Below are positions 1 to 64,000 of a stretch of DNA of 64,000 nt, piece by piece. The notes under the pieces were generated by a model. The model saw only the letters and a list, made by a program, of their open reading frames with translations, was not told where the DNA came from and searched no databases. Both the position numbers and the translations under genes were made by a program. The stretch's first letter is position 1, and each line of letters opens with the position of its first letter. This DNA comes from Xanthomonas arboricola. GTDB taxonomy: Bacteria; Pseudomonadota; Gammaproteobacteria; Xanthomonadales; Xanthomonadaceae. The DNA is taken from assembly GCF_003353015.1 (NCBI RefSeq), contig NZ_QREM01000009.1:633413-697412 (forward strand). The letters run 5' to 3'.

Positions 1-11
1 CGCGCTCCTAC
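1..11. repeat. right end of a REP hairpin cut by the window edge
   Basis: The first bases end in GCGCTCCTAC, the same terminus as the right arms of the two complete GTAG-type REP hairpins at 6677-6744 and 21335-21402. The left arm would lie outside the window, so this is an inference from ten matching bases. Confidence 0.4.
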
Positions 12-114
12 CTGGCAGTGGCATGCAATCGCCTGCATCAAGGCGCCGGATCGAGCGCTGCGCGCCTCGGGCCATGGCGTCGGCAACCGGCGGCGCGCAG
101 CCGGAACAGGCCGC

Positions 115-1263
<1,149 letters not shown>

Positions 1264-1354
1264 GTGGCACCCCTCCAGGCCTAGGCTGAGCGCCCATTGT
1301 AGCGCCAACCATTCGCATGCGTATGTAGTTGACCCCACACCCGGCCCGGCCGAA

Positions 1355-1384
1355 AATATCTCCATATCGCGATATAGAGATATT
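1355..1384. promoter_or_regulatory. 30-bp palindromic operator before the ArsR/methyltransferase gene
   Basis: Outer arms AATATCTC and GAGATATT flank a perfect 12-bp inner palindrome ATATCGCGATAT; only one base pair of the 30 bp is unpaired (1363/1376). It ends one base before the start codon at 1386, and the AGAGA that could serve as ribosome-binding site lies inside the right arm. ArsR-family repressors bind such two-fold symmetric AT-rich sites, so autoregulation is the likely role. The site may also affect the divergent acyl-CoA dehydrogenase gene. Confidence 0.8.
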
Positions 1385-1385
1385 C

Positions 1386-2381
1386 ATGGATCTGGAAGAC
1401 TGGTCGGCGCGCCTGAAGGTATTTGCCGACGCCACCCGCGTCCGCCTGCTGACCTTGCTGGAGCAGGAAGAACTCACCGTGGCCGAGCTGTCGGCGATCA
1501 CCCGCCTGGCGCAGCCGCGCGTGTCCACGCATCTGGCCAAGCTCAAGGAAGCCGGGCTGGTGCGCGACCGCCGCGCCGGCGTGTCGGCCTATTACCGTTT
1601 CGACGAGGTGTCGCTGGACCCGGCGCAGCGCGCCCTGTGGCTGGCCCTGAGCACCGGCAGCGACGATCCGCTGCTGCGCCAGGACGCCGAGCGCGTGGCC
1701 GCAGTGCTGGCCAACCGCGCCGCCGACCAGAACTGGGCCGATTCGGTGGCCGGCGACATGGAGCGGCATTATTCCCCCGGGCGCACCTGGGAAGCGCTGG
1801 CACGCACCGCCCTGCCCTTGCTGGAAACCGGCGACGTGCTCGACATCGCCTCCGGCGACGGCGTGCTGGCCGAGCTGGTGGCGCCGCATGCCACCCGCTA
1901 CATCTGCATCGACACCAGCGCGCGCGTGGTCGCCGCCGCCAGCGAGCGCCTGCGCAAGCTGCGCAATGTGGAAGTGCGCGAAGGCGACATGCATGCGCTG
2001 CCGTTTCCCGATGCCAGTTTCGACCTGGTGGTGCTGATGCATGCACTCACCTACGCAGCCAAGCCGGCGCAGGCGGTGGCCGAATCCGCGCGCGTACTGC
2101 GCCCCGGCGGCCGGCTGCTGCTGTGCAGCTTGGCCAAGCATGAACATCGCGCCGCGGTGCATGCCTATGGCCACGTCAATCTCGGCTTTGCGGCCAAGGA
2201 ACTGCGCAGGTTCGCCGAGAAAGCCGGGCTGGACGTGTCCAGCCTGGAGACGGTGACGCGCGAGAAACGCCCGCCGCATTTCGAGGTGATTTCATTGATT
2301 GCGGTGAAGCCGGGAATCGGGAGTCGGGAATCGGGAATCGTTGAAAGCAAAGGCGCTGCTTTGCGGAGCGCTGAAGCATGA
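1386..2381 (+). CDS. ArsR-family regulator fused to SAM-dependent methyltransferase (SahR-like)
   Basis: 331 aa. Residues about 10-75 form a winged-helix ArsR domain, with recognition helix around [17 protein letters not shown]. Residues about 145-300 form a class I methyltransferase fold with the SAM-binding block VLDIASGDG near 151-159. No cysteine metal-site motif of classical ArsR is visible. Regulators of this layout beside metH have been described as S-adenosylhomocysteine-sensing repressors of the methionine cycle (SahR), which fits this position. The ATG overlaps nothing upstream and follows the palindrome directly. The stop overlaps the metH1 start (ATGA), so the genes are translationally coupled. 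The last ~22 residues (from GIGSRESG) are encoded by a dispersed repeat, so the C-terminus probably changed recently. Confidence 0.85.
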
Positions 2382-2412
2382 CGCATGTATCCAATCCCCA
2401 ATCTCCAATTCC
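2312..2412. repeat. dispersed inverted-repeat element E1 (sahR-metH1 junction)
   Basis: The left arm has tandem GGGAATCGGGAGTCG-type units at 2312-2340. The right arm has complementary CCAATCCCCAATCTCC units at 2391-2412. Between them lie about 50 bp with smaller inverted motifs (AGCAAAGGCGC/GCTTTGCGG). The element encodes the C-terminus of the regulator and the N-terminal residues NPQSPIP of MetH1, so it bridges two coding sequences. Confidence 0.75.
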
Positions 2413-3517
2413 GTTCGCACTGCCGTGGCTGCATCCGGAGCGCGCCGCCAGACTCACGGCCGCGCTCGCCGAACGCATCCTCGTCATCGATGGCGCGATG
2501 GGCACCATGATCCAGCGCCACGATCTGCAGGAGCCCGATTATCGCGGCACCCGCTTTGCCGGCGGATACGACAGCGCGCAGGTACACGTGCATGGCCCGG
2601 GCTGCGATCACGCACACGCGCCGCAAGGCCACGACCTGAAAGGCAACAACGATTTGCTGTTGCTGAGCCGCCCGGAACTCATCGCCGGCATCCACCGCGC
2701 CTATCTGGACGCCGGGGCCGACCTGCTGGAAACCAACACCTTCAACGCCACCTCGGTGAGCCAGGCCGACTATCACCTGGAACATCTGGTCTACGAATTG
2801 AACAAGGCAGGCGCGCAGGTTGCGCGCGCCTGCTGCGACGAGGTCCAGGCGCTGACCCCGCACAAGCCGCGCTTCGTGATCGGCGTGCTCGGCCCCACCA
2901 GCCGCACCGCCTCGATCAGTCCGGACGTCAACGACCCCGGCTATCGCAACACCAGCTTCGACGCATTGCGCGACACCTATCGCGAGGCCATCGACGGCCT
3001 GATCGACGGTGGTGCCGACACGCTGATGGTGGAAACCATCTTCGACACGCTCAACGCCAAGGCCGCGCTCTACGCGATCGAGGAAGTGTTCGAAGCGCGC
3101 GGCGGGCGCCTGCCGGTGATGATCTCCGGCACCATCACCGATGCGTCCGGACGCACCCTGTCCGGGCAGACGGCCGAGGCGTTCTATGCGTCGGTCGCGC
3201 ACGGGCGGCCGCTGTCGGTGGGCCTGAACTGCGCACTGGGCGCCAAGGATCTGCGCCCGCATGTGGAAACCTTGTCGCAGATCGCCGACGCCTATGTCAG
3301 CGCGCATCCCAACGCCGGTCTGCCCAATGCCTTCGGCGAATACGACGAAACGCCGGAAGAAATGGCGCAGACCTTGCGCGAGTTCGCGCAGGCCGGCCTG
3401 CTCAACCTGGTCGGCGGCTGCTGCGGCACCTCGCCGGATCACATCCGCGCCATCGCCGAGGCGGTGGCCGACCTGCCGCCGCGGCAGTTGCCTGGCGCGC
3501 AGGAGCTGGCCGCGTGA
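2378..3517 (+). CDS. metH: methionine synthase, homocysteine-binding half
   Basis: 379 aa, matching only the N-terminal homocysteine-binding barrel of cobalamin-dependent methionine synthase ([11 protein letters not shown] near the N-terminus). The three zinc-ligand cysteines are present: C285 (GLNCALG) and C348/C349 (GGCCGTSP). It supplies zinc-activated homocysteine to the downstream gene product, which carries the folate, B12 and reactivation modules. The start overlaps the regulator's stop, with GGAG about nine bases upstream. The first ~15 residues, including NPQSPIP, derive from repeat E1 and precede the conserved domain. The split falls at the natural linker, so this is gene fission and not a frameshift. 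Confidence 0.93.
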
Positions 3518-3530
3518 TGCGGCAGGCACA

Positions 3531-3817
3531 CCCTCATCCGCCCTTAGGGCATCTTCTCCCGCAAGCGGGAGAAGGACAGCGCATGGCTTGGCCTGCCACA
3601 AGGACGCCCCATGCGCGGTGCAGCCCGCTGCTCCCGCCCGCCGGGGAAGGACCGCGCGTGACCTGGCTTGCAACGAAGACGTTTCGTGCGCAGCACAGCA
3701 CCCTTCTCACGCCCGCGGCACAGCACATGGCTTGGCCTGCCACGAGAACGCCCCGTGCGCAGCCAGGCACCCTTCTCCCGCCCGCGGGAGAAGGTGGCGC
3801 ACAGCGCCGGATGAGGG
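3531..3817. repeat. composite repeat array between the metH halves
   Basis: The 388-bp gap between metH1 and metH2 holds about three and a half tandem copies of a ~70-80-bp unit (starts near 3549, 3631, 3705 and 3774). Each has a CTCCCGC...GCGGGAGAAGG-type hairpin followed by a ATGGCTTGGCCTGCCAC-like segment and GCGCAGC. The array is bracketed by CCCTCATCCG (3531-3540) and its complement CGGATGAGGG (3808-3817). It occupies exactly the place where one-piece MetH has an interdomain linker. No gene is seen in it. Confidence 0.75.
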
Positions 3818-3905
3818 CCGCGGCGCCTCGCGGCCCATGGTCAGGCCGCAAAGAACACCAACGCACCAAGACAGATCGCGCCGTCAACGTCCAGCAGAGC
3901 CTCGC

Positions 3906-6659
3906 ATGAGCACTCCCCGCCACACCCGCCTGTCCGGCCTGGAACCGCTGGTCATCACACCCGACCTGTTGTTCGTCAACGTGGGCGAGCGCACCAACGT
4001 CACCGGCAGCGCACAGTTCCGCAAGCTGATCAAGGAAGAGCGCTACGAAGAGGCGGTGGAAGTGGCGCGTCAGCAGGTCGCCAACGGCGCGCAGATCCTC
4101 GACGTCAACATGGACGAGGGCCTGATCGACTCGGAAAAGGCGATGACGCGCTTCCTCAACCTGATCATGTCCGAGCCGGACATCGCGCGCATTCCGGTGA
4201 TGGTGGATTCGTCCAAGTGGAGCGTGATCGAAGCCGGCCTGAAGTGCCTGCAGGGCAAGAGCGTGGTCAATTCGATCTCGCTCAAGGAAGGCGAGGCGCA
4301 GTTCATCGAACAGGCACGCAAGGTGCTGCGCTACGGCGCCGCCGCGGTGGTGATGGCCTTCGATGAAGCGGGCCAGGCCGATACCTGCGCGCGCAAGGTC
4401 GAGATCTGCACGCGCGCCTACAAGGTGCTGACCGAACAGGTGGGCTTCCCGCCGGAAGACATCATCTTCGACCCGAATATCTTTGCCGTGGCCACCGGCA
4501 TCGAGGAGCACGACAACTACGCGGTGGACTTCATCGAGGCCACCCGCCAGATCAAGCGCACCTTGCCGCATTGCCATGTTTCCGGCGGTGTTTCCAACGT
4601 GTCGTTCTCGTTCCGCGGCAACGAGACGGTGCGCCAGGCGATCCACTCGGTGTTCCTGTTCCATGCGATCAAGGCCGGCATGGACATGGGCATCGTCAAC
4701 GCCGGCGGCATGCCGATCTACGACGAGCTGGACCCGGAACTGCGCGAGCGCGTGGAGGATGTGATCCTCAACCGGCGCAAGGACGGCACCGAGCGGCTGC
4801 TGGAGATCGCCGAACGCTACAAGGGCAGCAAGGGCGCGGCGAAGGTCGAGGACCTGGCCTGGCGCGAAAAGCCGGTGCGCGCGCGGCTGGCGCATGCGCT
4901 GGTGCACGGCATCGACGCATTCGTCGAAACCGATACCGAGGAAGCGCGACAGCAATCCACCCGCCCGCTGGATGTGATCGAAGGCCCGCTGATGGACGGC
5001 ATGAACGTGGTCGGCGACCTGTTCGGCGCCGGCAAGATGTTCCTGCCGCAGGTGGTCAAATCCGCGCGCGTGATGAAGAAGGCGGTGGCGTATCTGCTGC
5101 CCTTCATCGAGGCGGAAAAACTGCGGACCGGCGATGTCGGCAAGTCCAACGGCAAGATCATCATGGCCACCGTCAAGGGCGATGTGCATGACATCGGCAA
5201 GAACATCGTCGGGGTGGTGCTGGCCTGCAACAACTTCGACGTGGTGGACCTGGGCGTGATGGTGTCGGCACAGGTGATCCTGGACCGGGCGCGTGCGGAG
5301 AATGCCGACCTGATCGGCCTGTCCGGCCTGATCACCCCGTCGCTGGAAGAGATGTCGCATGTCGCACGCGAGATGCAGCGGCAAGGCTTCGAGATTCCGC
5401 TGTTGATCGGTGGCGCCACCACCTCGCGCGCACACACCGCCTTGAAGATCGACCCGCATTACACTGCCCCGACCGTGTGGGTGAAGGACGCCTCGCGTGC
5501 GGTAGGCGTTGCGCAATCGCTGATCTCGCGCGACCTGCGCCAGGCCTTCGTCGCCGCCAACGATGCCGACTACGCGGAGATCCGCGCGCGCCATCGCAAT
5601 CGTGGCGACGCCAAGCGCCTGGTGCCGCTGGAAAAGGCACGTGCACAGCGTTTCGATGGCGACTGGGACAGCTATACACCGCCCGCCCCGCGTCAGCCGG
5701 GCCTGCACGTGTTCGACGACTACCCGCTGCAGGAGTTGATCGAGCTGATCGACTGGACCCCGTTCTTCCAGGCCTGGGAACTGGCGGGCAGGTTTCCGGC
5801 GATCCTCAGTGACGAGGTGGTCGGCCCCCAGGCCAGCGAGTTGTACCGCGATGCACGCACGATGCTGCGCACCATCGTCGCCGAGAAATGGCTGACCGCG
5901 AAGGCCGTGTTCGGGCTGTGGCGGGCAAACAGTGTGGGCGATGACGTGGAAGTGGTGCTGACAGACCACAGGGATTCGGCAAGCGGGATTGGAGATTCGC
6001 AGCAGCCTGGCCAATCCCAAATCCCGAATGCCCAATCCCGGCAGCTCTTGCACTTCTTGCGCCAACAGGTCGACAAACCCATCGATCGCCCCGACTTCTG
6101 CCTGGCCGATTTCATCGCACCCAAAAGCAGCGGCAAGCAGGACTGGATCGGCGCGTTTGCGGTCACCGCCGGCATCGGGATCGACCCGCATGTGGCGCGG
6201 TTCGAAGCCGCGCACGACGACTACAACGCGATCCTGCTCAAGGCGCTGGCCGACCGCCTGGCCGAGGCATTGGCCGAGCGCCTGCATCAACGCGTGCGCA
6301 CCGAGTTCTGGGGCTATGTGGACGACGAGACGCTGGACAACGAGGCACTGATCGCCGAGCGCTATCGCGGCATCCGCCCTGCCCCCGGCTACCCCGCATG
6401 CCCGGAACATAGCGAAAAACGCACCCTGTTCGACCTGCTCGATGCCGAGCGCCACACCTCGATGACGCTGACCGAAAGCTTCGCGATGCTGCCCACCGCC
6501 GCGGTCTCCGGCTACTACTTCAGCCATCCCGGGAGCCAGTACTTCGTGGTCGGGCGCCTGGGCAAGGAACAGGTGGCCGACTACGCCAGGCGCAAGGGCA
6601 TCACCTTGGCGTTGGCCGAACGCTGGCTGGCATCGAACCTGGATTACGACCCGGAATAA
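3906..6659 (+). CDS. metH: methionine synthase, pterin-, B12- and SAM-binding half
   Basis: 917 aa. From N to C: pterin-binding barrel beginning [13 protein letters not shown]; cobalamin cap and Rossmann domain with the B12-ligand motif DVHDIG (D426, H428); and the C-terminal activation domain ending [19 protein letters not shown] and QVEDYARRKG-like residues. Together with MetH1 it makes methionine from homocysteine and methyl-tetrahydrofolate. The ATG at 3906 begins just before RLSGLEPL, which follows the linker in E. coli MetH. The reading frame is open far upstream, but only through repeat DNA. Residues ~689-712 ([20 protein letters not shown]) are encoded by an inverted-repeat element and have no counterpart in E. 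coli MetH as I recall it. Confidence 0.95.
5971..6040. repeat. inverted-repeat element E2 inside the metH coding sequence
   Basis: Two 30-base arms (5971-6000 and 6011-6040) made of GGGATT-CGG / GGGATTGG and CCAATCCC / CCCGAATG / CCCAATCCC units surround a 10-base loop. They belong to the same family as the intergenic elements at 2312, 33504, 35052, 47764 and 56003. The reading frame stays open and adds roughly 16 residues between the HRD and LRQQ blocks of the activation domain. Confidence 0.8.
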
Positions 6660-6676
6660 GGGCCGCCGCAGACGTC

Positions 6677-6744
6677 GTAGGAGCGCACCCGGGCGCGACA
6701 GGGCGTTACTGGGAATGCCCTGTCGCGCCCGGGTGCGCTCCTAC
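6677..6744. repeat. REP hairpin, GTAG type
   Basis: Perfect 28-bp inverted repeat starting GTAGGAGCGCACCCGG with a 12-base loop, 68 bp in all, between the convergent metH2 and isomerase genes. The GTAG start and hairpin form match REP sequences of Xanthomonas and Stenotrophomonas, which are moved by RAYT transposases in other genomes. It could act as a bidirectional terminator here. Confidence 0.85.
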
Positions 6745-6789
6745 GCTGCAGCTGCCGACCCTCGACGGCGCCGCTGGATCACATCAACA

Positions 6790-7995
6790 TCAGGCAGCCG
6801 GGCGCAACACGTTCAGGACCTCGTAGCACGCGCCCATGGTGTGGTAATCGGTCTTGCCCGCCGGGCTCTTTTCATCGCTGTACTTGCGGTTGTCTGCATC
6901 CAGGATGCGATACCACGCACCATGGCGGTGGTCGATCATGTGCGCCCAGGAATACGCCCACAGCTTGTCGTACCACTGCCAATAGCGATCGTCGCCGCTG
7001 CGCTGGGCCAGCAACGCCGCCGCCGCCAGCGATTCGGCCTGCACCCAGAAGTACTTGTCGTCGTCGCAGACCTTGCCATCAGGGTCGAAGCCGTAATACA
7101 GCCCGCCACGCTGTGCATCCCAGGAACGCTCCACTGCCACATCGAACAGATGTCGGGCGGTCGGCAGCAACCAGTCGCTCGGCGCGTAGCGGTCCAGCAG
7201 CATCAACAGCTTGGCCCATTCGGTCTGGTGGCCGGGCTGGAAACCCCAGGGGCGGAACAGGTGCTTTGGATTGTCGCGGTTGTAGTCCCAGTCGATGTTC
7301 CATTGCGGATCGTAGTGTTCCCACACCAGGCCGTCGGCCTTGGCCGCCTGACGCCGGGTCATGGTGTCGGCCAGCGACAGCGCGCGGTCCAGATAGCGCT
7401 GCTCGCCACTGGCTTCGTACGCGGCGATCATCGCCTCGCACATGTGCATGTTGGCGTTCTGGCCGCGGTAGCTGGTGAAGTTGAACTGCGCATCGGCTTC
7501 GTCGCGGTACAGGCCGAATTCCGGCTCCCAGAAATGTTTTTCCAGCAGCTGCCAGGTCTCGTCCATCCAGGCGCGCGCTTCTTCGATACCGGCCTTCAGG
7601 CCGCAGGAATACGCCAGCAGCACGAACGCCACGCCGTAGCAGTGATTCATGTCGTCTTCGACCACGCCGTCGCGCAGGGTCCATGCATAGCCGCCGGTAA
7701 CCGGATTGCGATGCACGTTGCGCAGGTAGTCCAGGCCGTGACGTACCGCCTCCAGATACTCGGCATTGCCGAACTCGCGATAGGCCATCGCGTAGTTGAA
7801 AACGAAACGCGTGCTGCTGACCAGATGCCGGTGCCCGGCATCGTAGATCACGCCATCGTCGCGGAAATACTGGAAGAACCCGCCCGCCGGGTCGATCGCG
7901 CGCGGGTGGTAGAACGCCATGGTGTCGGCGATGTGCTGGCGCAGCACATCGGCAGAATGGAAATCGGGTGCGGGACTCGCAGGCAAACGGCTCAT
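6790..7995 (-). CDS. AGE-family sugar isomerase/epimerase, probably D-mannose isomerase
   Basis: 401 aa, the typical length of the N-acylglucosamine 2-epimerase (AGE) family, an alpha/alpha-barrel with active-site histidines. Visible family features include YDAGHRHLVSSTRFVFNYAM near the N-terminus, the GYAWTL segment, and the W-rich QAESLAAAALLA and MGACYEVLNVL stretches at the C-terminus. It is the last gene of an operon whose upstream partner is a fructokinase. Isomerisation of mannose to fructose therefore fits better than acylglucosamine or cellobiose epimerisation, but substrate is inferred from context. Its start overlaps the fructokinase stop by four bases. No signal peptide, so cytoplasmic. 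Confidence 0.82.
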   Translation of the reverse strand: MSRLPASPAPDFHSADVLRQHIADTMAFYHPRAIDPAGGFFQYFRDDGVIYDAGHRHLVSSTRFVFNYAMAYREFGNAEYLEAVRHGLDYLRNVHRNPVTGGYAWTLRDGVVEDDMNHCYGVAFVLLAYSCGLKAGIEEARAWMDETWQLLEKHFWEPEFGLYRDEADAQFNFTSYRGQNANMHMCEAMIAAYEASGEQRYLDRALSLADTMTRRQAAKADGLVWEHYDPQWNIDWDYNRDNPKHLFRPWGFQPGHQTEWAKLLMLLDRYAPSDWLLPTARHLFDVAVERSWDAQRGGLYYGFDPDGKVCDDDKYFWVQAESLAAAALLAQRSGDDRYWQWYDKLWAYSWAHMIDHRHGAWYRILDADNRKYSDEKSPAGKTDYHTMGACYEVLNVLRPAA

Positions 7996-8978
7996 GGTTG
8001 TTCCTGGATCAGGGAATGGACTTCATCGACGCTCGGCATCGCCGCAAACGCGCCCTTGCGCGTTACCGCCAGCGCACCGACCGCCGCGGCAAAGCGGATC
8101 ACCTCGGTCATCGCAGCGGCATCGCCACACAGCTGCTCGAGCGTGGACGCGCGCGCAGCCAGCTGAAACAGCAGGCCACCGACGAATGCATCGCCGGCTG
8201 CCGTGCTGTCGCGCACCTGCACGCGGAAGGCCGGCACCTGGCCCGAGTCGGTGCGTGTCTGCCAATGCACCGGCCCGCCGCCGTCGGTGACCAGCAACCA
8301 GCTGGCCTGGCCCTGCCAGAGCTTCTGGATGACCGCGCTGGCATCGCCATCGAGCGTGCCGGCCAGGTAATCGAGTTCCTCGCGCGAGAGCTTGACCACG
8401 TCGGCCAGTGCCAACGCCTCCCACAGCAACGCGGCCGGGTCCACGTCCTGCGGCCACAGCATCGGGCGCAGGTTGAGATCCAGGCTGACGATGGCGCCGT
8501 CGGCACGTGCGCGGCGCATGCCGTCCAGCGTGCATTGCGCGATCGCAGGCTCGGTCATGCTGTTGGAACACACATGCAGCACGGCAGCCTGCGTGAAGCC
8601 GTCCGCGGCGAAATGCTCCGGACGGAACAGCAGATCCGCCGCAGGCGGGCGATAGAAGCTGAAACTGCGCTCGCCGGCTTCATCCAGGGCCACGAAGGCC
8701 AGCGCGGTCTTGGCCTGATCTGTGCGCACGATGCCATCGGTGGCGACCCCGGCCTGCTGCAGGCTCTGCAGCAGGAAGTCGCCGAACATGTCGCGCCCCA
8801 GCATGCCGACGAAATGCGCCGCGCCGCCCAGCCGCGCCACCGCGACCGCAACATTGGCCGGCGCACCGCCGGCGTATTGCGCAAACGTACGTGCCTCGTC
8901 GGGGCCGGCGGATGGCAATGCCAGCATGTCGATCAAGGCTTCGCCGAAACAGACCACCCGGTTCTTGACAGCACTCAT
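7992..8978 (-). CDS. PfkB-family fructokinase
   Basis: 328 aa ribokinase-family sugar kinase. The PfkB signature GGAPANVAVAVARLGG is near residue 40. The anion-hole and catalytic block DSTAAGDAFVGGLL, with the general-base Asp, is near residue 255. It would phosphorylate fructose to fructose 6-phosphate, the step after the AGE-family isomerase. I chose the ATG giving MSAVKNRVVCFGE because an earlier ATG adds 24 residues that overlap the upstream gene and look unlike the family. That start overlaps the transporter stop as ATGA, and its own stop overlaps the isomerase start, so translation is coupled through the operon. Confidence 0.88.
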   Translation of the reverse strand: MSAVKNRVVCFGEALIDMLALPSAGPDEARTFAQYAGGAPANVAVAVARLGGAAHFVGMLGRDMFGDFLLQSLQQAGVATDGIVRTDQAKTALAFVALDEAGERSFSFYRPPAADLLFRPEHFAADGFTQAAVLHVCSNSMTEPAIAQCTLDGMRRARADGAIVSLDLNLRPMLWPQDVDPAALLWEALALADVVKLSREELDYLAGTLDGDASAVIQKLWQGQASWLLVTDGGGPVHWQTRTDSGQVPAFRVQVRDSTAAGDAFVGGLLFQLAARASTLEQLCGDAAAMTEVIRFAAAVGALAVTRKGAFAAMPSVDEVHSLIQEQP

Positions 8979-10285
8979 GCGTGCGCCTCCGCCAGTGCGC
9001 CACGCAGGCGCGAGCCCCAGATGCCGTAGAACACGATGTACAGGTAGCACACCAGCGGCAGCACGAACGACTCATGCAAGCCGATGCTGTCGGCCAGCAG
9101 GCCTTGCAGATACGGCACGATGGCGCCGCCGACAATGGCCATGATCAACAGGCTCGACGCGCGACCGGTCAGCGGACCGAGCCGCTCGATGCCCAGCGTG
9201 AAGATGGTCGGGAACATGATCGAATTGAACAGGCCGATCGCCACCAGCGCATACACCGCCAGCATGCCGCCACTGGCCATGGTCAGCACCAGCAGCAGCG
9301 CGTTGATCCCGGCGAACACCGACAACAGCACGCGCGGCGACAACTTGGCCAGCAGCGCCGAACCGATGAAGCGGCCGATCATCGCCAGCGTCCAGTACGC
9401 CGACACGTAGTTGGTCGCCTCGCGCTCGGTGAACCCGCCGATCTGCGGCAACGAGAAATAGTTGACCATCAAACTGCCGATCGCCACTTCCGCACCGACA
9501 TAGAAGAAGATCGCCAGCACACCGAAGCGCACATGCGGATGACGCAAGGCATCCAGCAGCGAATGCTTGCCCTCGTCTTTCTGCGCGCCCGCATCGGTCA
9601 GTGCCGGCAGACGGAACAGGAACACGAAGATCGCCAGCAGAAACAGCACGATGCCCAGGCCGATATACGGCCCCTGCACGGCCTGCGCTTCCTGGACGCG
9701 GTAGGCCAGCTGCTCGGCCTCGGGCAGCACCTTGAGCTGGTCGCCGCTCATCACGGTGTTGGACAGGATCAGCCAGCCACCGAACAGCGGCGCGATCGCA
9801 GTGCCCAGCGAGTTGAGCGCCTGCGCCAGGGTCAAGCGGCTGGAAGCACTGCGCTCCGGACCCAGCAGCGCCACGTAGGGGTTGGCGGCCACCTGCAGGA
9901 TGGTGATGCCGGTCGCCAGCACGAACAGTGCGCCGAGAAATGCGCCATAAACGCGCAGTTCCGCCGCAGGCCAGAAGCCCAACGCACCGACTGCGGCAAC
10001 CGCCAGCCCTGCCACGATGCCTTGCTTGTAGCCAAGCCTGGCCACCAGCCAACCGGCCGGCAGCGACATCAGGAAGTACGCGCCGAAGAAGGTGAACTGC
10101 ACCAGCATCGCCTGCGCGAAGTTGAGTTCGAACACCGCCTTCAGATGCGGAATCAGGATGTCGTTGAGGCAGGTGAGAAAGCCCCACATGAAGAAGATCG
10201 TGGTGACGACCGACAACGCGACGCCGTTGTTGACGGGCGCCTTGTTGCCGCTTGGCACTGTGGATTGCGTGGAAAGGGAAACCAT
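8975..10285 (-). CDS. MFS sugar transporter, FucP type
   Basis: 436 aa with about twelve hydrophobic segments. The N-terminal MWGFLTCLNDILIPHLK and FFGAYFLMSLPAGWL blocks are characteristic of the FucP (fucose/glucose/galactose:proton symporter) branch of the major facilitator superfamily. It is expected in the inner membrane. Encoded 13 bp after the LacI regulator and overlapping the fructokinase, it probably imports the hexose (mannose or fructose) handled by the two enzymes. Actual substrate is not evident from sequence. Confidence 0.88.
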   Translation of the reverse strand: MVSLSTQSTVPSGNKAPVNNGVALSVVTTIFFMWGFLTCLNDILIPHLKAVFELNFAQAMLVQFTFFGAYFLMSLPAGWLVARLGYKQGIVAGLAVAAVGALGFWPAAELRVYGAFLGALFVLATGITILQVAANPYVALLGPERSASSRLTLAQALNSLGTAIAPLFGGWLILSNTVMSGDQLKVLPEAEQLAYRVQEAQAVQGPYIGLGIVLFLLAIFVFLFRLPALTDAGAQKDEGKHSLLDALRHPHVRFGVLAIFFYVGAEVAIGSLMVNYFSLPQIGGFTEREATNYVSAYWTLAMIGRFIGSALLAKLSPRVLLSVFAGINALLLVLTMASGGMLAVYALVAIGLFNSIMFPTIFTLGIERLGPLTGRASSLLIMAIVGGAIVPYLQGLLADSIGLHESFVLPLVCYLYIVFYGIWGSRLRGALAEAHA

Positions 10286-10298
10286 AGGAATTGCCTGG

Positions 10299-11483
10299 TC
10301 AGCGGCCTGAGGCCTTGGTGGGGGATTGCACGGGGGAAGAATCGTTGGGGGAGTGAAGCGGAACGATGGAGCTCGGCGCGCTGGCGCTGCTGGCGCTGCT
10401 GGCGCGGATCTTCAATTCGACCGCGGCGGTCAGGCGCTGCGATGCAAGGTCGGGACTGCCGATACGCTGCAGCACCAGTTGCGCCGCCTGGCGGCCGCGC
10501 GCACGTGGGTCGGCGGCCAGGGTGGTCAGTGCGGGCGTGAACAACGCGGCTTCGGCGATATCGTCGAAGCCGGTCACCGCGAAGTCGCGCCCCGGCACGA
10601 TGCCGTGCATCGCCAGCGCCGCCATCAGGCCCAACGCAACACTGTCGTTGTAGCAGACCGCCGCAGTTGCGCGATCGTGCCCCGCGCTGTCCAGCATGCG
10701 CCCGGCGCATAGCGCTGCATCCTGTCGGTTCGGTGCGGATTCGACATAGTGCGCGGGCAGCCCGGCTTCGGTCATCGCGCGTGCGTAACCGGCGCGGCGT
10801 TGCCGGCAGGAACTGGATTGGGCATGGCCGCCGAAGAACACGATGCGCCGATGGCCTTGCGCAATCAGGTGCGCGCAGGCAAGCAATGCGCCCTGCTCGT
10901 TGTCCAGCGCCAGCAGATCCCAGCCTGCGCCCTCCACTTCGCGGTTGAACAACACCACGTTGTGTTGACGCCCCAGCACCTGGGTCAAGGCCTGCGCCTG
11001 GCTGCCTTCGGCCGGCGACAGGATGATGCCGGCAGGCGTGTGCTCCATCAGCGAGGTCAGCACCGCCTGCTGGCGCTGGGTCGATTCGCCGGTGCTGCCG
11101 AGCAGGGTCACATAACCGGCTGCGCCCAGCGCCTCGTCCACGCCTGCGGCAAATTCGGCAAAGAACGGGTTGGACAGATCGTTGATGACCAGCGCGATGC
11201 TGGACGACGTGCGGCGGCGCAGATTGGCCGCAGCACGGTTGTAGACGTAGTGCTGCCGATCCAGCTCGGCCTCCACCCGCGCGCGCGTGGTCGCGTGCAC
11301 CAGCGGACTGCCGCGCAACACCAACGACACCGTTGCGCGCGACACGCCGATGGCGCCGGCGATATCGCGCAGGGTCACCGCGCCGCGTCCGCTGCGACGC
11401 GCGTCGCCGTCCTCGGACGCAGAGGGCGTCGATTCGGCACGCGTCACGCGGTAGGCCCTGCAATGAAAGATGTGCGCATGCAT
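10299..11483 (-). CDS. LacI-family transcriptional regulator
   Basis: 394 aa from the chosen ATG. The DNA-binding helix-turn-helix VTLRDIAGAIGVSRATVSLVLRG lies near residues 36-58. It is followed by the hinge with YNRAAANLRRRTS and a periplasmic-binding-protein-like effector domain (SIALVINDLSNPFFAEFAAGV onward). The N-terminus is longer than in most LacI proteins and the start is uncertain: a TTG at 11507 lies inside the operator palindrome, and GTG codons at 11447 and 11378 are alternatives. It heads the sugar operon and is likely its repressor, relieved by the sugar or its phosphate. Confidence 0.85.
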   Translation of the reverse strand: MHAHIFHCRAYRVTRAESTPSASEDGDARRSGRGAVTLRDIAGAIGVSRATVSLVLRGSPLVHATTRARVEAELDRQHYVYNRAAANLRRRTSSSIALVINDLSNPFFAEFAAGVDEALGAAGYVTLLGSTGESTQRQQAVLTSLMEHTPAGIILSPAEGSQAQALTQVLGRQHNVVLFNREVEGAGWDLLALDNEQGALLACAHLIAQGHRRIVFFGGHAQSSSCRQRRAGYARAMTEAGLPAHYVESAPNRQDAALCAGRMLDSAGHDRATAAVCYNDSVALGLMAALAMHGIVPGRDFAVTGFDDIAEAALFTPALTTLAADPRARGRQAAQLVLQRIGSPDLASQRLTAAVELKIRASSASSASAPSSIVPLHSPNDSSPVQSPTKASGR

Positions 11484-11492
11484 CTGGCGTTG

Positions 11493-11508
11493 ATTGGATC
11501 GATCCAAT
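11493..11508. promoter_or_regulatory. LacI-type operator
   Basis: Perfect 16-bp palindrome ATTGGATCGATCCAAT just upstream of the regulator's start, with a central CG as usual for LacI-family sites. The location indicates autoregulation of the whole minus-strand sugar operon. Confidence 0.7.
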
Positions 11509-11571
11509 TAGGCCTTTTCCGTGCACCCAATGCATGCGGCAGTGCAACATACGCAGCGGCCGCGTCCGGCC

Positions 11572-11632
11572 CTTACTGCAATCGCCCCCCCCTTACTGCA
11601 ATCGCCCCCTTACTGCAATCGCACGCTTACTG
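11572..11632. repeat. short tandem repeat over a stop codon
   Basis: Three copies of CTTACTGCAATCGC (11572, 11592, 11609) and a fourth partial copy (11626-11632), spaced 20, 17 and 17 bases and separated by C-runs of different length. On the minus strand each copy carries CAGTAAG; the last copy supplies the TAA of the outer-membrane protein gene. The variable C-runs look like slippage sites. Confidence 0.7.
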
Positions 11633-12460
11633 GAACGCGATCGACAGGCCGATCCCGCCCTGCCAGTCCGGGCTCCGGGAGGTCAGCCCGCGCAGCACCG
11701 AGACATCCAGTTGCATCGCATGCGGCAACTGCCAGGCGCCACCGGCGCCGGCCACGCGCGAATGCTCGCTACCGCTGTCAAAACCCGCCTCGACGTAGCT
11801 GCTGAAATGCTCGCCGGAGAAGAACGTGTAGTTCGGCGACAAGGTCCAGGTATGCCCGTCGTTGTCGCGTGCGTAGTTCACGTACAGCGCCAGGGCGCGT
11901 TGCTGCGCCAGGTCCCAGGAGGCGGTCACGCCCAGCTCGCGCGCATAGCCGTCGCTGAAGGCCGGGCTGCCGGTCGGCACGCTGTAGCTACCGAGCGCGG
12001 CCCAATGAAAGCTGTCCGACTGCGACGGCAATGCCACCTTCAGGCCGAAATGGCTGTCGCCCCCGCCACGCACACGCTCACCGCCACCGTGCTGCCAGTT
12101 GTAGCTGTCGCTGCCCAGCTGCAGCTCCACGTGCTGGGACAACCCCAGCCGCAGGACCGTATCGGCGGTGTACTGGGTGATGCGCTGCCCACCGCTGCGA
12201 TCGGTACTCGCATCCGGCAGGCCCTGCTCCCAGGCGAACGCGCCGGGCCGCAGCACTTCGGCCGCAAACGGAATACCGGGACGGTCGAACGCCGGCGCAT
12301 CCTCCGTCTGTGCAGCGGCCTGCTGACTCACCACGCATAGCGCAAGCATCAGCGCAGCCGGCCCCATGGCGCGCGTCGCCTGCAAACCCGAAGCGCCGCG
12401 CACGGTGGATGCAAGCGATGCAACAACGCAGGACTTCAACATTTTCGACAACATGGACAT
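11627..12460 (-). CDS. putative outer-membrane beta-barrel protein (phenol-degradation MetA/transporter-like)
   Basis: 277 aa from the chosen ATG. A hydrophobic segment ending ALCVVSQQAAAQ gives a probable signal peptidase site before TEDAPAFDRPG. The mature part has alternating strands typical of beta-barrels (LRLGLSQHVELQLG, FGLKVALPSQ, WTLSPNYTFF) and ends in GIGLSIAFQ, with the terminal aromatic-plus-residue pattern seen in outer-membrane barrels. It resembles the transporter-type family named after phenol-degradation protein MetA, but no substrate can be assigned. Start choice is open: ATG 12460, 12454 or, giving the most compact signal peptide, 12367. Its stop lies in a tandem repeat. 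Confidence 0.65.
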   Translation of the reverse strand: MSMLSKMLKSCVVASLASTVRGASGLQATRAMGPAALMLALCVVSQQAAAQTEDAPAFDRPGIPFAAEVLRPGAFAWEQGLPDASTDRSGGQRITQYTADTVLRLGLSQHVELQLGSDSYNWQHGGGERVRGGGDSHFGLKVALPSQSDSFHWAALGSYSVPTGSPAFSDGYARELGVTASWDLAQQRALALYVNYARDNDGHTWTLSPNYTFFSGEHFSSYVEAGFDSGSEHSRVAGAGGAWQLPHAMQLDVSVLRGLTSRSPDWQGGIGLSIAFQ

Positions 12461-12657
12461 ACGCGGCACCGTCGGCAGGGAATGCGTGTCAACGCAGCAG
12501 GCACCATGCCCGGATGCGCCGACCGCTAAGGCCGCGATGGTGCCGCGCGCGCCGTGACCGGCCCGTGTATCGCCAATGCTGCATTGCTGCATGGCGCAGC
12601 CGGAAGCCGCGCAACAACGATCCATGTGCGCACCACGCAAGGCAACGCACCAAACAA

Positions 12658-12682
12658 CATGGGCACCCATCAGGTGCCCATG
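12658..12682 (-). terminator. hairpin after the DUF2058 gene
   Basis: CATGGGCACC and GGTGCCCATG form a perfect 10-bp stem with a 5-base loop, about 30 bp past the DUF2058 stop on the minus strand. It is followed by a loose T-rich TTGTTTGG, so terminator strength is uncertain. Confidence 0.5.
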
Positions 12683-12708
12683 ACCAACAAGACCTAGCTC
12701 ATGCAGGG

Positions 12709-13443
12709 TTACCAGACCAGATCGTCGGGCACCTGGTACTGGGGATCGGCATACGGGTCTTCGCCTGCCGGCGCATTCGGGTCCACCTTCAACGCCACCG
12801 ATGGCGCGAATACCGCTTCGGCCTCGGCCAGTACTTCGGCCGTCACCAGCAGATAGCGGCCGTTGAGCTGCAGCACACCCAGCTCGCCGGCGTTGAGCGC
12901 CTTGAGCTGATCGGCGGTCACGTAGATACGCTTGATCTTGCCGCCATACGGAAAATGCCGGGCAATGTCCGCATCGGCATGATTCAGGCCCTTGTCCTTG
13001 AGCAGTTCCTCGAGCCGGGCCTTGGCTTCGCGACGCAGGCGTGCTTCTTCCTGCTTCAGCCGCTCGGCTTCGATGCGCTCGTCCTTCTCGCGTTGCGCGC
13101 GGATCGCATAGGCCTTGGCCAGGTCGATGTCTTCGCGCGTGCGTGCCAGCCTGGGTCCGCGGCGGTCGGCCGTGGACTGCGGTGGACGTTGCGATCCTGC
13201 CGGCTTGCCATCGTTGCGACGATCGGGCCGGCCATCGTTCTTGCGCTCGCCCTTGCCGTCGGTCGCCGCAGCGGCATGCGGCCGCTGCGGCCCCCTGCCC
13301 TGGCCGCCCGGCTTGTTGCCGCCGGGCGCAGGCCTGCCACCGTTGCCATGACGCGCGGCAGGCCGTGCGTCGGGTTTGCGTTCGGGCCTGGGTGCGGACT
13401 TGAAGCCCAACCCAAGCAACTGGTCACGTAAGGTATAGCTCAT
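12709..13443 (-). CDS. DUF2058 (YaiL-like) protein
   Basis: 244 aa. It begins MSYTLRDQLLGLGF and contains a basic, Gly/Pro/Arg-rich low-complexity stretch (about residues 15-95). A charged predicted coiled coil follows (AKAYAIRAQREKDERIEAERLK region). The conserved C-terminal segment HFPYGGKIKRIYVTADQL and ELGVLQLNGRYLLV defines the DUF2058/YaiL family. The low-complexity insertion is long compared with E. coli YaiL. I know no established function; the basic region suggests nucleic-acid contact. It follows slyX by 18 bp on the same strand. Confidence 0.8.
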   Translation of the reverse strand: MSYTLRDQLLGLGFKSAPRPERKPDARPAARHGNGGRPAPGGNKPGGQGRGPQRPHAAAATDGKGERKNDGRPDRRNDGKPAGSQRPPQSTADRRGPRLARTREDIDLAKAYAIRAQREKDERIEAERLKQEEARLRREAKARLEELLKDKGLNHADADIARHFPYGGKIKRIYVTADQLKALNAGELGVLQLNGRYLLVTAEVLAEAEAVFAPSVALKVDPNAPAGEDPYADPQYQVPDDLVW

Positions 13444-13461
13444 GGCGGTGGCAATCTGCAA

Positions 13462-13698
13462 TCAGTAATGCGGAGGCGGCGGTTCATCCGCAGCGTCGGC
13501 AAACAACGTGGAGCGCACCTTGCCCAGATCCTCGAGCAGGTGGCGGATCAGCTCGGCGTTGCGGGCGCCCGTCAAACGGGCGTCCGCAAGTGCTTCACTC
13601 AGTTCGTTGAGCGCCTGCTCCTGAAAGGACAGGCGCGTTTCCAGTTCAACCAACCGCGCGTCCAGTTCCTGGTCGCGCGGCGAGAGTTGCTCATGCAT
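13462..13698 (-). CDS. slyX: SlyX family protein
   Basis: 78 aa, nearly all of it an acidic heptad coiled coil ([26 protein letters not shown]) with the C-terminal PPPHY motif that marks SlyX. The biochemical role is unknown; in enterobacteria the gene lies near the FKBP isomerase slyD, and here an FKBP gene is two genes upstream. It overlaps the ugd stop by eight bases, so it is probably translated from the same transcript. Confidence 0.9.
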
Positions 13699-15040
13699 GC
13701 AACGAACGGCCTCGTCCGATGGCGTAGTAGGCCAGACCTGCGGCTTCGATTTCCTGCGGGTCGTAAAGGTTGCGACCGTCGAACACGACGTCGTCCTTCA
13801 AGGCCTGCTTGATCTTGCCGAAATCCGGGCTGCGGAACTGCTTCCACTCGGTGACCACGACCAGGGCGTCGGCGCCTTCCAGTGCGGCAAATGCCTCGTC
13901 GCAGAAGGTCAGGTCGTCGCGCTCGCCGAAGATGCGCTTGGCTTCATGGGTCGCTTCCGGGTCGTAGGCACGCACGGTGGCGCCGGCTTCCCACAACTGC
14001 GCCATCAAACGCCGGCTGGACGCGGCACGCATGTCGTCGGTATTGGGCTTGAAGGCCAGGCCCCACACCGCGAAGGTCTTGCCGGCAATGCTGCCGGTGC
14101 CTTCGGCGCCGTAATGACGCTGCACAAGTTCGAACAGATGCCCCTTCTGTGCATTGTTGACGCTTTCCACCGCGTTGAGCAGGGTCGGCTCCATGCCGTA
14201 CTGCTCGGCGGTCTTGGCCAGTGCCTGCACATCCTTCGGGAAGCACGAGCCGCCGTAGCCGGCGCCGGGGTAGATGAAGTGCCAGCCGATGCGCGGGTCC
14301 GAGCCGATGCCGTTACGCACGTGCTCGACGTCCGCACCGACCCGCTCGGCAATGTTGGCGATCTCGTTCATGAAACTGATCTTGGTCGCCAGCATCGCGT
14401 TGGCCGCGTACTTGGTCAGCTCGGCCGACCGTACGTCCATCTCCACGATGCGATCGCGGTTGCGGTTGAACGGCGCATACAGACGGCGCATGCGTGCAAT
14501 GGCAGCCGGCTTCTTGGCACCGATGACGATGCGGTCCGGACGCATGCAGTCGGCCACCGCGTCGCCTTCCTTGAGGAACTCGGGGTTGGAGACCACGTCG
14601 AATTCATGGTCCACGCCGCGTGCGTCCAGCTCTTCCTGGATCGCCACGCGCACCTTGTCGGCGGTGCCGACCGGCACGGTGGACTTGTTGACGACCACCG
14701 ACGGGCCATCGATATGCCGGCCGACGGTCCGCGCAACCGCCAGCACGTACTGCAGGTCGGCACTGCCATCCTCGTCCGGCGGCGTGCCCACCGCGATGAA
14801 GGTGATTTCGCCGTGCGCAATCGCCTCGGCCGCGTCGGTGGTGAAGCGCAACCGGCCAGAGGCGTGGTTGGCTTTCACCATCGGCTCCAGGCCGGGTTCA
14901 TAGATGGGAATCACCCCACGATTGAGACCATCAACTTTCGCCTGGTCGATATCCACGCAGATGACGTGATGACCTACTTCCGCCAGACAGGTACCGGTGA
15001 CAAGACCAACATAGCCGGTACCAAAGATCGCAACTCGCAT
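13691..15040 (-). CDS. ugd: UDP-glucose 6-dehydrogenase
   Basis: 449 aa, full length. Oxidises UDP-glucose to UDP-glucuronate with two NAD, a precursor for exopolysaccharide (xanthan contains glucuronate) and lipopolysaccharide. The N-terminal NAD site is [16 protein letters not shown] at about residues 6-21. The central [21 protein letters not shown] and catalytic-cysteine block [14 protein letters not shown] are intact, as is the C-terminal UDP-binding [13 protein letters not shown]. It lies 24 bp downstream of the FKBP gene and overlaps slyX, so the three are likely co-transcribed. Confidence 0.96.
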
Positions 15041-15064
15041 GGGTGGGGGTACTCCTGTGGGGGA

Positions 15065-16036
15065 TCAGGGAAGGATACCCATCAGTTCGACATCGAACGT
15101 CAACGTTGCGTCTGGTCCGATCGGCCCCCCCTGCGTGCCGTTCGGGCCATAGGCCAAGTTGGATGGAATCCAGAAACGATACTTCGAACCGACCGGCATC
15201 AGGGCGACGCCCTCGGTCCAACCTGCAATGACTTGATTCAGACCGAATTCGGCCGGCTGGCCGCGCTGGTAGGAGCTGTCGAACACCTGCCCGTTGAGCA
15301 GCTTGCCTTCGTAGTTCACGCGCACCGTGTTGGTGGGCATCGGCCGCTCGCCGCTGCCCTGGCGCAGCACCATGTACTGCAGGCCCGACGCGGTGGTGAT
15401 CACGCCCTTCTCGGTCTTGTTCTTGGCCAGGAAGGCATTGCCTTCCTCGCGATTCTTGGCACCGGCAGCGCCCTGCTTGGCAGAGGCAAACGCCTGCATG
15501 GTGGCCGCGGCTTCCTGCTGGGTCAGGCGGGTGGTGCCCTTGGCGAACACGGTCCGCACCGCTTCGATCAGGATCGACAGGTCGATCTCGTCCTTGATGC
15601 CGGCCAGCGACGGACCGACCGCGCGATCGCCCAGCATCAGGCCGACGTTTTCCTTGGACGGCGCAGCCGGCGCGCTACCCGGCGCCATGCCCGGGACCTG
15701 CTGCCCGTTACGTGCCGCCAGCGCGGTGCGCAGTGCGGTGTCGGTGGCCTGGGTCTGCTCGTCGGACAACAGCGGCTTGCCGCCCTTGAATGCATTCTCG
15801 ATGGCGCGTTGCAGTGCGCTCACATCGATGTCCTGGGCAATCGGCTCGAACGAACGTGCCACATCCATGCCGATGGCGTAGCTGACGTTGTCGCGCGTGC
15901 TCTTCTCAGACGATGCATTCAAAACTGGCTTCTCCTTGGTGGCCGCTGCGGCCGGTTGCTGCGACATCGCCGGCATCGATGCCGACAGTGCCACCATCAG
16001 TAGCGACGCCGCCGCGCCGCGCTTTCCCATCTTCAT
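15065..16036 (-). CDS. FKBP-type peptidyl-prolyl cis-trans isomerase, exported (FkpA/Mip-like)
   Basis: 323 aa. The signal peptide is MKMGKRGAAASLLMVALSASM with cleavage likely near SMPAMSQ. A helical FKBP N-terminal dimerisation domain follows (VSYAIGMDVARSF, near residue 55 onward), split by an Ala/Pro-rich stretch. The C-terminal FKBP catalytic domain (~210-323) has VRVNYEGKLLNGQVFDSSY, FGLNQVIAGWTEGVALM and LAYGPNG. It would fold proteins in the periplasm; Mip-like FKBPs of this type contribute to virulence in several pathogens, which is family knowledge only. Start MKMGKRG chosen because the upstream ATG adds a non-signal extension. Confidence 0.9.
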   Translation of the reverse strand: MKMGKRGAAASLLMVALSASMPAMSQQPAAAATKEKPVLNASSEKSTRDNVSYAIGMDVARSFEPIAQDIDVSALQRAIENAFKGGKPLLSDEQTQATDTALRTALAARNGQQVPGMAPGSAPAAPSKENVGLMLGDRAVGPSLAGIKDEIDLSILIEAVRTVFAKGTTRLTQQEAAATMQAFASAKQGAAGAKNREEGNAFLAKNKTEKGVITTASGLQYMVLRQGSGERPMPTNTVRVNYEGKLLNGQVFDSSYQRGQPAEFGLNQVIAGWTEGVALMPVGSKYRFWIPSNLAYGPNGTQGGPIGPDATLTFDVELMGILP

Positions 16037-16126
16037 TCGATGCACTTCCCGAAAGTGAAAAGACACGCCGACGCCGGCGCTGAATGCGCATTGTCGCATG
16101 TGCGCGCGGCCTTGCGAGCGCCGTGC

Positions 16127-16684
16127 TCAGCGCGACGGCGCGTTGAGCTCGCGTTCGATGGCCGCCAGCACGCTCGGATCGTCCGGTTTGATCTTGCTGG
16201 GGAACTGCGCCACCACGCGCCCATCGCGACCGATCAGATACTTGTGGAAGTTCCAGCCCGGCGCCACGCCCGTGGCCTGGGTCAGGCGCTGATACAACGG
16301 CGTGGCCTGCGCGCCCAGCACATGCACCTTCTCAAACATCGGGAACTTGACGCCATAGGTCAGCGTGCAGAATTCCTGGATCTGCTTCTCAGATCCCGGT
16401 TCCTGCCCCTGGAAATCGTTGGAAGGAAAGCCCAGCACCGAAAAACCGCGACTGCCGAAGCGCTGGTTCAGCGCCTCCAGCCCTTCGTACTGCGGGGTGT
16501 AGCCGCACTTGCTGGCGGTGTTGACCACCATCAGGACCTTGCCGCCATAGGTACGGTTCAGGTTGATCGGCGCCTTGCCGGCCAGCGGCCGGTAGTCCAG
16601 ATCCAGCACCGGCGCGCCTGCGGCCAGCGCCGAGGCGGAAAAAAAGCCAGCGAATACAACGACCAGCAGACGTTCGAGCACCAT
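16127..16684 (-). CDS. glutathione peroxidase family protein, exported
   Basis: 185 aa. An N-terminal hydrophobic signal MVLERLLVVVFAGFFSASAL is followed by a thioredoxin-like fold. The catalytic residue is a cysteine, C60 in NTASKCGYTPQ, not selenocysteine. The motif usually read NQF is NDFQGQEPG here, as in many bacterial homologues, and WNFHKYL supplies the Trp. Likely reduces peroxides in the periplasm, probably with thioredoxin-type rather than glutathione reductant as for other Cys-GPx proteins. A strong AAGGGA Shine-Dalgarno precedes the ATG. It lies 90 bp upstream of the FKBP gene. Confidence 0.88.
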   Translation of the reverse strand: MVLERLLVVVFAGFFSASALAAGAPVLDLDYRPLAGKAPINLNRTYGGKVLMVVNTASKCGYTPQYEGLEALNQRFGSRGFSVLGFPSNDFQGQEPGSEKQIQEFCTLTYGVKFPMFEKVHVLGAQATPLYQRLTQATGVAPGWNFHKYLIGRDGRVVAQFPSKIKPDDPSVLAAIERELNAPSR

Positions 16685-16754
16685 GAGCGATCCCTTTCGA
16701 TAGGTTCCGGCCACCCGCGGGCGCGGGGTGCCATCAGTTGGGTCTGACAGGCAG

Positions 16755-16795
16755 TTGACTGCCTGCGTGTCGGTGTTATAGTTGAATACAACACC
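16755..16795 (+). promoter_or_regulatory. promoter with embedded GGTG-N16-CACC operator
   Basis: -35 TTGACT (16755-16760) and -10 TATAGT (16777-16782) are separated by 16 bp. GGTG at 16772-16775 and CACC at 16792-16795, exactly 16 bases apart, bracket the -10 box; the symmetry extends to GGTGTT...AACACC. From memory, a GGTG-N16-CACC site was reported for a YtrA/GntR regulator of X. citri. The site would let the GntR protein at 17071 repress its own operon by covering the -10 box. Confidence 0.8.
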
Positions 16796-16819
16796 AGTCA
16801 TCCAACGCAGGGGGAAAGC

Positions 16820-17068
16820 ATGAACAGCACACGCTTCACGCGACCAGCTCCATTGCTGCTGTTCGGCAGCGCCCTGTTCGTCATTGGTTGCCTGGGAGCC
16901 GCTTCCAGTCAGGTCACGGAGTCCGGCGCCGATTATGGCGTGTCGGAGGCGGTTACGGAAAACGCGACGACTCCCCCCGAGGCGCGCACCCGGCCCGGCC
17001 GGCACCTGCGCGCTTCGCTGTCGATGCCCTATTTCTCCTTCGCGCAGGTCCTGCGTCCACGGAGCTGA
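16820..17068 (+). CDS. small putative lipoprotein, first gene of the ABC operon
   Basis: 82 aa, preceded by a strong GGGGGAAA ribosome-binding site and lying directly behind the operator-promoter, so probably real. Basic N-terminus, hydrophobic core LLLFGSALFVIGC with a loose lipobox (V-I-G-C near residue 24), then a polar, Pro/Arg-containing tail. No known family recognised. It ends two bases before the GntR start, so it is the leader cistron of the operon. It could instead be a simple exported peptide if Cys24 is not lipidated. Confidence 0.6.
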   Translation: MNSTRFTRPAPLLLFGSALFVIGCLGAASSQVTESGADYGVSEAVTENATTPPEARTRPGRHLRASLSMPYFSFAQVLRPRS

Positions 17069-17070
17069 CC

Positions 17071-17433
17071 ATGAACGACATCCAATGGAGCGACGGCGCT
17101 CCCATCTACCGCCAACTCAAGGAACGGGTGATTGCCATGATGCTCGATGGAATCCTCAAGCCGGGCGACGCCCTGCCCTCGGTACGGCAGGTGGCGGCCG
17201 ACTACCAACTCAACCCCATCACCGTCTCGCGTGCCTACCAGGAACTGGCCGACGAGAACCTGGTGGAAAAACGCCGCGGCCTGGGCATGTTCATGACCCC
17301 GGAAGCCGCGCAGAAATTGCGCGGCAGCGAACGCGAGCGTTTCCTGAACGAAGAATGGCCCGCGGTGCTGGAACGCATCCAGCGCCTGGGACTGTCCATC
17401 GACGATCTGTTGCCACAGGGAAAAACACCATGA
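17071..17433 (+). CDS. GntR-family regulator, YtrA subfamily
   Basis: 120 aa: an N-terminal winged helix (APIYRQLKERVIAMMLDG, LPSVRQVAADYQLNPITVSRAYQEL) and only a short helical tail, the layout of the YtrA subfamily, which lacks a large effector domain. Such proteins usually repress their own ABC-transporter operons and respond to cell-wall or membrane stress. GGAG precedes the ATG. The stop overlaps the ATP-binding protein start (ATGA). Its likely operator is the GGTG-N16-CACC site at 16772-16795. Confidence 0.9.
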   Translation: MNDIQWSDGAPIYRQLKERVIAMMLDGILKPGDALPSVRQVAADYQLNPITVSRAYQELADENLVEKRRGLGMFMTPEAAQKLRGSERERFLNEEWPAVLERIQRLGLSIDDLLPQGKTP

Positions 17434-18305
17434 CCGCCGTCTCCTCCGACCATGTGGTCGACGCACGTGGCCTGCGCAAGGCCTACAAGCACCGGCTCGC
17501 GCTGGACAACACCAGCTTCACCATCGCGGCCGGGCGCATCGTCGGCCTGATCGGCCCCAATGGCGCCGGCAAGACCACCGCGCTCAAGGCGGTGCTCGGG
17601 CTGACCGATTTCGACGGCGAGCTGAGCGTGCTCGGCCTGGACCCACGCACCCAGCGCAACGCGCTGATGAACGAGGTCTGCTTCATCGCCGACGTGGCGG
17701 TGCTGCCGCGCTGGCTGCGGGTTGGCGAGGCGATCGACTTCGTCGCCGGCGTGCATCCGCGCTTTGATCGCGCCAAGTGCGAGCGCTTCCTGGCCAATAC
17801 GCAGCTCAACCGCAAGTCGCGGGTGCGCGAACTGTCCAAGGGCATGATCGTGCAGCTGCACCTGGCGCTGGTGATGGCCATCGACGCGCGCATCCTGGTG
17901 CTGGACGAGCCCACCCTGGGTCTGGACATCCTGTATCGCAAGCAGTTCTACCAGCGTCTGTTGGAGGACTACTTCGACGAGCAGAAGACCATCATCGTCA
18001 CCACCCACCAGGTCGAGGAGATCGAACACATCCTCACCGATGTGATGTTCATCCGCGACGGCCGCATCGTGCTGACCGCCGACATGGAGAACGTGGCCGA
18101 GCGTTACACCGAGGTACTGGTGAGTGCCGAGCATCTCGACGCCGCCAGGGGCCTGACGCCGATCGACGAGCGCAGCCTGCCGTTCGGCAAGACCGTGATG
18201 CTGTTCGATGGCGTGCCGAAGACGCAACTCGCCGGTTTTGGCGAAACCCGCAATCCCGGCCTTGCCGACCTGTTCGTTGCGGTCATGAAGGGGACCTACG
18301 CATGA
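17430..18305 (+). CDS. ABC transporter ATP-binding protein
   Basis: 291 aa. Walker A is GPNGAGKTT at residues 42-50, the signature is a variant LSKGM, and Walker B is ILVLDEPTLGLD near residue 155, followed by the H-loop in VTTHQVEEIEH. It pairs with the membrane protein encoded next (ATGA overlap). The drug/peptide-export type of YtrA-controlled transporters is the nearest context; substrate unknown. Confidence 0.92.
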   Translation: MTAVSSDHVVDARGLRKAYKHRLALDNTSFTIAAGRIVGLIGPNGAGKTTALKAVLGLTDFDGELSVLGLDPRTQRNALMNEVCFIADVAVLPRWLRVGEAIDFVAGVHPRFDRAKCERFLANTQLNRKSRVRELSKGMIVQLHLALVMAIDARILVLDEPTLGLDILYRKQFYQRLLEDYFDEQKTIIVTTHQVEEIEHILTDVMFIRDGRIVLTADMENVAERYTEVLVSAEHLDAARGLTPIDERSLPFGKTVMLFDGVPKTQLAGFGETRNPGLADLFVAVMKGTYA

Positions 18306-19288
18306 AGACACTCACCCACCAGGCTTCTCCCGCCCGCACGTTCGGCTGGCTGCTCAAGCGCGAGTACTGGGAACACCGCGGCGGTTTCGTCTGGGCACAG
18401 GTCATCACCGGCGGCATCGCAGTGTTCTTTGCGCTGCTGGGCGCGGTGATCGGCGCGATCAGCGCACGCCGCAACATGATCGGCGACAGCATCACGATGG
18501 ACGATCTGGCCGATTACACGCGCACCCTCGGCCAGCTCGGCGACGGCCTGCTGCTGGGTGGCATCGGCATCGCCTCGGTGGTGCTGGCCTTTGTGGTGTT
18601 CTTCTATGCGCTGGGCAGCCTGTACGACGACCGCCGCGACCGCAGCGTGCTGTTCTGGAAGTCGCTGCCGGTGTCGGACGTGCAGACGGTGCTGTCCAAG
18701 GCGGCCTGGGCGTTGCTGCTGGCGCCGCTGATCGCCATCGCGATCGGTGTCGTGGTCGGCCTGGCACTGTGGCTGATCGCCATCGTGGGCGCCTTGATCG
18801 CCGGCGTCCCCAGCCCCTGGGCACTGGCGACCCATTCGCATCCGTTCTCACTGCTGTGGCTGTTGCTGAAGACCGTGCCGATGAGTCTGCTGTGGGCGTT
18901 GCCGACGGTGGGCTGGCTGATGTTCTGTTCGGCCTGTGCCACCAGCAAACCGTTCCTGTGGGCGGTGCTGTTCCCGCTGCTGGCCTGCGTGATGCTGAGC
19001 ATCCTTTCGGCGATGCCGGGCGTGTCGCTGCCGATCGGCTGGATCTGGTACATCGTCGGCTACCGCGGCCTGCTCAGCGCCCTGCCCGGCACCTGGTCGC
19101 CACGTGCGGTCAGCGGCAACCTGGACAGCAGCGCGATGCAGAACCCCGGCGATCTGGTGCAGTGGCTGCTGCTGCATACCGACAGTGCACTGGTCTACGG
19201 CAATCCGGACATCTGGATCGGTGCGGCCATCGGCGTGGCGCTGATCGCCGCCTCCATCTACCTGCGCCGTCGGCGCTCCGAAGCCTGA
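18302..19288 (+). CDS. ABC transporter permease
   Basis: 328 aa inner-membrane protein with about six hydrophobic segments: one near residues 30-55 (VITGGIAVFFALLGAVIGAI), others around 80-105, 140-165, 190-215, 215-235 and 300-318. A short cytoplasmic KSLPVSD coupling-type loop lies between. It starts inside the stop of the ATP-binding gene, so the two form one transporter. No family-specific substrate motif is seen. Confidence 0.88.
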   Translation: MKTLTHQASPARTFGWLLKREYWEHRGGFVWAQVITGGIAVFFALLGAVIGAISARRNMIGDSITMDDLADYTRTLGQLGDGLLLGGIGIASVVLAFVVFFYALGSLYDDRRDRSVLFWKSLPVSDVQTVLSKAAWALLLAPLIAIAIGVVVGLALWLIAIVGALIAGVPSPWALATHSHPFSLLWLLLKTVPMSLLWALPTVGWLMFCSACATSKPFLWAVLFPLLACVMLSILSAMPGVSLPIGWIWYIVGYRGLLSALPGTWSPRAVSGNLDSSAMQNPGDLVQWLLLHTDSALVYGNPDIWIGAAIGVALIAASIYLRRRRSEA

Positions 19289-19297
19289 GGACACTCC

Positions 19298-20122
19298 ATG
19301 CGCCTTCGCCTGAGTCTCGCCGTCCTGTTCGCGTTGCCCGGTGCCGCAGTCGCCGAAGAGCAATGCAGATTTTCCGAGCCGCGCAGCCTGGACCTGCAAC
19401 TGGCAGGTGCGAAATCGGTGCTGTTCGAAGTCGCCTCCAATGACCTGCATCTGGACGCCATGCCGGGTAGCGGCGGGCGCCTGAGCGGACGCGCCTGCGC
19501 GGCACGTGCCGACCTGCTCGAAAGCCTGACCGTCACCCAGAAGCGCGTGGGCAACAAGCTGGTGGTGACGCTGGCCGACGACCGCCCGCTGCGGACTTCC
19601 ATCGGCAAGAGCTATGCGTACCTGGACCTGCGCGGCAACGTGCCCGACAGCGTGCTGGTGCAGTTCGACGTCGGCTCAGGCGATGCGGAGATCGCGGGCG
19701 CGGCGGCGGTCAGTGCCGATGTCGGTTCCGGTGACATGAGCATCCGTCGCACCAGCGGCAAGGTCACCGCCAAGGTCGGCTCGGGCGACATCGAACTGGA
19801 GCAGCTGGGGGCGTTGCGCGTGTTGGCGGTGGGCTCGGGCGACCTCAAGGCGCAGCAGATCGGCGGCGCGGTCGAGGTCGGCAAGGTCGGTTCGGGCGAC
19901 GTCACGCTGCGCGGCGTTGCAGGCAACGTCAAGCTCGGCACGGTCGGCTCCGGCGATGTCGACATCGACGATGTGCAAGGCAACGTCAGCGTCGAGGCGA
20001 TCAACTCCGGCACGCTGACCGTGCGCACGGTTGGCGGCGACCTCAGCGTGGCGCGCAAGGGCAGCGGCGATATCCACGCCAAGGGCGTCGGCGGCACCAC
20101 CAGCCTGCCTGCAGGCGACTGA
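19298..20122 (+). CDS. exported DUF4097-type beta-repeat protein
   Basis: 274 aa. Signal peptide MRLRLSLAVLFALPGAAVA precedes EEQCRF. The second half is a regular beta repeat in which V/A-GSGD recurs about every 18-20 residues (VGSGDAEI, VGSGDMSI, VGSGDIEL, VGSGDLKA, VGSGDVTL, VGSGDVDI, KGSGDIHA), the mark of the DUF4097 right-handed beta-helix family. Probably periplasmic or surface. It lies 9 bp after the permease gene, so it belongs to the YtrA-controlled operon, perhaps sensing or protecting the envelope; that role is inference. Confidence 0.8.
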   Translation: MRLRLSLAVLFALPGAAVAEEQCRFSEPRSLDLQLAGAKSVLFEVASNDLHLDAMPGSGGRLSGRACAARADLLESLTVTQKRVGNKLVVTLADDRPLRTSIGKSYAYLDLRGNVPDSVLVQFDVGSGDAEIAGAAAVSADVGSGDMSIRRTSGKVTAKVGSGDIELEQLGALRVLAVGSGDLKAQQIGGAVEVGKVGSGDVTLRGVAGNVKLGTVGSGDVDIDDVQGNVSVEAINSGTLTVRTVGGDLSVARKGSGDIHAKGVGGTTSLPAGD

Positions 20123-20152
20123 CCACTCATCCATCCATTGCGGAGACCATCG

Positions 20153-20683
20153 ATGAAATGTCTTCTTTGTGCACTGCTGGCGGGCGCGCTGCTGGCCGGC
20201 TGCGGCAAGTCCGAACCCACGGTCGTGGTGTCGGGCAAGACCAACGCGAACGGGGTGATCTTCAATGGCAAGAGCCTGACGCTCCACCGCGACGGCCTGC
20301 CTGCGGCCACCGTCGGCGTGGATGGCGCACTCAGCATTGCCGGCAAGCCGGTGCGCCTGAACGATGCGCAGCGGCAGGCGATGCGCGGTTTCTACCTGCA
20401 GATCCAGGGCGTCGCCGAGAAAGGCATCGATATCGGCACGCAGGGCGCGGCCTTCGGTGCGCATGCCGCCGGTGAAGCGCTCAAGGGCGTGCTCAGCGGC
20501 AACACCGACCAGATCGGTGACAAGATCCAAGCGCAGGCGGAAACCTTCAAACACAAGACGATGCAGATCTGCGATCAGCTGGCCAAGCTGCGCAACGCGC
20601 AGGACGCAGCCGCGCACCTGGTGCCGGCCTTCGCGCCTTATTCCACCCTGAGCCAGGGCGACGTGGACGACTGCCGCAAGTGA
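20153..20683 (+). CDS. putative lipoprotein (DUF2884-like)
   Basis: 176 aa with a classical lipoprotein signal MKCLLCALLAGALLAGCGK (lipobox LAGC). The mature part has a short beta region (GVIFNGKSLTLHRDG) followed by helices and a C-terminal CRK. The pattern resembles DUF2884 (YggN-like) proteins. GGAG lies before the ATG at 20153, which I prefer to the upstream TTG. Thirty bases separate it from the DUF4097 gene, so it is probably the last cistron of the same operon. Function unknown. Confidence 0.72.
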   Translation: MKCLLCALLAGALLAGCGKSEPTVVVSGKTNANGVIFNGKSLTLHRDGLPAATVGVDGALSIAGKPVRLNDAQRQAMRGFYLQIQGVAEKGIDIGTQGAAFGAHAAGEALKGVLSGNTDQIGDKIQAQAETFKHKTMQICDQLAKLRNAQDAAAHLVPAFAPYSTLSQGDVDDCRK

Positions 20684-20886
20684 CCGCGGCCGGACGGCCG
20701 CTGCACCGCGGTTGCCGACACGCGCAGCGGTTGCCTGGCAGCGGATGGACCGCAGGCCGCTGCGGGTTGCTGCACGCACCCGACCTCGGCCTGCGACGAT
20801 GTGCCAGCCACGCGGACGGCCACCGCCGCAATCGGCAGACCAGGGTCGGATTACACTACCGGGCTCCTCTCCGACGCATCGACCCC

Positions 20887-21309
20887 ATGAACAAGTTCGT
20901 GATGCTCTGCATGGCACTGCTGCTATGCGCCCTGACCGCCTGCGGCGATCAGTCGTCCCGGCGCGCCGAACGCGGCAAGCCGCGCGTTGCCATCACCACC
21001 CAGTCGGTGATGATCCGCCGCCCGCCGGCAGCCAACGCGGAAATCACCCCGGACGGCACCCTGAAGATCGACGATATCGCGCTGCCGCAGAAAGAACCGA
21101 CGCGCGCCAAGTTGCAGCTGCTGTTCGGGCATCTGCAGATGCTGCGCCAGCAGGCCGTCAACGAGGCCGGCGCGGATCCGGAATACAAGTCGATCAAGCT
21201 GACCGCCACGCCGCAGATCCAGCAGCTCAGCAGCGAATTGCTGGACGAGATCCCGTCGCTGCAGCCGTATCGCGAGAGCTTCGGCAATGTGCAGGCCGAG
21301 CGGCACTGA
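20887..21309 (+). CDS. small lipoprotein of unknown function
   Basis: 140 aa. Signal MNKFVMLCMALLLCALTAC with lipobox LTAC, then a basic linker and a mostly helical domain (KLQLLFGHLQMLRQQAVNEAG; QIQQLSSELLDEIPSLQPY). It ends just before a REP hairpin. No family recognised. It is separated from the preceding lipoprotein gene by about 200 bp in which I see no gene, so it may have its own promoter. Confidence 0.65.
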   Translation: MNKFVMLCMALLLCALTACGDQSSRRAERGKPRVAITTQSVMIRRPPAANAEITPDGTLKIDDIALPQKEPTRAKLQLLFGHLQMLRQQAVNEAGADPEYKSIKLTATPQIQQLSSELLDEIPSLQPYRESFGNVQAERH

Positions 21310-21334
21310 GGCCGCGCAAAAGCGCAAGAACTGC

Positions 21335-21402
21335 GTAGGAGCGCACGCGTGCGCGATGAGGCTTTATCGGGAAGGCTTCATCGCGCCCGGGTGCGCTCCT
21401 AC
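21335..21402. repeat. REP hairpin, GTAG type
   Basis: 68-bp imperfect hairpin beginning GTAGGAGCGCACGCG and ending GGGTGCGCTCCTAC, the same length and ends as the copy at 6677-6744. It separates the convergent lipoprotein and fumC genes, again a position where a bidirectional terminator would be useful. Confidence 0.82.
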
Positions 21403-21421
21403 ATGCGCACGCTGTGAGTGA

Positions 21422-22825
<1,404 letters not shown>

Positions 22826-23117
22826 CTGCACTCTCCGCACATGGTTGGTCTGTGGTGATGGATGGCTGGCAGCGGGCGCACCCACGCTGGCGAGACTGCC
22901 TACGATACTCGCTCGCGGCGTTGCGACCGTGTCGTCGCAAGCCGTGGGCTAGACTGCCCATTGATCCATACGAGTTACCACGCCGCCATGGGCGACGACC
23001 CTGACTGTAGCAGCGCATCGTTTGCGTCCTTCCGGCCCGCCAGCCGCCCCACCGGTGACCTCTCCCAGCCGCTGACACGCGGCGCCACCGCCGTGGCACC
23101 CCACCGAGGCGGACGCC

Positions 23118-24440
23118 ATGCTGGGTAATGTGCTGCTGTTGTTGGTCGCGCTGCTGCTGGTGCTGTTGAACGGCTTCTTTGTGGCCGCCGAATTTGCGCT
23201 GGTCAAGCTGCGCCATACCCAGGCGGTGGGCCTGGCACAGACCAATGGGTGGCGCGGGCGTTTGCTGCTCGGGGTGCATGCGCACCTGGATGCCTACCTG
23301 TCGGCCTGCCAGCTCGGCATCACGCTGGCCTCGCTCGGCCTGGGCTGGGTCGGCGAGCCGGCGTTCGCGCATCTGCTGCAGCCGCTGTTCGACAGGCTGG
23401 GCCTGTCGCCGGAAGCGGCGCAGTTCACCGCGCTGGCGATTGCCTTCAGCCTGATTTCGTTCCTGCACATCGTGCTGGGCGAGCTGGCGCCAAAGACCAT
23501 GGCGATCCGCCGCCCGGAGCGGATGTCGTTGTGGACCGCCGCGCCGCTGTACGTGTTCTATTGGCTGATGTATCCGGCGATCTGGGTGCTCAATACCAGC
23601 GCCAACCGCCTGCTGCGGGTGCTGGGCTGGGGCGATGTGGAACACCAGTCGCATCGCTATTCGCGCGAGGAGCTGATGCTGATCGTCGGCCGCCAGGATC
23701 CGAACGCGGCCACGCCCGATCACGGGCTGGCCCTGATGAGCCACGCGCTGGAACTGCCCGACCTGGTCGCCGGCGACCTGATGCGCCCGCGCGAGCACCT
23801 GCGCAGCCTGCGCGAGGGCATGACGCTGGAGTCGGTGCTGGCCGAGTTCAGCGAGTCGCGCTACAGCCGCTACCCCTGGTTCGACGCCGATGGCGAGCAG
23901 GTGCTGGGCATCCTGCATACCAAGGACCTGCTGGTGGCAATGGCACGCAGCCAGGACCTGGACGATCTGCGCCCGTTGCTGCGCCCGCCGACCCTGCTGA
24001 CGCTGGAAACCCCGATCCCCAGCGCGCTGGAGCAGTTCCGCACCGGCACCACCCATCTGGCGCTGTGCGTGGAGGACCAGGGCCGCATCCTGGGCTTCTT
24101 TACCCTGGAAGACCTGCTGGAGGTGGTGGTCGGCGAGATCGAGGACGAGCACCGCCACGTGGTGCGCGATGCCCCGATCCGCAGCCAGGACGGCTCGCTG
24201 CTGGTGGCCGGCAGCACCTCGATCTTCCGCCTGGAACGCCTGCTCGGCCATGACCTGAGCGCGCCGGACCATGTCAATTCGGTCGGCGGGCTGATCGTGC
24301 AGCGGTTGCAGCGGCTGCCCGAAGAAGGCGAGACCCTGGAACTGGACGGCCACGCACTGACGGTGCGGCGCATGGCCGGGCACCGGATCCAGGCGATCAC
24401 GGTGCGGCCGATCGGCGAAGCCGGCGCCGGGGCGGCGTAG
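23118..24440 (+). CDS. CNNM/CorC-type membrane protein with CBS domains (hemolysin-C-like family)
   Basis: 440 aa. N-terminal DUF21/CNNM transmembrane domain (about residues 1-180, starting LLLLVALLLVLLNGFFVAAEFALVK). Two CBS domains follow (~200-320; LMRPREHLRSL and FFTLEDLLEVVVGEIEDEH), then a CorC/HlyC C-terminal domain (~345-430). Proteins of this layout are thought to move or regulate Mg2+/Co2+; the name hemolysin is historical. It ends 36 bp before purB, so the two may be co-transcribed. Confidence 0.88.
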   Translation: MLGNVLLLLVALLLVLLNGFFVAAEFALVKLRHTQAVGLAQTNGWRGRLLLGVHAHLDAYLSACQLGITLASLGLGWVGEPAFAHLLQPLFDRLGLSPEAAQFTALAIAFSLISFLHIVLGELAPKTMAIRRPERMSLWTAAPLYVFYWLMYPAIWVLNTSANRLLRVLGWGDVEHQSHRYSREELMLIVGRQDPNAATPDHGLALMSHALELPDLVAGDLMRPREHLRSLREGMTLESVLAEFSESRYSRYPWFDADGEQVLGILHTKDLLVAMARSQDLDDLRPLLRPPTLLTLETPIPSALEQFRTGTTHLALCVEDQGRILGFFTLEDLLEVVVGEIEDEHRHVVRDAPIRSQDGSLLVAGSTSIFRLERLLGHDLSAPDHVNSVGGLIVQRLQRLPEEGETLELDGHALTVRRMAGHRIQAITVRPIGEAGAGAA

Positions 24441-25844
<1,404 letters not shown>

Positions 25845-26043
25845 TGCCTGGCCGGCGCGCGGCCACCGGCGCAGGCTGCTGCCGGTGGTCGGCCCCGGCA
25901 TGCCGCGCCACGGCCGCCACCGCATCTCCGCTGGCGGCGCCGTCGATGCGGCCAGCGGCGGCGCCGGGCGCAGCATGCCGGCTCGACGACGCGCAACGCA
26001 CTGCCTGCTATGGTGCCGGTCTCATCCACCGAGCGACCGACCG

Positions 26044-26544
26044 ATGCGTGCATTCCGGATCAACGTGGTTCTGCTTCCCCTGCTGATCAGCGCCACCGTG
26101 AGCAGCTGCGGCGCCGACGGCCCCGCAGCGCAGGCAGTATCGGCGATGTCGTCCACCCTCACCGACCCTGCCAGTGGCGCGGACTGCAGCGGCAAGGATG
26201 TCCGGCTGACCCGCAACGACAGCGAATGGATCCTGCACGGCGAGTGCGGCGCGGTGACCATCACCGCCTCGCGCGGCGCGATGAACCTGGACGCTGCGCG
26301 CAGCATCCGGGTGGAAGGCAGCAACTTCACCGTGCTCAACGAGCGACTTGGCCAACTCAGCGTGACCGGCCACGACAACACCCTCAACCTGACCAATGTC
26401 GACAGCGTGGACATCCAGGGCAACAAGAACCTGGTGCTGGCGCGGGAGGTGAAACAGGTACGTTTTTCCGGCAACGACAACACCGTCAATCCGTCCAGCA
26501 AGCCGACGCTGCACGACAGCGGCAGCGGCAACAAGCTGATGTAG
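26044..26544 (+). CDS. DUF3060 lipoprotein
   Basis: 166 aa. Lipoprotein signal ending TVSSC (lipobox VSSC near residue 22), a spacer, then a compact beta-strand repeat (ITASRGAMNLDAARSIRVEG, QLSVTGHDNTLNLTNVDSVDIQGNKN, VRFSGNDNTVNPSS) typical of DUF3060. No function is established. A monocistronic-looking gene; the 199 bp before it and 270 bp after it show no further gene. Confidence 0.75.
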   Translation: MRAFRINVVLLPLLISATVSSCGADGPAAQAVSAMSSTLTDPASGADCSGKDVRLTRNDSEWILHGECGAVTITASRGAMNLDAARSIRVEGSNFTVLNERLGQLSVTGHDNTLNLTNVDSVDIQGNKNLVLAREVKQVRFSGNDNTVNPSSKPTLHDSGSGNKLM

Positions 26545-26814
26545 GACAGTGGCCGCGACATCGCCCCGGCCACGCGGGGCACATCCGCGTGCATCGCCGG
26601 GGCGCATGGACTTGTGCAGGGCAGTGCCCGTCCCACCGACAGCCCGTCCTGCAGTCGCGCGGGCACGGCGCCGATCACCAGTTCCCTGAAGCCCTGCCTG
26701 TCGGCGCGCCGCCGCGCAGGTGCAGTTCCGACGCAGGCATCGGACAATAGCGCCGTTACGCGCTGGCTCGGCCCGCGCCGTCGGCACTTCATCGATCTCC
26801 TGCAAGGAACTCCC

Positions 26815-28299
26815 ATGGCTGCACGCAAGGCAAACCCTCCCGTCATCGAAGTCCAGGCCCGTCCGGGGCAGCCACTGGGCATGCCGGTCGAGCGCTTCCT
26901 GCGCACCTACTGGCACAAGCATCCGCTGCTGATCCGCAACGCCTTTGCGGACTTCGCCTCGCCGCTGCAGCCCGAAGACCTGGCCGGCCTGGCCTGCGAA
27001 GATGGCGTGCTGGCACGCCTGATCAGCCATGACCGCGCCACCGACGGCTGGGACGTACGCACCGGCCCGTTCCAGGAAACCGACTTCCCCGGCCTGCCCG
27101 ACCATGACTGGACCCTGCTGGTGCAGGATGTGGACAAGTGGGACGCCGACGTGCGCGCGCTGCTGGAGCACTTCCGCTTTCTGCCGCGCTGGCGCATCGA
27201 CGACATCATGATCAGCTTCGCCGCCACCGGCGGCTCGGTCGGCGCGCATGTCGACCATTACGACGTGTTCCTGCTGCAGGGCCAGGGGCATCGCCGCTGG
27301 CAGATCGACGCGCGCGCCTCGCAGGGCCGCAAGCCCACCCCGCAGGTCTTCCGCGACGATGTCGAGCTCAAGCTGCTGCGCGACTTCAAGCCCACCCACG
27401 ACTGGGTGCTGGGCCCGGGCGACATGCTGTACCTGCCGCCGCTGCTGCCGCACCACGGCGTGGCCGAAGACGCCTGCCTGACCTTCTCCATCGGCACCCG
27501 CGCGCCGTCGTCGGCCGAGCTGATCGGCGACTATCTGGACACCTTGATCGCCGATGCCGACGAGGCCGTGCGCTATCACGACGAAGACCTCAAGGTGCCG
27601 GCCGACCCGTACGAGATCGACGTCACCGCGATGAACCGCGTGGTCGCCGCGCTCAACGCGCTGCGCATGAACGATCCCGATCGCCTGGGCGACTGGTTCG
27701 GCCGCTTCATGACCACCTACCGCGCCTCCGGCGACGTGGTGCCGGCCCCCGAACCGATCCCGCGCGAGGCGGTCGAGCAGGCCCTGGAAGAAGGCGTGCT
27801 GCTGCACCGTCACCCCTGGTCGCGGCTGGCCTGGCGGCGCGCCAAGCGTGGCGCCACCCTGTTCTGCAGCGGGCTGGAGTTCGCGCTGTCGGCCAAGGAT
27901 GCCGCACGCCTGGCCGCGGCCGAAGAGATCGACGGCGCGCTGTATGCGCAGTTGTCCAACCGTGGCCGCGAGGTGGTGCTGGAGCTGCTGGCGCAGGGCC
28001 ATTACCAGCGCGCCCATGAGGACGCGGAAGACGACATCGAGGACATCGACGACGACCAGGCCCACGGCCTGGGCCTGTCTGCCGACCAGGACGACGCCGA
28101 GGCCGACGCGCCGGATGTAGACGACGAGATCGACGCCGAGGCCGACGTCGAGCAGGTCGCCGATGCCGCGGACGGTCCGGCCCAGGCGGAGGAGGCCGAA
28201 CAAGGCGAGGATGCGGACCAGGACGACGACAGCGAGCTGGCCGAAGACGACGCGGCACCCGACGCTGGCGACGACGACGGGTCCGACCAGCGCGCATGA
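26815..28299 (+). CDS. cupin ribosomal-oxygenase homologue (RoxA/YcfD type) with acidic C-terminal tail
   Basis: 494 aa; E. coli YcfD, the L16 arginine hydroxylase, has about 373. The JmjC-like cupin core carries the Fe(II) ligands in GAHVDHYDVF (HxD) and the distal His in LPPLLPHHGV, and a C-terminal winged-helix region follows up to about residue 400. After that come roughly 85 residues almost purely of Asp, Glu, Ala and Gln (from HEDAEDDIEDIDDD onward), which is not part of the known enzyme. It probably hydroxylates a ribosomal protein using 2-oxoglutarate and O2; the target is inferred. AAGGA precedes the ATG. The stop overlaps the GNAT start. Confidence 0.85.
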   Translation: MAARKANPPVIEVQARPGQPLGMPVERFLRTYWHKHPLLIRNAFADFASPLQPEDLAGLACEDGVLARLISHDRATDGWDVRTGPFQETDFPGLPDHDWTLLVQDVDKWDADVRALLEHFRFLPRWRIDDIMISFAATGGSVGAHVDHYDVFLLQGQGHRRWQIDARASQGRKPTPQVFRDDVELKLLRDFKPTHDWVLGPGDMLYLPPLLPHHGVAEDACLTFSIGTRAPSSAELIGDYLDTLIADADEAVRYHDEDLKVPADPYEIDVTAMNRVVAALNALRMNDPDRLGDWFGRFMTTYRASGDVVPAPEPIPREAVEQALEEGVLLHRHPWSRLAWRRAKRGATLFCSGLEFALSAKDAARLAAAEEIDGALYAQLSNRGREVVLELLAQGHYQRAHEDAEDDIEDIDDDQAHGLGLSADQDDAEADAPDVDDEIDAEADVEQVADAADGPAQAEEAEQGEDADQDDDSELAEDDAAPDAGDDDGSDQRA

Positions 28300-29228
28300 G
28301 TTCCCGGGCCGGGCCGCAGATCGTCTCGCTGGACCCGGCGTCCGATGCCGCGGCCCTGCGTGCGCTGCGCCTGGCCTGCGGCATCGGCAGCAGCGATGAC
28401 GGTAGCGCTGCCGACTGGGACGCCCTGGACCCGCTCAGCCTGCACCTGGCCCTGCGCAGCGAGGACGGCCAGTTGACCGGCTCGGTGCGGCTGACCGTGG
28501 ATCGGCGCATCGACCGGCTCGGCGTGCTGCCGGGCTGGCGCCGCCGCGGCCTGGCCGACCAGTTGCTCGCGGCCGCCGTTGCCATCGCGCAACAACGCGG
28601 CTGGCCCGGCGTACGGGCGCGCGTCAACGCGGACGCCGCGGCGGTGTTCGCACGCCTGGGCTTCCTGCCGGACAGCTCTTCCGACCTGCCCCCCGATCGC
28701 GCCGCAACCGCGGGCGATCGGCCTGACAGGCCGCTGCACCGCCGTCTCGACGGCCCGATGGCGGTGGAGACCCTCGGCGCAGCGCAGGCCGCCACCACCG
28801 GCCTGCTGTGCGCCGCACGCCGCCAGGTGCTGATCTATACGCGGGCGCTGGATCCGCCGCTGTTCGACAACGCCGCGGTACTGGATGCGCTGCGCCGCTT
28901 CGCCACCGCCCGCCACGACAAGCGCGTGCAGGTGCTGGTACAGGACACCGCCAGCGCCGGCGCCAACAGCAGCGCGCTGCTGCGGCTGGCCCAGCGCCTG
29001 CCCAGCGTGTTCCGCTTCCGCGCGGTCAGCGACCCGGTCGACAGCAGCTATGCATCGGCCTATGTGGTGGGCGATGACGCCTACTACTTTCGTCCAACAG
29101 GCCACCGCTTCGACGACGGCGAAACCTGGCTGGCCGGGGCGGCACGCAGCCGCCAGCTGGAGCGCGAATTTGCGCAGATATGGGAGCGCAGCACGCTTTG
29201 GAACGAACCGCGCGCCCTCGGCATCTGA
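28296..29228 (+). CDS. GNAT acetyltransferase with C-terminal DUF7931-like domain
   Basis: 310 aa. Residues ~10-130 form a GNAT fold with the acetyl-CoA loop VLPGWRRRGLADQLL and the ARLGFLPDS strand. Residues ~150-300 form a second domain (QVLIYTRALDPPLFDN, SYASAYVVGDDAYYFRPTG) resembling the phospholipase-D-like DUF7931 domain, without an HKD motif visible. Overlaps the cupin gene by four bases, so the two are co-translated and may act on related targets. Substrate unknown. Confidence 0.78.
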   Translation: MSSRAGPQIVSLDPASDAAALRALRLACGIGSSDDGSAADWDALDPLSLHLALRSEDGQLTGSVRLTVDRRIDRLGVLPGWRRRGLADQLLAAAVAIAQQRGWPGVRARVNADAAAVFARLGFLPDSSSDLPPDRAATAGDRPDRPLHRRLDGPMAVETLGAAQAATTGLLCAARRQVLIYTRALDPPLFDNAAVLDALRRFATARHDKRVQVLVQDTASAGANSSALLRLAQRLPSVFRFRAVSDPVDSSYASAYVVGDDAYYFRPTGHRFDDGETWLAGAARSRQLEREFAQIWERSTLWNEPRALGI

Positions 29229-29317
29229 GCCCGCAACGCCCTTCGCAGGTGGGCGACAAGCAGTCGCACCTACCCGCCCGGTCAGCTCGCAGACGCCCCC
29301 TGCCTGGCGCAAGGGGG

Positions 29318-29323
29318 TATAAT
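29318..29323 (+). promoter_or_regulatory. consensus -10 box upstream of sucA
   Basis: A perfect TATAAT lies 86 bases before the proposed sucA start. No convincing -35 hexamer stands at the right distance (GCCCCC at that position), so an activator or extended contacts may be needed. Confidence 0.45.
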
Positions 29324-29408
29324 TTTTCGAGATTTGAGACCGACCGATAGGGCATCTCGCCCTGCCGCTTCCGCACAATCATCCCCACAGCAGACCCGAC
29401 TTACCATC

Positions 29409-32237
29409 GTGGATAATCTCCTAAAGCAGTTCGCGCAGTCATCGCAGCTCGCCGGCGGCAACGCCGCCTACATCGAGGATCTGTACGAGCAGTACCTCGT
29501 CGCCCCGGACAGTGTCGACCCGAAGTGGAAGAGCTATTTCGATGGCTTCAAGGGTCGCGATGCCGGTGATGTGCCGCACTCGGCGGCCATTGCCCACATC
29601 CTCGCCGCCTCCAAACAGGCCGCCAATGCCGGGACCGGCGCAGGCGCCAGTGACGAGCGCGAGCGCAACGTCGGCCGCCTGATCACCGCCTACCGTGCGC
29701 GCGGCCACCTGGGTGCGCAGCTCGACCCGCTCGGCCTGACCCCGCCGGTCAACCCGCCCGACCTGGACCTGCCGTTCCACAGCCTGTCGCAGGCGGATAT
29801 GGACAGCGAGTTCAGCACCGGCGGCGTCGGCGGCCAGCCGCGCATGAAGCTGAAGGATCTGCTGGCCCGCCTGAAGGCGACCTACGCCAGCACCATCGGC
29901 GCGGAGTTCATGCACATCCAGGAATTCGACCAGCGCCAGTGGATCTACAAGCGCCTGGAAGATGCCGGCGGCAAGATCGCCGGGGACGCGGCCAGCCGCA
30001 AGCGCACGCTGGAGCGGCTCACCGCCGCCGAAGGCCTGGAGCGCTACCTGCACACCAAGTACGTCGGCCAGAAGCGCTTCTCGCTGGAAGGCGGCGACGC
30101 GCTGATCCCGATGATGGACGAGATCATTCGCCAGTCCGGCAACGATCAGGTCAAGGACATCGTGATCGGCATGGCCCATCGCGGCCGCCTCAACGTGCTG
30201 GTCAATACGCTGGGCAAGAACCCGCGCAAGCTGTTCGACGAGTTCGAAGGCAAGTTCGAGCACGCCCACGACGACCGCGCGCACACCGGCGACGTCAAGT
30301 ACCACATGGGCTTCTCGGCCGATATCGCGGTCGGTGGCGACAAGCAGGTGCATCTGGCACTGGCCTTCAATCCCTCGCACCTGGAAATCGTCGACCCGGT
30401 CGTGGTCGGCAGCGTGCGGTCGCGCCAGGAACGCTTCGGCGACGCCGAGCGCAAGACCGTGCTGCCGATCCTGATCCACGGCGATGCCGCATTCGCCGGA
30501 CAGGGCGTGGTGATGGAGCTGTTCCAGATGTCGCAGGCGCGCGGTTTCGCCGTCGGCGGCACCGTGCACATCGTGGTCAACAACCAGATCGGCTTCACCA
30601 CCAGCGCCCGCGACGACGCCCGCTCCACGCTGTACTGCACGGACGTTGCCAAGATGATCGGCGCGCCGGTCTTCCACGTGAACGGCGACGACCCGGACGC
30701 GGTGATGTTCGTGTCCAAGCTGGCCTACGAATTCCGCCAGCAGTTCAAGAAGGACGTGGTCATCGACCTGGTCTGCTACCGCCGTTGGGGCCATAACGAG
30801 GCCGACGAACCGGCAGCGACCCAGCCGGTGATGTACCAGACCATCCGCAAGCACAAGACCACCCGCGAGCTGTATGCCGCCAGGCTGGAAAGCGACGGCG
30901 TGCTCAGCGCCGACGAGGCCAAGGCACTGGTCGACGGTTACCGCAACAAGCTCGATTCGGGCGAATACACCACCGAACTGGCGACGCGCAAGCCGGACGA
31001 ATTCGCCATCGACTGGTCCAAGTATCTGGTCGGCACCGCTGCCGATCCGGTCGACACCCGCGTCAAGCGCGAGCAGCTGGACCGTCTGGCCAAGCTGATC
31101 ACCACGATCCCGGAAGGCGTGGAGCTGCATGCCCGCGTCGCCAAGATCTACGAAGACCGCGTCAAGATGGCCGCCGGCGAGCAGGCCGGCGACTGGGGCT
31201 TTGCCGAGAACCTGGCCTACGCCACCTTGCTGGCCGAAGGCCACAAGCTGCGCCTGGTCGGCCAGGACGCCGGTCGCGGCACGTTCTTCCACCGTCACGC
31301 GATCCTGCATGACCAGAAGACCGACAGCTACTACCTGCCGCTGCGCCAGCTGGTGCAGAACCCCGAGGACGCCACCATCATCGACTCGCTGCTCAGCGAA
31401 GAAGCGGTGATGGGCTTCGAGTACGGCTACTCCACCACCGACCCGAATGCGCTGTGCATCTGGGAAGCGCAGTTCGGCGACTTCGCCAATGGCGCGCAGG
31501 TGGTGATCGACCAGTTCATCGCCGCCGGCGAAGCCAAGTGGGGCCGCATCGCGGGCCTGTCGCTGTTCCTGCCGCACGGCTACGAAGGCCAGGGCCCGGA
31601 GCACAGCTCCGCGCGTCTGGAGCGCTTCCTGCAGCTGTGCGCGCTGGAGAACATGCTGGTCTGCGTGCCGACCACACCGGCGCAGTGCTTCCACATGATC
31701 CGCCGGCAGATGCGCATGACCACCCGCAAGCCGCTGGTGGTGATGACGCCCAAGTCGCTGCTGCGCCACAAGCTGGCGGTGTCGAGCCTGGAAGAACTGG
31801 CCGAGGGCGAGTTCCAGCACCTGATTCCCGACGCCAAGGCCGATGCCGGCAAGGTCAAGCGCGTGGTGCTGTGCTCGGGCAAGGTCTATTACGACCTGCT
31901 CGAAGACCAGACCAAGCTTGGCCAGGACGATGTCGCCATCCTGCGCGTGGAGCAGCTGTATCCGTTCCCGCGTGCGCAGCTGGCCGCCGAGCTCAAGGCC
32001 TATGCCAACGCCACCGACGTGGTGTGGTGCCAGGAAGAACCGCAGAACCAGGGTGCGTGGTACCAGATCCGCCACCATCTGAACTTCTGCCTGGCCAGCG
32101 GCCAGAGCCTGCACTACGCAGGCCGTGCCCGTTCGCCCTCGCCTGCCGCCGGCCACATGGCCGACCACATCGCCGAACAGCAGAAGCTGGTCGCCGATGC
32201 GCTCCTCAATCCGTTCAACGACCAAGTCGCTGAATAA
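29409..32237 (+). CDS. sucA: 2-oxoglutarate dehydrogenase E1 component
   Basis: 942 aa from a GTG start (VDNLLKQFAQSS), close to the ~933 of E. coli. It decarboxylates 2-oxoglutarate with thiamine diphosphate and passes the succinyl group to SucB. Visible family blocks: YRARGHLGAQLDPL near 95, IGMAHRGRLNVL, the TPP-binding HGDAAFAGQGVVMELFQ and NGDDPDAVMFVSKLA, and near the C-terminus EEPQNQGAWYQIRHHL. No clear Shine-Dalgarno precedes the GTG; a TTG 75 bases upstream is the only in-frame alternative. Confidence 0.95.
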   Translation: MDNLLKQFAQSSQLAGGNAAYIEDLYEQYLVAPDSVDPKWKSYFDGFKGRDAGDVPHSAAIAHILAASKQAANAGTGAGASDERERNVGRLITAYRARGHLGAQLDPLGLTPPVNPPDLDLPFHSLSQADMDSEFSTGGVGGQPRMKLKDLLARLKATYASTIGAEFMHIQEFDQRQWIYKRLEDAGGKIAGDAASRKRTLERLTAAEGLERYLHTKYVGQKRFSLEGGDALIPMMDEIIRQSGNDQVKDIVIGMAHRGRLNVLVNTLGKNPRKLFDEFEGKFEHAHDDRAHTGDVKYHMGFSADIAVGGDKQVHLALAFNPSHLEIVDPVVVGSVRSRQERFGDAERKTVLPILIHGDAAFAGQGVVMELFQMSQARGFAVGGTVHIVVNNQIGFTTSARDDARSTLYCTDVAKMIGAPVFHVNGDDPDAVMFVSKLAYEFRQQFKKDVVIDLVCYRRWGHNEADEPAATQPVMYQTIRKHKTTRELYAARLESDGVLSADEAKALVDGYRNKLDSGEYTTELATRKPDEFAIDWSKYLVGTAADPVDTRVKREQLDRLAKLITTIPEGVELHARVAKIYEDRVKMAAGEQAGDWGFAENLAYATLLAEGHKLRLVGQDAGRGTFFHRHAILHDQKTDSYYLPLRQLVQNPEDATIIDSLLSEEAVMGFEYGYSTTDPNALCIWEAQFGDFANGAQVVIDQFIAAGEAKWGRIAGLSLFLPHGYEGQGPEHSSARLERFLQLCALENMLVCVPTTPAQCFHMIRRQMRMTTRKPLVVMTPKSLLRHKLAVSSLEELAEGEFQHLIPDAKADAGKVKRVVLCSGKVYYDLLEDQTKLGQDDVAILRVEQLYPFPRAQLAAELKAYANATDVVWCQEEPQNQGAWYQIRHHLNFCLASGQSLHYAGRARSPSPAAGHMADHIAEQQKLVADALLNPFNDQVAE

Positions 32238-32279
32238 CTCCTCTTTCCCAAAGAACGCAAACCTTAGGACGCTCCCCGA

Positions 32280-33494
32280 ATGGCCACCGAAGTCAAAGTT
32301 CCGGTACTGCCCGAATCCGTTTCCGACGCCACCATCGCCAGCTGGCACAAGAAGGCCGGTGAAGCGGTCAAGCGCGACGAGAATCTGGTCGACCTGGAAA
32401 CCGACAAGGTCGTGTTGGAAGTTCCTTCGCCGGTCGACGGCGTGCTGAAGGAAATCAAGTTCGAAGAAGGCAGCACCGTCACCAGCAACCAGATCCTGGC
32501 GATCATCGAGGAAGGCGCCGTGGCTGCGGCCGCACCGGCCGAAGAGAAGAAGGCCGATGCACCAGCACCTGCCGCTGCTGCCCCAGCCGCAGCGCCGGCC
32601 CCGGCGGCTGCCGCTGCGCCGGCCGCTGCCTCCAAGTCGGCTGCCGATGCGCTGCCCCCGGGTGCGCGTTTTGCCGCGATCACCCAGGGCGTGGACCCGG
32701 CCCAGGTCGAGGGCACCGGCCGTCGTGGCGCGGTGACCAAGGAAGACATCGTCAACTTCGCCAAGGCCGGCGGCGTGGGCAAGGCCTCCGGCGCCCGTCC
32801 GGAAGAGCGCGTGCCGATGACCCGCGTGCGCAAGACCATCGCCAAGCGCCTGATGGAGTCCAAGAACTCCACCGCGATGCTGACCACCTTCAACGAGGTC
32901 AACCTGGCCAAGGTGTCGGCCGCGCGCAAGGAGCTGCAGGACGAGTTCCAGAAGGCGCACGGCATCAAGCTCGGTTTCATGAGCTTCTTCGTCAAGGCCG
33001 CCGCCAACGCGCTGCAGCGCTTCCCGCTGGTCAACGCCTCGATCGACGGCGACGACATCATCTATCACGGCTACAGCGACATCTCGATCGCCGTGTCCAC
33101 CGACAAGGGCCTGGTCACGCCGGTGCTGCGTAACGTCGAGCGCCAGTCGTTCGCCGATGTCGAACAGGGCATCGCCGACTACGCCGCCAAGGCGCGCGCC
33201 GGCAAGCTGGGCCTGGACGACCTGCAGGGCGGCACCTTCACCATCACCAACGGCGGCACCTTCGGCTCGCTGCTGTCGACCCCGATCATCAACCCGCCGC
33301 AGAGCGCCATCCTGGGCATGCACGCGATCAAGGAACGTCCGATCGCCGAGAACGGACAGGTCGTGATCGCGCCGATGATGTACCTGGCGCTGTCCTACGA
33401 CCACCGCATCATCGACGGCAAGGATTCGGTGCAGTTCCTGGTCGACATCAAGAACCAGCTGGAAAACCCGGGCCGGATGTTGTTCGGTCTGTGA
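32280..33494 (+). CDS. sucB: dihydrolipoyl succinyltransferase (E2)
   Basis: 404 aa. The N-terminal lipoyl domain has the lipoylated Lys in [13 protein letters not shown] (~residue 43). An Ala/Pro-rich flexible linker (~85-120), an E3-binding domain (~120-155, [19 protein letters not shown]) and the catalytic domain with [11 protein letters not shown] near the C-terminus follow. It transfers the succinyl group to CoA. It starts 42 bp after sucA; an inverted-repeat element separates it from lpd. Confidence 0.96.
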
Positions 33495-33503
33495 TGAAAG
33501 CCG

Positions 33504-35049
<1,546 letters not shown>

Positions 35050-35051
35050 CC

Positions 35052-35265
35052 GGGATTGGTGGATTCGGGATTGGGGATTCGCAAGTGCGGCTCCCGGTCC
35101 CGGCCCTCTCCGGCAATGACATGGCGCCGGGTGAAAACCCGGCGTTCTGTTTTTCAAGCCAGGCAAGAACTCAAACAATTCAGCGCGCCCCCTGCCGATG
35201 GCATCACCTGCAATCAGCAGCGCTGCCTCGCTTTTACCAATCCCCAATCCCAACTCCCGAATCCC
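35052..35265. repeat. dispersed inverted-repeat element E4 (lpd-LOG gap)
   Basis: Left arm GGGATTGGTGGATTCGGG-type units (35052-35080), right arm CCAATCCCCAATCCC / ACTCCCGAATCCC (35238-35265), with about 155 bp of unrelated sequence between, the longest copy in the window. The right arm ends one base before the ATG of the next gene, leaving no room for a normal Shine-Dalgarno. Otherwise nothing is seen in this gap. Confidence 0.75.
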
Positions 35266-35859
35266 ATGAAAAGCATCTGCGTCTACTGCGGTTCCAATGC
35301 CGGCAACAAGCCCGTGTACGTCGAACGTGCCACCGAACTTGGCCAGCGCATCGCGGCCCAGGGGCTTCGGCTGGTCTATGGCGGCGGCAACGTCGGACTC
35401 ATGGGCACGGTGGCCAATGCGGTGCTGGCCGCCGGTGGTGAAGTCACCGGCGTGATTCCGCAGCAGCTGGCCGATTGGGAAGTGGCACATCGCGGGCTGA
35501 CCACGCTGGAAATCGTCGGCTCCATGCATGCGCGCAAGATGCGCATGTTCGAGCTGTCCGATGCCTTCGTCGCCCTGCCCGGGGGCTTCGGCACGATGGA
35601 AGAGATCTTCGAGATGCTGACCTGGCGGCAGTTGGGCATCGGCAACAAGCCGTGCGCCTTCCTGGATGTGGCCGAGTTCTACGCACCTTTGATCGGCATG
35701 ATCGACCGCATGGTGGAGGAGCGCTTCCTGCATCCGGACCAGCGCACCGACCTGTGGTACGGCGCCGACATCGAACAGATGCTGGAGTGGATGCAGCATT
35801 ACTCGCCGGCGCAGGCCTCGAAGTGGATCGACGAGAAGCGCCGCTCCACCCTGGTGTAA
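35266..35859 (+). CDS. LOG-family protein (cytokinin riboside 5'-monophosphate phosphoribohydrolase-like)
   Basis: 197 aa. Contains the two diagnostic motifs of the LOG/TIGR00730 family, GGGNVGLMG (~44-52) and LPGGFGTMEE (~104-113), which bind the nucleotide and carry the catalytic Glu. Members cleave N6-substituted AMP (cytokinin precursors) or AMP itself. In a plant-associated bacterium cytokinin activation is possible but not shown. The ATG directly abuts repeat E4, with CCCGAATCCC in place of a Shine-Dalgarno. Confidence 0.88.
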   Translation: MKSICVYCGSNAGNKPVYVERATELGQRIAAQGLRLVYGGGNVGLMGTVANAVLAAGGEVTGVIPQQLADWEVAHRGLTTLEIVGSMHARKMRMFELSDAFVALPGGFGTMEEIFEMLTWRQLGIGNKPCAFLDVAEFYAPLIGMIDRMVEERFLHPDQRTDLWYGADIEQMLEWMQHYSPAQASKWIDEKRRSTLV

Positions 35860-36009
35860 GACGGCAGCCTGCGCTAATCGCCCCCGGGGCTGCGCGCGCC
35901 CATCGCGCACCCGGCCCGTCGCAACGCGCCGCCGGAGGCACTGCCGATCTGCCAGCCTGCAAGGGCAGTCACGCTGGCGGCAGCGTCCGGCACGACCGGC
36001 TCGCATACA

Positions 36010-36612
36010 ATGGCGACGATGCTCGATACCCTCGCCGCTGACGCGCGCCACAGCCTGGACATCAAGCACAGCCGCTTCCTGGCCCACGCTGCGGCACTGG
36101 ACGCTCCCGCGCAGGCGCTGGAAATCGTGCAGCGCGTGTCCGTTGCCGATGCCACCCACAATTGCTGGGCCTATCGGTTCGGGCAGGACTATCGCTCCAG
36201 CGACGACGGCGAGCCCAGCGGCACTGCCGGGCGGCCGATTCTGGCGGCCATCGATGGCCAGGGCTACGACCGCGTGGTGGTGGTGGTCACCCGTTGGTAT
36301 GGCGGCATCAAGCTTGGTGCCGGCGGGCTGGTGCGTGCCTACGGTGGCGCAGCGGCCGAATGCCTGCGGCTGGCCACGCGACAACCGTTGATCGCGCTGT
36401 CGCTGCTCGACCTGCAATGCCGGTTCGACGACCTCGGCCTGGTGCATGCTGCCTTGAGCGCCTTCCACGCCGACAAGCTGGATGAACGTTTCGACGCGCA
36501 TGGCGCCGCATTGCGCGTGCAACTGCCTGCCGATCAGCTGGCCGGCTTGAAAACGCGCCTGTGCGACGCCACTCGCAACCGTGTCCACCTCTCATCACCG
36601 GAAGCCGCATGA
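36010..36612 (+). CDS. yigZ: YigZ/IMPACT family protein
   Basis: 200 aa. N-terminal UPF0029/Impact domain with the signature THNCWAYRFG, SSDDGEPSGTAGRPIL and VVVVVTRWYGGIKLGAGGLVRAY (residues ~50-115), and a ferredoxin-like C-terminal domain. Eukaryotic IMPACT regulates translation; the bacterial role is not settled. It overlaps the following ABC exporter gene (ATGA). A second in-frame ATG lies three codons in. Confidence 0.9.
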   Translation: MATMLDTLAADARHSLDIKHSRFLAHAAALDAPAQALEIVQRVSVADATHNCWAYRFGQDYRSSDDGEPSGTAGRPILAAIDGQGYDRVVVVVTRWYGGIKLGAGGLVRAYGGAAAECLRLATRQPLIALSLLDLQCRFDDLGLVHAALSAFHADKLDERFDAHGAALRVQLPADQLAGLKTRLCDATRNRVHLSSPEAA

Positions 36613-38378
36613 ACCAGCCAGCCGCCGCCAGGCCCAACCCATTGCGGAAGCTTGGCAGCCTGCGCACCTTGTGGCCGTTCGTGCAGCGCCAGCGTGGCCT
36701 GTTCGCCGCCTGGCTGATCGCACTGGCCATTTCCTCGGCTGCGACGTTGAGCCTGCCGGCGGCGGTCAAGCAGATGATCGACCATGGGTTTTCCGGCGGC
36801 TCGCAGATCAACCACGCCTTCGCGTTGCTGTTCGCCGTGGCGGTGGTGCTGGCGGTGGCGACGGCCGCGCGCTTCTATTTCGTCGCGCTGCTGGGCGAAA
36901 AGGTGGTCGCCGACCTGCGCGGCCGCCTGTATGCACATCTGATCGGGCTGGACGCCGGCTTTCATGATCGCAGCCGCAGTGGCGAGCTGGTGTCGCGGCT
37001 GTCGGCCGACAGCGAGCTGCTGCGCGGGGTGATCGGCACCACCATGTCGGTGGCGTTGCGCAGCTCGGTGACGGTGATCGGCAGCATGGTGATGCTGTTC
37101 GTCACCAGCCCGCGGCTGGCCGGCTTCACCCTGATCGGCATTCCGCTGGCGGTGCTGCCGATCGTGCTGGGCGCACGCCGCCTGCAGAAGATCTCGCGCG
37201 CCAGCCAGGACCGCGTGGCCGATGCCAACACGCTGGCGGCCGAGACGCTGGGCGCGGTGCGCACCGTGCAGGCGCATGCGCGCGAGCGCTACGAGAGCCA
37301 GCGTTTCAGCCAGGCCCTGTTTGCCGCGATCGATACCGCACGGCTGCGCATCCGCACCCAGGCCACGGTCACTGCGGTGGCGATCATGCTGATCTTCGGC
37401 GCCATCGTCGGTGTGCTGTGGCTGGGCGCGCACGATGTGATCGCCGGACGCATGACGCCCGGCACGTTGGGACAGTTCGTGCTGTACGCACTGATCGGCG
37501 GCGGCTCGGTCGGCGCATTGGCCGAGGTCTGGAACGAATTGCAGCGCGCGGCCGGCGGCATGGGCCGGGTCGGCGAATTGCTCGACGAGCAGCCGGCGAT
37601 CGTCGCGCCGGCCATGCCGCAGCCCTTGCCGCAGCCGCTGCGCGGTGCGATCCATTTCGACCAGGTGGTGTTTCATTATCCGCAGCGCCCGGATGCGCCG
37701 GCGCTGGATGGCTTCGACCTGCATGTCCATCCAGGCGAAACCGTGGCGCTGGTCGGGCCCTCCGGTGCCGGCAAGAGCACCGTGCTGGCGATGTTGCTGC
37801 GCTTCCATGATCCGGTCAGCGGCAGGCTGCGCATCGACGAGGTGGACCTGCGCCAGACCGACCCGGTGCTGCTGCGCGAACGGATTGCACTGGTGCCGCA
37901 GCAACCGACGCTGTTTGCCGCCAGCGCCGCCGACAACATCCGCTACGGGCGCCTGGATGCCAGCGATGCGGAGGTGCAAGCCGCGGCGGCGGCGGCCGAG
38001 GCCGATGGCTTCATCCGCGCCCTGCCGCAGGGCTACGCCAGCGAGCTGGGCGAACGCGGCACACGCCTGTCGGGCGGCCAGCAGCAACGGGTGGCGATCG
38101 CGCGCGCCCTGCTCAAGGACGCGCCGATCCTGCTGCTGGACGAGGCCACCAGCGCGCTGGATGCGCAGAGCGAACGCGCGGTGCAGCAGGCGCTGGACCG
38201 CTTGATGGAAGGCCGCACCACGCTGGTCATCGCCCATCGCCTGGCCACCGTGCTCAAGGCCGACCGCATCGTGGTGATGGATGCCGGCCGCATCGTCGCG
38301 CAGGGCACGCACGCGCAATTGATCGCCGAAGGCGGCCTGTACGCCGAGCTGGCGCGGCTGCAGTTCATCGATCAGTGA
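36609..38378 (+). CDS. ABC exporter, fused membrane and ATPase domains
   Basis: 589 aa half-transporter. Six-helix type I exporter domain (~1-320) and nucleotide-binding domain (~340-589) with Walker A GPSGAGKST, Q-loop VPQQP, signature LSGGQQQRVAIARALL, Walker B ILLLDEATSALD and H-loop IAHRL, all intact. Expected to work as a homodimer in the inner membrane, of the lipid/multidrug (MsbA-like) type; substrate unknown. Useful comparison for the degenerate ABC protein 1.1 kb downstream. Confidence 0.92.
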   Translation: MNQPAAARPNPLRKLGSLRTLWPFVQRQRGLFAAWLIALAISSAATLSLPAAVKQMIDHGFSGGSQINHAFALLFAVAVVLAVATAARFYFVALLGEKVVADLRGRLYAHLIGLDAGFHDRSRSGELVSRLSADSELLRGVIGTTMSVALRSSVTVIGSMVMLFVTSPRLAGFTLIGIPLAVLPIVLGARRLQKISRASQDRVADANTLAAETLGAVRTVQAHARERYESQRFSQALFAAIDTARLRIRTQATVTAVAIMLIFGAIVGVLWLGAHDVIAGRMTPGTLGQFVLYALIGGGSVGALAEVWNELQRAAGGMGRVGELLDEQPAIVAPAMPQPLPQPLRGAIHFDQVVFHYPQRPDAPALDGFDLHVHPGETVALVGPSGAGKSTVLAMLLRFHDPVSGRLRIDEVDLRQTDPVLLRERIALVPQQPTLFAASAADNIRYGRLDASDAEVQAAAAAAEADGFIRALPQGYASELGERGTRLSGGQQQRVAIARALLKDAPILLLDEATSALDAQSERAVQQALDRLMEGRTTLVIAHRLATVLKADRIVVMDAGRIVAQGTHAQLIAEGGLYAELARLQFIDQ

Positions 38379-38480
38379 CGCCTGGGTGACACCGTCCCGT
38401 GCTGTCATGCCGGTATGTTGGCGGCAGCGGTCCGGGCCGATCCTGCGCCCCCACGCGCCCCACCCCTGACGACATCCCGC

Positions 38481-39380
38481 ATGCCCCGCCCCAGAACCAC
38501 CATTCGCCAGCTCAGTTATTTCGTCGCGCTCGCCGACACCGGCAGCTTCACCCGTGCCGCCGAGCAGATGGGCGTGTCGCAACCCTCGTTGTCGCAGCAG
38601 ATCCGTGCGCTGGAGACCATCGTCGGCGCCGCGCTGTTCGAGCGTGGCGTGCCGGCCATCCTGACCCCGCTCGGGCGCGACCTGCTCGATCGTGCGCGCA
38701 GCATCCTGCTGGACGTGGCCGATCTGGAAGACGTTCGCGCCACCTCGGCCGACACCTTGATCGGCACCATCCGGCTGGGCGTGTCGCCCACGCTGGGCGC
38801 CTACCTGATGCCGAGCCTGGTCGCGCGCCTGCATCGCGAACACCCGGCACTGCGCGTGCACGTGCGCGAAGGCCTGCCGACCGTACTCGCCAGCGGCCTG
38901 GCCAGCGGCGTGCACGACCTGATCCTGGCGCAACTGCCGGTAGCCGGGCGCGGCCTGCACAGCGAGCGGCTGTTCCGCGAACCGCTGCACGTGACCATGG
39001 CCGCCGATCATCCCCTGCGTGCCAAGGCCTGCATCACGCCGGCCGATCTGCGCGGCGCCAACCTGCTCACCCTGATGCCCGAATACCGCCTGGCCGAACA
39101 GGTCGCGGCGATCGCCATGGACGTCGGCGCCAACGTCTTGCGCAATTACGAAGGCACCAGCCTGGATGCGATCCGCCAGATGGCCGGGATGGGCATGGGT
39201 CTTGCTTTATTGCCAGACCTGTATGTGCGCCAGGAAATCCGCGAAGGCGACGATGTCGTCGTCCGGCCGATCAAAGGCGGACGCTACTATAGGGAGATCG
39301 GGCTGCTGTGGCGGCAAGGTGCGGGGCGCGCGCCGGCCTTCGGCCTGATCGCCGATCTTTTGCGGGCAGTGGCCGCATAG
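38481..39380 (+). CDS. LysR-family regulator, OxyR-like but without redox cysteines
   Basis: 299 aa. N-terminal winged helix (TIRQLSYFVALADTGSFTRAAEQMGVSQPSLSQQIRALE) and a LysR effector domain that reads like OxyR (EGTSLDAIRQMAGMGMGLALLPDLYV). In OxyR the redox pair lies in GHCLRDQ and a Cys nine residues later; here the segment is LMPEYRLAEQVAAIAMDVG with neither Cys. It therefore cannot sense peroxide by that disulfide. It stands 88 bp upstream of the secretion-like trio in the same direction and may regulate it. Confidence 0.85.
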   Translation: MPRPRTTIRQLSYFVALADTGSFTRAAEQMGVSQPSLSQQIRALETIVGAALFERGVPAILTPLGRDLLDRARSILLDVADLEDVRATSADTLIGTIRLGVSPTLGAYLMPSLVARLHREHPALRVHVREGLPTVLASGLASGVHDLILAQLPVAGRGLHSERLFREPLHVTMAADHPLRAKACITPADLRGANLLTLMPEYRLAEQVAAIAMDVGANVLRNYEGTSLDAIRQMAGMGMGLALLPDLYVRQEIREGDDVVVRPIKGGRYYREIGLLWRQGAGRAPAFGLIADLLRAVAA

Positions 39381-39468
39381 GAAAATCCTATGCGTCGAAT
39401 AAGCGCCGCGGCCTTGTTCGCCAACTGCAACTCGTCAATGCTTCATTGAACTCATCAACGGAAATCGA

Positions 39469-41157
39469 ATGGCGGGCAAGCAGATCGGATGGCGGGAAGC
39501 GGTAGCCTGGCTGGCGGAAATCGTCGGGCCGGACATGCCCTATGTACGCCTTGCCATGGTGTACGGGATCGCGATCAGCCTGCTGTTGCTGGCCACGCCG
39601 ATTTCGGTGCAGTTGCTGATCAACAGCGTCGCCAACACCGCGCTGCCCACCCCGCTGTGGACCTTGTCCAGCCTGTTGCTGGGCCTGCTGCTGCTGGTGG
39701 CCGCGCTCAGCGCGATGCGGGTGTGGATGATGGCGCTGTTCGAGCGCCGCCTGTTTGCGCGGGTGGTGGCGGAAATCACGGTGCGCGCGGTGCATGCGCA
39801 GAACCCGTTCTTCGCCGATCAGAACCGTGGCGACGTGTTCAACCGCTACTTCGATCTGGTGGTGGTGCAAAAAGCGGTGCCCAGCCTGGCGGTCGGTGCC
39901 TTCACCATCGTGCTGCAGTCGGCGGTGGGGCTGATCGTCACCAGCTTCTATCACCCGTTCTTCCTCGGCTTCAACGCGCTGCTGCTGCTGACCATCTTCG
40001 CGATCTGGATGATCTGGTCGCGCGGCTCGATCCGCTCGGCGGTGGAACTGAGCCACGCCAAGCACAACGCGGCGCACTGGCTGGAAAGCGTCGGCGGCTC
40101 CAACGGCTTCTACAAGTCCAGTCGCCATCTCAACTTCGCGATGGAGCGCTCCGAGGCGGTGACCGCCGCCTACGTCGCCCGCCATCGGCGCCATTTCCGC
40201 TACACCTTCACCCAGACGGTGGCGTTCCTGCTCACCTACGCGGTCGCCAGCGCGGCGCTGCTGGCACTGGGCGGCAGCCTGATCCTGCGCGGCGAACTGT
40301 CGATCGGCCAGCTGGTGGCGGCCGAGCTGATCCTCAGCGCGGTGTTCTACGGCATCGCGCAGTTGGGCACCTACCTGGACGTGTTCTACGACCTGGTGGC
40401 CAGTGCCGAGGAACTGTCGGTGCTGTATGCCATTCCGCAGGAGCGCCCGGTGGCTGCCGCGGGCAAGATCCCGGGCAACAGCGCGGTGCGCCTGGACGGG
40501 GTGGTGATCGAGGGGGCGCGCTTCGATTTCGCGCTGGAGGCCGGCGAACAGCTGGTGACGCTGGCCGACGGCGGCGCCGAACGGCTGCTGGCGATGGTGC
40601 TCAAGCGCCACGTCGTCCCCGAGCGCGGGCTGGTGATGGTGGGCGGTGCCGACATGGCCACCTTCGACATGTACCTGCTGCGCTCTGAAGTGACCGTGCT
40701 CGATCGGCCAACCATCGTCGAGGTCACCATCCGCGAATACCTGTCGATGGCCTCGGCCGAGGTGACCTCCGAGACGATGCTCGAAGCGATCGATACGGTG
40801 GGGCTGCGCGCACGCATCGCCGCGCTGCCGCAAGGCCTGGACACCCGGCTTGCCGCCTCCGGCTACCCGCTGTGGATCGGCGAGGTGATGGCGCTGAAAC
40901 TGGCCAACGCCCTGCTCGTGCGTCCGCGCGTGCTGATGCTGTCGCAGCTGTACGACCTGCTGCCGGCCGAGCGCCTGACCCGGGTGCTGCGGCAGCTGAA
41001 GGAGGCCGGCACCACGGTGCTGCTGTGCACCGGCCGGCCGGAGGACATCACCCTGGATGGCTGGTTCCACCTGGAACCGGGGCGCCAGCAGCGCTACGCC
41101 ACGCGCGCCGACCTGATCGCATCCAAGCAGGAGGCCGACGATGCAGCACGCCTCTGA
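39469..41157 (+). CDS. ABC-exporter-like protein with a fully degenerate ATPase domain
   Basis: 562 aa. The N-terminal ~320 residues are a type I exporter membrane domain with about six helices (YVRLAMVYGIAISLLLLATPI onward). The C-terminal part aligns by eye with an ABC ATPase in spacing and strand pattern, but each functional motif is replaced. Walker A reads LADGGAERL (365-373, no Lys or Ser/Thr). The Q-loop Gln is D412. The signature is LWIGE (468-472). Walker B DE is S492-Q493, and the H-loop His is G522. It should not hydrolyse ATP. The next genes are a HlyD-like adaptor (17-bp overlap) and a TolC-like channel, so it occupies the place of the type I secretion ATPase. Confidence 0.85.
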   Translation: MAGKQIGWREAVAWLAEIVGPDMPYVRLAMVYGIAISLLLLATPISVQLLINSVANTALPTPLWTLSSLLLGLLLLVAALSAMRVWMMALFERRLFARVVAEITVRAVHAQNPFFADQNRGDVFNRYFDLVVVQKAVPSLAVGAFTIVLQSAVGLIVTSFYHPFFLGFNALLLLTIFAIWMIWSRGSIRSAVELSHAKHNAAHWLESVGGSNGFYKSSRHLNFAMERSEAVTAAYVARHRRHFRYTFTQTVAFLLTYAVASAALLALGGSLILRGELSIGQLVAAELILSAVFYGIAQLGTYLDVFYDLVASAEELSVLYAIPQERPVAAAGKIPGNSAVRLDGVVIEGARFDFALEAGEQLVTLADGGAERLLAMVLKRHVVPERGLVMVGGADMATFDMYLLRSEVTVLDRPTIVEVTIREYLSMASAEVTSETMLEAIDTVGLRARIAALPQGLDTRLAASGYPLWIGEVMALKLANALLVRPRVLMLSQLYDLLPAERLTRVLRQLKEAGTTVLLCTGRPEDITLDGWFHLEPGRQQRYATRADLIASKQEADDAARL

Positions 41158-42229
41158 CCGGATCGCGCACTTCCCCACCCTGGCATCCATGCGCCCGCCC
41201 AGCATCGCCAAGGTATTGGCGTGGATGCTGCTGATCGGCGTGGCCATCGCCGGTTCCATCCTGGCGTTCGCGCCCTGGGTGCAGACCGCCAGCGGCAAGG
41301 GCCAGGTGGTCTCGCTGGACCCGGGCGACCGCCAGCAGCAGGTCACCGCCTTCGTGCCGGGCCGGGTGGAGCGTTGGTACGTACACGATGGTCAGCACGT
41401 CGCCAAGGGCGACCCGATCGCCCGCGTCGGCGACCTGGACCCGGACCTGCTGGCCCGTCTTGCCAGCGAGCGGGCGCAGGTGGCGGCGGAAATCAGCGCC
41501 ATCCAGCAATCGCGCGCGGTCGCCAGTATCGATGTGGAGCGCAGCCGCCAGCTGCTCGCCGAGGGGCTGGCCGGCCGCCGCGACTACGAGCTGACCCAGA
41601 TCAAGGTGGCCGAAGCCGATGCCAAGCTGGCCGAGTCGCGCGCCAAGCTGACCCGCATCGACATCCAGTTGAACCGCCAGTCGGCACAGCTGGTGCGCGC
41701 ACCGCGCGATGGCCGCGTGCAGCAGCTCAACGCCGCCAGCGGCAGCGCGATGGTCTCGCCCGGCACGGTGCTGGCAGTGATCGCGCCGGAGCGGGTGGAG
41801 CGTGCGGTCGAGCTGTACATCGACGGCCGCGACGTACCGCTGATCCGCCCCGGTCGCCCGGTGCGGCTGGAGTTCGAAGGCTGGCCGGCGATCCAGTTCA
41901 GCGGCTGGCCGTCGGTGGCACACGGCATGTTCGATGGGCGCGTCCGCGCCATCGACCCCAATGCCGCGCCGGATGGATTGTTCCGCATCCTGGTCGAACC
42001 GCAGCCGGGCAAGCCGGCCTGGCCGGCGCAGGAATTCGCCCGCCAGGGCGGCAAGGTGCGCGGCTGGGTACAGGGCGAAACGGTGAAGGTGGGCTACGAA
42101 CTGTGGCGCCAGCTCAACAACTTCCCGCTGGAATTCGGCCGCCGCCCGGCAGCGACGACCCAGGATGAGGGCAAGGCCAAGCCGGCGTCGACCGGCAAGT
42201 CCGAAGACGACGAGACCGGCAAGAAATGA
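41141..42229 (+). CDS. HlyD-type membrane-fusion (periplasmic adaptor) protein
   Basis: 362 aa. One N-terminal membrane anchor (VLAWMLLIGVAIAGSILAF, ~25-43), then a lipoyl/biotinyl-like half (VTAFVPGRVERWYVHDGQHVAKGDPI), a helical hairpin (~105-185, LASERAQVAAEISAIQQSR and LTQIKVAEADAKLAESRAK), the second lipoyl half (VRAPRDGRVQQLNAASG) and a beta domain. The C-terminus is a charged tail. It would link the degenerate ABC protein to the outer-membrane channel. Overlaps both neighbours, so the three are one translation unit. Confidence 0.88.
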   Translation: MQHASDRIAHFPTLASMRPPSIAKVLAWMLLIGVAIAGSILAFAPWVQTASGKGQVVSLDPGDRQQQVTAFVPGRVERWYVHDGQHVAKGDPIARVGDLDPDLLARLASERAQVAAEISAIQQSRAVASIDVERSRQLLAEGLAGRRDYELTQIKVAEADAKLAESRAKLTRIDIQLNRQSAQLVRAPRDGRVQQLNAASGSAMVSPGTVLAVIAPERVERAVELYIDGRDVPLIRPGRPVRLEFEGWPAIQFSGWPSVAHGMFDGRVRAIDPNAAPDGLFRILVEPQPGKPAWPAQEFARQGGKVRGWVQGETVKVGYELWRQLNNFPLEFGRRPAATTQDEGKAKPASTGKSEDDETGKK

Positions 42230-43629
42230 TCCGCCGTCTTGTCGTCCTGCTGATCGCGCTCGCACCGGGCGTGGCTGCCGCCCAGACCACCGCGCTGACA
42301 CTGGATGAGGTGCTGCGCTCCTCTGCGCGCGCCTCCCCGCAGATCGTCGAATCGCTGGCCAAGGTCCGCCAGGCCGAGGGCAAGGGCATCTCGGCCGATG
42401 GTGCATTCGACACCGTGTTCGACATCGAGGGCCGCTCGCGCGAGGCCGGCTACTACGACGGCAGCACCATCGAAACCGGCGTCAAGCGCCCCTTCGAGGA
42501 AAACGGCGGCTATTACTACGGTGGCTACCGTTCCTCGCGCGGTTCGTTCCCGGTCTACGAAGACAAGTCCTATACCGACCGCGGCGGCGAAGTGAAGGTC
42601 GGCGCGCTGTATGCGCTGCTGCGCGACCGGGTGGTCGACGAGCGCCGCACGCGCCGCAGCGTTGCCGGTGCCGATATCGATGTCGCGCAATACGAAGCGG
42701 AAATGGTCGCCATCGGTGTGCAACGCCGCGCGGTGGACGCCTACCAGAGCTGGGTCGCGGCCGGCCTGAAGCTGCGCGCGTACAACGACCTGCTGCAGCT
42801 GGCCGAGCAGCGCCGCAATGCGATCTCCCGGCAGGTGACGCTGGGCGCGCGGCCCACCATCCTGCTGACCGAAAACGACCAGAACCTGGTCCGCCGACGC
42901 GCGCTGGTGGTGCGCTCGGAGCAGGACTTCGCCAATGCTGCCAATGCCTTGTCGCTGTACCTGCGCGATGAAGCGGGAATGCCGTTGATCGTGTCCACCG
43001 AACGCCTGCCGGCCGACACGTCGGCACTGGAAGGGCTTGCCGGCGCCAGCAAGATCACCGCACCGGTGGAGCGCCCCGATTACCGCGCGGTGCTGACCCG
43101 CATCGATCAGGCCACCGCCCGGCTGATGCTGGCGCAGAACGATCTCAAGCCGCGCCTGGATGTGAGCCTGGAGGTCAGCAAGGACTTCGGGGCGCCCGGT
43201 GTCGGCGGCCCGAACCGCTCGCCGACCGATGCGATCATCGGCTTCCGTTTCAGCGTGCCGCTGGAAAACCGCGCCGCCAAGGGCCGGGTCGCCGAAGCAC
43301 GCGCCGAGATCGAGGCGCTGGATCAGCGCAGCCGCTACCTGCGCGACCAGATCACGGTGGAGGTCGAATCGATCGTCATCTCGCTCAACGCCGCCGAACG
43401 GCTGGCCAGGATCGCCGACGAGGAACGCAGCCTGGCCGACCGCCTGGCGGCCGCCGAGCGGCGCCGCTTCGAACTGGGATCGGGCGATTTCTTCCTGGTC
43501 AATCAGCGCGAGGAAACCGCCAACGATGCCCGCGTACGCCTGATCGATGCGCAGGCGCGCATCGCCTCGGCGCGTGCGGAGCTGGCGGCGGCAACGGCCG
43601 ATCGGGATGCGCTGCAGCTGAGCCGGTGA
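42226..43629 (+). CDS. TolC-family outer-membrane efflux/secretion channel
   Basis: 467 aa. Signal peptide MIRRLVVLLIALAPGVAAAQ. Two structurally repeated halves typical of TolC proteins: each begins with a long helix (LTLDEVLRSSARASPQIVES; VERPDYRAVLTRIDQATARLMLAQND) and contains beta-strand segments and coiled-coil helices ending ARIASARAELAAATADRDAL. It forms the exit duct for the system encoded by the two preceding genes, which it overlaps by four bases. Confidence 0.88.
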   Translation: MIRRLVVLLIALAPGVAAAQTTALTLDEVLRSSARASPQIVESLAKVRQAEGKGISADGAFDTVFDIEGRSREAGYYDGSTIETGVKRPFEENGGYYYGGYRSSRGSFPVYEDKSYTDRGGEVKVGALYALLRDRVVDERRTRRSVAGADIDVAQYEAEMVAIGVQRRAVDAYQSWVAAGLKLRAYNDLLQLAEQRRNAISRQVTLGARPTILLTENDQNLVRRRALVVRSEQDFANAANALSLYLRDEAGMPLIVSTERLPADTSALEGLAGASKITAPVERPDYRAVLTRIDQATARLMLAQNDLKPRLDVSLEVSKDFGAPGVGGPNRSPTDAIIGFRFSVPLENRAAKGRVAEARAEIEALDQRSRYLRDQITVEVESIVISLNAAERLARIADEERSLADRLAAAERRRFELGSGDFFLVNQREETANDARVRLIDAQARIASARAELAAATADRDALQLSR

Positions 43630-43779
43630 ACGGGCTGCCGGTTGACTTGCCGAACTTGCCGCATCGCGCAATGACGCCCGGGTAACACCGGCCTGCGCAT
43701 GCTCGCCTGCACCGGCCCGGCGCCGGTACTGCGATGCCTGACGGCTCGCACGACGACCCTGATTCTTTCGGAGGTGCGT

Positions 43780-43992
43780 ATGTCTTTCCGGCAATTTCCC
43801 GCAATCGGTGCAGATGGCGAGTCCTACGTCATCATCGAATTCCGCGACGAGCTGCAATCCCGCAACGGGCCGCAAGCCAGCACACAGCCGCACGCTGCGC
43901 CACGCTACGAACTCCCCGATGGCCGCCGCCTGCAGCGGCAGGGCCAGCGCTTCATCACCGATGGTGGCGAGTTACGGCTGTCCACGTCCTGA
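43780..43992 (+). CDS. small protein of unknown function
   Basis: 70 aa with a strong GGAGGTG ribosome-binding site, so very probably expressed. No signal peptide; begins MSFRQFPAIGADGESYVIIEF and ends in a beta-rich YELPDGRRLQRQGQRFITDGGELRL segment. No family recognised. It lies 150 bp after the channel gene in the same direction and might be an accessory or substrate of that system, which is speculation. Confidence 0.7.
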   Translation: MSFRQFPAIGADGESYVIIEFRDELQSRNGPQASTQPHAAPRYELPDGRRLQRQGQRFITDGGELRLSTS

Positions 43993-44074
43993 GACGATGT
44001 TGGTCATTTTTTACCACCCGACCGGCAACCGTTGCCGTGCAAGGGCTGCACGCAGTTATCCACATGCTTGTGCA

Positions 44075-44105
44075 GGTTTCATCCACACCCTGTGTGGATG
44101 AAACC
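44075..44105. terminator. 14-bp perfect hairpin between convergent genes
   Basis: GGTTTCATCCACAC pairs perfectly with GTGTGGATGAAACC around a 3-base loop, in the gap between the convergent small-protein gene and tyrA. There is no T-run, so termination could be Rho-assisted. A lone TTATCCACA (44056-44064) lies just before it. Confidence 0.5.
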
Positions 44106-44253
44106 GCGGTGGCAACCGCTCGGCGTCGTGCCGGGCCACACCCGGTATCTCCCTGGGCCATCGTATGCGGTTCATGCAGCCAATCCCTGATCGCCGCCGG
44201 CCACATGCCGCGGTATCGACATCGATCAGGCTCAGGCCGGCCGTGGATCATGG

Positions 44254-45381
44254 CTACCCGATGCGATCGGAACGCTCCAGCACCCGTCCGATCCCGCTGC
44301 GGTCGATATCGCTGGCTGCCTGCGCCAGCGCCGTGCGATCGCTGTCCGGCTCGAACCCGATGCGGAAATGCAACTCGCCGGCCGGCGTGCGCGACGAGTG
44401 GATCGACGACAGATTCACGCCGTGCTGCTCGAACACATGCAGCAGCGCACGCAGCGAACCGGGCTGGTCTTCCGGCAGGTAGACGCTCACGGTCAACGGC
44501 TCGGTGAGATCGGCCAGCAGGTAGCCCACGCGCTCATAGGTGTAATTGCCCGCAGCCAGCGACTCGCCACGTAGCGCCTGCGCGTTGTCGTCCAGAAACC
44601 GGGCGCGAAACTGCGCACGTGCCGCATCGTCGCCCTGCGCCACCAGCGCGCGCAATTCGCGCAGCTGCAGCAACAGCCGATCGAGCATCTCGCCCACGTA
44701 CGGGTTGCCGAACTGGATGTCTTCATAGATCGCCGGATTGAGCGAGAGGATGCGCGCGATCACCGCGCTATCCAGCTCGAACGAGGCCGAGCGATACGGC
44801 ATCAGCGCGCGCAGTTCGCCAAGCAGCGGCGCGTAGTCGCGCAAGGTGCCGGCCTGCGCCAGATGGGTGGCGTGCACCATTGCCTGCACCAGCGCCATCA
44901 CGCGGTCGTGGTGCTCGGGCGTGGCGTACACGCACTCGGCCTGCAACGCGGTGCACAGCGTCTGCACCCATGCCGACCACTGCTGCAGACGTGCCTGGCA
45001 GACCACCATCACCCGCCCTTTCAAGGTGGGCGATTTGGGCGGTGCGGTCATCGGATGCAGGCCGACCACCTCGGCCGGCGATGCCAGCATCGCGGCCACC
45101 GGCGCCTGCTTGATCGAGGTGACATCCATCCACAACTGCGAGGTGGCACGCGAACCGGCAAGGTCCACATAACGCGCGATCAATGCGGCGGTGTGGCGGA
45201 TCGGCGCAGAAAAAATCAGCACGTCCGCACGCTGCGCCAAGCTGGCCTCGTCCATGTCGCCGGCACCGGCCGGATCGAAGCCGATCACCTCCAGCCCCAT
45301 GCGCGTGCGCAAAAACTGCGCCAGCCAGCGTCCGTAGGCGCCGGCGATGCCGACGATGCCGACCACCGGCTGCGCCATCAT
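44254..45381 (-). CDS. tyrA: prephenate dehydrogenase with ACT domain
   Basis: 375 aa. The NAD-binding site GIVGIAGAYGRWLAQFL is at the N-terminus (the glycine pattern is slightly unusual). Prephenate-dehydrogenase helices follow, with GLHPMTAPP and the HATHLAQAGTL segment. The C-terminal ~75 residues (SVYLPEDQPGSLRALLHVFEQHGVNLSSIHSSR) form an ACT domain, so feedback by tyrosine is likely. It makes 4-hydroxyphenylpyruvate for tyrosine synthesis. The ATG overlaps the pdxY stop; a second ATG follows at once. Confidence 0.9.
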   Translation of the reverse strand: MMAQPVVGIVGIAGAYGRWLAQFLRTRMGLEVIGFDPAGAGDMDEASLAQRADVLIFSAPIRHTAALIARYVDLAGSRATSQLWMDVTSIKQAPVAAMLASPAEVVGLHPMTAPPKSPTLKGRVMVVCQARLQQWSAWVQTLCTALQAECVYATPEHHDRVMALVQAMVHATHLAQAGTLRDYAPLLGELRALMPYRSASFELDSAVIARILSLNPAIYEDIQFGNPYVGEMLDRLLLQLRELRALVAQGDDAARAQFRARFLDDNAQALRGESLAAGNYTYERVGYLLADLTEPLTVSVYLPEDQPGSLRALLHVFEQHGVNLSSIHSSRTPAGELHFRIGFEPDSDRTALAQAASDIDRSGIGRVLERSDRIG

Positions 45382-46286
45382 GCCAAGCGCTCGACCGCAA
45401 AGCGCGGCGTGGCAGCGAGTGCGGCCGGCGCAGCGGCCAGTACATCGAACTCCTCGACGCCTGCATCCAAGGTGGCTTCCAGCGCGCCATGCACGCCGCT
45501 GAGCGCATGCCCCACCGCCTGCTCGAACGGCATATCGCGCAGCAGGAAACCGATCAGCAAGGCCATCAGCACATCGCCGGTGCCGGCCACATCCACCGGC
45601 AGATGCGGCGTGGCCCAGCGATACACTGCCGTGTTGCTGACCGCCAGGGTCACCAGCTCACCTGCCGCACCGGCCACGCTGTGCGCAAGCACCCACTGCG
45701 GACCGCGCGCCAGCAATGCGCGCGCGGCAACGACGGCAGCGTCCTGCTCCAGACTCGGCAAACCGGTCAGTCGTCCAAGCTCGAACGCATTGGGCGTCAC
45801 CAGCCAGGCATGCGGCAACAGCCGCTCGGCGAACACGCGCTCCAGCCCGGGTTCGACATACGGGCCGGTGTGCGTGTCACCGATCACCGGATCCAGGCAA
45901 TAACGCAGCTGCGGCGCCTGCGGCAGGGTCTGCTCCAGCCAGTCGGCGAACGCCTCGCCATTGGCCAGGCTGCCGAAATAGCCGGACACCAGCATGCGCG
46001 CACGCTGCGGCAGGCCGCGCTCGGTCGCCCCCAGCAGCAGGTCGGCCAACCAGTCGGCCGGCAGGATGCGGCCGCGCAAGGTGGCGTAGAACGGCGCATT
46101 GCTCAGCAGCGTGGTCGGCACTTCCGCCACCCGCAAGCCCATCGCGCGCAACGGTGGCACCGCCGCGCTGTTGCCGGCATGGCCGTAGACCAGTTGCGAT
46201 TGCACCGAGATCACATCGATCGGCGAAGGACCATCCGGGCGCTGACGCCGGCCGTGGACCAGATGACTGTCGGGGGCATTGTTCAT
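45378..46286 (-). CDS. pdxY: pyridoxal kinase
   Basis: 302 aa ribokinase-fold vitamin B6 kinase. N-terminal VISVQSQLVYGHAGNSAAVPPLRAMG, the CLDPVIGDTHTGPYV block and the C-terminal VDVAGTGDVLMALLIGFLL (anion hole and catalytic Asp) mark the PdxY/PdxK group. It phosphorylates pyridoxal in B6 salvage. Translationally coupled to tyrA; a functional reason may be the PLP demand of aromatic transaminases. Confidence 0.9.
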   Translation of the reverse strand: MNNAPDSHLVHGRRQRPDGPSPIDVISVQSQLVYGHAGNSAAVPPLRAMGLRVAEVPTTLLSNAPFYATLRGRILPADWLADLLLGATERGLPQRARMLVSGYFGSLANGEAFADWLEQTLPQAPQLRYCLDPVIGDTHTGPYVEPGLERVFAERLLPHAWLVTPNAFELGRLTGLPSLEQDAAVVAARALLARGPQWVLAHSVAGAAGELVTLAVSNTAVYRWATPHLPVDVAGTGDVLMALLIGFLLRDMPFEQAVGHALSGVHGALEATLDAGVEEFDVLAAAPAALAATPRFAVERLA

Positions 46287-46454
46287 CGCCGCATTTTACG
46301 CCAGCGCCGTGGCGCGCCACCGTCGATCGATGCGACCGTCGTCCGCTTGCCGCTGCGCCTACCACCGCCAAGCCAGTTTTCGCCAGGCCGGTCCGTACGC
46401 TGGCAGCAGGCGATATCGCCTCCGATCTGCGGGAACTCCCACCGCAAGAACGCA

Positions 46455-46479
46455 AATGCCGGCCCCGGGGGCCGGCATT
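46455..46479 (-). terminator. GC-rich hairpin downstream of dnaJ
   Basis: AATGCCGGCCCC and GGGGCCGGCATT form a 12-bp stem, about 150 bp past dnaJ on the minus strand, followed by TTGCGTTCTT. It lies in the 342-bp gap between pdxY and dnaJ, which otherwise holds a half repeat (46603-46626) and no gene that I can see. Confidence 0.5.
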
Positions 46480-46602
46480 CGTCTGGAGAACCTCGCTCAG
46501 TCGTGCAACCTTCCGGACATGCGGGAGCCGGCATCCGCTCCCACGAACCCAGAATCGCCACGCTGGCGCACTACCCCGGCAGGCCGGGCCACACCGCCCT
46601 TA

Positions 46603-46626
46603 CGATTCCCCGTTCCCGATTCCCGG
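46603..46626. repeat. half copy of the dispersed repeat (E5) after dnaJ
   Basis: On the minus strand GGGAATCGGGAACGGGGAATCG-type units begin two bases after the dnaJ stop codon. I could not find a complementary second arm nearby, so this seems a solo arm. Confidence 0.65.
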
Positions 46627-46628
46627 CC

Positions 46629-47756
46629 TCAGGACGTCATCCGATCCCAGAAACCCTTGACGCCATCGATGAACGTGGCCGACTTGGGCGAATGCTTGCG
46701 TGCATCCTCACCGGTGAACGTGGCTTCGAACTGCTGCAGCAACTCGCGCTGGTCGGCAGTCAGGTTCACCGGCGTTTCGACCACCACGCGGCAATACAGA
46801 TCGCCTTCGCTGCGGCTACGCACCGAGCGCACGCCCTTGCCGCGCAGCCGGAACAGCTTGCCGGTCTGGGTTTCGGCCGGAATGCGGATTTCCGCCTCCC
46901 CGCCCAGGGTCGCCACGCGCACGGTGTCGCCCAGCGCCGCCTGCGAAATACGGATCGGCACCTCGCAATGCAGGTCGTCGCCATCGCGCTGGAAGATCGC
47001 ATGCTCGCGCACGCGCACTTCCACATACAGATCGCCCGGCGGCGTTCCGGCCGGGCCGGCTTCGCCCTCGCCTGCCAGGCGGATGCGGTCGCCGGTATCC
47101 ACGCCCGCAGGCACCTTGATCGACAGCACCTTGTCTTCTTCCACGCGACCGGCGCCGTGGCAGGTCTTGCACGGATTCTGGATCAGCGTGCCGCGTCCGT
47201 CGCAATGCGGGCAGCTCTGCTGCATGGCGAAGATGCCGCGCTGGATGCGGACCTGGCCGCGTCCGTGGCAGGTCCCGCACACTTCCACCTTGCCGTCTTC
47301 CGAACCGCTGCCATGGCAGGGCTCGCACTCGATCAGGGTCGGGATCTCGATGCGGCGCTCGATGCCGGCGACGGCTTCTTCCAGATCCAGTTCCAACACG
47401 TAACCGACGTCGGCGCCACGTCGCGCAGCGCGCGGACCGGCGGCGCCACCGCCGAAAATATTGCCGAAGATATCGCCAAAGATATCTCCCATGTCCGGGC
47501 CACCCGGCCCACCACCACCGCCCATGCCGTGCTCGAACGCAGCGTGGCCGTGCGCATCGTAGGCGCGGCGCTTGTTGCCGTCCGACAACACCTCATAGGC
47601 TTCCTTGCACTCCTTGAACATCGCTTCGGCAGCAGCGTCGCCGGGATTGCGGTCCGGGTGGTGCTTCATCGCACAGCGCCGATACGCCTTCTTCAGCTCC
47701 TCGTCGCTGGCGCCACGGGCAACGCCCAGCACTTCGTAGTAATCGCGTTTGCTCAT
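46629..47756 (-). CDS. dnaJ: chaperone DnaJ
   Basis: 375 aa. J domain with HHPDRNPG (residues ~32-39), a Gly-rich linker, four zinc-finger repeats ([32 protein letters not shown] at ~145-205) and the C-terminal substrate-binding region. It stimulates DnaK ATPase. The start is eight bases from an arm of repeat E6, and no clear Shine-Dalgarno is visible before it. Last gene of hrcA-grpE-dnaK-dnaJ. Confidence 0.97.
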
Positions 47757-47763
47757 AAGCCGG

Positions 47764-47912
47764 TATTGGGAATTCGTGATTTGAGATTCGTTGAAACGCA
47801 AAAGCGGACAGCGTGTGCTGGTCCGCCTTGGCGACGCGACGCGTAAAGGATATCGGGATGAGGATCGGCACGTTTACCGGCTGCCAATCCCCACTCCCGA
47901 CTCCCAAATCAC
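47764..47912. repeat. dispersed inverted-repeat element E6 (dnaK-dnaJ)
   Basis: Arms ATTGGGAATTCGTGATTTGAG (47764-47790) and CCAATCCCCACTCCCGACTCCC (47884-47912) enclose about 95 bp. It occupies nearly the whole gap from four bases past the dnaK stop to eight bases before the dnaJ start. Confidence 0.72.
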
Positions 47913-47915
47913 GGC

Positions 47916-49841
<1,926 letters not shown>

Positions 49842-49952
49842 GGATACGCTCCTGATGATTCTTTAGCTGTGTCCGGCGACGCCGGGTCTGGCTGAGATGT
49901 GGGGGTGGTGCGCAGGTGTTCAAGCCACCTGCACGAATCTGCGTTTCACACA

Positions 49953-49978
49953 GGCGCCCGGCAGTTCAGCCGGGCGCC
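49953..49978 (-). terminator. hairpin between grpE and dnaK
   Basis: GGCGCCCGGC and GCCGGGCGCC form a perfect 10-bp stem around AGTTCA, five bases past the grpE stop. With no U-run it is more likely an attenuating or mRNA-stabilising stem than a full terminator, helping to set grpE and dnaK levels separately. Confidence 0.55.
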
Positions 49979-49983
49979 GCGGT

Positions 49984-50502
49984 TCAGTCGTGCTTGGCCA
50001 CGACCACCAGGGCCGGGCGCAGCAGACGCTCGTTGAGCAGATAGCCTTTCTGGAACACCTGCACCACGTGGCCCGGGGCGATGCCCTCGGCCTCGCCCTG
50101 GCTGATCGCCTGGTGCTGGTCCGGGTTGAACGGCTGGCCGACCGGGTCGAGCAGGGTCAGGCCGTTGTCGGCCGCGACCTTGAGCAGCTGCTTGTAGGTC
50201 ATGTCCAGGCCATCGCGCAGCGGGCTGGGCTCGGTGCCGGCCGCGGTCAGGCCGGCGTCCAGGCTGTCGAACACCGGCAGCAGCTCGCCCAGCAGCTTCT
50301 CGTTGGCGAACTTGCGCGCGTTCTCGACATCGCGGGCGATGCGCTTGCGCTGGTTCTCCAGATCGGCACGCTCGCGCAGGGCATCGGCCTTGACCAGCGC
50401 GATCTCGCTGCGCAGCGACTCGATCTCGGCCTTGAGCGGATCGGTCTCGGGGGGGTTCTGGGACAGGTCTTCGGAGTCGAATTCGGGGTGGTCTTGGTTC
50501 AT
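49984..50502 (-). CDS. grpE: nucleotide exchange factor GrpE
   Basis: 172 aa. Long N-terminal helix ([30 protein letters not shown]) and the family block [21 protein letters not shown], then the beta domain with [13 protein letters not shown] and [24 protein letters not shown]. It releases ADP from DnaK. Start MNQDHPEFD was chosen over an upstream ATG that adds 33 non-conserved residues. Confidence 0.95.
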
Positions 50503-50601
50503 GTGCAGTTCCCGGGCAAGCGGAACGCCCGCCCCAACGTCACCCCGTATGTGGGCGCGCGCGCGCGTTTCAAGCAAAACGATCGTATCGATCGCTGCCA
50601 C

Positions 50602-51654
50602 TTATCGCGTGCCGGCCGGCTCCATGGCCGCACCCAGCACCTGGGCGGCGGTCTGCACCAGCGGAATCACCCGGTCGTAGGCCATGCGCTTGGGTCCGAT
50701 CACGCCCAGCACGCCCAGCACCTGGCCATTGGCGGCATACGGCGCGGTGACCAGCGAGACATCGTCCAGCGACACCATGCCGGTCTCTTCGCCGATGAAG
50801 ATGCGCACGCCCGGCGCCTGGATGGTGCGTTCGAGCAGCTGCAGGATCTCGCGCTTGCTGGCGAAGGCCTCGAACAGCTCGCGCAGCCGGTCCAGGTCCG
50901 ACAGGTCCTGCACGCCCATCAGGCGGGTCTGCCCGGCCATCACCATGTCGTCGGCATCGGCCGGTACCAGTGCTTCGCTGGCCAGGTCCACGCTGTGCGC
51001 CAGCAGCTGCTCCATCTCGTTCTTGGCCAGGCGCAGTTCGCGCAGCAGGCTGGCGCGGATGTCCGCCAGCGCGCGCCCGGCAAATTGCGCATTGAGGTAG
51101 TTGGCCACCCGCTCCAGCTCGGCCGGCTCGTAGGCGCGGCGCGGTTCGATCACCCGGTTCTGCACCTCGTTGTCGGCAAACACCAGGATCGCCAGCACCC
51201 GGCGCGCGTCCAGGGGCACGAAATCGATATGCCGGAACGCGAACTGCGCGCGCCGCGGCGCACTGACCACGCCGACGAAATGGCTCATCGCCGACAGCAT
51301 CTGCGAGGCGCTGCCCAGCAGCGACTGGGTGCCGTTGCCGCTGGCCAGCTCCGCGCGCAGGCGCCGCACTTCTTCCTCGCCCGGCGGCTGCATCTGCACC
51401 AGGCTGTCGACGAACACCCGATACCCGTGCGCGGTGGGCACCCGCCCGGCCGAGGTGTGCGGGGAACTGAGCAGCCCCACGTCCTCCAGGTCGGCCAGGA
51501 TGTTGCGGATGGTGGCCGGGCTGACGTCCAGCCCCGCGTGCTGGGCCAGCGTCTTGGAGCCCACCGGCTCGCCGTCGCGGATATAGCGGGCAATCAGCGT
51601 CCGCAGCAGTTGGCGTGCGCGGGGGTCGAGCGTTGGGGACTGTGACGCGCGCAT
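50602..51654 (-). CDS. hrcA: heat-inducible transcription repressor HrcA
   Basis: 350 aa. N-terminal winged helix (LDPRARQLLRTLIARYIRDGEPVGSKTLAQHAGLDVSPATIRNILADLE) and the C-terminal GAF-like domain with VRIFIGEETG. Represses heat-shock genes through CIRCE elements. No CIRCE sequence is recognisable upstream of this operon in the window; its targets may be elsewhere, such as groESL. Confidence 0.95.
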   Translation of the reverse strand: MRASQSPTLDPRARQLLRTLIARYIRDGEPVGSKTLAQHAGLDVSPATIRNILADLEDVGLLSSPHTSAGRVPTAHGYRVFVDSLVQMQPPGEEEVRRLRAELASGNGTQSLLGSASQMLSAMSHFVGVVSAPRRAQFAFRHIDFVPLDARRVLAILVFADNEVQNRVIEPRRAYEPAELERVANYLNAQFAGRALADIRASLLRELRLAKNEMEQLLAHSVDLASEALVPADADDMVMAGQTRLMGVQDLSDLDRLRELFEAFASKREILQLLERTIQAPGVRIFIGEETGMVSLDDVSLVTAPYAANGQVLGVLGVIGPKRMAYDRVIPLVQTAAQVLGAAMEPAGTR

Positions 51655-51679
51655 GGGATCATCCGGTGAGACTGGGCAT

Positions 51680-51707
51680 AGATAATCTCTGGCCCTGCGG
51701 TTGGCAA
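51680..51707 (-). promoter_or_regulatory. candidate promoter for hrcA operon
   Basis: On the minus strand TTGCCA (51707-51702) and TTATCT (51685-51680) are 16 bp apart, about 25 bp before the hrcA start. A clear heat-shock (sigma-32) pattern could not be made out. The site shares the 116-bp gap with the divergent recN. Confidence 0.4.
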
Positions 51708-51770
51708 GCGTCTTATTCCCTGCCCGCCGCTCCCACCCTAAGCTTGCCCAAAGCGTTCACACTCGATCCC

Positions 51771-53435
51771 ATGCTCAGACATCTCTCCATCAAGGATTTT
51801 GCCGTCGTCCGCGCCACCGAACTGGAATTCGGGCCGGGCATGACCGTGGTTTCCGGCGAAACCGGCGCCGGCAAGTCGCTGATGGTGGACGCACTGGGCT
51901 TTCTGTCCGGGCTGCGCGCCGACAGCGGCGTGGTCCGCCACGGCGCCGACCGTGCCGAACTGTCGGCCGAATTCCAGCTGCCGGCCCAGCACCCGGGCCT
52001 GACCTGGCTGTCGGACAACGAGCTCGACGACGATGCGCAATGCCAGCTGCGCCGGATCATCCGTGCCGATGGCGGCTCGCGCGCCTGGATCAACGGCCGC
52101 CCGGTGACCTCCTCGCAACTGGCGGAACTGGCCTCGCGGCTGGTGGAGATCCACGGCCAGCACGAACACCAGGCCCTGATGGCCCGCCACAGCCAGCTCG
52201 CCCTGCTCGACGCCTACGCCCGCAACGGCGCGCAGCGCGAGCAGGTGCGCCAGGCCAGCCAGCGCTGGCAGGCCTTGCTGGACGAGCGCGATGCGCTGTC
52301 TGCGCAAGGCGATGTCTCCGACCGCATCGGTTTTCTGGAACACCAGCTGGCCGAACTGGAACGCGAGGACCTGGACCCGGCCGCGATCGCCGCGCTGGAC
52401 GTCAATCACCGCCGCCAGGCGCATGCCACCGCCTTGATCGGCGCCTGCGACAGCGTGGCCCTGCAGCTCAATGGCGACGACGGCACCTGCGCGCTGGGCC
52501 TGCTGCAGGACAGCCGCCATGACCTGGCGCGCGTGGCCGAGCACGAGCCACGCCTGGGCGAGGTCGATGCACTGCTGGACAGCGCCGTCATCCAGATCGA
52601 GGAGGCGCTGGCCCTGCTCGACCGCGTGCGCGACGACCTGGAGGCCGACCCGGCCCAGTTCGAGGCGATGGAGCGCCGGCTCGGCCGCCTGCACGACCTG
52701 GCGCGCAAGCACCGCGTCACCCCGGACGAGCTGGCCGCCCAGCGCGAGCGCATGAGCCTGGAAGTGGAAAGCCTGCGCGGTGCCGACGAGCGCCTGCAGC
52801 AGCTGGACAAGCACATCGAGGCGGCAATCGGCGTCTGGCGCGGCGCGGCCAGCATCCTCAGCGCCAGCCGCACGACCGCTGCCGAGGCCTTGTCGGCCGC
52901 CACCACCACGCTGATCGGCGAGCTGGGCATGGGCGGCGGGCAGTTCCTGATCCAGCTGCAGCCGCAGGACACCCTGCGTCCGGACCCCAACGGCGCCGAG
53001 CGGGTGGAATTCCTGGTCGCCGCCAATGCCGGGCAGCCGCCCCGCGCATTGCGCAAGGTCGCCTCCGGCGGCGAGCTGTCGCGGATTTCGCTGGCGATCG
53101 AGGTCGCCGCGCTCGGACTGGACAGCGTGCCGACCATGGTCTTCGACGAGGTCGATTCCGGCATCGGCGGCGCGGTGGCCGATATCGTCGGGCAGAAGCT
53201 GCGCGCCCTGGGCGAAGAGCGCCAGGTGCTGTGCGTGACCCACTTGCCGCAGGTGGCCGCCAAGGGCCATGCGCACTATCGGGTCAGCAAGGCACCGGTG
53301 GACGGCATGACCCAGAGCGCGGTCGAACTGCTCGGCCCGCAGGCGCGCCAGGAAGAACTGGCGCGCATGCTGGGCGGGGTGGAAGTCAGCAAGGAAGCCC
53401 GCGCGGCGGCACGCAAGCTGCTGCAGAGCGCCTGA
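51771..53435 (+). CDS. recN: DNA repair protein RecN
   Basis: 554 aa SMC-like ATPase for double-strand-break repair. Walker A VSGETGAGKSLMVDAL (~28-43), two long coiled-coil arms through the middle, the ABC signature-like KVASGGELSRISLAIEV (~427) and Walker B VFDEVDSGIGG with HLPQVAAK at the C-terminus. The ATG chosen gives the conserved MLRHLSIKDFAVV start. It is convergent with fur. Confidence 0.96.
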   Translation: MLRHLSIKDFAVVRATELEFGPGMTVVSGETGAGKSLMVDALGFLSGLRADSGVVRHGADRAELSAEFQLPAQHPGLTWLSDNELDDDAQCQLRRIIRADGGSRAWINGRPVTSSQLAELASRLVEIHGQHEHQALMARHSQLALLDAYARNGAQREQVRQASQRWQALLDERDALSAQGDVSDRIGFLEHQLAELEREDLDPAAIAALDVNHRRQAHATALIGACDSVALQLNGDDGTCALGLLQDSRHDLARVAEHEPRLGEVDALLDSAVIQIEEALALLDRVRDDLEADPAQFEAMERRLGRLHDLARKHRVTPDELAAQRERMSLEVESLRGADERLQQLDKHIEAAIGVWRGAASILSASRTTAAEALSAATTTLIGELGMGGGQFLIQLQPQDTLRPDPNGAERVEFLVAANAGQPPRALRKVASGGELSRISLAIEVAALGLDSVPTMVFDEVDSGIGGAVADIVGQKLRALGEERQVLCVTHLPQVAAKGHAHYRVSKAPVDGMTQSAVELLGPQARQEELARMLGGVEVSKEARAAARKLLQSA

Positions 53436-53495
53436 GCCGCCGGGCGTGGCGTCGGCAGAGCTCGGAGTTGCCGGGCAACCGATGGCGGCAGACGC

Positions 53496-53519
53496 ACAAG
53501 GCGGCCGAAGCCGCCTTGT
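53496..53519. terminator. hairpin between convergent recN and fur
   Basis: ACAAGGCGGC and GCCGCCTTGT make a perfect 10-bp stem with a CGAA tetraloop. It lies 60 bp after recN and 27 bp after fur, in position to terminate both. Confidence 0.65.
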
Positions 53520-53546
53520 CGTTGCCGCAATGCCACTGGCGTGCCG

Positions 53547-53957
53547 TCAGCGCAGGCGCTTCTTGCGCACGTACAGCACCAGCGAATGCTCTTCCAGCTC
53601 GTAGCCATGCTGGGCGGCGATCTGACGCTGCAAGGCCTCGATCTCTTCGCTCTCGAACTCGATCACGTGGCCGGTATCCACGTCCACCATATGGTCGTGA
53701 TGGCCGCCGCGATCCAGCTCATAGACTGCCTGGCCGCCTTCGAAATTGTGCTTCAGCACCAGGCCGGCAGCCTCGAACTGGGTCAGCACCCGGTACACCG
53801 TGGCCAGACCGATTTCGTCGCCGTGATCGAGCAACTGCCGATAGATGTCTTCTGCGCTGAGGTGGTGCTGGTTGCTCTTCTGCTCGAGCAATTCCAGGAT
53901 CCGCATCCGCGGATGGGTCACCTTGAGCCCGACTTTGCGCAGGTCGTGGGTTTCCAT
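53547..53957 (-). CDS. fur: ferric uptake regulator Fur
   Basis: 136 aa. N-terminal winged helix (LRKVGLKVTHPRMRILELLEQ, ATVYRVLTQFEAAGL) and the C-terminal metal site HHDHMVDVDTGHVIEF. The usual CxxC after HHDH is replaced and the whole protein contains no cysteine, so the structural zinc site of E. coli Fur is missing, while the His/Asp/Glu regulatory sites are kept. ACGGAGAA precedes the chosen ATG. Divergent from bamE, an arrangement known in Xanthomonas and Pseudomonas. Confidence 0.95.
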   Translation of the reverse strand: METHDLRKVGLKVTHPRMRILELLEQKSNQHHLSAEDIYRQLLDHGDEIGLATVYRVLTQFEAAGLVLKHNFEGGQAVYELDRGGHHDHMVDVDTGHVIEFESEEIEALQRQIAAQHGYELEEHSLVLYVRKKRLR

Positions 53958-54061
53958 ATGTTCTCCGTTCATTGGCGATTTAGCGCCAGCTGCCATCAAA
54001 CGGGTCGCGGCGACCGGCGGGAGTGTATCATCGGCGTGATTTCCTCAGCACTTAATCCCCG

Positions 54062-54457
54062 ATGCGTAATCTCCTGCTGGTCGCCGCCGTTGCTCTTTCC
54101 ACCGCTGGCTGCGGCATCATCTACAAGCAGCCGATCTACCAGGGCAATCTGATCAAACAGAATGCCGTGGAGCAACTGCAGGTAGGCCAGAGCAAGCAGC
54201 AGGTCAGCGCGTTGCTGGGTACCCCCTCGATTCCCGACCCGTTCCATTCGCAGCGCTGGGACTACACCTCCACCCAGCGCGTGGACCGTCTGGCGCGTAC
54301 CGAGATCAAGAACTTCACCGTGTTCTTCGAGAACGAGCAGGTCGTGCGCTGGGAAGGCGATTATTTCCCGTCGCAGGACGAGCAGCTGGCCAAGTCGGCG
54401 CCCAAGCAGTTCGGTCGCAATCTGGCCCGCGACAAGAAGAAGCAGCGCGGCCGTTGA
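54062..54457 (+). CDS. bamE: outer-membrane assembly lipoprotein BamE (OmlA/SmpA)
   Basis: 131 aa. Lipoprotein signal MRNLLLVAAVALSTAGC, then the conserved YKQPIYQGNLI, VGQSKQQVSALLGTP and FHSQRWDYTST blocks of BamE. Accessory lipoprotein of the beta-barrel assembly complex. Called omlA next to fur in Xanthomonas. A rho-independent terminator follows 49 bp downstream. Confidence 0.95.
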   Translation: MRNLLLVAAVALSTAGCGIIYKQPIYQGNLIKQNAVEQLQVGQSKQQVSALLGTPSIPDPFHSQRWDYTSTQRVDRLARTEIKNFTVFFENEQVVRWEGDYFPSQDEQLAKSAPKQFGRNLARDKKKQRGR

Positions 54458-54505
54458 TGCGCTTGCTCGGCGGTCTTGCGATCGCCTGGGTGTCGATCAA
54501 CGCAG

Positions 54506-54540
54506 AAAACGCATCCCTTGAACGGATGCGTTTTTTATTT
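54506..54540 (+). terminator. rho-independent terminator of bamE
   Basis: AAAACGCATCC and GGATGCGTTTT pair around a 7-base loop and run into TTTTTTATTT: a textbook stem with U-tract. It lies 49-83 bp past the bamE stop. Confidence 0.9.
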
Positions 54541-54723
54541 GCCTGGTCGAACCGATGTGGTTGATCACGGACGACGGTGCTGAGCCAGCGGCCGATATCC
54601 GGGGCTTCCAGTAGATGTTTTGCATCACCCTGCGCCGGTCCAGACTACCAGATGCGTTCACCCTGCTACCTGCCACCGGAACAGCTCGCTATCACGCGCA
54701 CCCGCCGCGGTACTGGCAAGCCG

Positions 54724-54999
54724 CTACCCGTTGGGACCGGCTTTCTTGCTCGTTCCGGCACGGCGACGCCGCGCCTCCTTCGGATCCAGCAGCAGCGGCC
54801 TGAGCAGTTCGACCCGGTCGCCGTCACGCAGCACCTGATCCGCCCGCGCGACCAGCCCATGGACTGCCTGCGCCGCGGGTGGGCGGTCCGGCGCCAGGCC
54901 GGAGGCGGCAATCGCCTCGGCCACGGTGGCGCCCTCGGCCAGGTCCAGCGACACCGAACTGCAGCGGTCCGGCCAGGCCAGGACGACGTCGACGCGCAT
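54724..54999 (-). CDS. rnfH: RnfH family protein
   Basis: 91 aa ubiquitin-like-fold protein of the RnfH/UPF0125 family. N-terminal MRVDVVLAWPDRCSSVSLDLAEGATVAEA and the RDGDRVELLRPLLLDPKEARRRRA block are typical. Role unknown. It follows the ratA gene by two bases, as in many proteobacteria. An upstream ATG would overlap ratA extensively and was rejected. Confidence 0.9.
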   Translation of the reverse strand: MRVDVVLAWPDRCSSVSLDLAEGATVAEAIAASGLAPDRPPAAQAVHGLVARADQVLRDGDRVELLRPLLLDPKEARRRRAGTSKKAGPNG

Positions 55000-55001
55000 G
55001 C

Positions 55002-55433
55002 TCAGGTGTCGCCGCGATCGGCGACCCGCACGAAATCGTTGACCATGCGGTCGGCCAGGCCCTGAAAGCCCAGCGCCAGCGCCGGGCCCAACAGCCGCGA
55101 GCTGGTTTCCACTTCCAGGGTCAGGCTGACCTTGCAGGCGTTCTCGCCCAGCGACTGGAATTCCCACAGGCCTTCCAGCCGCTTGAACGGCCCGTCGCGC
55201 AGATGCATGACGATGCGTTCGGGGCGTTCAAGCATGTTTTCGGTGGTGAACCAGGTGCGGAACGATCCCAGCCCCAGGTCCAGCCGCGCCACGATGTGCG
55301 CCTGGTCCTGTTCAAGCACCTGCGCAGCATCGCACCAGCCGAAACGGCGCGGATAGGCGGCAACATCATTGACCAGGTCGAACATGCGGGTGGCGCTGTG
55401 TTCGACCAGGGCGCTGCGACGGATGGTAGGCAT
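55002..55433 (-). CDS. ratA: RatA/COQ10-type START-domain protein
   Basis: 143 aa. Begins MPTIRRSALVEHSATRMFDLVNDVAAYPRRFGWC, the conserved front of the polyketide cyclase/START family that includes RatA and mitochondrial Coq10. Annotated in E. coli as a toxin that blocks 70S formation, though a quinone-related role is also argued. Divergent from smpB, with a 60-bp gap, a widely conserved neighbourhood. Confidence 0.9.
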   Translation of the reverse strand: MPTIRRSALVEHSATRMFDLVNDVAAYPRRFGWCDAAQVLEQDQAHIVARLDLGLGSFRTWFTTENMLERPERIVMHLRDGPFKRLEGLWEFQSLGENACKVSLTLEVETSSRLLGPALALGFQGLADRMVNDFVRVADRGDT

Positions 55434-55493
55434 TCGCTAACTTGTGAAAGACAGAAGATCGTTTGATGACGCCGAATCGGCGACAATAGCGGC

Positions 55494-55997
55494 ATGAGCA
55501 AGAAACCAGCCAAGGATAAAGCAAACGGCGCGACGGCCACGAAAACCATCGCGCTGAACAAGCGTGCGCGCTACGAGTACCACCTGGAAGAGCGCTACGA
55601 AGCAGGTCTGGCGCTGCAGGGCTGGGAAGTCAAGGCGATCCGCGCCGGTCGCGCCAACATCATCGACGGCTACGCCTACGTGCGTTCAGGCGAGATCTTC
55701 CTGATCGGCGCGCAGATCACCCCGCTGATCCAGGCCTCCAGCCACACCGTGCCGGTGGAACGCCGCGACCGCAAGCTGCTGCTGCACCGCCGGGAGATCG
55801 ACAAGGTGTTGAGCAGCGTCGAACGCGACGGCTACACCCTGGTGCCCACCGCGCTGTACTGGAGCAACAACAAGGTCAAGCTGGAAATCGCACTGGCCAA
55901 GGGCAAGCAGAACCACGACAAGCGCGACGCCGCCAAGGACCGCGACTGGCAGCGCGACAAGCAGCGCGTAATGCGGCGGCATAACCGCGACGCGTGA
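55494..55997 (+). CDS. smpB: SsrA-binding protein SmpB
   Basis: 167 aa. Small OB-fold protein that delivers tmRNA to stalled ribosomes. Conserved ARYEYHLEERYEAGLALQGWEVK, GRANIIDGYAYV and the basic C-terminal tail (KRDAAKDRDWQRDKQRVMRRH) that mimics mRNA. The partner RNA gene ssrA lies 2.7 kb downstream, with one large unrelated gene between. Confidence 0.97.
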   Translation: MSKKPAKDKANGATATKTIALNKRARYEYHLEERYEAGLALQGWEVKAIRAGRANIIDGYAYVRSGEIFLIGAQITPLIQASSHTVPVERRDRKLLLHRREIDKVLSSVERDGYTLVPTALYWSNNKVKLEIALAKGKQNHDKRDAAKDRDWQRDKQRVMRRHNRDA

Positions 55998-56002
55998 GTG
56001 GC

Positions 56003-56152
56003 GGGGATTGGAGATTCGGCATTAGGGATTGGTAACGGCGAAGCCGCCCGCAGCCGGCGTTTGCATGGTTCCCTGCCCCGGCGAGCAACAACGCAGCGCT
56101 TACAGCCCATGCTTTTGCGAATCCCGAATCCCCAATTTCTAATCCCGACCCC
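56003..56152. repeat. dispersed inverted-repeat element E7 (smpB-peptidase)
   Basis: Left arm GGGGATTGGAGATTCGGC and TTAGGGATTGG (56003-56032). Right arm CGAATCCCGAATCCCC and CTAATCCCGACCCC (56119-56152). The ~85-bp centre ends in CTTTTGCGAATCCC, the same junction seen in E3. It fills the gap between the convergent smpB and peptidase genes. Confidence 0.8.
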
Positions 56153-56156
56153 AAAA

Positions 56157-58613
56157 TCACGTCGCTCCAAGCATCCGCATCAAATTCGGCACCCCCCTGC
56201 CCTGCACATAGCGATCGCGCTGCAGGTCGGTGCAGGTGTCCAGCATCAGTTGCTTGACCCGATCCGGGAAACCGATGAACTCGCGGCGTGCAGAGAGGAA
56301 TCCGGCCAGCACGCCGGAGACGTGCGGTGCGGCCATGCTGGTGCCGCTCATCTCCACCATCAAGGTGGCCGGGTCGTCCGGGTCGAAGTCGTAATAGGCC
56401 GACAGGATCTTTTCGCCCGGCGCCACCACGTCCGGCTTGCCGCGACCATCGGCGGTCGGTCCGCGCGAGGAAAAATACGACACGCCGTAGTTGTGCGGGC
56501 TGCTCTTGTGCACCGAGCCGACCACGATGGCGTCTTCCAGATTGCCCGGATCGCTGATCGACAGATCCATGTTGGCCGGATACGCATCGCCGTCGTTGCC
56601 CATCAACCACGCCAGGCCCTCGTTGCCGGCGGCCACCACCACCAGCACACCCTGCCGCCATAGCCGCCGCAGCTCGTTGCACAGCGGCGTAAAACCGCAG
56701 CCATAGCTCTCCGGATCGAAGTAACCGCCCAGGCTCAGATTGACGCCGTGGATGACCAGCTCGCCGGCGCGCTCGTTGATTGCCGCCACCTGCTGCACCG
56801 CCTTGATCATCCACGAATCGCGGCCATTGCCGGTATCGTCCAGCACCTTGAACCCGTAGAGCTGGGTATCCGGCGCCATGCCGGCGAACTCCAGCGGCTT
56901 GCCCGGATTGGCCTGCGCGTCGGCAATCACCGCGCGGCTCTGGCCGGCGATGATTCCGGCGATATGCGTACCGTGCCCATGTCGATCCAGCCGGGCGAAG
57001 GCATCGCCGTCAGCGCGTGTCAGTCGCTTGGCTGCGCCGCGGCGCGTGCAGTCCCATTGCGCCACAACCGTATCGCGCCCTCCCTGTGCGAAGAAATGCG
57101 GATGACTGGCCGCGATGCCGGTATCCAGCACCGCCCAACCGATCTGCTGGCCGCGCGCGCGATACGCGGTACGCGCCGCATCGGCATGCAGCACGTTGCC
57201 GGACACGTTGATCAACGCGCGCTTGCCGGCATCGCGCCACATGCGCCGGAATCCCAGTGCCCGGTAGCGGTCCTGCAGCGATTCGATCTCGAACCGCGTC
57301 AGCCGCGCCGACACAAACCGCTGCAGGCCATCTTCCAGCGCGATCGCCTCGTCCAGCGCGTCGCCGCTCAAGCCGGTGGTCGCGGCAGCGGCCCGGCGCA
57401 ATTGCGCCAGCAGCAGCGCACGCGTGGCGGCTGGATCGTCGCCCGACACCCGCCGATCCAGCTCGATCAGCACTTCGTGCCGATGCTCGGCGCCATGCGC
57501 TTCCAGCTGCTCGCTGAGATCCTTGATCAGCACGGCGTTGGAGACCGGTTGATCGAAACCCACGCCCACCGCCTCGCGCACCGCCGCACGCACCTGCGGG
57601 ATCGACAGATAGCCCGAGCCCGAATGCGCGTTGTGCTGCCAATCCGGATTCAGGCGCGCAGCCGCGAGATTCTCGAACCGCCCCTTGGCATTGGCGATGT
57701 CGTCACCGAGATCCGGATCCAGCGCGATCGGGTCGCGTGTATCGGCGACGTTGATCCAGCGCCGCACGCACGCGGGAAACGGCAGCTTGCGCGTGCCGGT
57801 CCAGCGCTTGAACATGCTGCGCACCTGCGGCAGGCCCAGGGGCGAGCCCAGGGTCAGGAACAGGCTGACCTCGCACTCGGCCGCCTGGAGCTGGCGCAAC
57901 ACGTCGAAGGCGATCATCGACCCCTGGCTGTGCGCGACCACCACGAACGGTCCGCCCCCCGAGCGCAGACGCTGCACCAGGCTCTCGCGCATCAGCGCCG
58001 CTCGCTCGGGGACGAAGAACAAATCGTGCACGTCCTGCAGCAGCGCGGCGGAGATCAGCCGCAGCAGCACGCGGTTGATCGCATCGATCGGGCCTTTGGC
58101 CTGCACCGCGCCCGCCACCGGAGGCGCGGGCGCGGCATCCAGCTCGTCCAGCAACCGATGCAGGTCGCTGCGCTCCTGCTCGCTCTGCGCCAGGGCGTCG
58201 GCGAGCAGATGCAGGTCCTGCTCACCGGGCACCAGCCCAAGCGTACTCAAGGCGCGCTGCACGCTCTGATTGAGCGCCGGGCCGACGTCGCGCGCATCGC
58301 AGTTGCCAGGTTCGGCAACCGGGTAGCGCTCGCGATTGACCCAGTACGCCAGGCGCGTGCGCTCGCCCATCGGCCGCCCGAACAAGGCCTTGTCCCACTG
58401 ACAGCGCAACACCTCGGCCGGCGGCTTGTTGCCGATGCCATGGATGTAGATCACGGTGCGCGCCTTGCCCTGCGCGCGCGCCAGCGCGGTGCCGTGCGCC
58501 TGCTGCGGCGAAGCGCTGGCCGCGCGCCGGCGCTTGGCCGGGGCGACGCCGGTTGCGCCCTTGCGGGGCGCGCCGCCTGCCTGCCGTGGACGTGGGGGCT
58601 TGCCTGTCGCCAT
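56157..58613 (-). CDS. alpha/beta hydrolase-subtilase fusion protein
   Basis: 818 aa. A basic, Ala/Pro-rich leader without signal peptide (1-50). A lipase/esterase-like alpha/beta hydrolase then runs from ~50 to 340, with VIYIHGIGNKPP, nucleophile elbow AHSQGS (S229), an Asp-rich NVADTRDPIAL and NAHSG around H330. A linker region (~340-490) leads to a subtilisin-family peptidase (490-818) with D497 in AVLDTG, H547 in HGHGTHIAG, the oxyanion AAGNEG and S759 in SGTSMAAPH. All three subtilase residues are present. The lack of a signal suggests cytoplasmic or non-Sec location. It sits between smpB and ssrA; substrate unknown. Confidence 0.88.
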   Translation of the reverse strand: MATGKPPRPRQAGGAPRKGATGVAPAKRRRAASASPQQAHGTALARAQGKARTVIYIHGIGNKPPAEVLRCQWDKALFGRPMGERTRLAYWVNRERYPVAEPGNCDARDVGPALNQSVQRALSTLGLVPGEQDLHLLADALAQSEQERSDLHRLLDELDAAPAPPVAGAVQAKGPIDAINRVLLRLISAALLQDVHDLFFVPERAALMRESLVQRLRSGGGPFVVVAHSQGSMIAFDVLRQLQAAECEVSLFLTLGSPLGLPQVRSMFKRWTGTRKLPFPACVRRWINVADTRDPIALDPDLGDDIANAKGRFENLAAARLNPDWQHNAHSGSGYLSIPQVRAAVREAVGVGFDQPVSNAVLIKDLSEQLEAHGAEHRHEVLIELDRRVSGDDPAATRALLLAQLRRAAAATTGLSGDALDEAIALEDGLQRFVSARLTRFEIESLQDRYRALGFRRMWRDAGKRALINVSGNVLHADAARTAYRARGQQIGWAVLDTGIAASHPHFFAQGGRDTVVAQWDCTRRGAAKRLTRADGDAFARLDRHGHGTHIAGIIAGQSRAVIADAQANPGKPLEFAGMAPDTQLYGFKVLDDTGNGRDSWMIKAVQQVAAINERAGELVIHGVNLSLGGYFDPESYGCGFTPLCNELRRLWRQGVLVVVAAGNEGLAWLMGNDGDAYPANMDLSISDPGNLEDAIVVGSVHKSSPHNYGVSYFSSRGPTADGRGKPDVVAPGEKILSAYYDFDPDDPATLMVEMSGTSMAAPHVSGVLAGFLSARREFIGFPDRVKQLMLDTCTDLQRDRYVQGRGVPNLMRMLGAT

Positions 58614-58688
58614 CGCTTCGCTCCTTGATTAGCAGACTTTTCCGCCTGATAGGACTGAAGCCACTGTAAGCGCTGCACATCTCACCAC

Positions 58689-58717
58689 TTGTGACAGGGC
58701 GCCCCGATCCCTACACT
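58689..58717 (+). promoter_or_regulatory. promoter of ssrA
   Basis: -35 TTGTGA (58689-58694) and -10 TACACT (58712-58717) with a 17-bp spacer, about 30 bp before the mature 5' end of tmRNA. Confidence 0.6.
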
Positions 58718-58746
58718 GATCAGGTCAGCGTTTTGATGCTTTCCCC

Positions 58747-59143
58747 GGGGGTGCACTGGTTTCGACGGGGGTCGCGAAGTCGCTTGGCGCATGCCGAGGG
58801 GGCAGCTTTCCTCGTTAATCCAGCAGCAAACTTTTAGTTGCCAACGATGACAACTACGGTTCGGACTTCGCTATCGCCGCTTAATTGGCTTTAGTTGTAG
58901 TTCTACAGCCGCCTAAGGCGAACCCCCGAACCTACTTGTGCCCGTGCTCGTAGGTGTAGGGTCATTATCACGGAACCATCGGTAGTGGCTGCCTGTCAGC
59001 TACCGGTTAGATAAAGCAGGCTGGTTTCCAGGTGCGCTTTGCCAACCGTGCTGCCTGGGAACGAGATCCAACGGAGGGCTAAGCATGTAGTGCTGGGGAT
59101 GGAGTGCTTCCGGACGGCGGTTCGATTCCGCCCACCTCCACCA
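58747..59143 (+). ncRNA. ssrA: transfer-messenger RNA (tmRNA)
   Basis: The 5' end GGGGGTGCACTGGTTTCGACG pairs as acceptor stem with the 3' end CACCTCC-A-CCA, and the T-arm GGTTCGATTCC is present. The tag reading frame runs 58840-58884 and encodes ANDDNYGSDFAIAA followed by TAA. It rescues stalled ribosomes with SmpB and tags the nascent chain for proteolysis. Length 397 nt. Its 3' end is the probable integration site of the element that follows. Confidence 0.97.
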
Positions 59144-59170
59144 ATGAGCGGACCGATGAGGTCCTGGAAA

Positions 59171-59210
59171 GGCCGGGAACCCCCGTAAAACAAGGGTTCT
59201 CGGCCTTTTT
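59171..59210 (+). terminator. rho-independent terminator after ssrA
   Basis: GGCCGGGAACCC pairs with GGGTTCTCGGCC (one G-T pair) and runs into TTTTT. It follows the tmRNA end by 27 bases. Confidence 0.9.
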
Positions 59211-59255
59211 CATGTGCGACGCAGTGCGTACGTGAACGTATCAGGCCCTGCGACG

Positions 59256-59308
59256 TTGGGGGTACATATTGGGGTATCTCGCCATTCGGCTGACCTTGAT
59301 ACCCCCAA
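59256..59308. promoter_or_regulatory. TTGGGGGTA repeats at the integrase start
   Basis: TTGGGGGTA at 59256-59264, TTGGGGTA as a near copy at 59269-59276, and the inverse TACCCCCAA at 59300-59308, whose last base is the A of the integrase ATG. The arrangement could be integrase arm-type or autoregulatory sites. Confidence 0.4.
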
Positions 59309-60378
59309 TGCCCCTGACCGACCTCGCAATACGCCGCGCCAAGCCCGCCGACCGACCGCAGAAGCTCTCAGACGGCGGCGGCCTGTATCTGATGGTCGCA
59401 GTGAACGGTGGGCGCTACTGGCGCTGGAAGTACCGGTTCGCAGGCAAAGAGAAGCTGTTGGCTGTCGGTGTCTATCCCGAGGTTCCATGGGTGGATGGGT
59501 ACCGCGTGAAGGTCGTCGGATGGTTCACGAACGACGTGTTCCCGTACATCGGCGCGCGGCCGGCGGCGGAACTGGATGCCCCCGAGTTCCTGGCGGTGGC
59601 CAGGCGCATCGAGAAGCGCGGCGCCTTCGAGTCGGCGCATCGCATCATGCAGAACTGCGGCCAGGTCATGCGTTACGCCATCGCCACCGGGCGTGCCAGC
59701 CGCAACCCAGTGGCGGATCTGCGCGGCGCGCTGAAGCCGACACCGGAGCGCCATCTGCCGGCAGTGACCGATCCGGACGAGCTGGGGCCGCTGCTGCGCG
59801 CCATGGACGGCTACAAGAGCAGCCACGTCACGCGCTGCGCCCTAGTGCTGGCACCGCTGCTGTTTGTTCGTCCTGGCGAGCTGCGGCAGGCCGAGTGGTC
59901 GGAATTCGACATTGAGGCGGCCCGGTGGAACATCCCCGCCGAGAAGATGAAGATGCGGCAGCCGCACGTCGTGCCGCTCTCACGCCAGGCGCTAACTGTC
60001 CTGGCTGACCTGCAGCGGCTCACAGGCGCCGGCCGCTACCTCTTCCCCAGCACCAGGACGAAGCTTCGGCCAATGTCAGACAACGCGGTGAACGCAGCAC
60101 TGCGCCGCATGGGCTACGAGGTGGGCACAGTGACCGGCCACGGCTTCCGCGCCACGGCCCGCACGATCCTCGACGAGATCCTGGGCTTTCGACCGGACAT
60201 CATCGAGCACCAGTTAGCGCATTCGGTGAAAGATCCCAACGGCCGGGCCTATAACCGCACGACCCATCTGACCGAACGGGTGCGCATGATGCAGCGCTGG
60301 GCCGACTACTTGAATGATTTGCGCGCGGGTGCAGGCCGCAACAGCAACGTACGCGTTGCGGAAGATCTCAGCCGGTGA
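59308..60378 (+). CDS. int: tyrosine recombinase (P4-type integrase) with an internal deletion
   Basis: 356 aa; related P4-type integrases have about 400-420. The N-terminal DUF4102 arm-binding domain (MPLTDLAIRRAKPADRPQKLSDGGGLYL) is intact to GVYPEVP (residue 60). The sequence then jumps to VVGWFTNDVFPYIGARP, skipping the ~50-60 residues that normally connect these blocks. The catalytic domain is complete: Arg in RPGELR, TGHGFRATARTIL, and the Tyr in RAYNRT. The deletion is in frame. The core-binding domain is probably damaged, so activity is doubtful. Confidence 0.88.
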   Translation: MPLTDLAIRRAKPADRPQKLSDGGGLYLMVAVNGGRYWRWKYRFAGKEKLLAVGVYPEVPWVDGYRVKVVGWFTNDVFPYIGARPAAELDAPEFLAVARRIEKRGAFESAHRIMQNCGQVMRYAIATGRASRNPVADLRGALKPTPERHLPAVTDPDELGPLLRAMDGYKSSHVTRCALVLAPLLFVRPGELRQAEWSEFDIEAARWNIPAEKMKMRQPHVVPLSRQALTVLADLQRLTGAGRYLFPSTRTKLRPMSDNAVNAALRRMGYEVGTVTGHGFRATARTILDEILGFRPDIIEHQLAHSVKDPNGRAYNRTTHLTERVRMMQRWADYLNDLRAGAGRNSNVRVAEDLSR

Positions 60379-60810
60379 AACGCGGGCGCGCCAATCTGAG
60401 GGCATGCCGCCGCCCCTTCCCCCGCCTGCCGCTGGATCCATGTCTCCACGGACTCCGCACTGATGAGCTACAACTACGGGTCCGTGGCGCATGTGACGCC
60501 GGGCAAAATCTGGTTGTGCTGGCGCAATTACAACAGAGAGACGCCACATCGAGGCAGCGTGCGACAGGGAATGCGCTTCGCCGAGCGCTGGATAGCGGCG
60601 CGCACCGGCCTACCGACTGCGAGGAAAAGCCGCAGGAGCTGCCCTGACGATCTCAGAAGATGGCTTCCCCCTGCCGGGGCGCACGCCCGTGGTCACAAGC
60701 CCCGCCATCCGGTATCGGGGCATCACCGAGAACGAGGTGATGGCTATGGAAGGGTCTTATCTGCCTCCCAACGTACTATCCGACGACGCCTGGACATGAG
60801 GAACAGACCC
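60379..60810 (+). other. 432 bp with possible eroded small gene
   Basis: A frame from ATG 60463 (MSYNYGSVAHVTPGKIWLCW) looks coding for about 60 residues and then turns into Arg/His-rich low-quality translation. A second frame from about 60644 to 60799 (TISEDGFPLPGRTPVV..., ending SYLPPNVLSDDAWT) looks protein-like but lacks a start. This could be one small gene broken by a frameshift, or chance open frames. No family recognised. Confidence 0.3.
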
Positions 60811-61317
60811 GTGACAGAACGATTGGCCCACATAGAGCTGAAGCCCCTGACCTGGTCCCTTGGCATCGGCACCGACGCCACCACTGAAGCAACTTCGGCA
60901 ACTGTCGGCTCTGTGCAGATGACAGCAATCGCCAGCATGTATGCCCTGGTCACCACGGACGGCCTCGACCTAGCCCCTTTCACCTGGAATGTGTCGATCA
61001 CCGACCTCCTAGCGATTGGCCTGCAGCCCCCGCCGCATACCCTGGGAATGATGTCCTGCTACCCGATTGCCGGCGGCACCGAACCAGCCGCCGAGCTCGC
61101 CGCGTTCGTCACGTTGACGACAGAGGCCATGCGAAATCTCGTGAGCTCGGCGACCAACGGCTTCGTGCCTACCGCGCTCCGACTTCAGGTCCGATCGAAG
61201 CCAGGGGAAGCCACACCGGAAGGGTTTGCCTTTATCTGGGACACAAACAACGAGCCTGAAATCGAGATTGCCAGGATTGAGATCCTTACTACGCATGGCG
61301 GCATGTCGATTTCATAG
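60811..61317 (+). CDS. hypothetical protein of the integrative element
   Basis: 168 aa from GTG 60811, chosen because AGGAA lies about nine bases upstream; ATG 60796 in the same frame is an alternative. No signal peptide and no recognised motif. It starts MTERLAHIELKPLTWSLGIG and is rich in small and Thr residues (TEATSATVGSVQ), with a C-terminal beta-strand-like FAFIWDTNNEPEIEIARIEIL. It may be a cytoplasmic beta-sandwich protein; function unknown. Confidence 0.6.
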   Translation: MTERLAHIELKPLTWSLGIGTDATTEATSATVGSVQMTAIASMYALVTTDGLDLAPFTWNVSITDLLAIGLQPPPHTLGMMSCYPIAGGTEPAAELAAFVTLTTEAMRNLVSSATNGFVPTALRLQVRSKPGEATPEGFAFIWDTNNEPEIEIARIEILTTHGGMSIS

Positions 61318-61449
61318 CTCGCGAACTAAGATTTGAGCGGCATCGCGGCGATAGGCAAGCACCTAACACTTAGCCCTTTGTTACACTTGCGCCGTGAGCA
61401 AGACGCTCACGAAAGGCCATGCCTTTTAATTATCCAAAATGGAGTTCAG

Positions 61450-62004
61450 ATGAAATTTTTTGTTGCCGCTTCAGCAGGCATCTTGTTCGCCGCAGCCAAC
61501 TGCTCTGCCTCAGAAAAGCTCGACTACGTTGGCTTGACCGCATCGGTGGCTGCGGAAGCACGAGCTCAGCCCGCTATAGTCCCTCCAGGCGCCACCCCGA
61601 TTGAGCTGGAGCGCTGGATCTTTAAAAATAATACGTTCTCGGTCCGCCCACTACCGAAAGATTATTATCAGCAGTGGGCTGGCAATCGCCAAGGCGTTTT
61701 AGGGTTTATTTCGTACACGCCATTTGAAGGCTCTCGCGTACTCTACTCGTGCGTGACGCTGGATTGGAATGACACATTTACCTCGAACGACGCGAATTGC
61801 GAAGGACAGCAACACGCAAGGGATCAGCCGATCACCGGATATATTGCATCCACGCAAATCCCGGGAACTGTACCTCTTTATCGATGCATGCGTGGTGGGC
61901 TGCAGCCCAATAACTGGGCAGATCATTTCGACACGACGTCTGCCAATTGCGAGAATGTGAAAAATCCCGCGATGGATGGGATCATCGGTTACATCTGGCT
62001 CTGA
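61450..62004 (+). CDS. exported protein with two Cys-containing LYxC...CE repeats
   Basis: 184 aa. Signal peptide MKFFVAASAGILFAAANC with cleavage near CSASEK. After a spacer come two similar units: GFISYTPFEGSRVLYSC...FTSNDANCEG (~88-120) and GYIASTQIPGTVPLYRC...HFDTTSANCE (~127-170), then a third start GIIGYIWL. Each unit has two Cys. Similar units occur in tandem in secreted bacterial proteins and look like lectin-type or adhesive modules; the binding partner is unknown. GGAG is six bases before the ATG. Codon use is more AT-rich than in the neighbours, which suggests recent transfer. Confidence 0.72.
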   Translation: MKFFVAASAGILFAAANCSASEKLDYVGLTASVAAEARAQPAIVPPGATPIELERWIFKNNTFSVRPLPKDYYQQWAGNRQGVLGFISYTPFEGSRVLYSCVTLDWNDTFTSNDANCEGQQHARDQPITGYIASTQIPGTVPLYRCMRGGLQPNNWADHFDTTSANCENVKNPAMDGIIGYIWL

Positions 62005-62028
62005 TAGCAGAGAGTGTAGCAAAGTAGC

Positions 62029-62079
62029 TTGTGGCTAGATAAAGCCACAAATCGACCAGCACTGTAGTGCTGGTCGATT
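62029..62079. terminator. two abutting hairpins after the secreted protein gene
   Basis: TTGTGGCT/AGCCACAA (62029-62050, 6-base loop) is followed at once by AATCGACCAGCACT/AGTGCTGGTCGATT (62050-62079, 14-bp stem, 2-base loop). They lie between the plus-strand gene ending at 62004 and the minus-strand cluster ending at 62146, so they may terminate both. A further TCAGCACT copy follows. Confidence 0.6.
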
Positions 62080-62145
62080 ATCAGCACTGTGGCACTTAAT
62101 TCCCCCGCGTGGAGTTCACTGGGCTGAACTGATCTACTTCGCACG

Positions 62146-62295
62146 TTACCTGGAAGTGCGGCGACGTATTTTTGTAAAGGTTGCCGGATCCAAATCGGGA
62201 TAGTCGGCACGTGCCGCGGCGGCCGACTGGTTCTGCAGCTGTACGGACCTGATCGCGTTGTCCATCTCAGCCTTGGCCTGGCCGCGCCACTTCAC
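62146..62295 (-). CDS. 49-aa protein, last gene of the SRAP cluster
   Basis: Short frame from GTG 62295 to TAA. The GTG overlaps the stop of the preceding 76-aa gene as GTGA, so translation would be coupled. Sequence begins VKWRGQAKAEMDNAIRSVQL and ends TKIRRRTSR: a helical, charged peptide with a basic end and protein-like composition. No family recognised. The close overlap with two further overlapping genes is the main support. Confidence 0.5.
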   Translation of the reverse strand: MKWRGQAKAEMDNAIRSVQLQNQSAAAARADYPDLDPATFTKIRRRTSR

Positions 62296-62522
62296 AGCCA
62301 AGCGTCAACGTAAAGGAGGGCGCCGGCCTCCGTAGCCATGTGCCGTGTGACGGTCGGCCCTTGGCTGTACGCGCGTGTACGGATGCTGACTGTCCCATCC
62401 TCAAGCGCGCGAATCCTAATCACTGGCGATTCGCGATAGACAAGATCCAGAGATTCTCCCCATCGCCGCCACTGCATCTTCGGGTCCGATGACGCCGGCA
62501 GGCTGTCAGTCAGCACGCTCAT
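62292..62522 (-). CDS. hypothetical protein coupled to the SRAP gene
   Basis: 76 aa, MSVLTDSLPASSDPKMQWRR... ending in a hydrophobic-patterned GALLYVDAWL. The ATG overlaps the SRAP stop (ATGA), and its own stop overlaps the next GTG. Looks like a small beta-rich domain (SPVIRIRALEDGTVSIRTRAYS). Function unknown; probably co-expressed with SRAP. Confidence 0.6.
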   Translation of the reverse strand: MSVLTDSLPASSDPKMQWRRWGESLDLVYRESPVIRIRALEDGTVSIRTRAYSQGPTVTRHMATEAGALLYVDAWL

Positions 62523-63457
62523 GCCGCAATTCGGTGCTCGTAGAACGGGTGTCGCTTGTCGTCGAAGATCGCCTGCAGCGCCTGAAGGTTGGCCGGATCC
62601 GGATTGAGCCACGCGTCGACGTGCTCGGGCTTGATGTTGATGATGGTCCGGTCGTGCCCCACCGCGGCCACCTCGGGCTCCGGCGCGTCGGTGATGGCAG
62701 CGAAGCTCAACAGATCAGGCTGCTCGCCGCTCGGATCCGTCCAACGCGACCATAGGCAGGCCACCAGCATCGGCTCGCGATCGCTGGGCTGGAACTGCAC
62801 AACGCGATTCTTGCCGTCCGGCCCTTCTACGTTCTCGTAGAACCGGCCGACGACCATCAGACCATGGGTGTAGCCGAACTGCTCGCGCCAGAATCCCTGA
62901 AGGCTGTCCCGGCGGGCGTTGTAGGTGCCCGGGTATCTCGTGTCGTAGATCGGCGGCTTGCCGGCCGGCCGGCACTGGTAGCGCAGCGGCTTGATGACGC
63001 GCTGGCCGCCCTCGGAGATGATCACCGGCGCGTAGAAGCCAGGGAACATGCGGTAATCCCGAGCTTTCGGTTCGGTCCGCTGCAGGTCGGCGAGGCGGCC
63101 CTTGATCTGCTCGATCTTCGTCGTGGCGATGCGCTGGTCGTTGCCCGCCTTCTTTGTCGGCTTGGCGCTGGCCAGCACCCGCTCGGCATCTGCCAGGCGC
63201 CGGGCCTGCTTGAACAGTTCCTGCTCCAGGATCTGCGTGTCCTCGGCGTCCCAAACGGCAAGCTCTGCGGCAATCGCGGCCACGCCGCCCTCCCCGCCCG
63301 CGCGAAATGCATCGTCCATCGTCTTCGGGGTCTTGGGCCGCTTCTCCGACTCGCCTTGCCGCAGCCACAGCTTGGAGAACTCCTTGATCGACATGATCGC
63401 CCCGAAGTTGCGCACCAGCTTCCGATAGTCGGCCTTGATCTCAGCGGAGTAGCACAT
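62519..63457 (-). CDS. SRAP (SOS-response-associated peptidase, YedK/HMCES-like) protein
   Basis: 312 aa; E. coli YedK has about 222. The catalytic Cys2 follows the start (MCYSAE). The other SRAP active-site positions can be matched: Asn in YNARRDS, Glu in GRFYENVEG, and His in GHDRTIIN. These proteins crosslink to abasic sites in single-stranded DNA and protect them. An extra, largely helical segment (~45-130, including DTQILEQELFKQARRLADAE) with coiled-coil look distinguishes it from YedK. Initiator Met must be removed to expose Cys2. It sits in a mobile element, upstream of two overlapping small genes. Confidence 0.88.
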   Translation of the reverse strand: MCYSAEIKADYRKLVRNFGAIMSIKEFSKLWLRQGESEKRPKTPKTMDDAFRAGGEGGVAAIAAELAVWDAEDTQILEQELFKQARRLADAERVLASAKPTKKAGNDQRIATTKIEQIKGRLADLQRTEPKARDYRMFPGFYAPVIISEGGQRVIKPLRYQCRPAGKPPIYDTRYPGTYNARRDSLQGFWREQFGYTHGLMVVGRFYENVEGPDGKNRVVQFQPSDREPMLVACLWSRWTDPSGEQPDLLSFAAITDAPEPEVAAVGHDRTIINIKPEHVDAWLNPDPANLQALQAIFDDKRHPFYEHRIAA

Positions 63458-63466
63458 GGCGGACCC

Positions 63467-63691
63467 TCAGCAGTCGCGGTCGCTGTTCTCCAGGCCATGC
63501 CAGGCCAGGATCTCATCGAGCCGCCGGGAGACGAATTGGGCATCGTCGCCCTTGATGGCGCCGTCCTCGATGACGTCCACCATCCCGGCGAAGGCCTGCC
63601 AGAAGTGGCAACGGTCGGGGCCGCTCCTCAGTAACGCTGGCACTGCGGCATCGAGGTTGTCGAGATGGGTTCTGAGTGCGGCTTTGTCCAT
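63467..63691 (-). CDS. hypothetical protein, first gene of the SRAP cluster
   Basis: 74 aa acidic helical protein (MDKAALRTHLDNLDAAVPALLRSG; FVSRRLDEILAWHGLENSD). Ends nine bases before the SRAP start, so it is probably co-transcribed. No motif recognised. The 5' end overlaps a divergent frame by 27 bases if that frame starts at 63665. Confidence 0.6.
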   Translation of the reverse strand: MDKAALRTHLDNLDAAVPALLRSGPDRCHFWQAFAGMVDVIEDGAIKGDDAQFVSRRLDEILAWHGLENSDRDC

Positions 63692-63958
63692 GCCCGCAGT
63701 ATCGCCACCACCGTCTCACGGCATGAGACCTGCGGCCGTAGACTCTCCCGCATCGATGACACCGCGCCCCTGAGCCTGTTCGAACAACTGCAGCACCGGA
63801 TTGCCGGAGCAGCCGAGCCGCTGGAAGTGCTGCAGCAGTTTGAGGCGGAGCTGCTCGCCGCATACCCTGCCGAGGCGACGGAGGTCGTGAAGCTAGTCGC
63901 GTCCTGGGGTCATCGCTTGGGCGTGCTCACACACGACGACCTTGAGGGTTTCGTCTGA
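63665..63958 (+). CDS. hypothetical protein, divergent from the SRAP cluster
   Basis: 97 aa if the ATG at 63665 is used (GAGG lies about eight bases before it). The part after residue ~30 has a convincing helical composition (SLFEQLQHRIAGAAEPLEVLQQFEAELLAAYP, EVVKLVASWGHRLGVLTHDDL), while the first 30 residues do not, so the true start may be later at a non-ATG codon. No family recognised. Confidence 0.45.
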   Translation: MGSECGFVHARSIATTVSRHETCGRRLSRIDDTAPLSLFEQLQHRIAGAAEPLEVLQQFEAELLAAYPAEATEVVKLVASWGHRLGVLTHDDLEGFV

Positions 63959-64000
63959 CAGTGCTGGTGCGGCACTGCTCAAGCGCCACGCGGGATGAGC

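Follow-up and report, generated by a model that had tools for sequence, protein, structure and literature searches.

A window of 64,000 nt from Xanthomonas arboricola (GCF_003353015.1, contig NZ_QREM01000009.1, positions 633,413-697,412 of the forward strand) was analysed, and all coordinates given below refer to this window. At 39469-43629 (+) it contains a trio of overlapping genes that encode pABC, an HlyB-type ABC protein, together with an HlyD-type adaptor and a TolC-type channel. The pABC gene (39469..41157, +) specifies a protein of 562 aa, consisting of an HlyB-type membrane domain (residues ~14-325) followed by an ABC fold (residues ~335-530) that contains none of the ATPase motifs. 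It overlaps by 17 nt the gene of the HlyD-type adaptor (41141..42229, +; 362 aa; HlyD_3/HlyD_D23), a periplasmic protein with a short alpha-hairpin, which in turn overlaps by 4 nt the gene of the outer-membrane, TolC-type channel (42226..43629, +; 467 aa; OEP). An earlier note on this DNA had proposed that an adaptor and a channel of these types are encoded with the ABC protein, and the overlapping reading frames and Pfam matches bear this out. The note had also placed an intact ABC exporter gene at 36609-38378, which was confirmed by the match of its product to TIGR02204 (MsbA_rel; 871 bits, above the cut-off of 780).

Between this exporter gene and the trio lies a gene for a LysR-type regulator (38415..39380, +; LysR_substrate and HTH_1), which ends 88 bp 5' of pABC. 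By eye, this regulator is presumably OxyR-like, seemingly without Cys at the usual redox positions. A scan of promoters and terminators gave no signal beyond chance. On the other side of the trio, 3' of the channel gene, a 70-aa ORF (43780-43992, +) is kept in Xanthomonas loci and has no convincing Pfam match. This ORF was considered as a cargo gene and rejected, because it is found at Xanthomonas loci only and persists in a genome in which pABC is broken (G032).

The pABC protein aligns with the HlyB-type profile TIGR01846 over residues 14-518 (E 4e-29), with a score of 101 bits that lies far under the NCBIfam cut-off of 726, and Pfam ABC_tran does not match it at all. Alignment of the family with canonical T1SS ABC proteins upheld, to the residue, the earlier observation that all five ATPase motifs have been replaced. 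The Lys of the former Walker A stretch (40549..40602, +; residues 361-378, QLVTLADGGAERLLAMVL) is E in pABC, and the Gln of the former Q-loop (40678..40716, +; residues 404-416, LRSEVTVLDRPTI) is D412. The LSGGQ signature has become LWIGE (40861..40902, +; residues 465-478, GYPLWIGEVMALKL), the Asp-Glu pair of the former Walker B, which was delimited together with the D-loop (40924..40968, +; residues 486-500, PRVLMLSQLYDLLPA), has become S-Q, and the His of the former H-loop (41008..41046, +; residues 514-526, GTTVLLCTGRPED) is replaced by G522. Because these stretches are the same or near-identical in all intact Xanthomonas orthologues of pABC, and because the dN/dS of the nucleotide-binding domain (NBD) is low (0.11), the loss of the motifs reflects neither chance nor sequencing error. 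From the aligned sequences we infer that pABC has no nucleotide site and would not bind ATP.

Structure prediction suggests that the overall architecture has nevertheless been kept. An AlphaFold2 model of pABC, based on 47 relatives, reached a mean pLDDT of 86.6 and a pTM of 0.75 and is predicted to have a full ABC exporter fold. A Foldseek comparison of this model with the PDB placed TmrAB (6rai) and HlyB (8dck) among the best matches, both with a TM-score of 0.87 (query length) and with TmrAB at the top. At the level of prediction, this excludes a C-terminal domain with a fold unrelated to ABC ATPases, which the earlier note had considered. In the model of the adaptor, the hairpin is formed by helices 103-140 and 146-180, of ~36 residues each, and the top Foldseek matches of this protein were MacA and AcrA, with modest TM-scores. 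Among single-subunit sequence relatives in the PDB, the best for pABC was HlyB of 8dck and the best for the adaptor was HlyD of 8dck.

Counting that of the window, 35 Xanthomonas genomes were compared, and 32 of them contain a full-length pABC. In the other three, the reading frame is disrupted near the N-terminus (G012), split near residue 325 by a frameshift (G027), or broken and partly inverted (G032); the frameshifts in G012 and G027 could be assembly errors. The adaptor and channel genes of these three genomes are still readable despite the damage to pABC. Estimates of dN/dS by the Nei-Gojobori method from 23 sequences were 0.111 for the NBD of pABC, 0.071 for its formerly ATP-facing stretches and 0.082 for its membrane domain. 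The adaptor gave 0.088, the channel 0.095 and the intact neighbouring exporter, MsbA_rel, 0.097. The dead domain of pABC is under ordinary purifying selection. In line with the earlier note, pABC is thus maintained rather than decaying, as indicated by these ratios, by its conservation throughout the genus, and by a large family in which these losses recur. Relaxed selection limited to one strain, with normal motifs in its homologues, was not seen; the close homologues all lack normal motifs.

The trio is kept in Xanthomonas and, beyond this genus, in bacterial genomes numbering in the hundreds. When GTDB genomes were scanned with a three-sequence profile, 165 relatives were detected, of which 80 were kept, from Xanthomonas, Sphingomonas, Sphingobium, Novosphingobium, and Caulobacter. 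In Novosphingobium aromaticivorans, the pABC orthologue is SARO_RS19820, in a trio with SARO_RS19815 and SARO_RS19810, and data from a barcoded transposon library of this strain have been published (PMC11737130). Wider searches revealed relatives in about a dozen gammaproteobacterial families, as well as in the Bacteroidota Persicobacter, Aureibacter, and Riemerella; in one order, 76 of 201 genomes carried a member of the family. Viral contigs contained no relative. The adaptor gene lies directly 3' of pABC at every locus checked, and a TolC-type channel gene is found downstream in nearly all trio loci. Furthermore, a search with an adaptor profile (E 1e-30) gave matches in 11 of 274 class genomes, every one of which carries pABC. 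In trees of the membrane domain, the pABC family forms one clade versus the canonical T1SS proteins, with support of 99 and 100, and sits on a long branch; because the searches were quick and the branches long, the branching order within the family is provisional. The family is separate from the canonical T1SS ABC proteins and apparently undescribed, and a literature search, with most subscription journals outside its coverage, returned no description of it.

Within this wide distribution, the Xanthomonas proteins are nested among those of Sphingomonas in the tree, with identities of up to 83 percent, and no family member was found in the other searched genera of the taxonomic family to which Xanthomonas belongs. 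Because of this nesting and this absence, it is probable that an ancestor of Xanthomonas acquired pABC from a sphingomonad. Members of the family were also found on sphingomonad plasmids. In a plasmid-labelled record of Riemerella anatipestifer, the trio lies amid murB, murF/alr, and thymidine kinase genes, and its ABC protein has retained a P-loop and little else.

A LysR gene adjoins the trio in Xanthomonas and in most Sphingomonas loci. At the loci compared, no other widely conserved neighbour of the trio was found, and no conserved cargo gene lay beside it. Genes for DabB/DabA (inorganic-carbon uptake) occur near the trio at some loci (L091, L097, L114, L156): DabB and DabA are encoded directly 5' of the LysR-trio unit at three Sphingomonas loci, and DabAB and a LysR gene lie beside pABC at one gammaproteobacterial locus. 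A link between DabA/DabB and the trio was set aside as local, because DabA is absent from the genome of the window and was present in 11 of 40 genomes tested.

When the motifs were surveyed in homologues, as the earlier note had proposed, the Q-loop, H-loop, and catalytic Glu proved to be almost always gone throughout the family, with the P-loop present in some branches. Of 68 family rows, 26 keep the Walker A Lys, one the Q-loop Gln and three the H-loop His, and the Q-loop is one residue shorter than the canonical one in all 68. Glu occupies the catalytic column in eight rows, although a true DE is found in only five, all from one genus. The bearers of a P-loop are members from one gammaproteobacterial order, the gammaproteobacterial relative L172, and some Bacteroidota, and the tree shows six or more changes in the state of the P-loop. 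Because the P-loop is present in all canonical relatives, the simplest reading of these sequences is that the hydrolysis residues were lost early and the P-loop later and repeatedly, although the tree alone leaves the direction of change unset. ATP binding may still matter in the branches that keep a P-loop. Most of the P-loop-bearing relatives (e.g., the 689-aa protein of locus L154, in genome G309) possess ~130-180 extra residues at the N-terminus, which have no Pfam match, and their adaptors, at ~443 aa, are longer than the Xanthomonas type.

Constraint in this family has shifted toward the membrane domain. Residues F128, Q150, H162, K198, W204, Q249, Y257, E286, and Y307 are invariant or near-invariant in the family and differ from those of canonical T1SS proteins. 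Position 286 (codon 40324..40326, +), in TM6, is Glu in every family member examined, where canonical T1SS ABC proteins mostly have Asn. H162 (codon 39952..39954, +), in the periplasmic TM3-TM4 turn, is nearly invariant, with L172 as an exception, and is Ser in most canonical proteins. Both residues lie near the periplasmic ends of membrane helices (predicted breaks at 160-162 and 274-278). Comparison of Xanthomonas pABC with distant relatives gave identities of 49 versus 30 percent and 43 versus 31 percent for the membrane domain versus the NBD, whereas these values were equal or reversed (66 versus 71) in pairs of canonical T1SS ABC proteins. Within the NBD, no old motif stretch varies more than the former Walker A (entropy 2.13, versus 1.81 for the NBD), and the other old stretches are conserved above the remainder of the domain. 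That E286 and H162 couple the protein to an ion gradient is put forward as a hypothesis only, and the canonical Asn at position 286 is already polar.

Because the parts required for the use of ATP have been lost while selection maintains the trio, it probably works without ATP use of its own. The reading favoured here, to which a probability of roughly 0.55 is assigned, is that the trio may constitute an ATP-independent tripartite conduit derived from a T1SS, in which the membrane domain gates and the NBD serves as a scaffold. A pABC homodimer would sit in the inner membrane as the base of an uninterrupted, T1SS-like conduit; homodimerisation is assumed, as the model of pABC is a monomer. This conduit would operate without ATP hydrolysis by pABC, whose NBDs would provide an ATP-independent scaffold for dimerisation and coupling, and gating or substrate work might be performed in the membrane domain by Q150, H162, K198, Q249, Y257, E286, and Y307. 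Cargo would probably be taken from the inner membrane or the periplasm and leave through the adaptor and channel, driven by its own gradient or by coupling to an ion gradient. The LysR regulator encoded beside the trio probably governs expression. On this reading, the family lost its hydrolysis residues first and the P-loop afterwards, on more than one occasion. A broader proposal is advanced only tentatively: that exporters derived from T1SSs turned the ABC motor into an ATP-independent transporter across phyla, with work in the membrane domain by invariant polar residues, among them E286 and H162, that is possibly proton-coupled, and with surviving relatives as a record of the route, on which loss of the hydrolysis residues preceded that of the P-loop.

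Several other explanations were weighed against an ATP-independent conduit. It seems rather unlikely that the trio has a structural or regulatory role without transport, with pABC anchoring the adaptor and channel and timing their assembly or sensing a membrane signal. Such a role would suit the retention of a non-catalytic NBD, as well as an adaptor and cytoplasmic coupling regions that are conserved, but the membrane domain has the most conserved positions of all, and this and the retention of the channel gene at almost every locus suggest that cargo passes through the complex. The chances are poorer still for an ATP-driven complex with a borrowed partner, in which pABC would pair, as a heterodimer, with an intact half-exporter whose gene lies elsewhere, such as the MsbA_rel protein of 36609-38378. 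Heterodimers in which one half is degenerate are frequent among exporters (review PMC7756269), some intact ABC exporters occur in every genome tested, and in Xanthomonas one of these adjoins the trio. Against this, MsbA_rel adjoins the trio in Xanthomonas only, and no conserved intact ABC gene was found beside the trio at the loci compared outside this genus. Furthermore, full-strength MsbA_rel is missing from six genomes that contain the trio (G085, G101, G199, G248, G309, and G413), where the best matches score ~430-507 bits against the cut-off of 780. As it is neither a neighbour outside Xanthomonas nor universal, MsbA_rel was rejected as an obligate partner in general, and the borrowing of the adjacent exporter, one of the options in the earlier note, is disfavoured. 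The PF00664 proteins of the window's genome, inventoried by a family search and from four genome stretches, comprise MsbA_rel, an MsbA-like protein, a CydDC-like pair, three more intact ABC exporters, and pABC, and none of the other exporters looks T1SS-like in the stretches examined. One intact ABC exporter of this genome (C12, ~454 kb) adjoins an HprK-like gene and possibly belongs to a peptide-biosynthesis cluster. Typical degenerate halves, in which Walker B, H-loop, and signature are altered, still hold ATP, whereas pABC retains neither Walker A nor the signature, and both composite sites would therefore be incomplete with any partner. A partner ATPase encoded at a distance may nevertheless exist.

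Cryptic use of ATP, in which different residues would have re-formed the pABC site so that it could still bind the nucleotide or hydrolyse it slowly, is improbable. The old motif stretches other than Walker A do exceed the rest of the NBD in conservation, and some pseudoenzymes annotated as inactive have proved to be active, as found for USP53 (PMC12037411). However, the former Walker A is the least conserved of the stretches by the entropy values given above, and the aligned positions in Xanthomonas offer no Lys, catalytic Glu, or His. It is very hard to credit that the trio is what is left of an ordinary type I secretion system in the course of decay. Such decay would account for the broken pABC gene of G032 and for the frameshifts in G027 and G012, but it is contradicted by the dN/dS of ~0.1 for all three genes, by a family that spans phyla with the same losses, and by the frames that are intact in most Xanthomonas genomes, and it was rejected on the basis of dN/dS and distribution.

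A selected and widespread family of motorless ABC proteins makes the role of the exporter fold without ATP testable, and the graded series among its branches, with the P-loop present in some and lost in others, offers natural intermediates. Because many pABC relatives carry the database label 'ABC transporter ATP-binding protein', motorless systems of this kind are easy to overlook.

Among known systems, the trio resembles HlyB/HlyD/TolC, the haemolysin exporter of E. coli, in its gene order (ABC followed by HlyD), in the fold of pABC, in that the closest full-length relatives of pABC and the adaptor with solved structures are those of 8dck, and in its TolC-type channel. It differs in that pABC lacks the ATPase motifs, the adaptor hairpin is short, and no RTX or peptide cargo gene was found near the trio. 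Proteins of the HlyB/LssB branch also carry a C39 or C39-like N-terminal domain, whereas pABC has none, with ~19 residues before family position 20. Heterodimeric exporters with a degenerate site (TAP, TM287/288, and TmrAB) likewise contain a protomer with altered catalytic residues, but in these the degenerate protomer still holds ATP and works with a dedicated partner, while in pABC both half-sites are gone and no partner gene is linked to it; Xanthomonas pABC lacks the Walker A/P-loop expected of a degenerate protomer. With the MacAB-TolC, RND, and MFS (EmrAB) pumps the trio shares the adaptor fold and channel class, but its inner-membrane component is predicted to have the type-I ABC exporter fold, unlike MacB, RND, and MFS proteins. 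RND and MFS tripartite pumps can run on ion gradients. Within the same genus, the T1SS-type loci RaxABC, PctAB, and HlyDB are known. A 2025 survey of X. arboricola sought these three and, in the parts of the article consulted, reported none in pv. juglandis and made no mention of the trio (PMC12448352). The trio is present in a pv. juglandis genome. ABC exporters are defined by their use of ATP; because the trio follows the T1SS plan and its ABC protein lacks the ATPase motifs, it is classed as a variant on that plan rather than as a T1SS.
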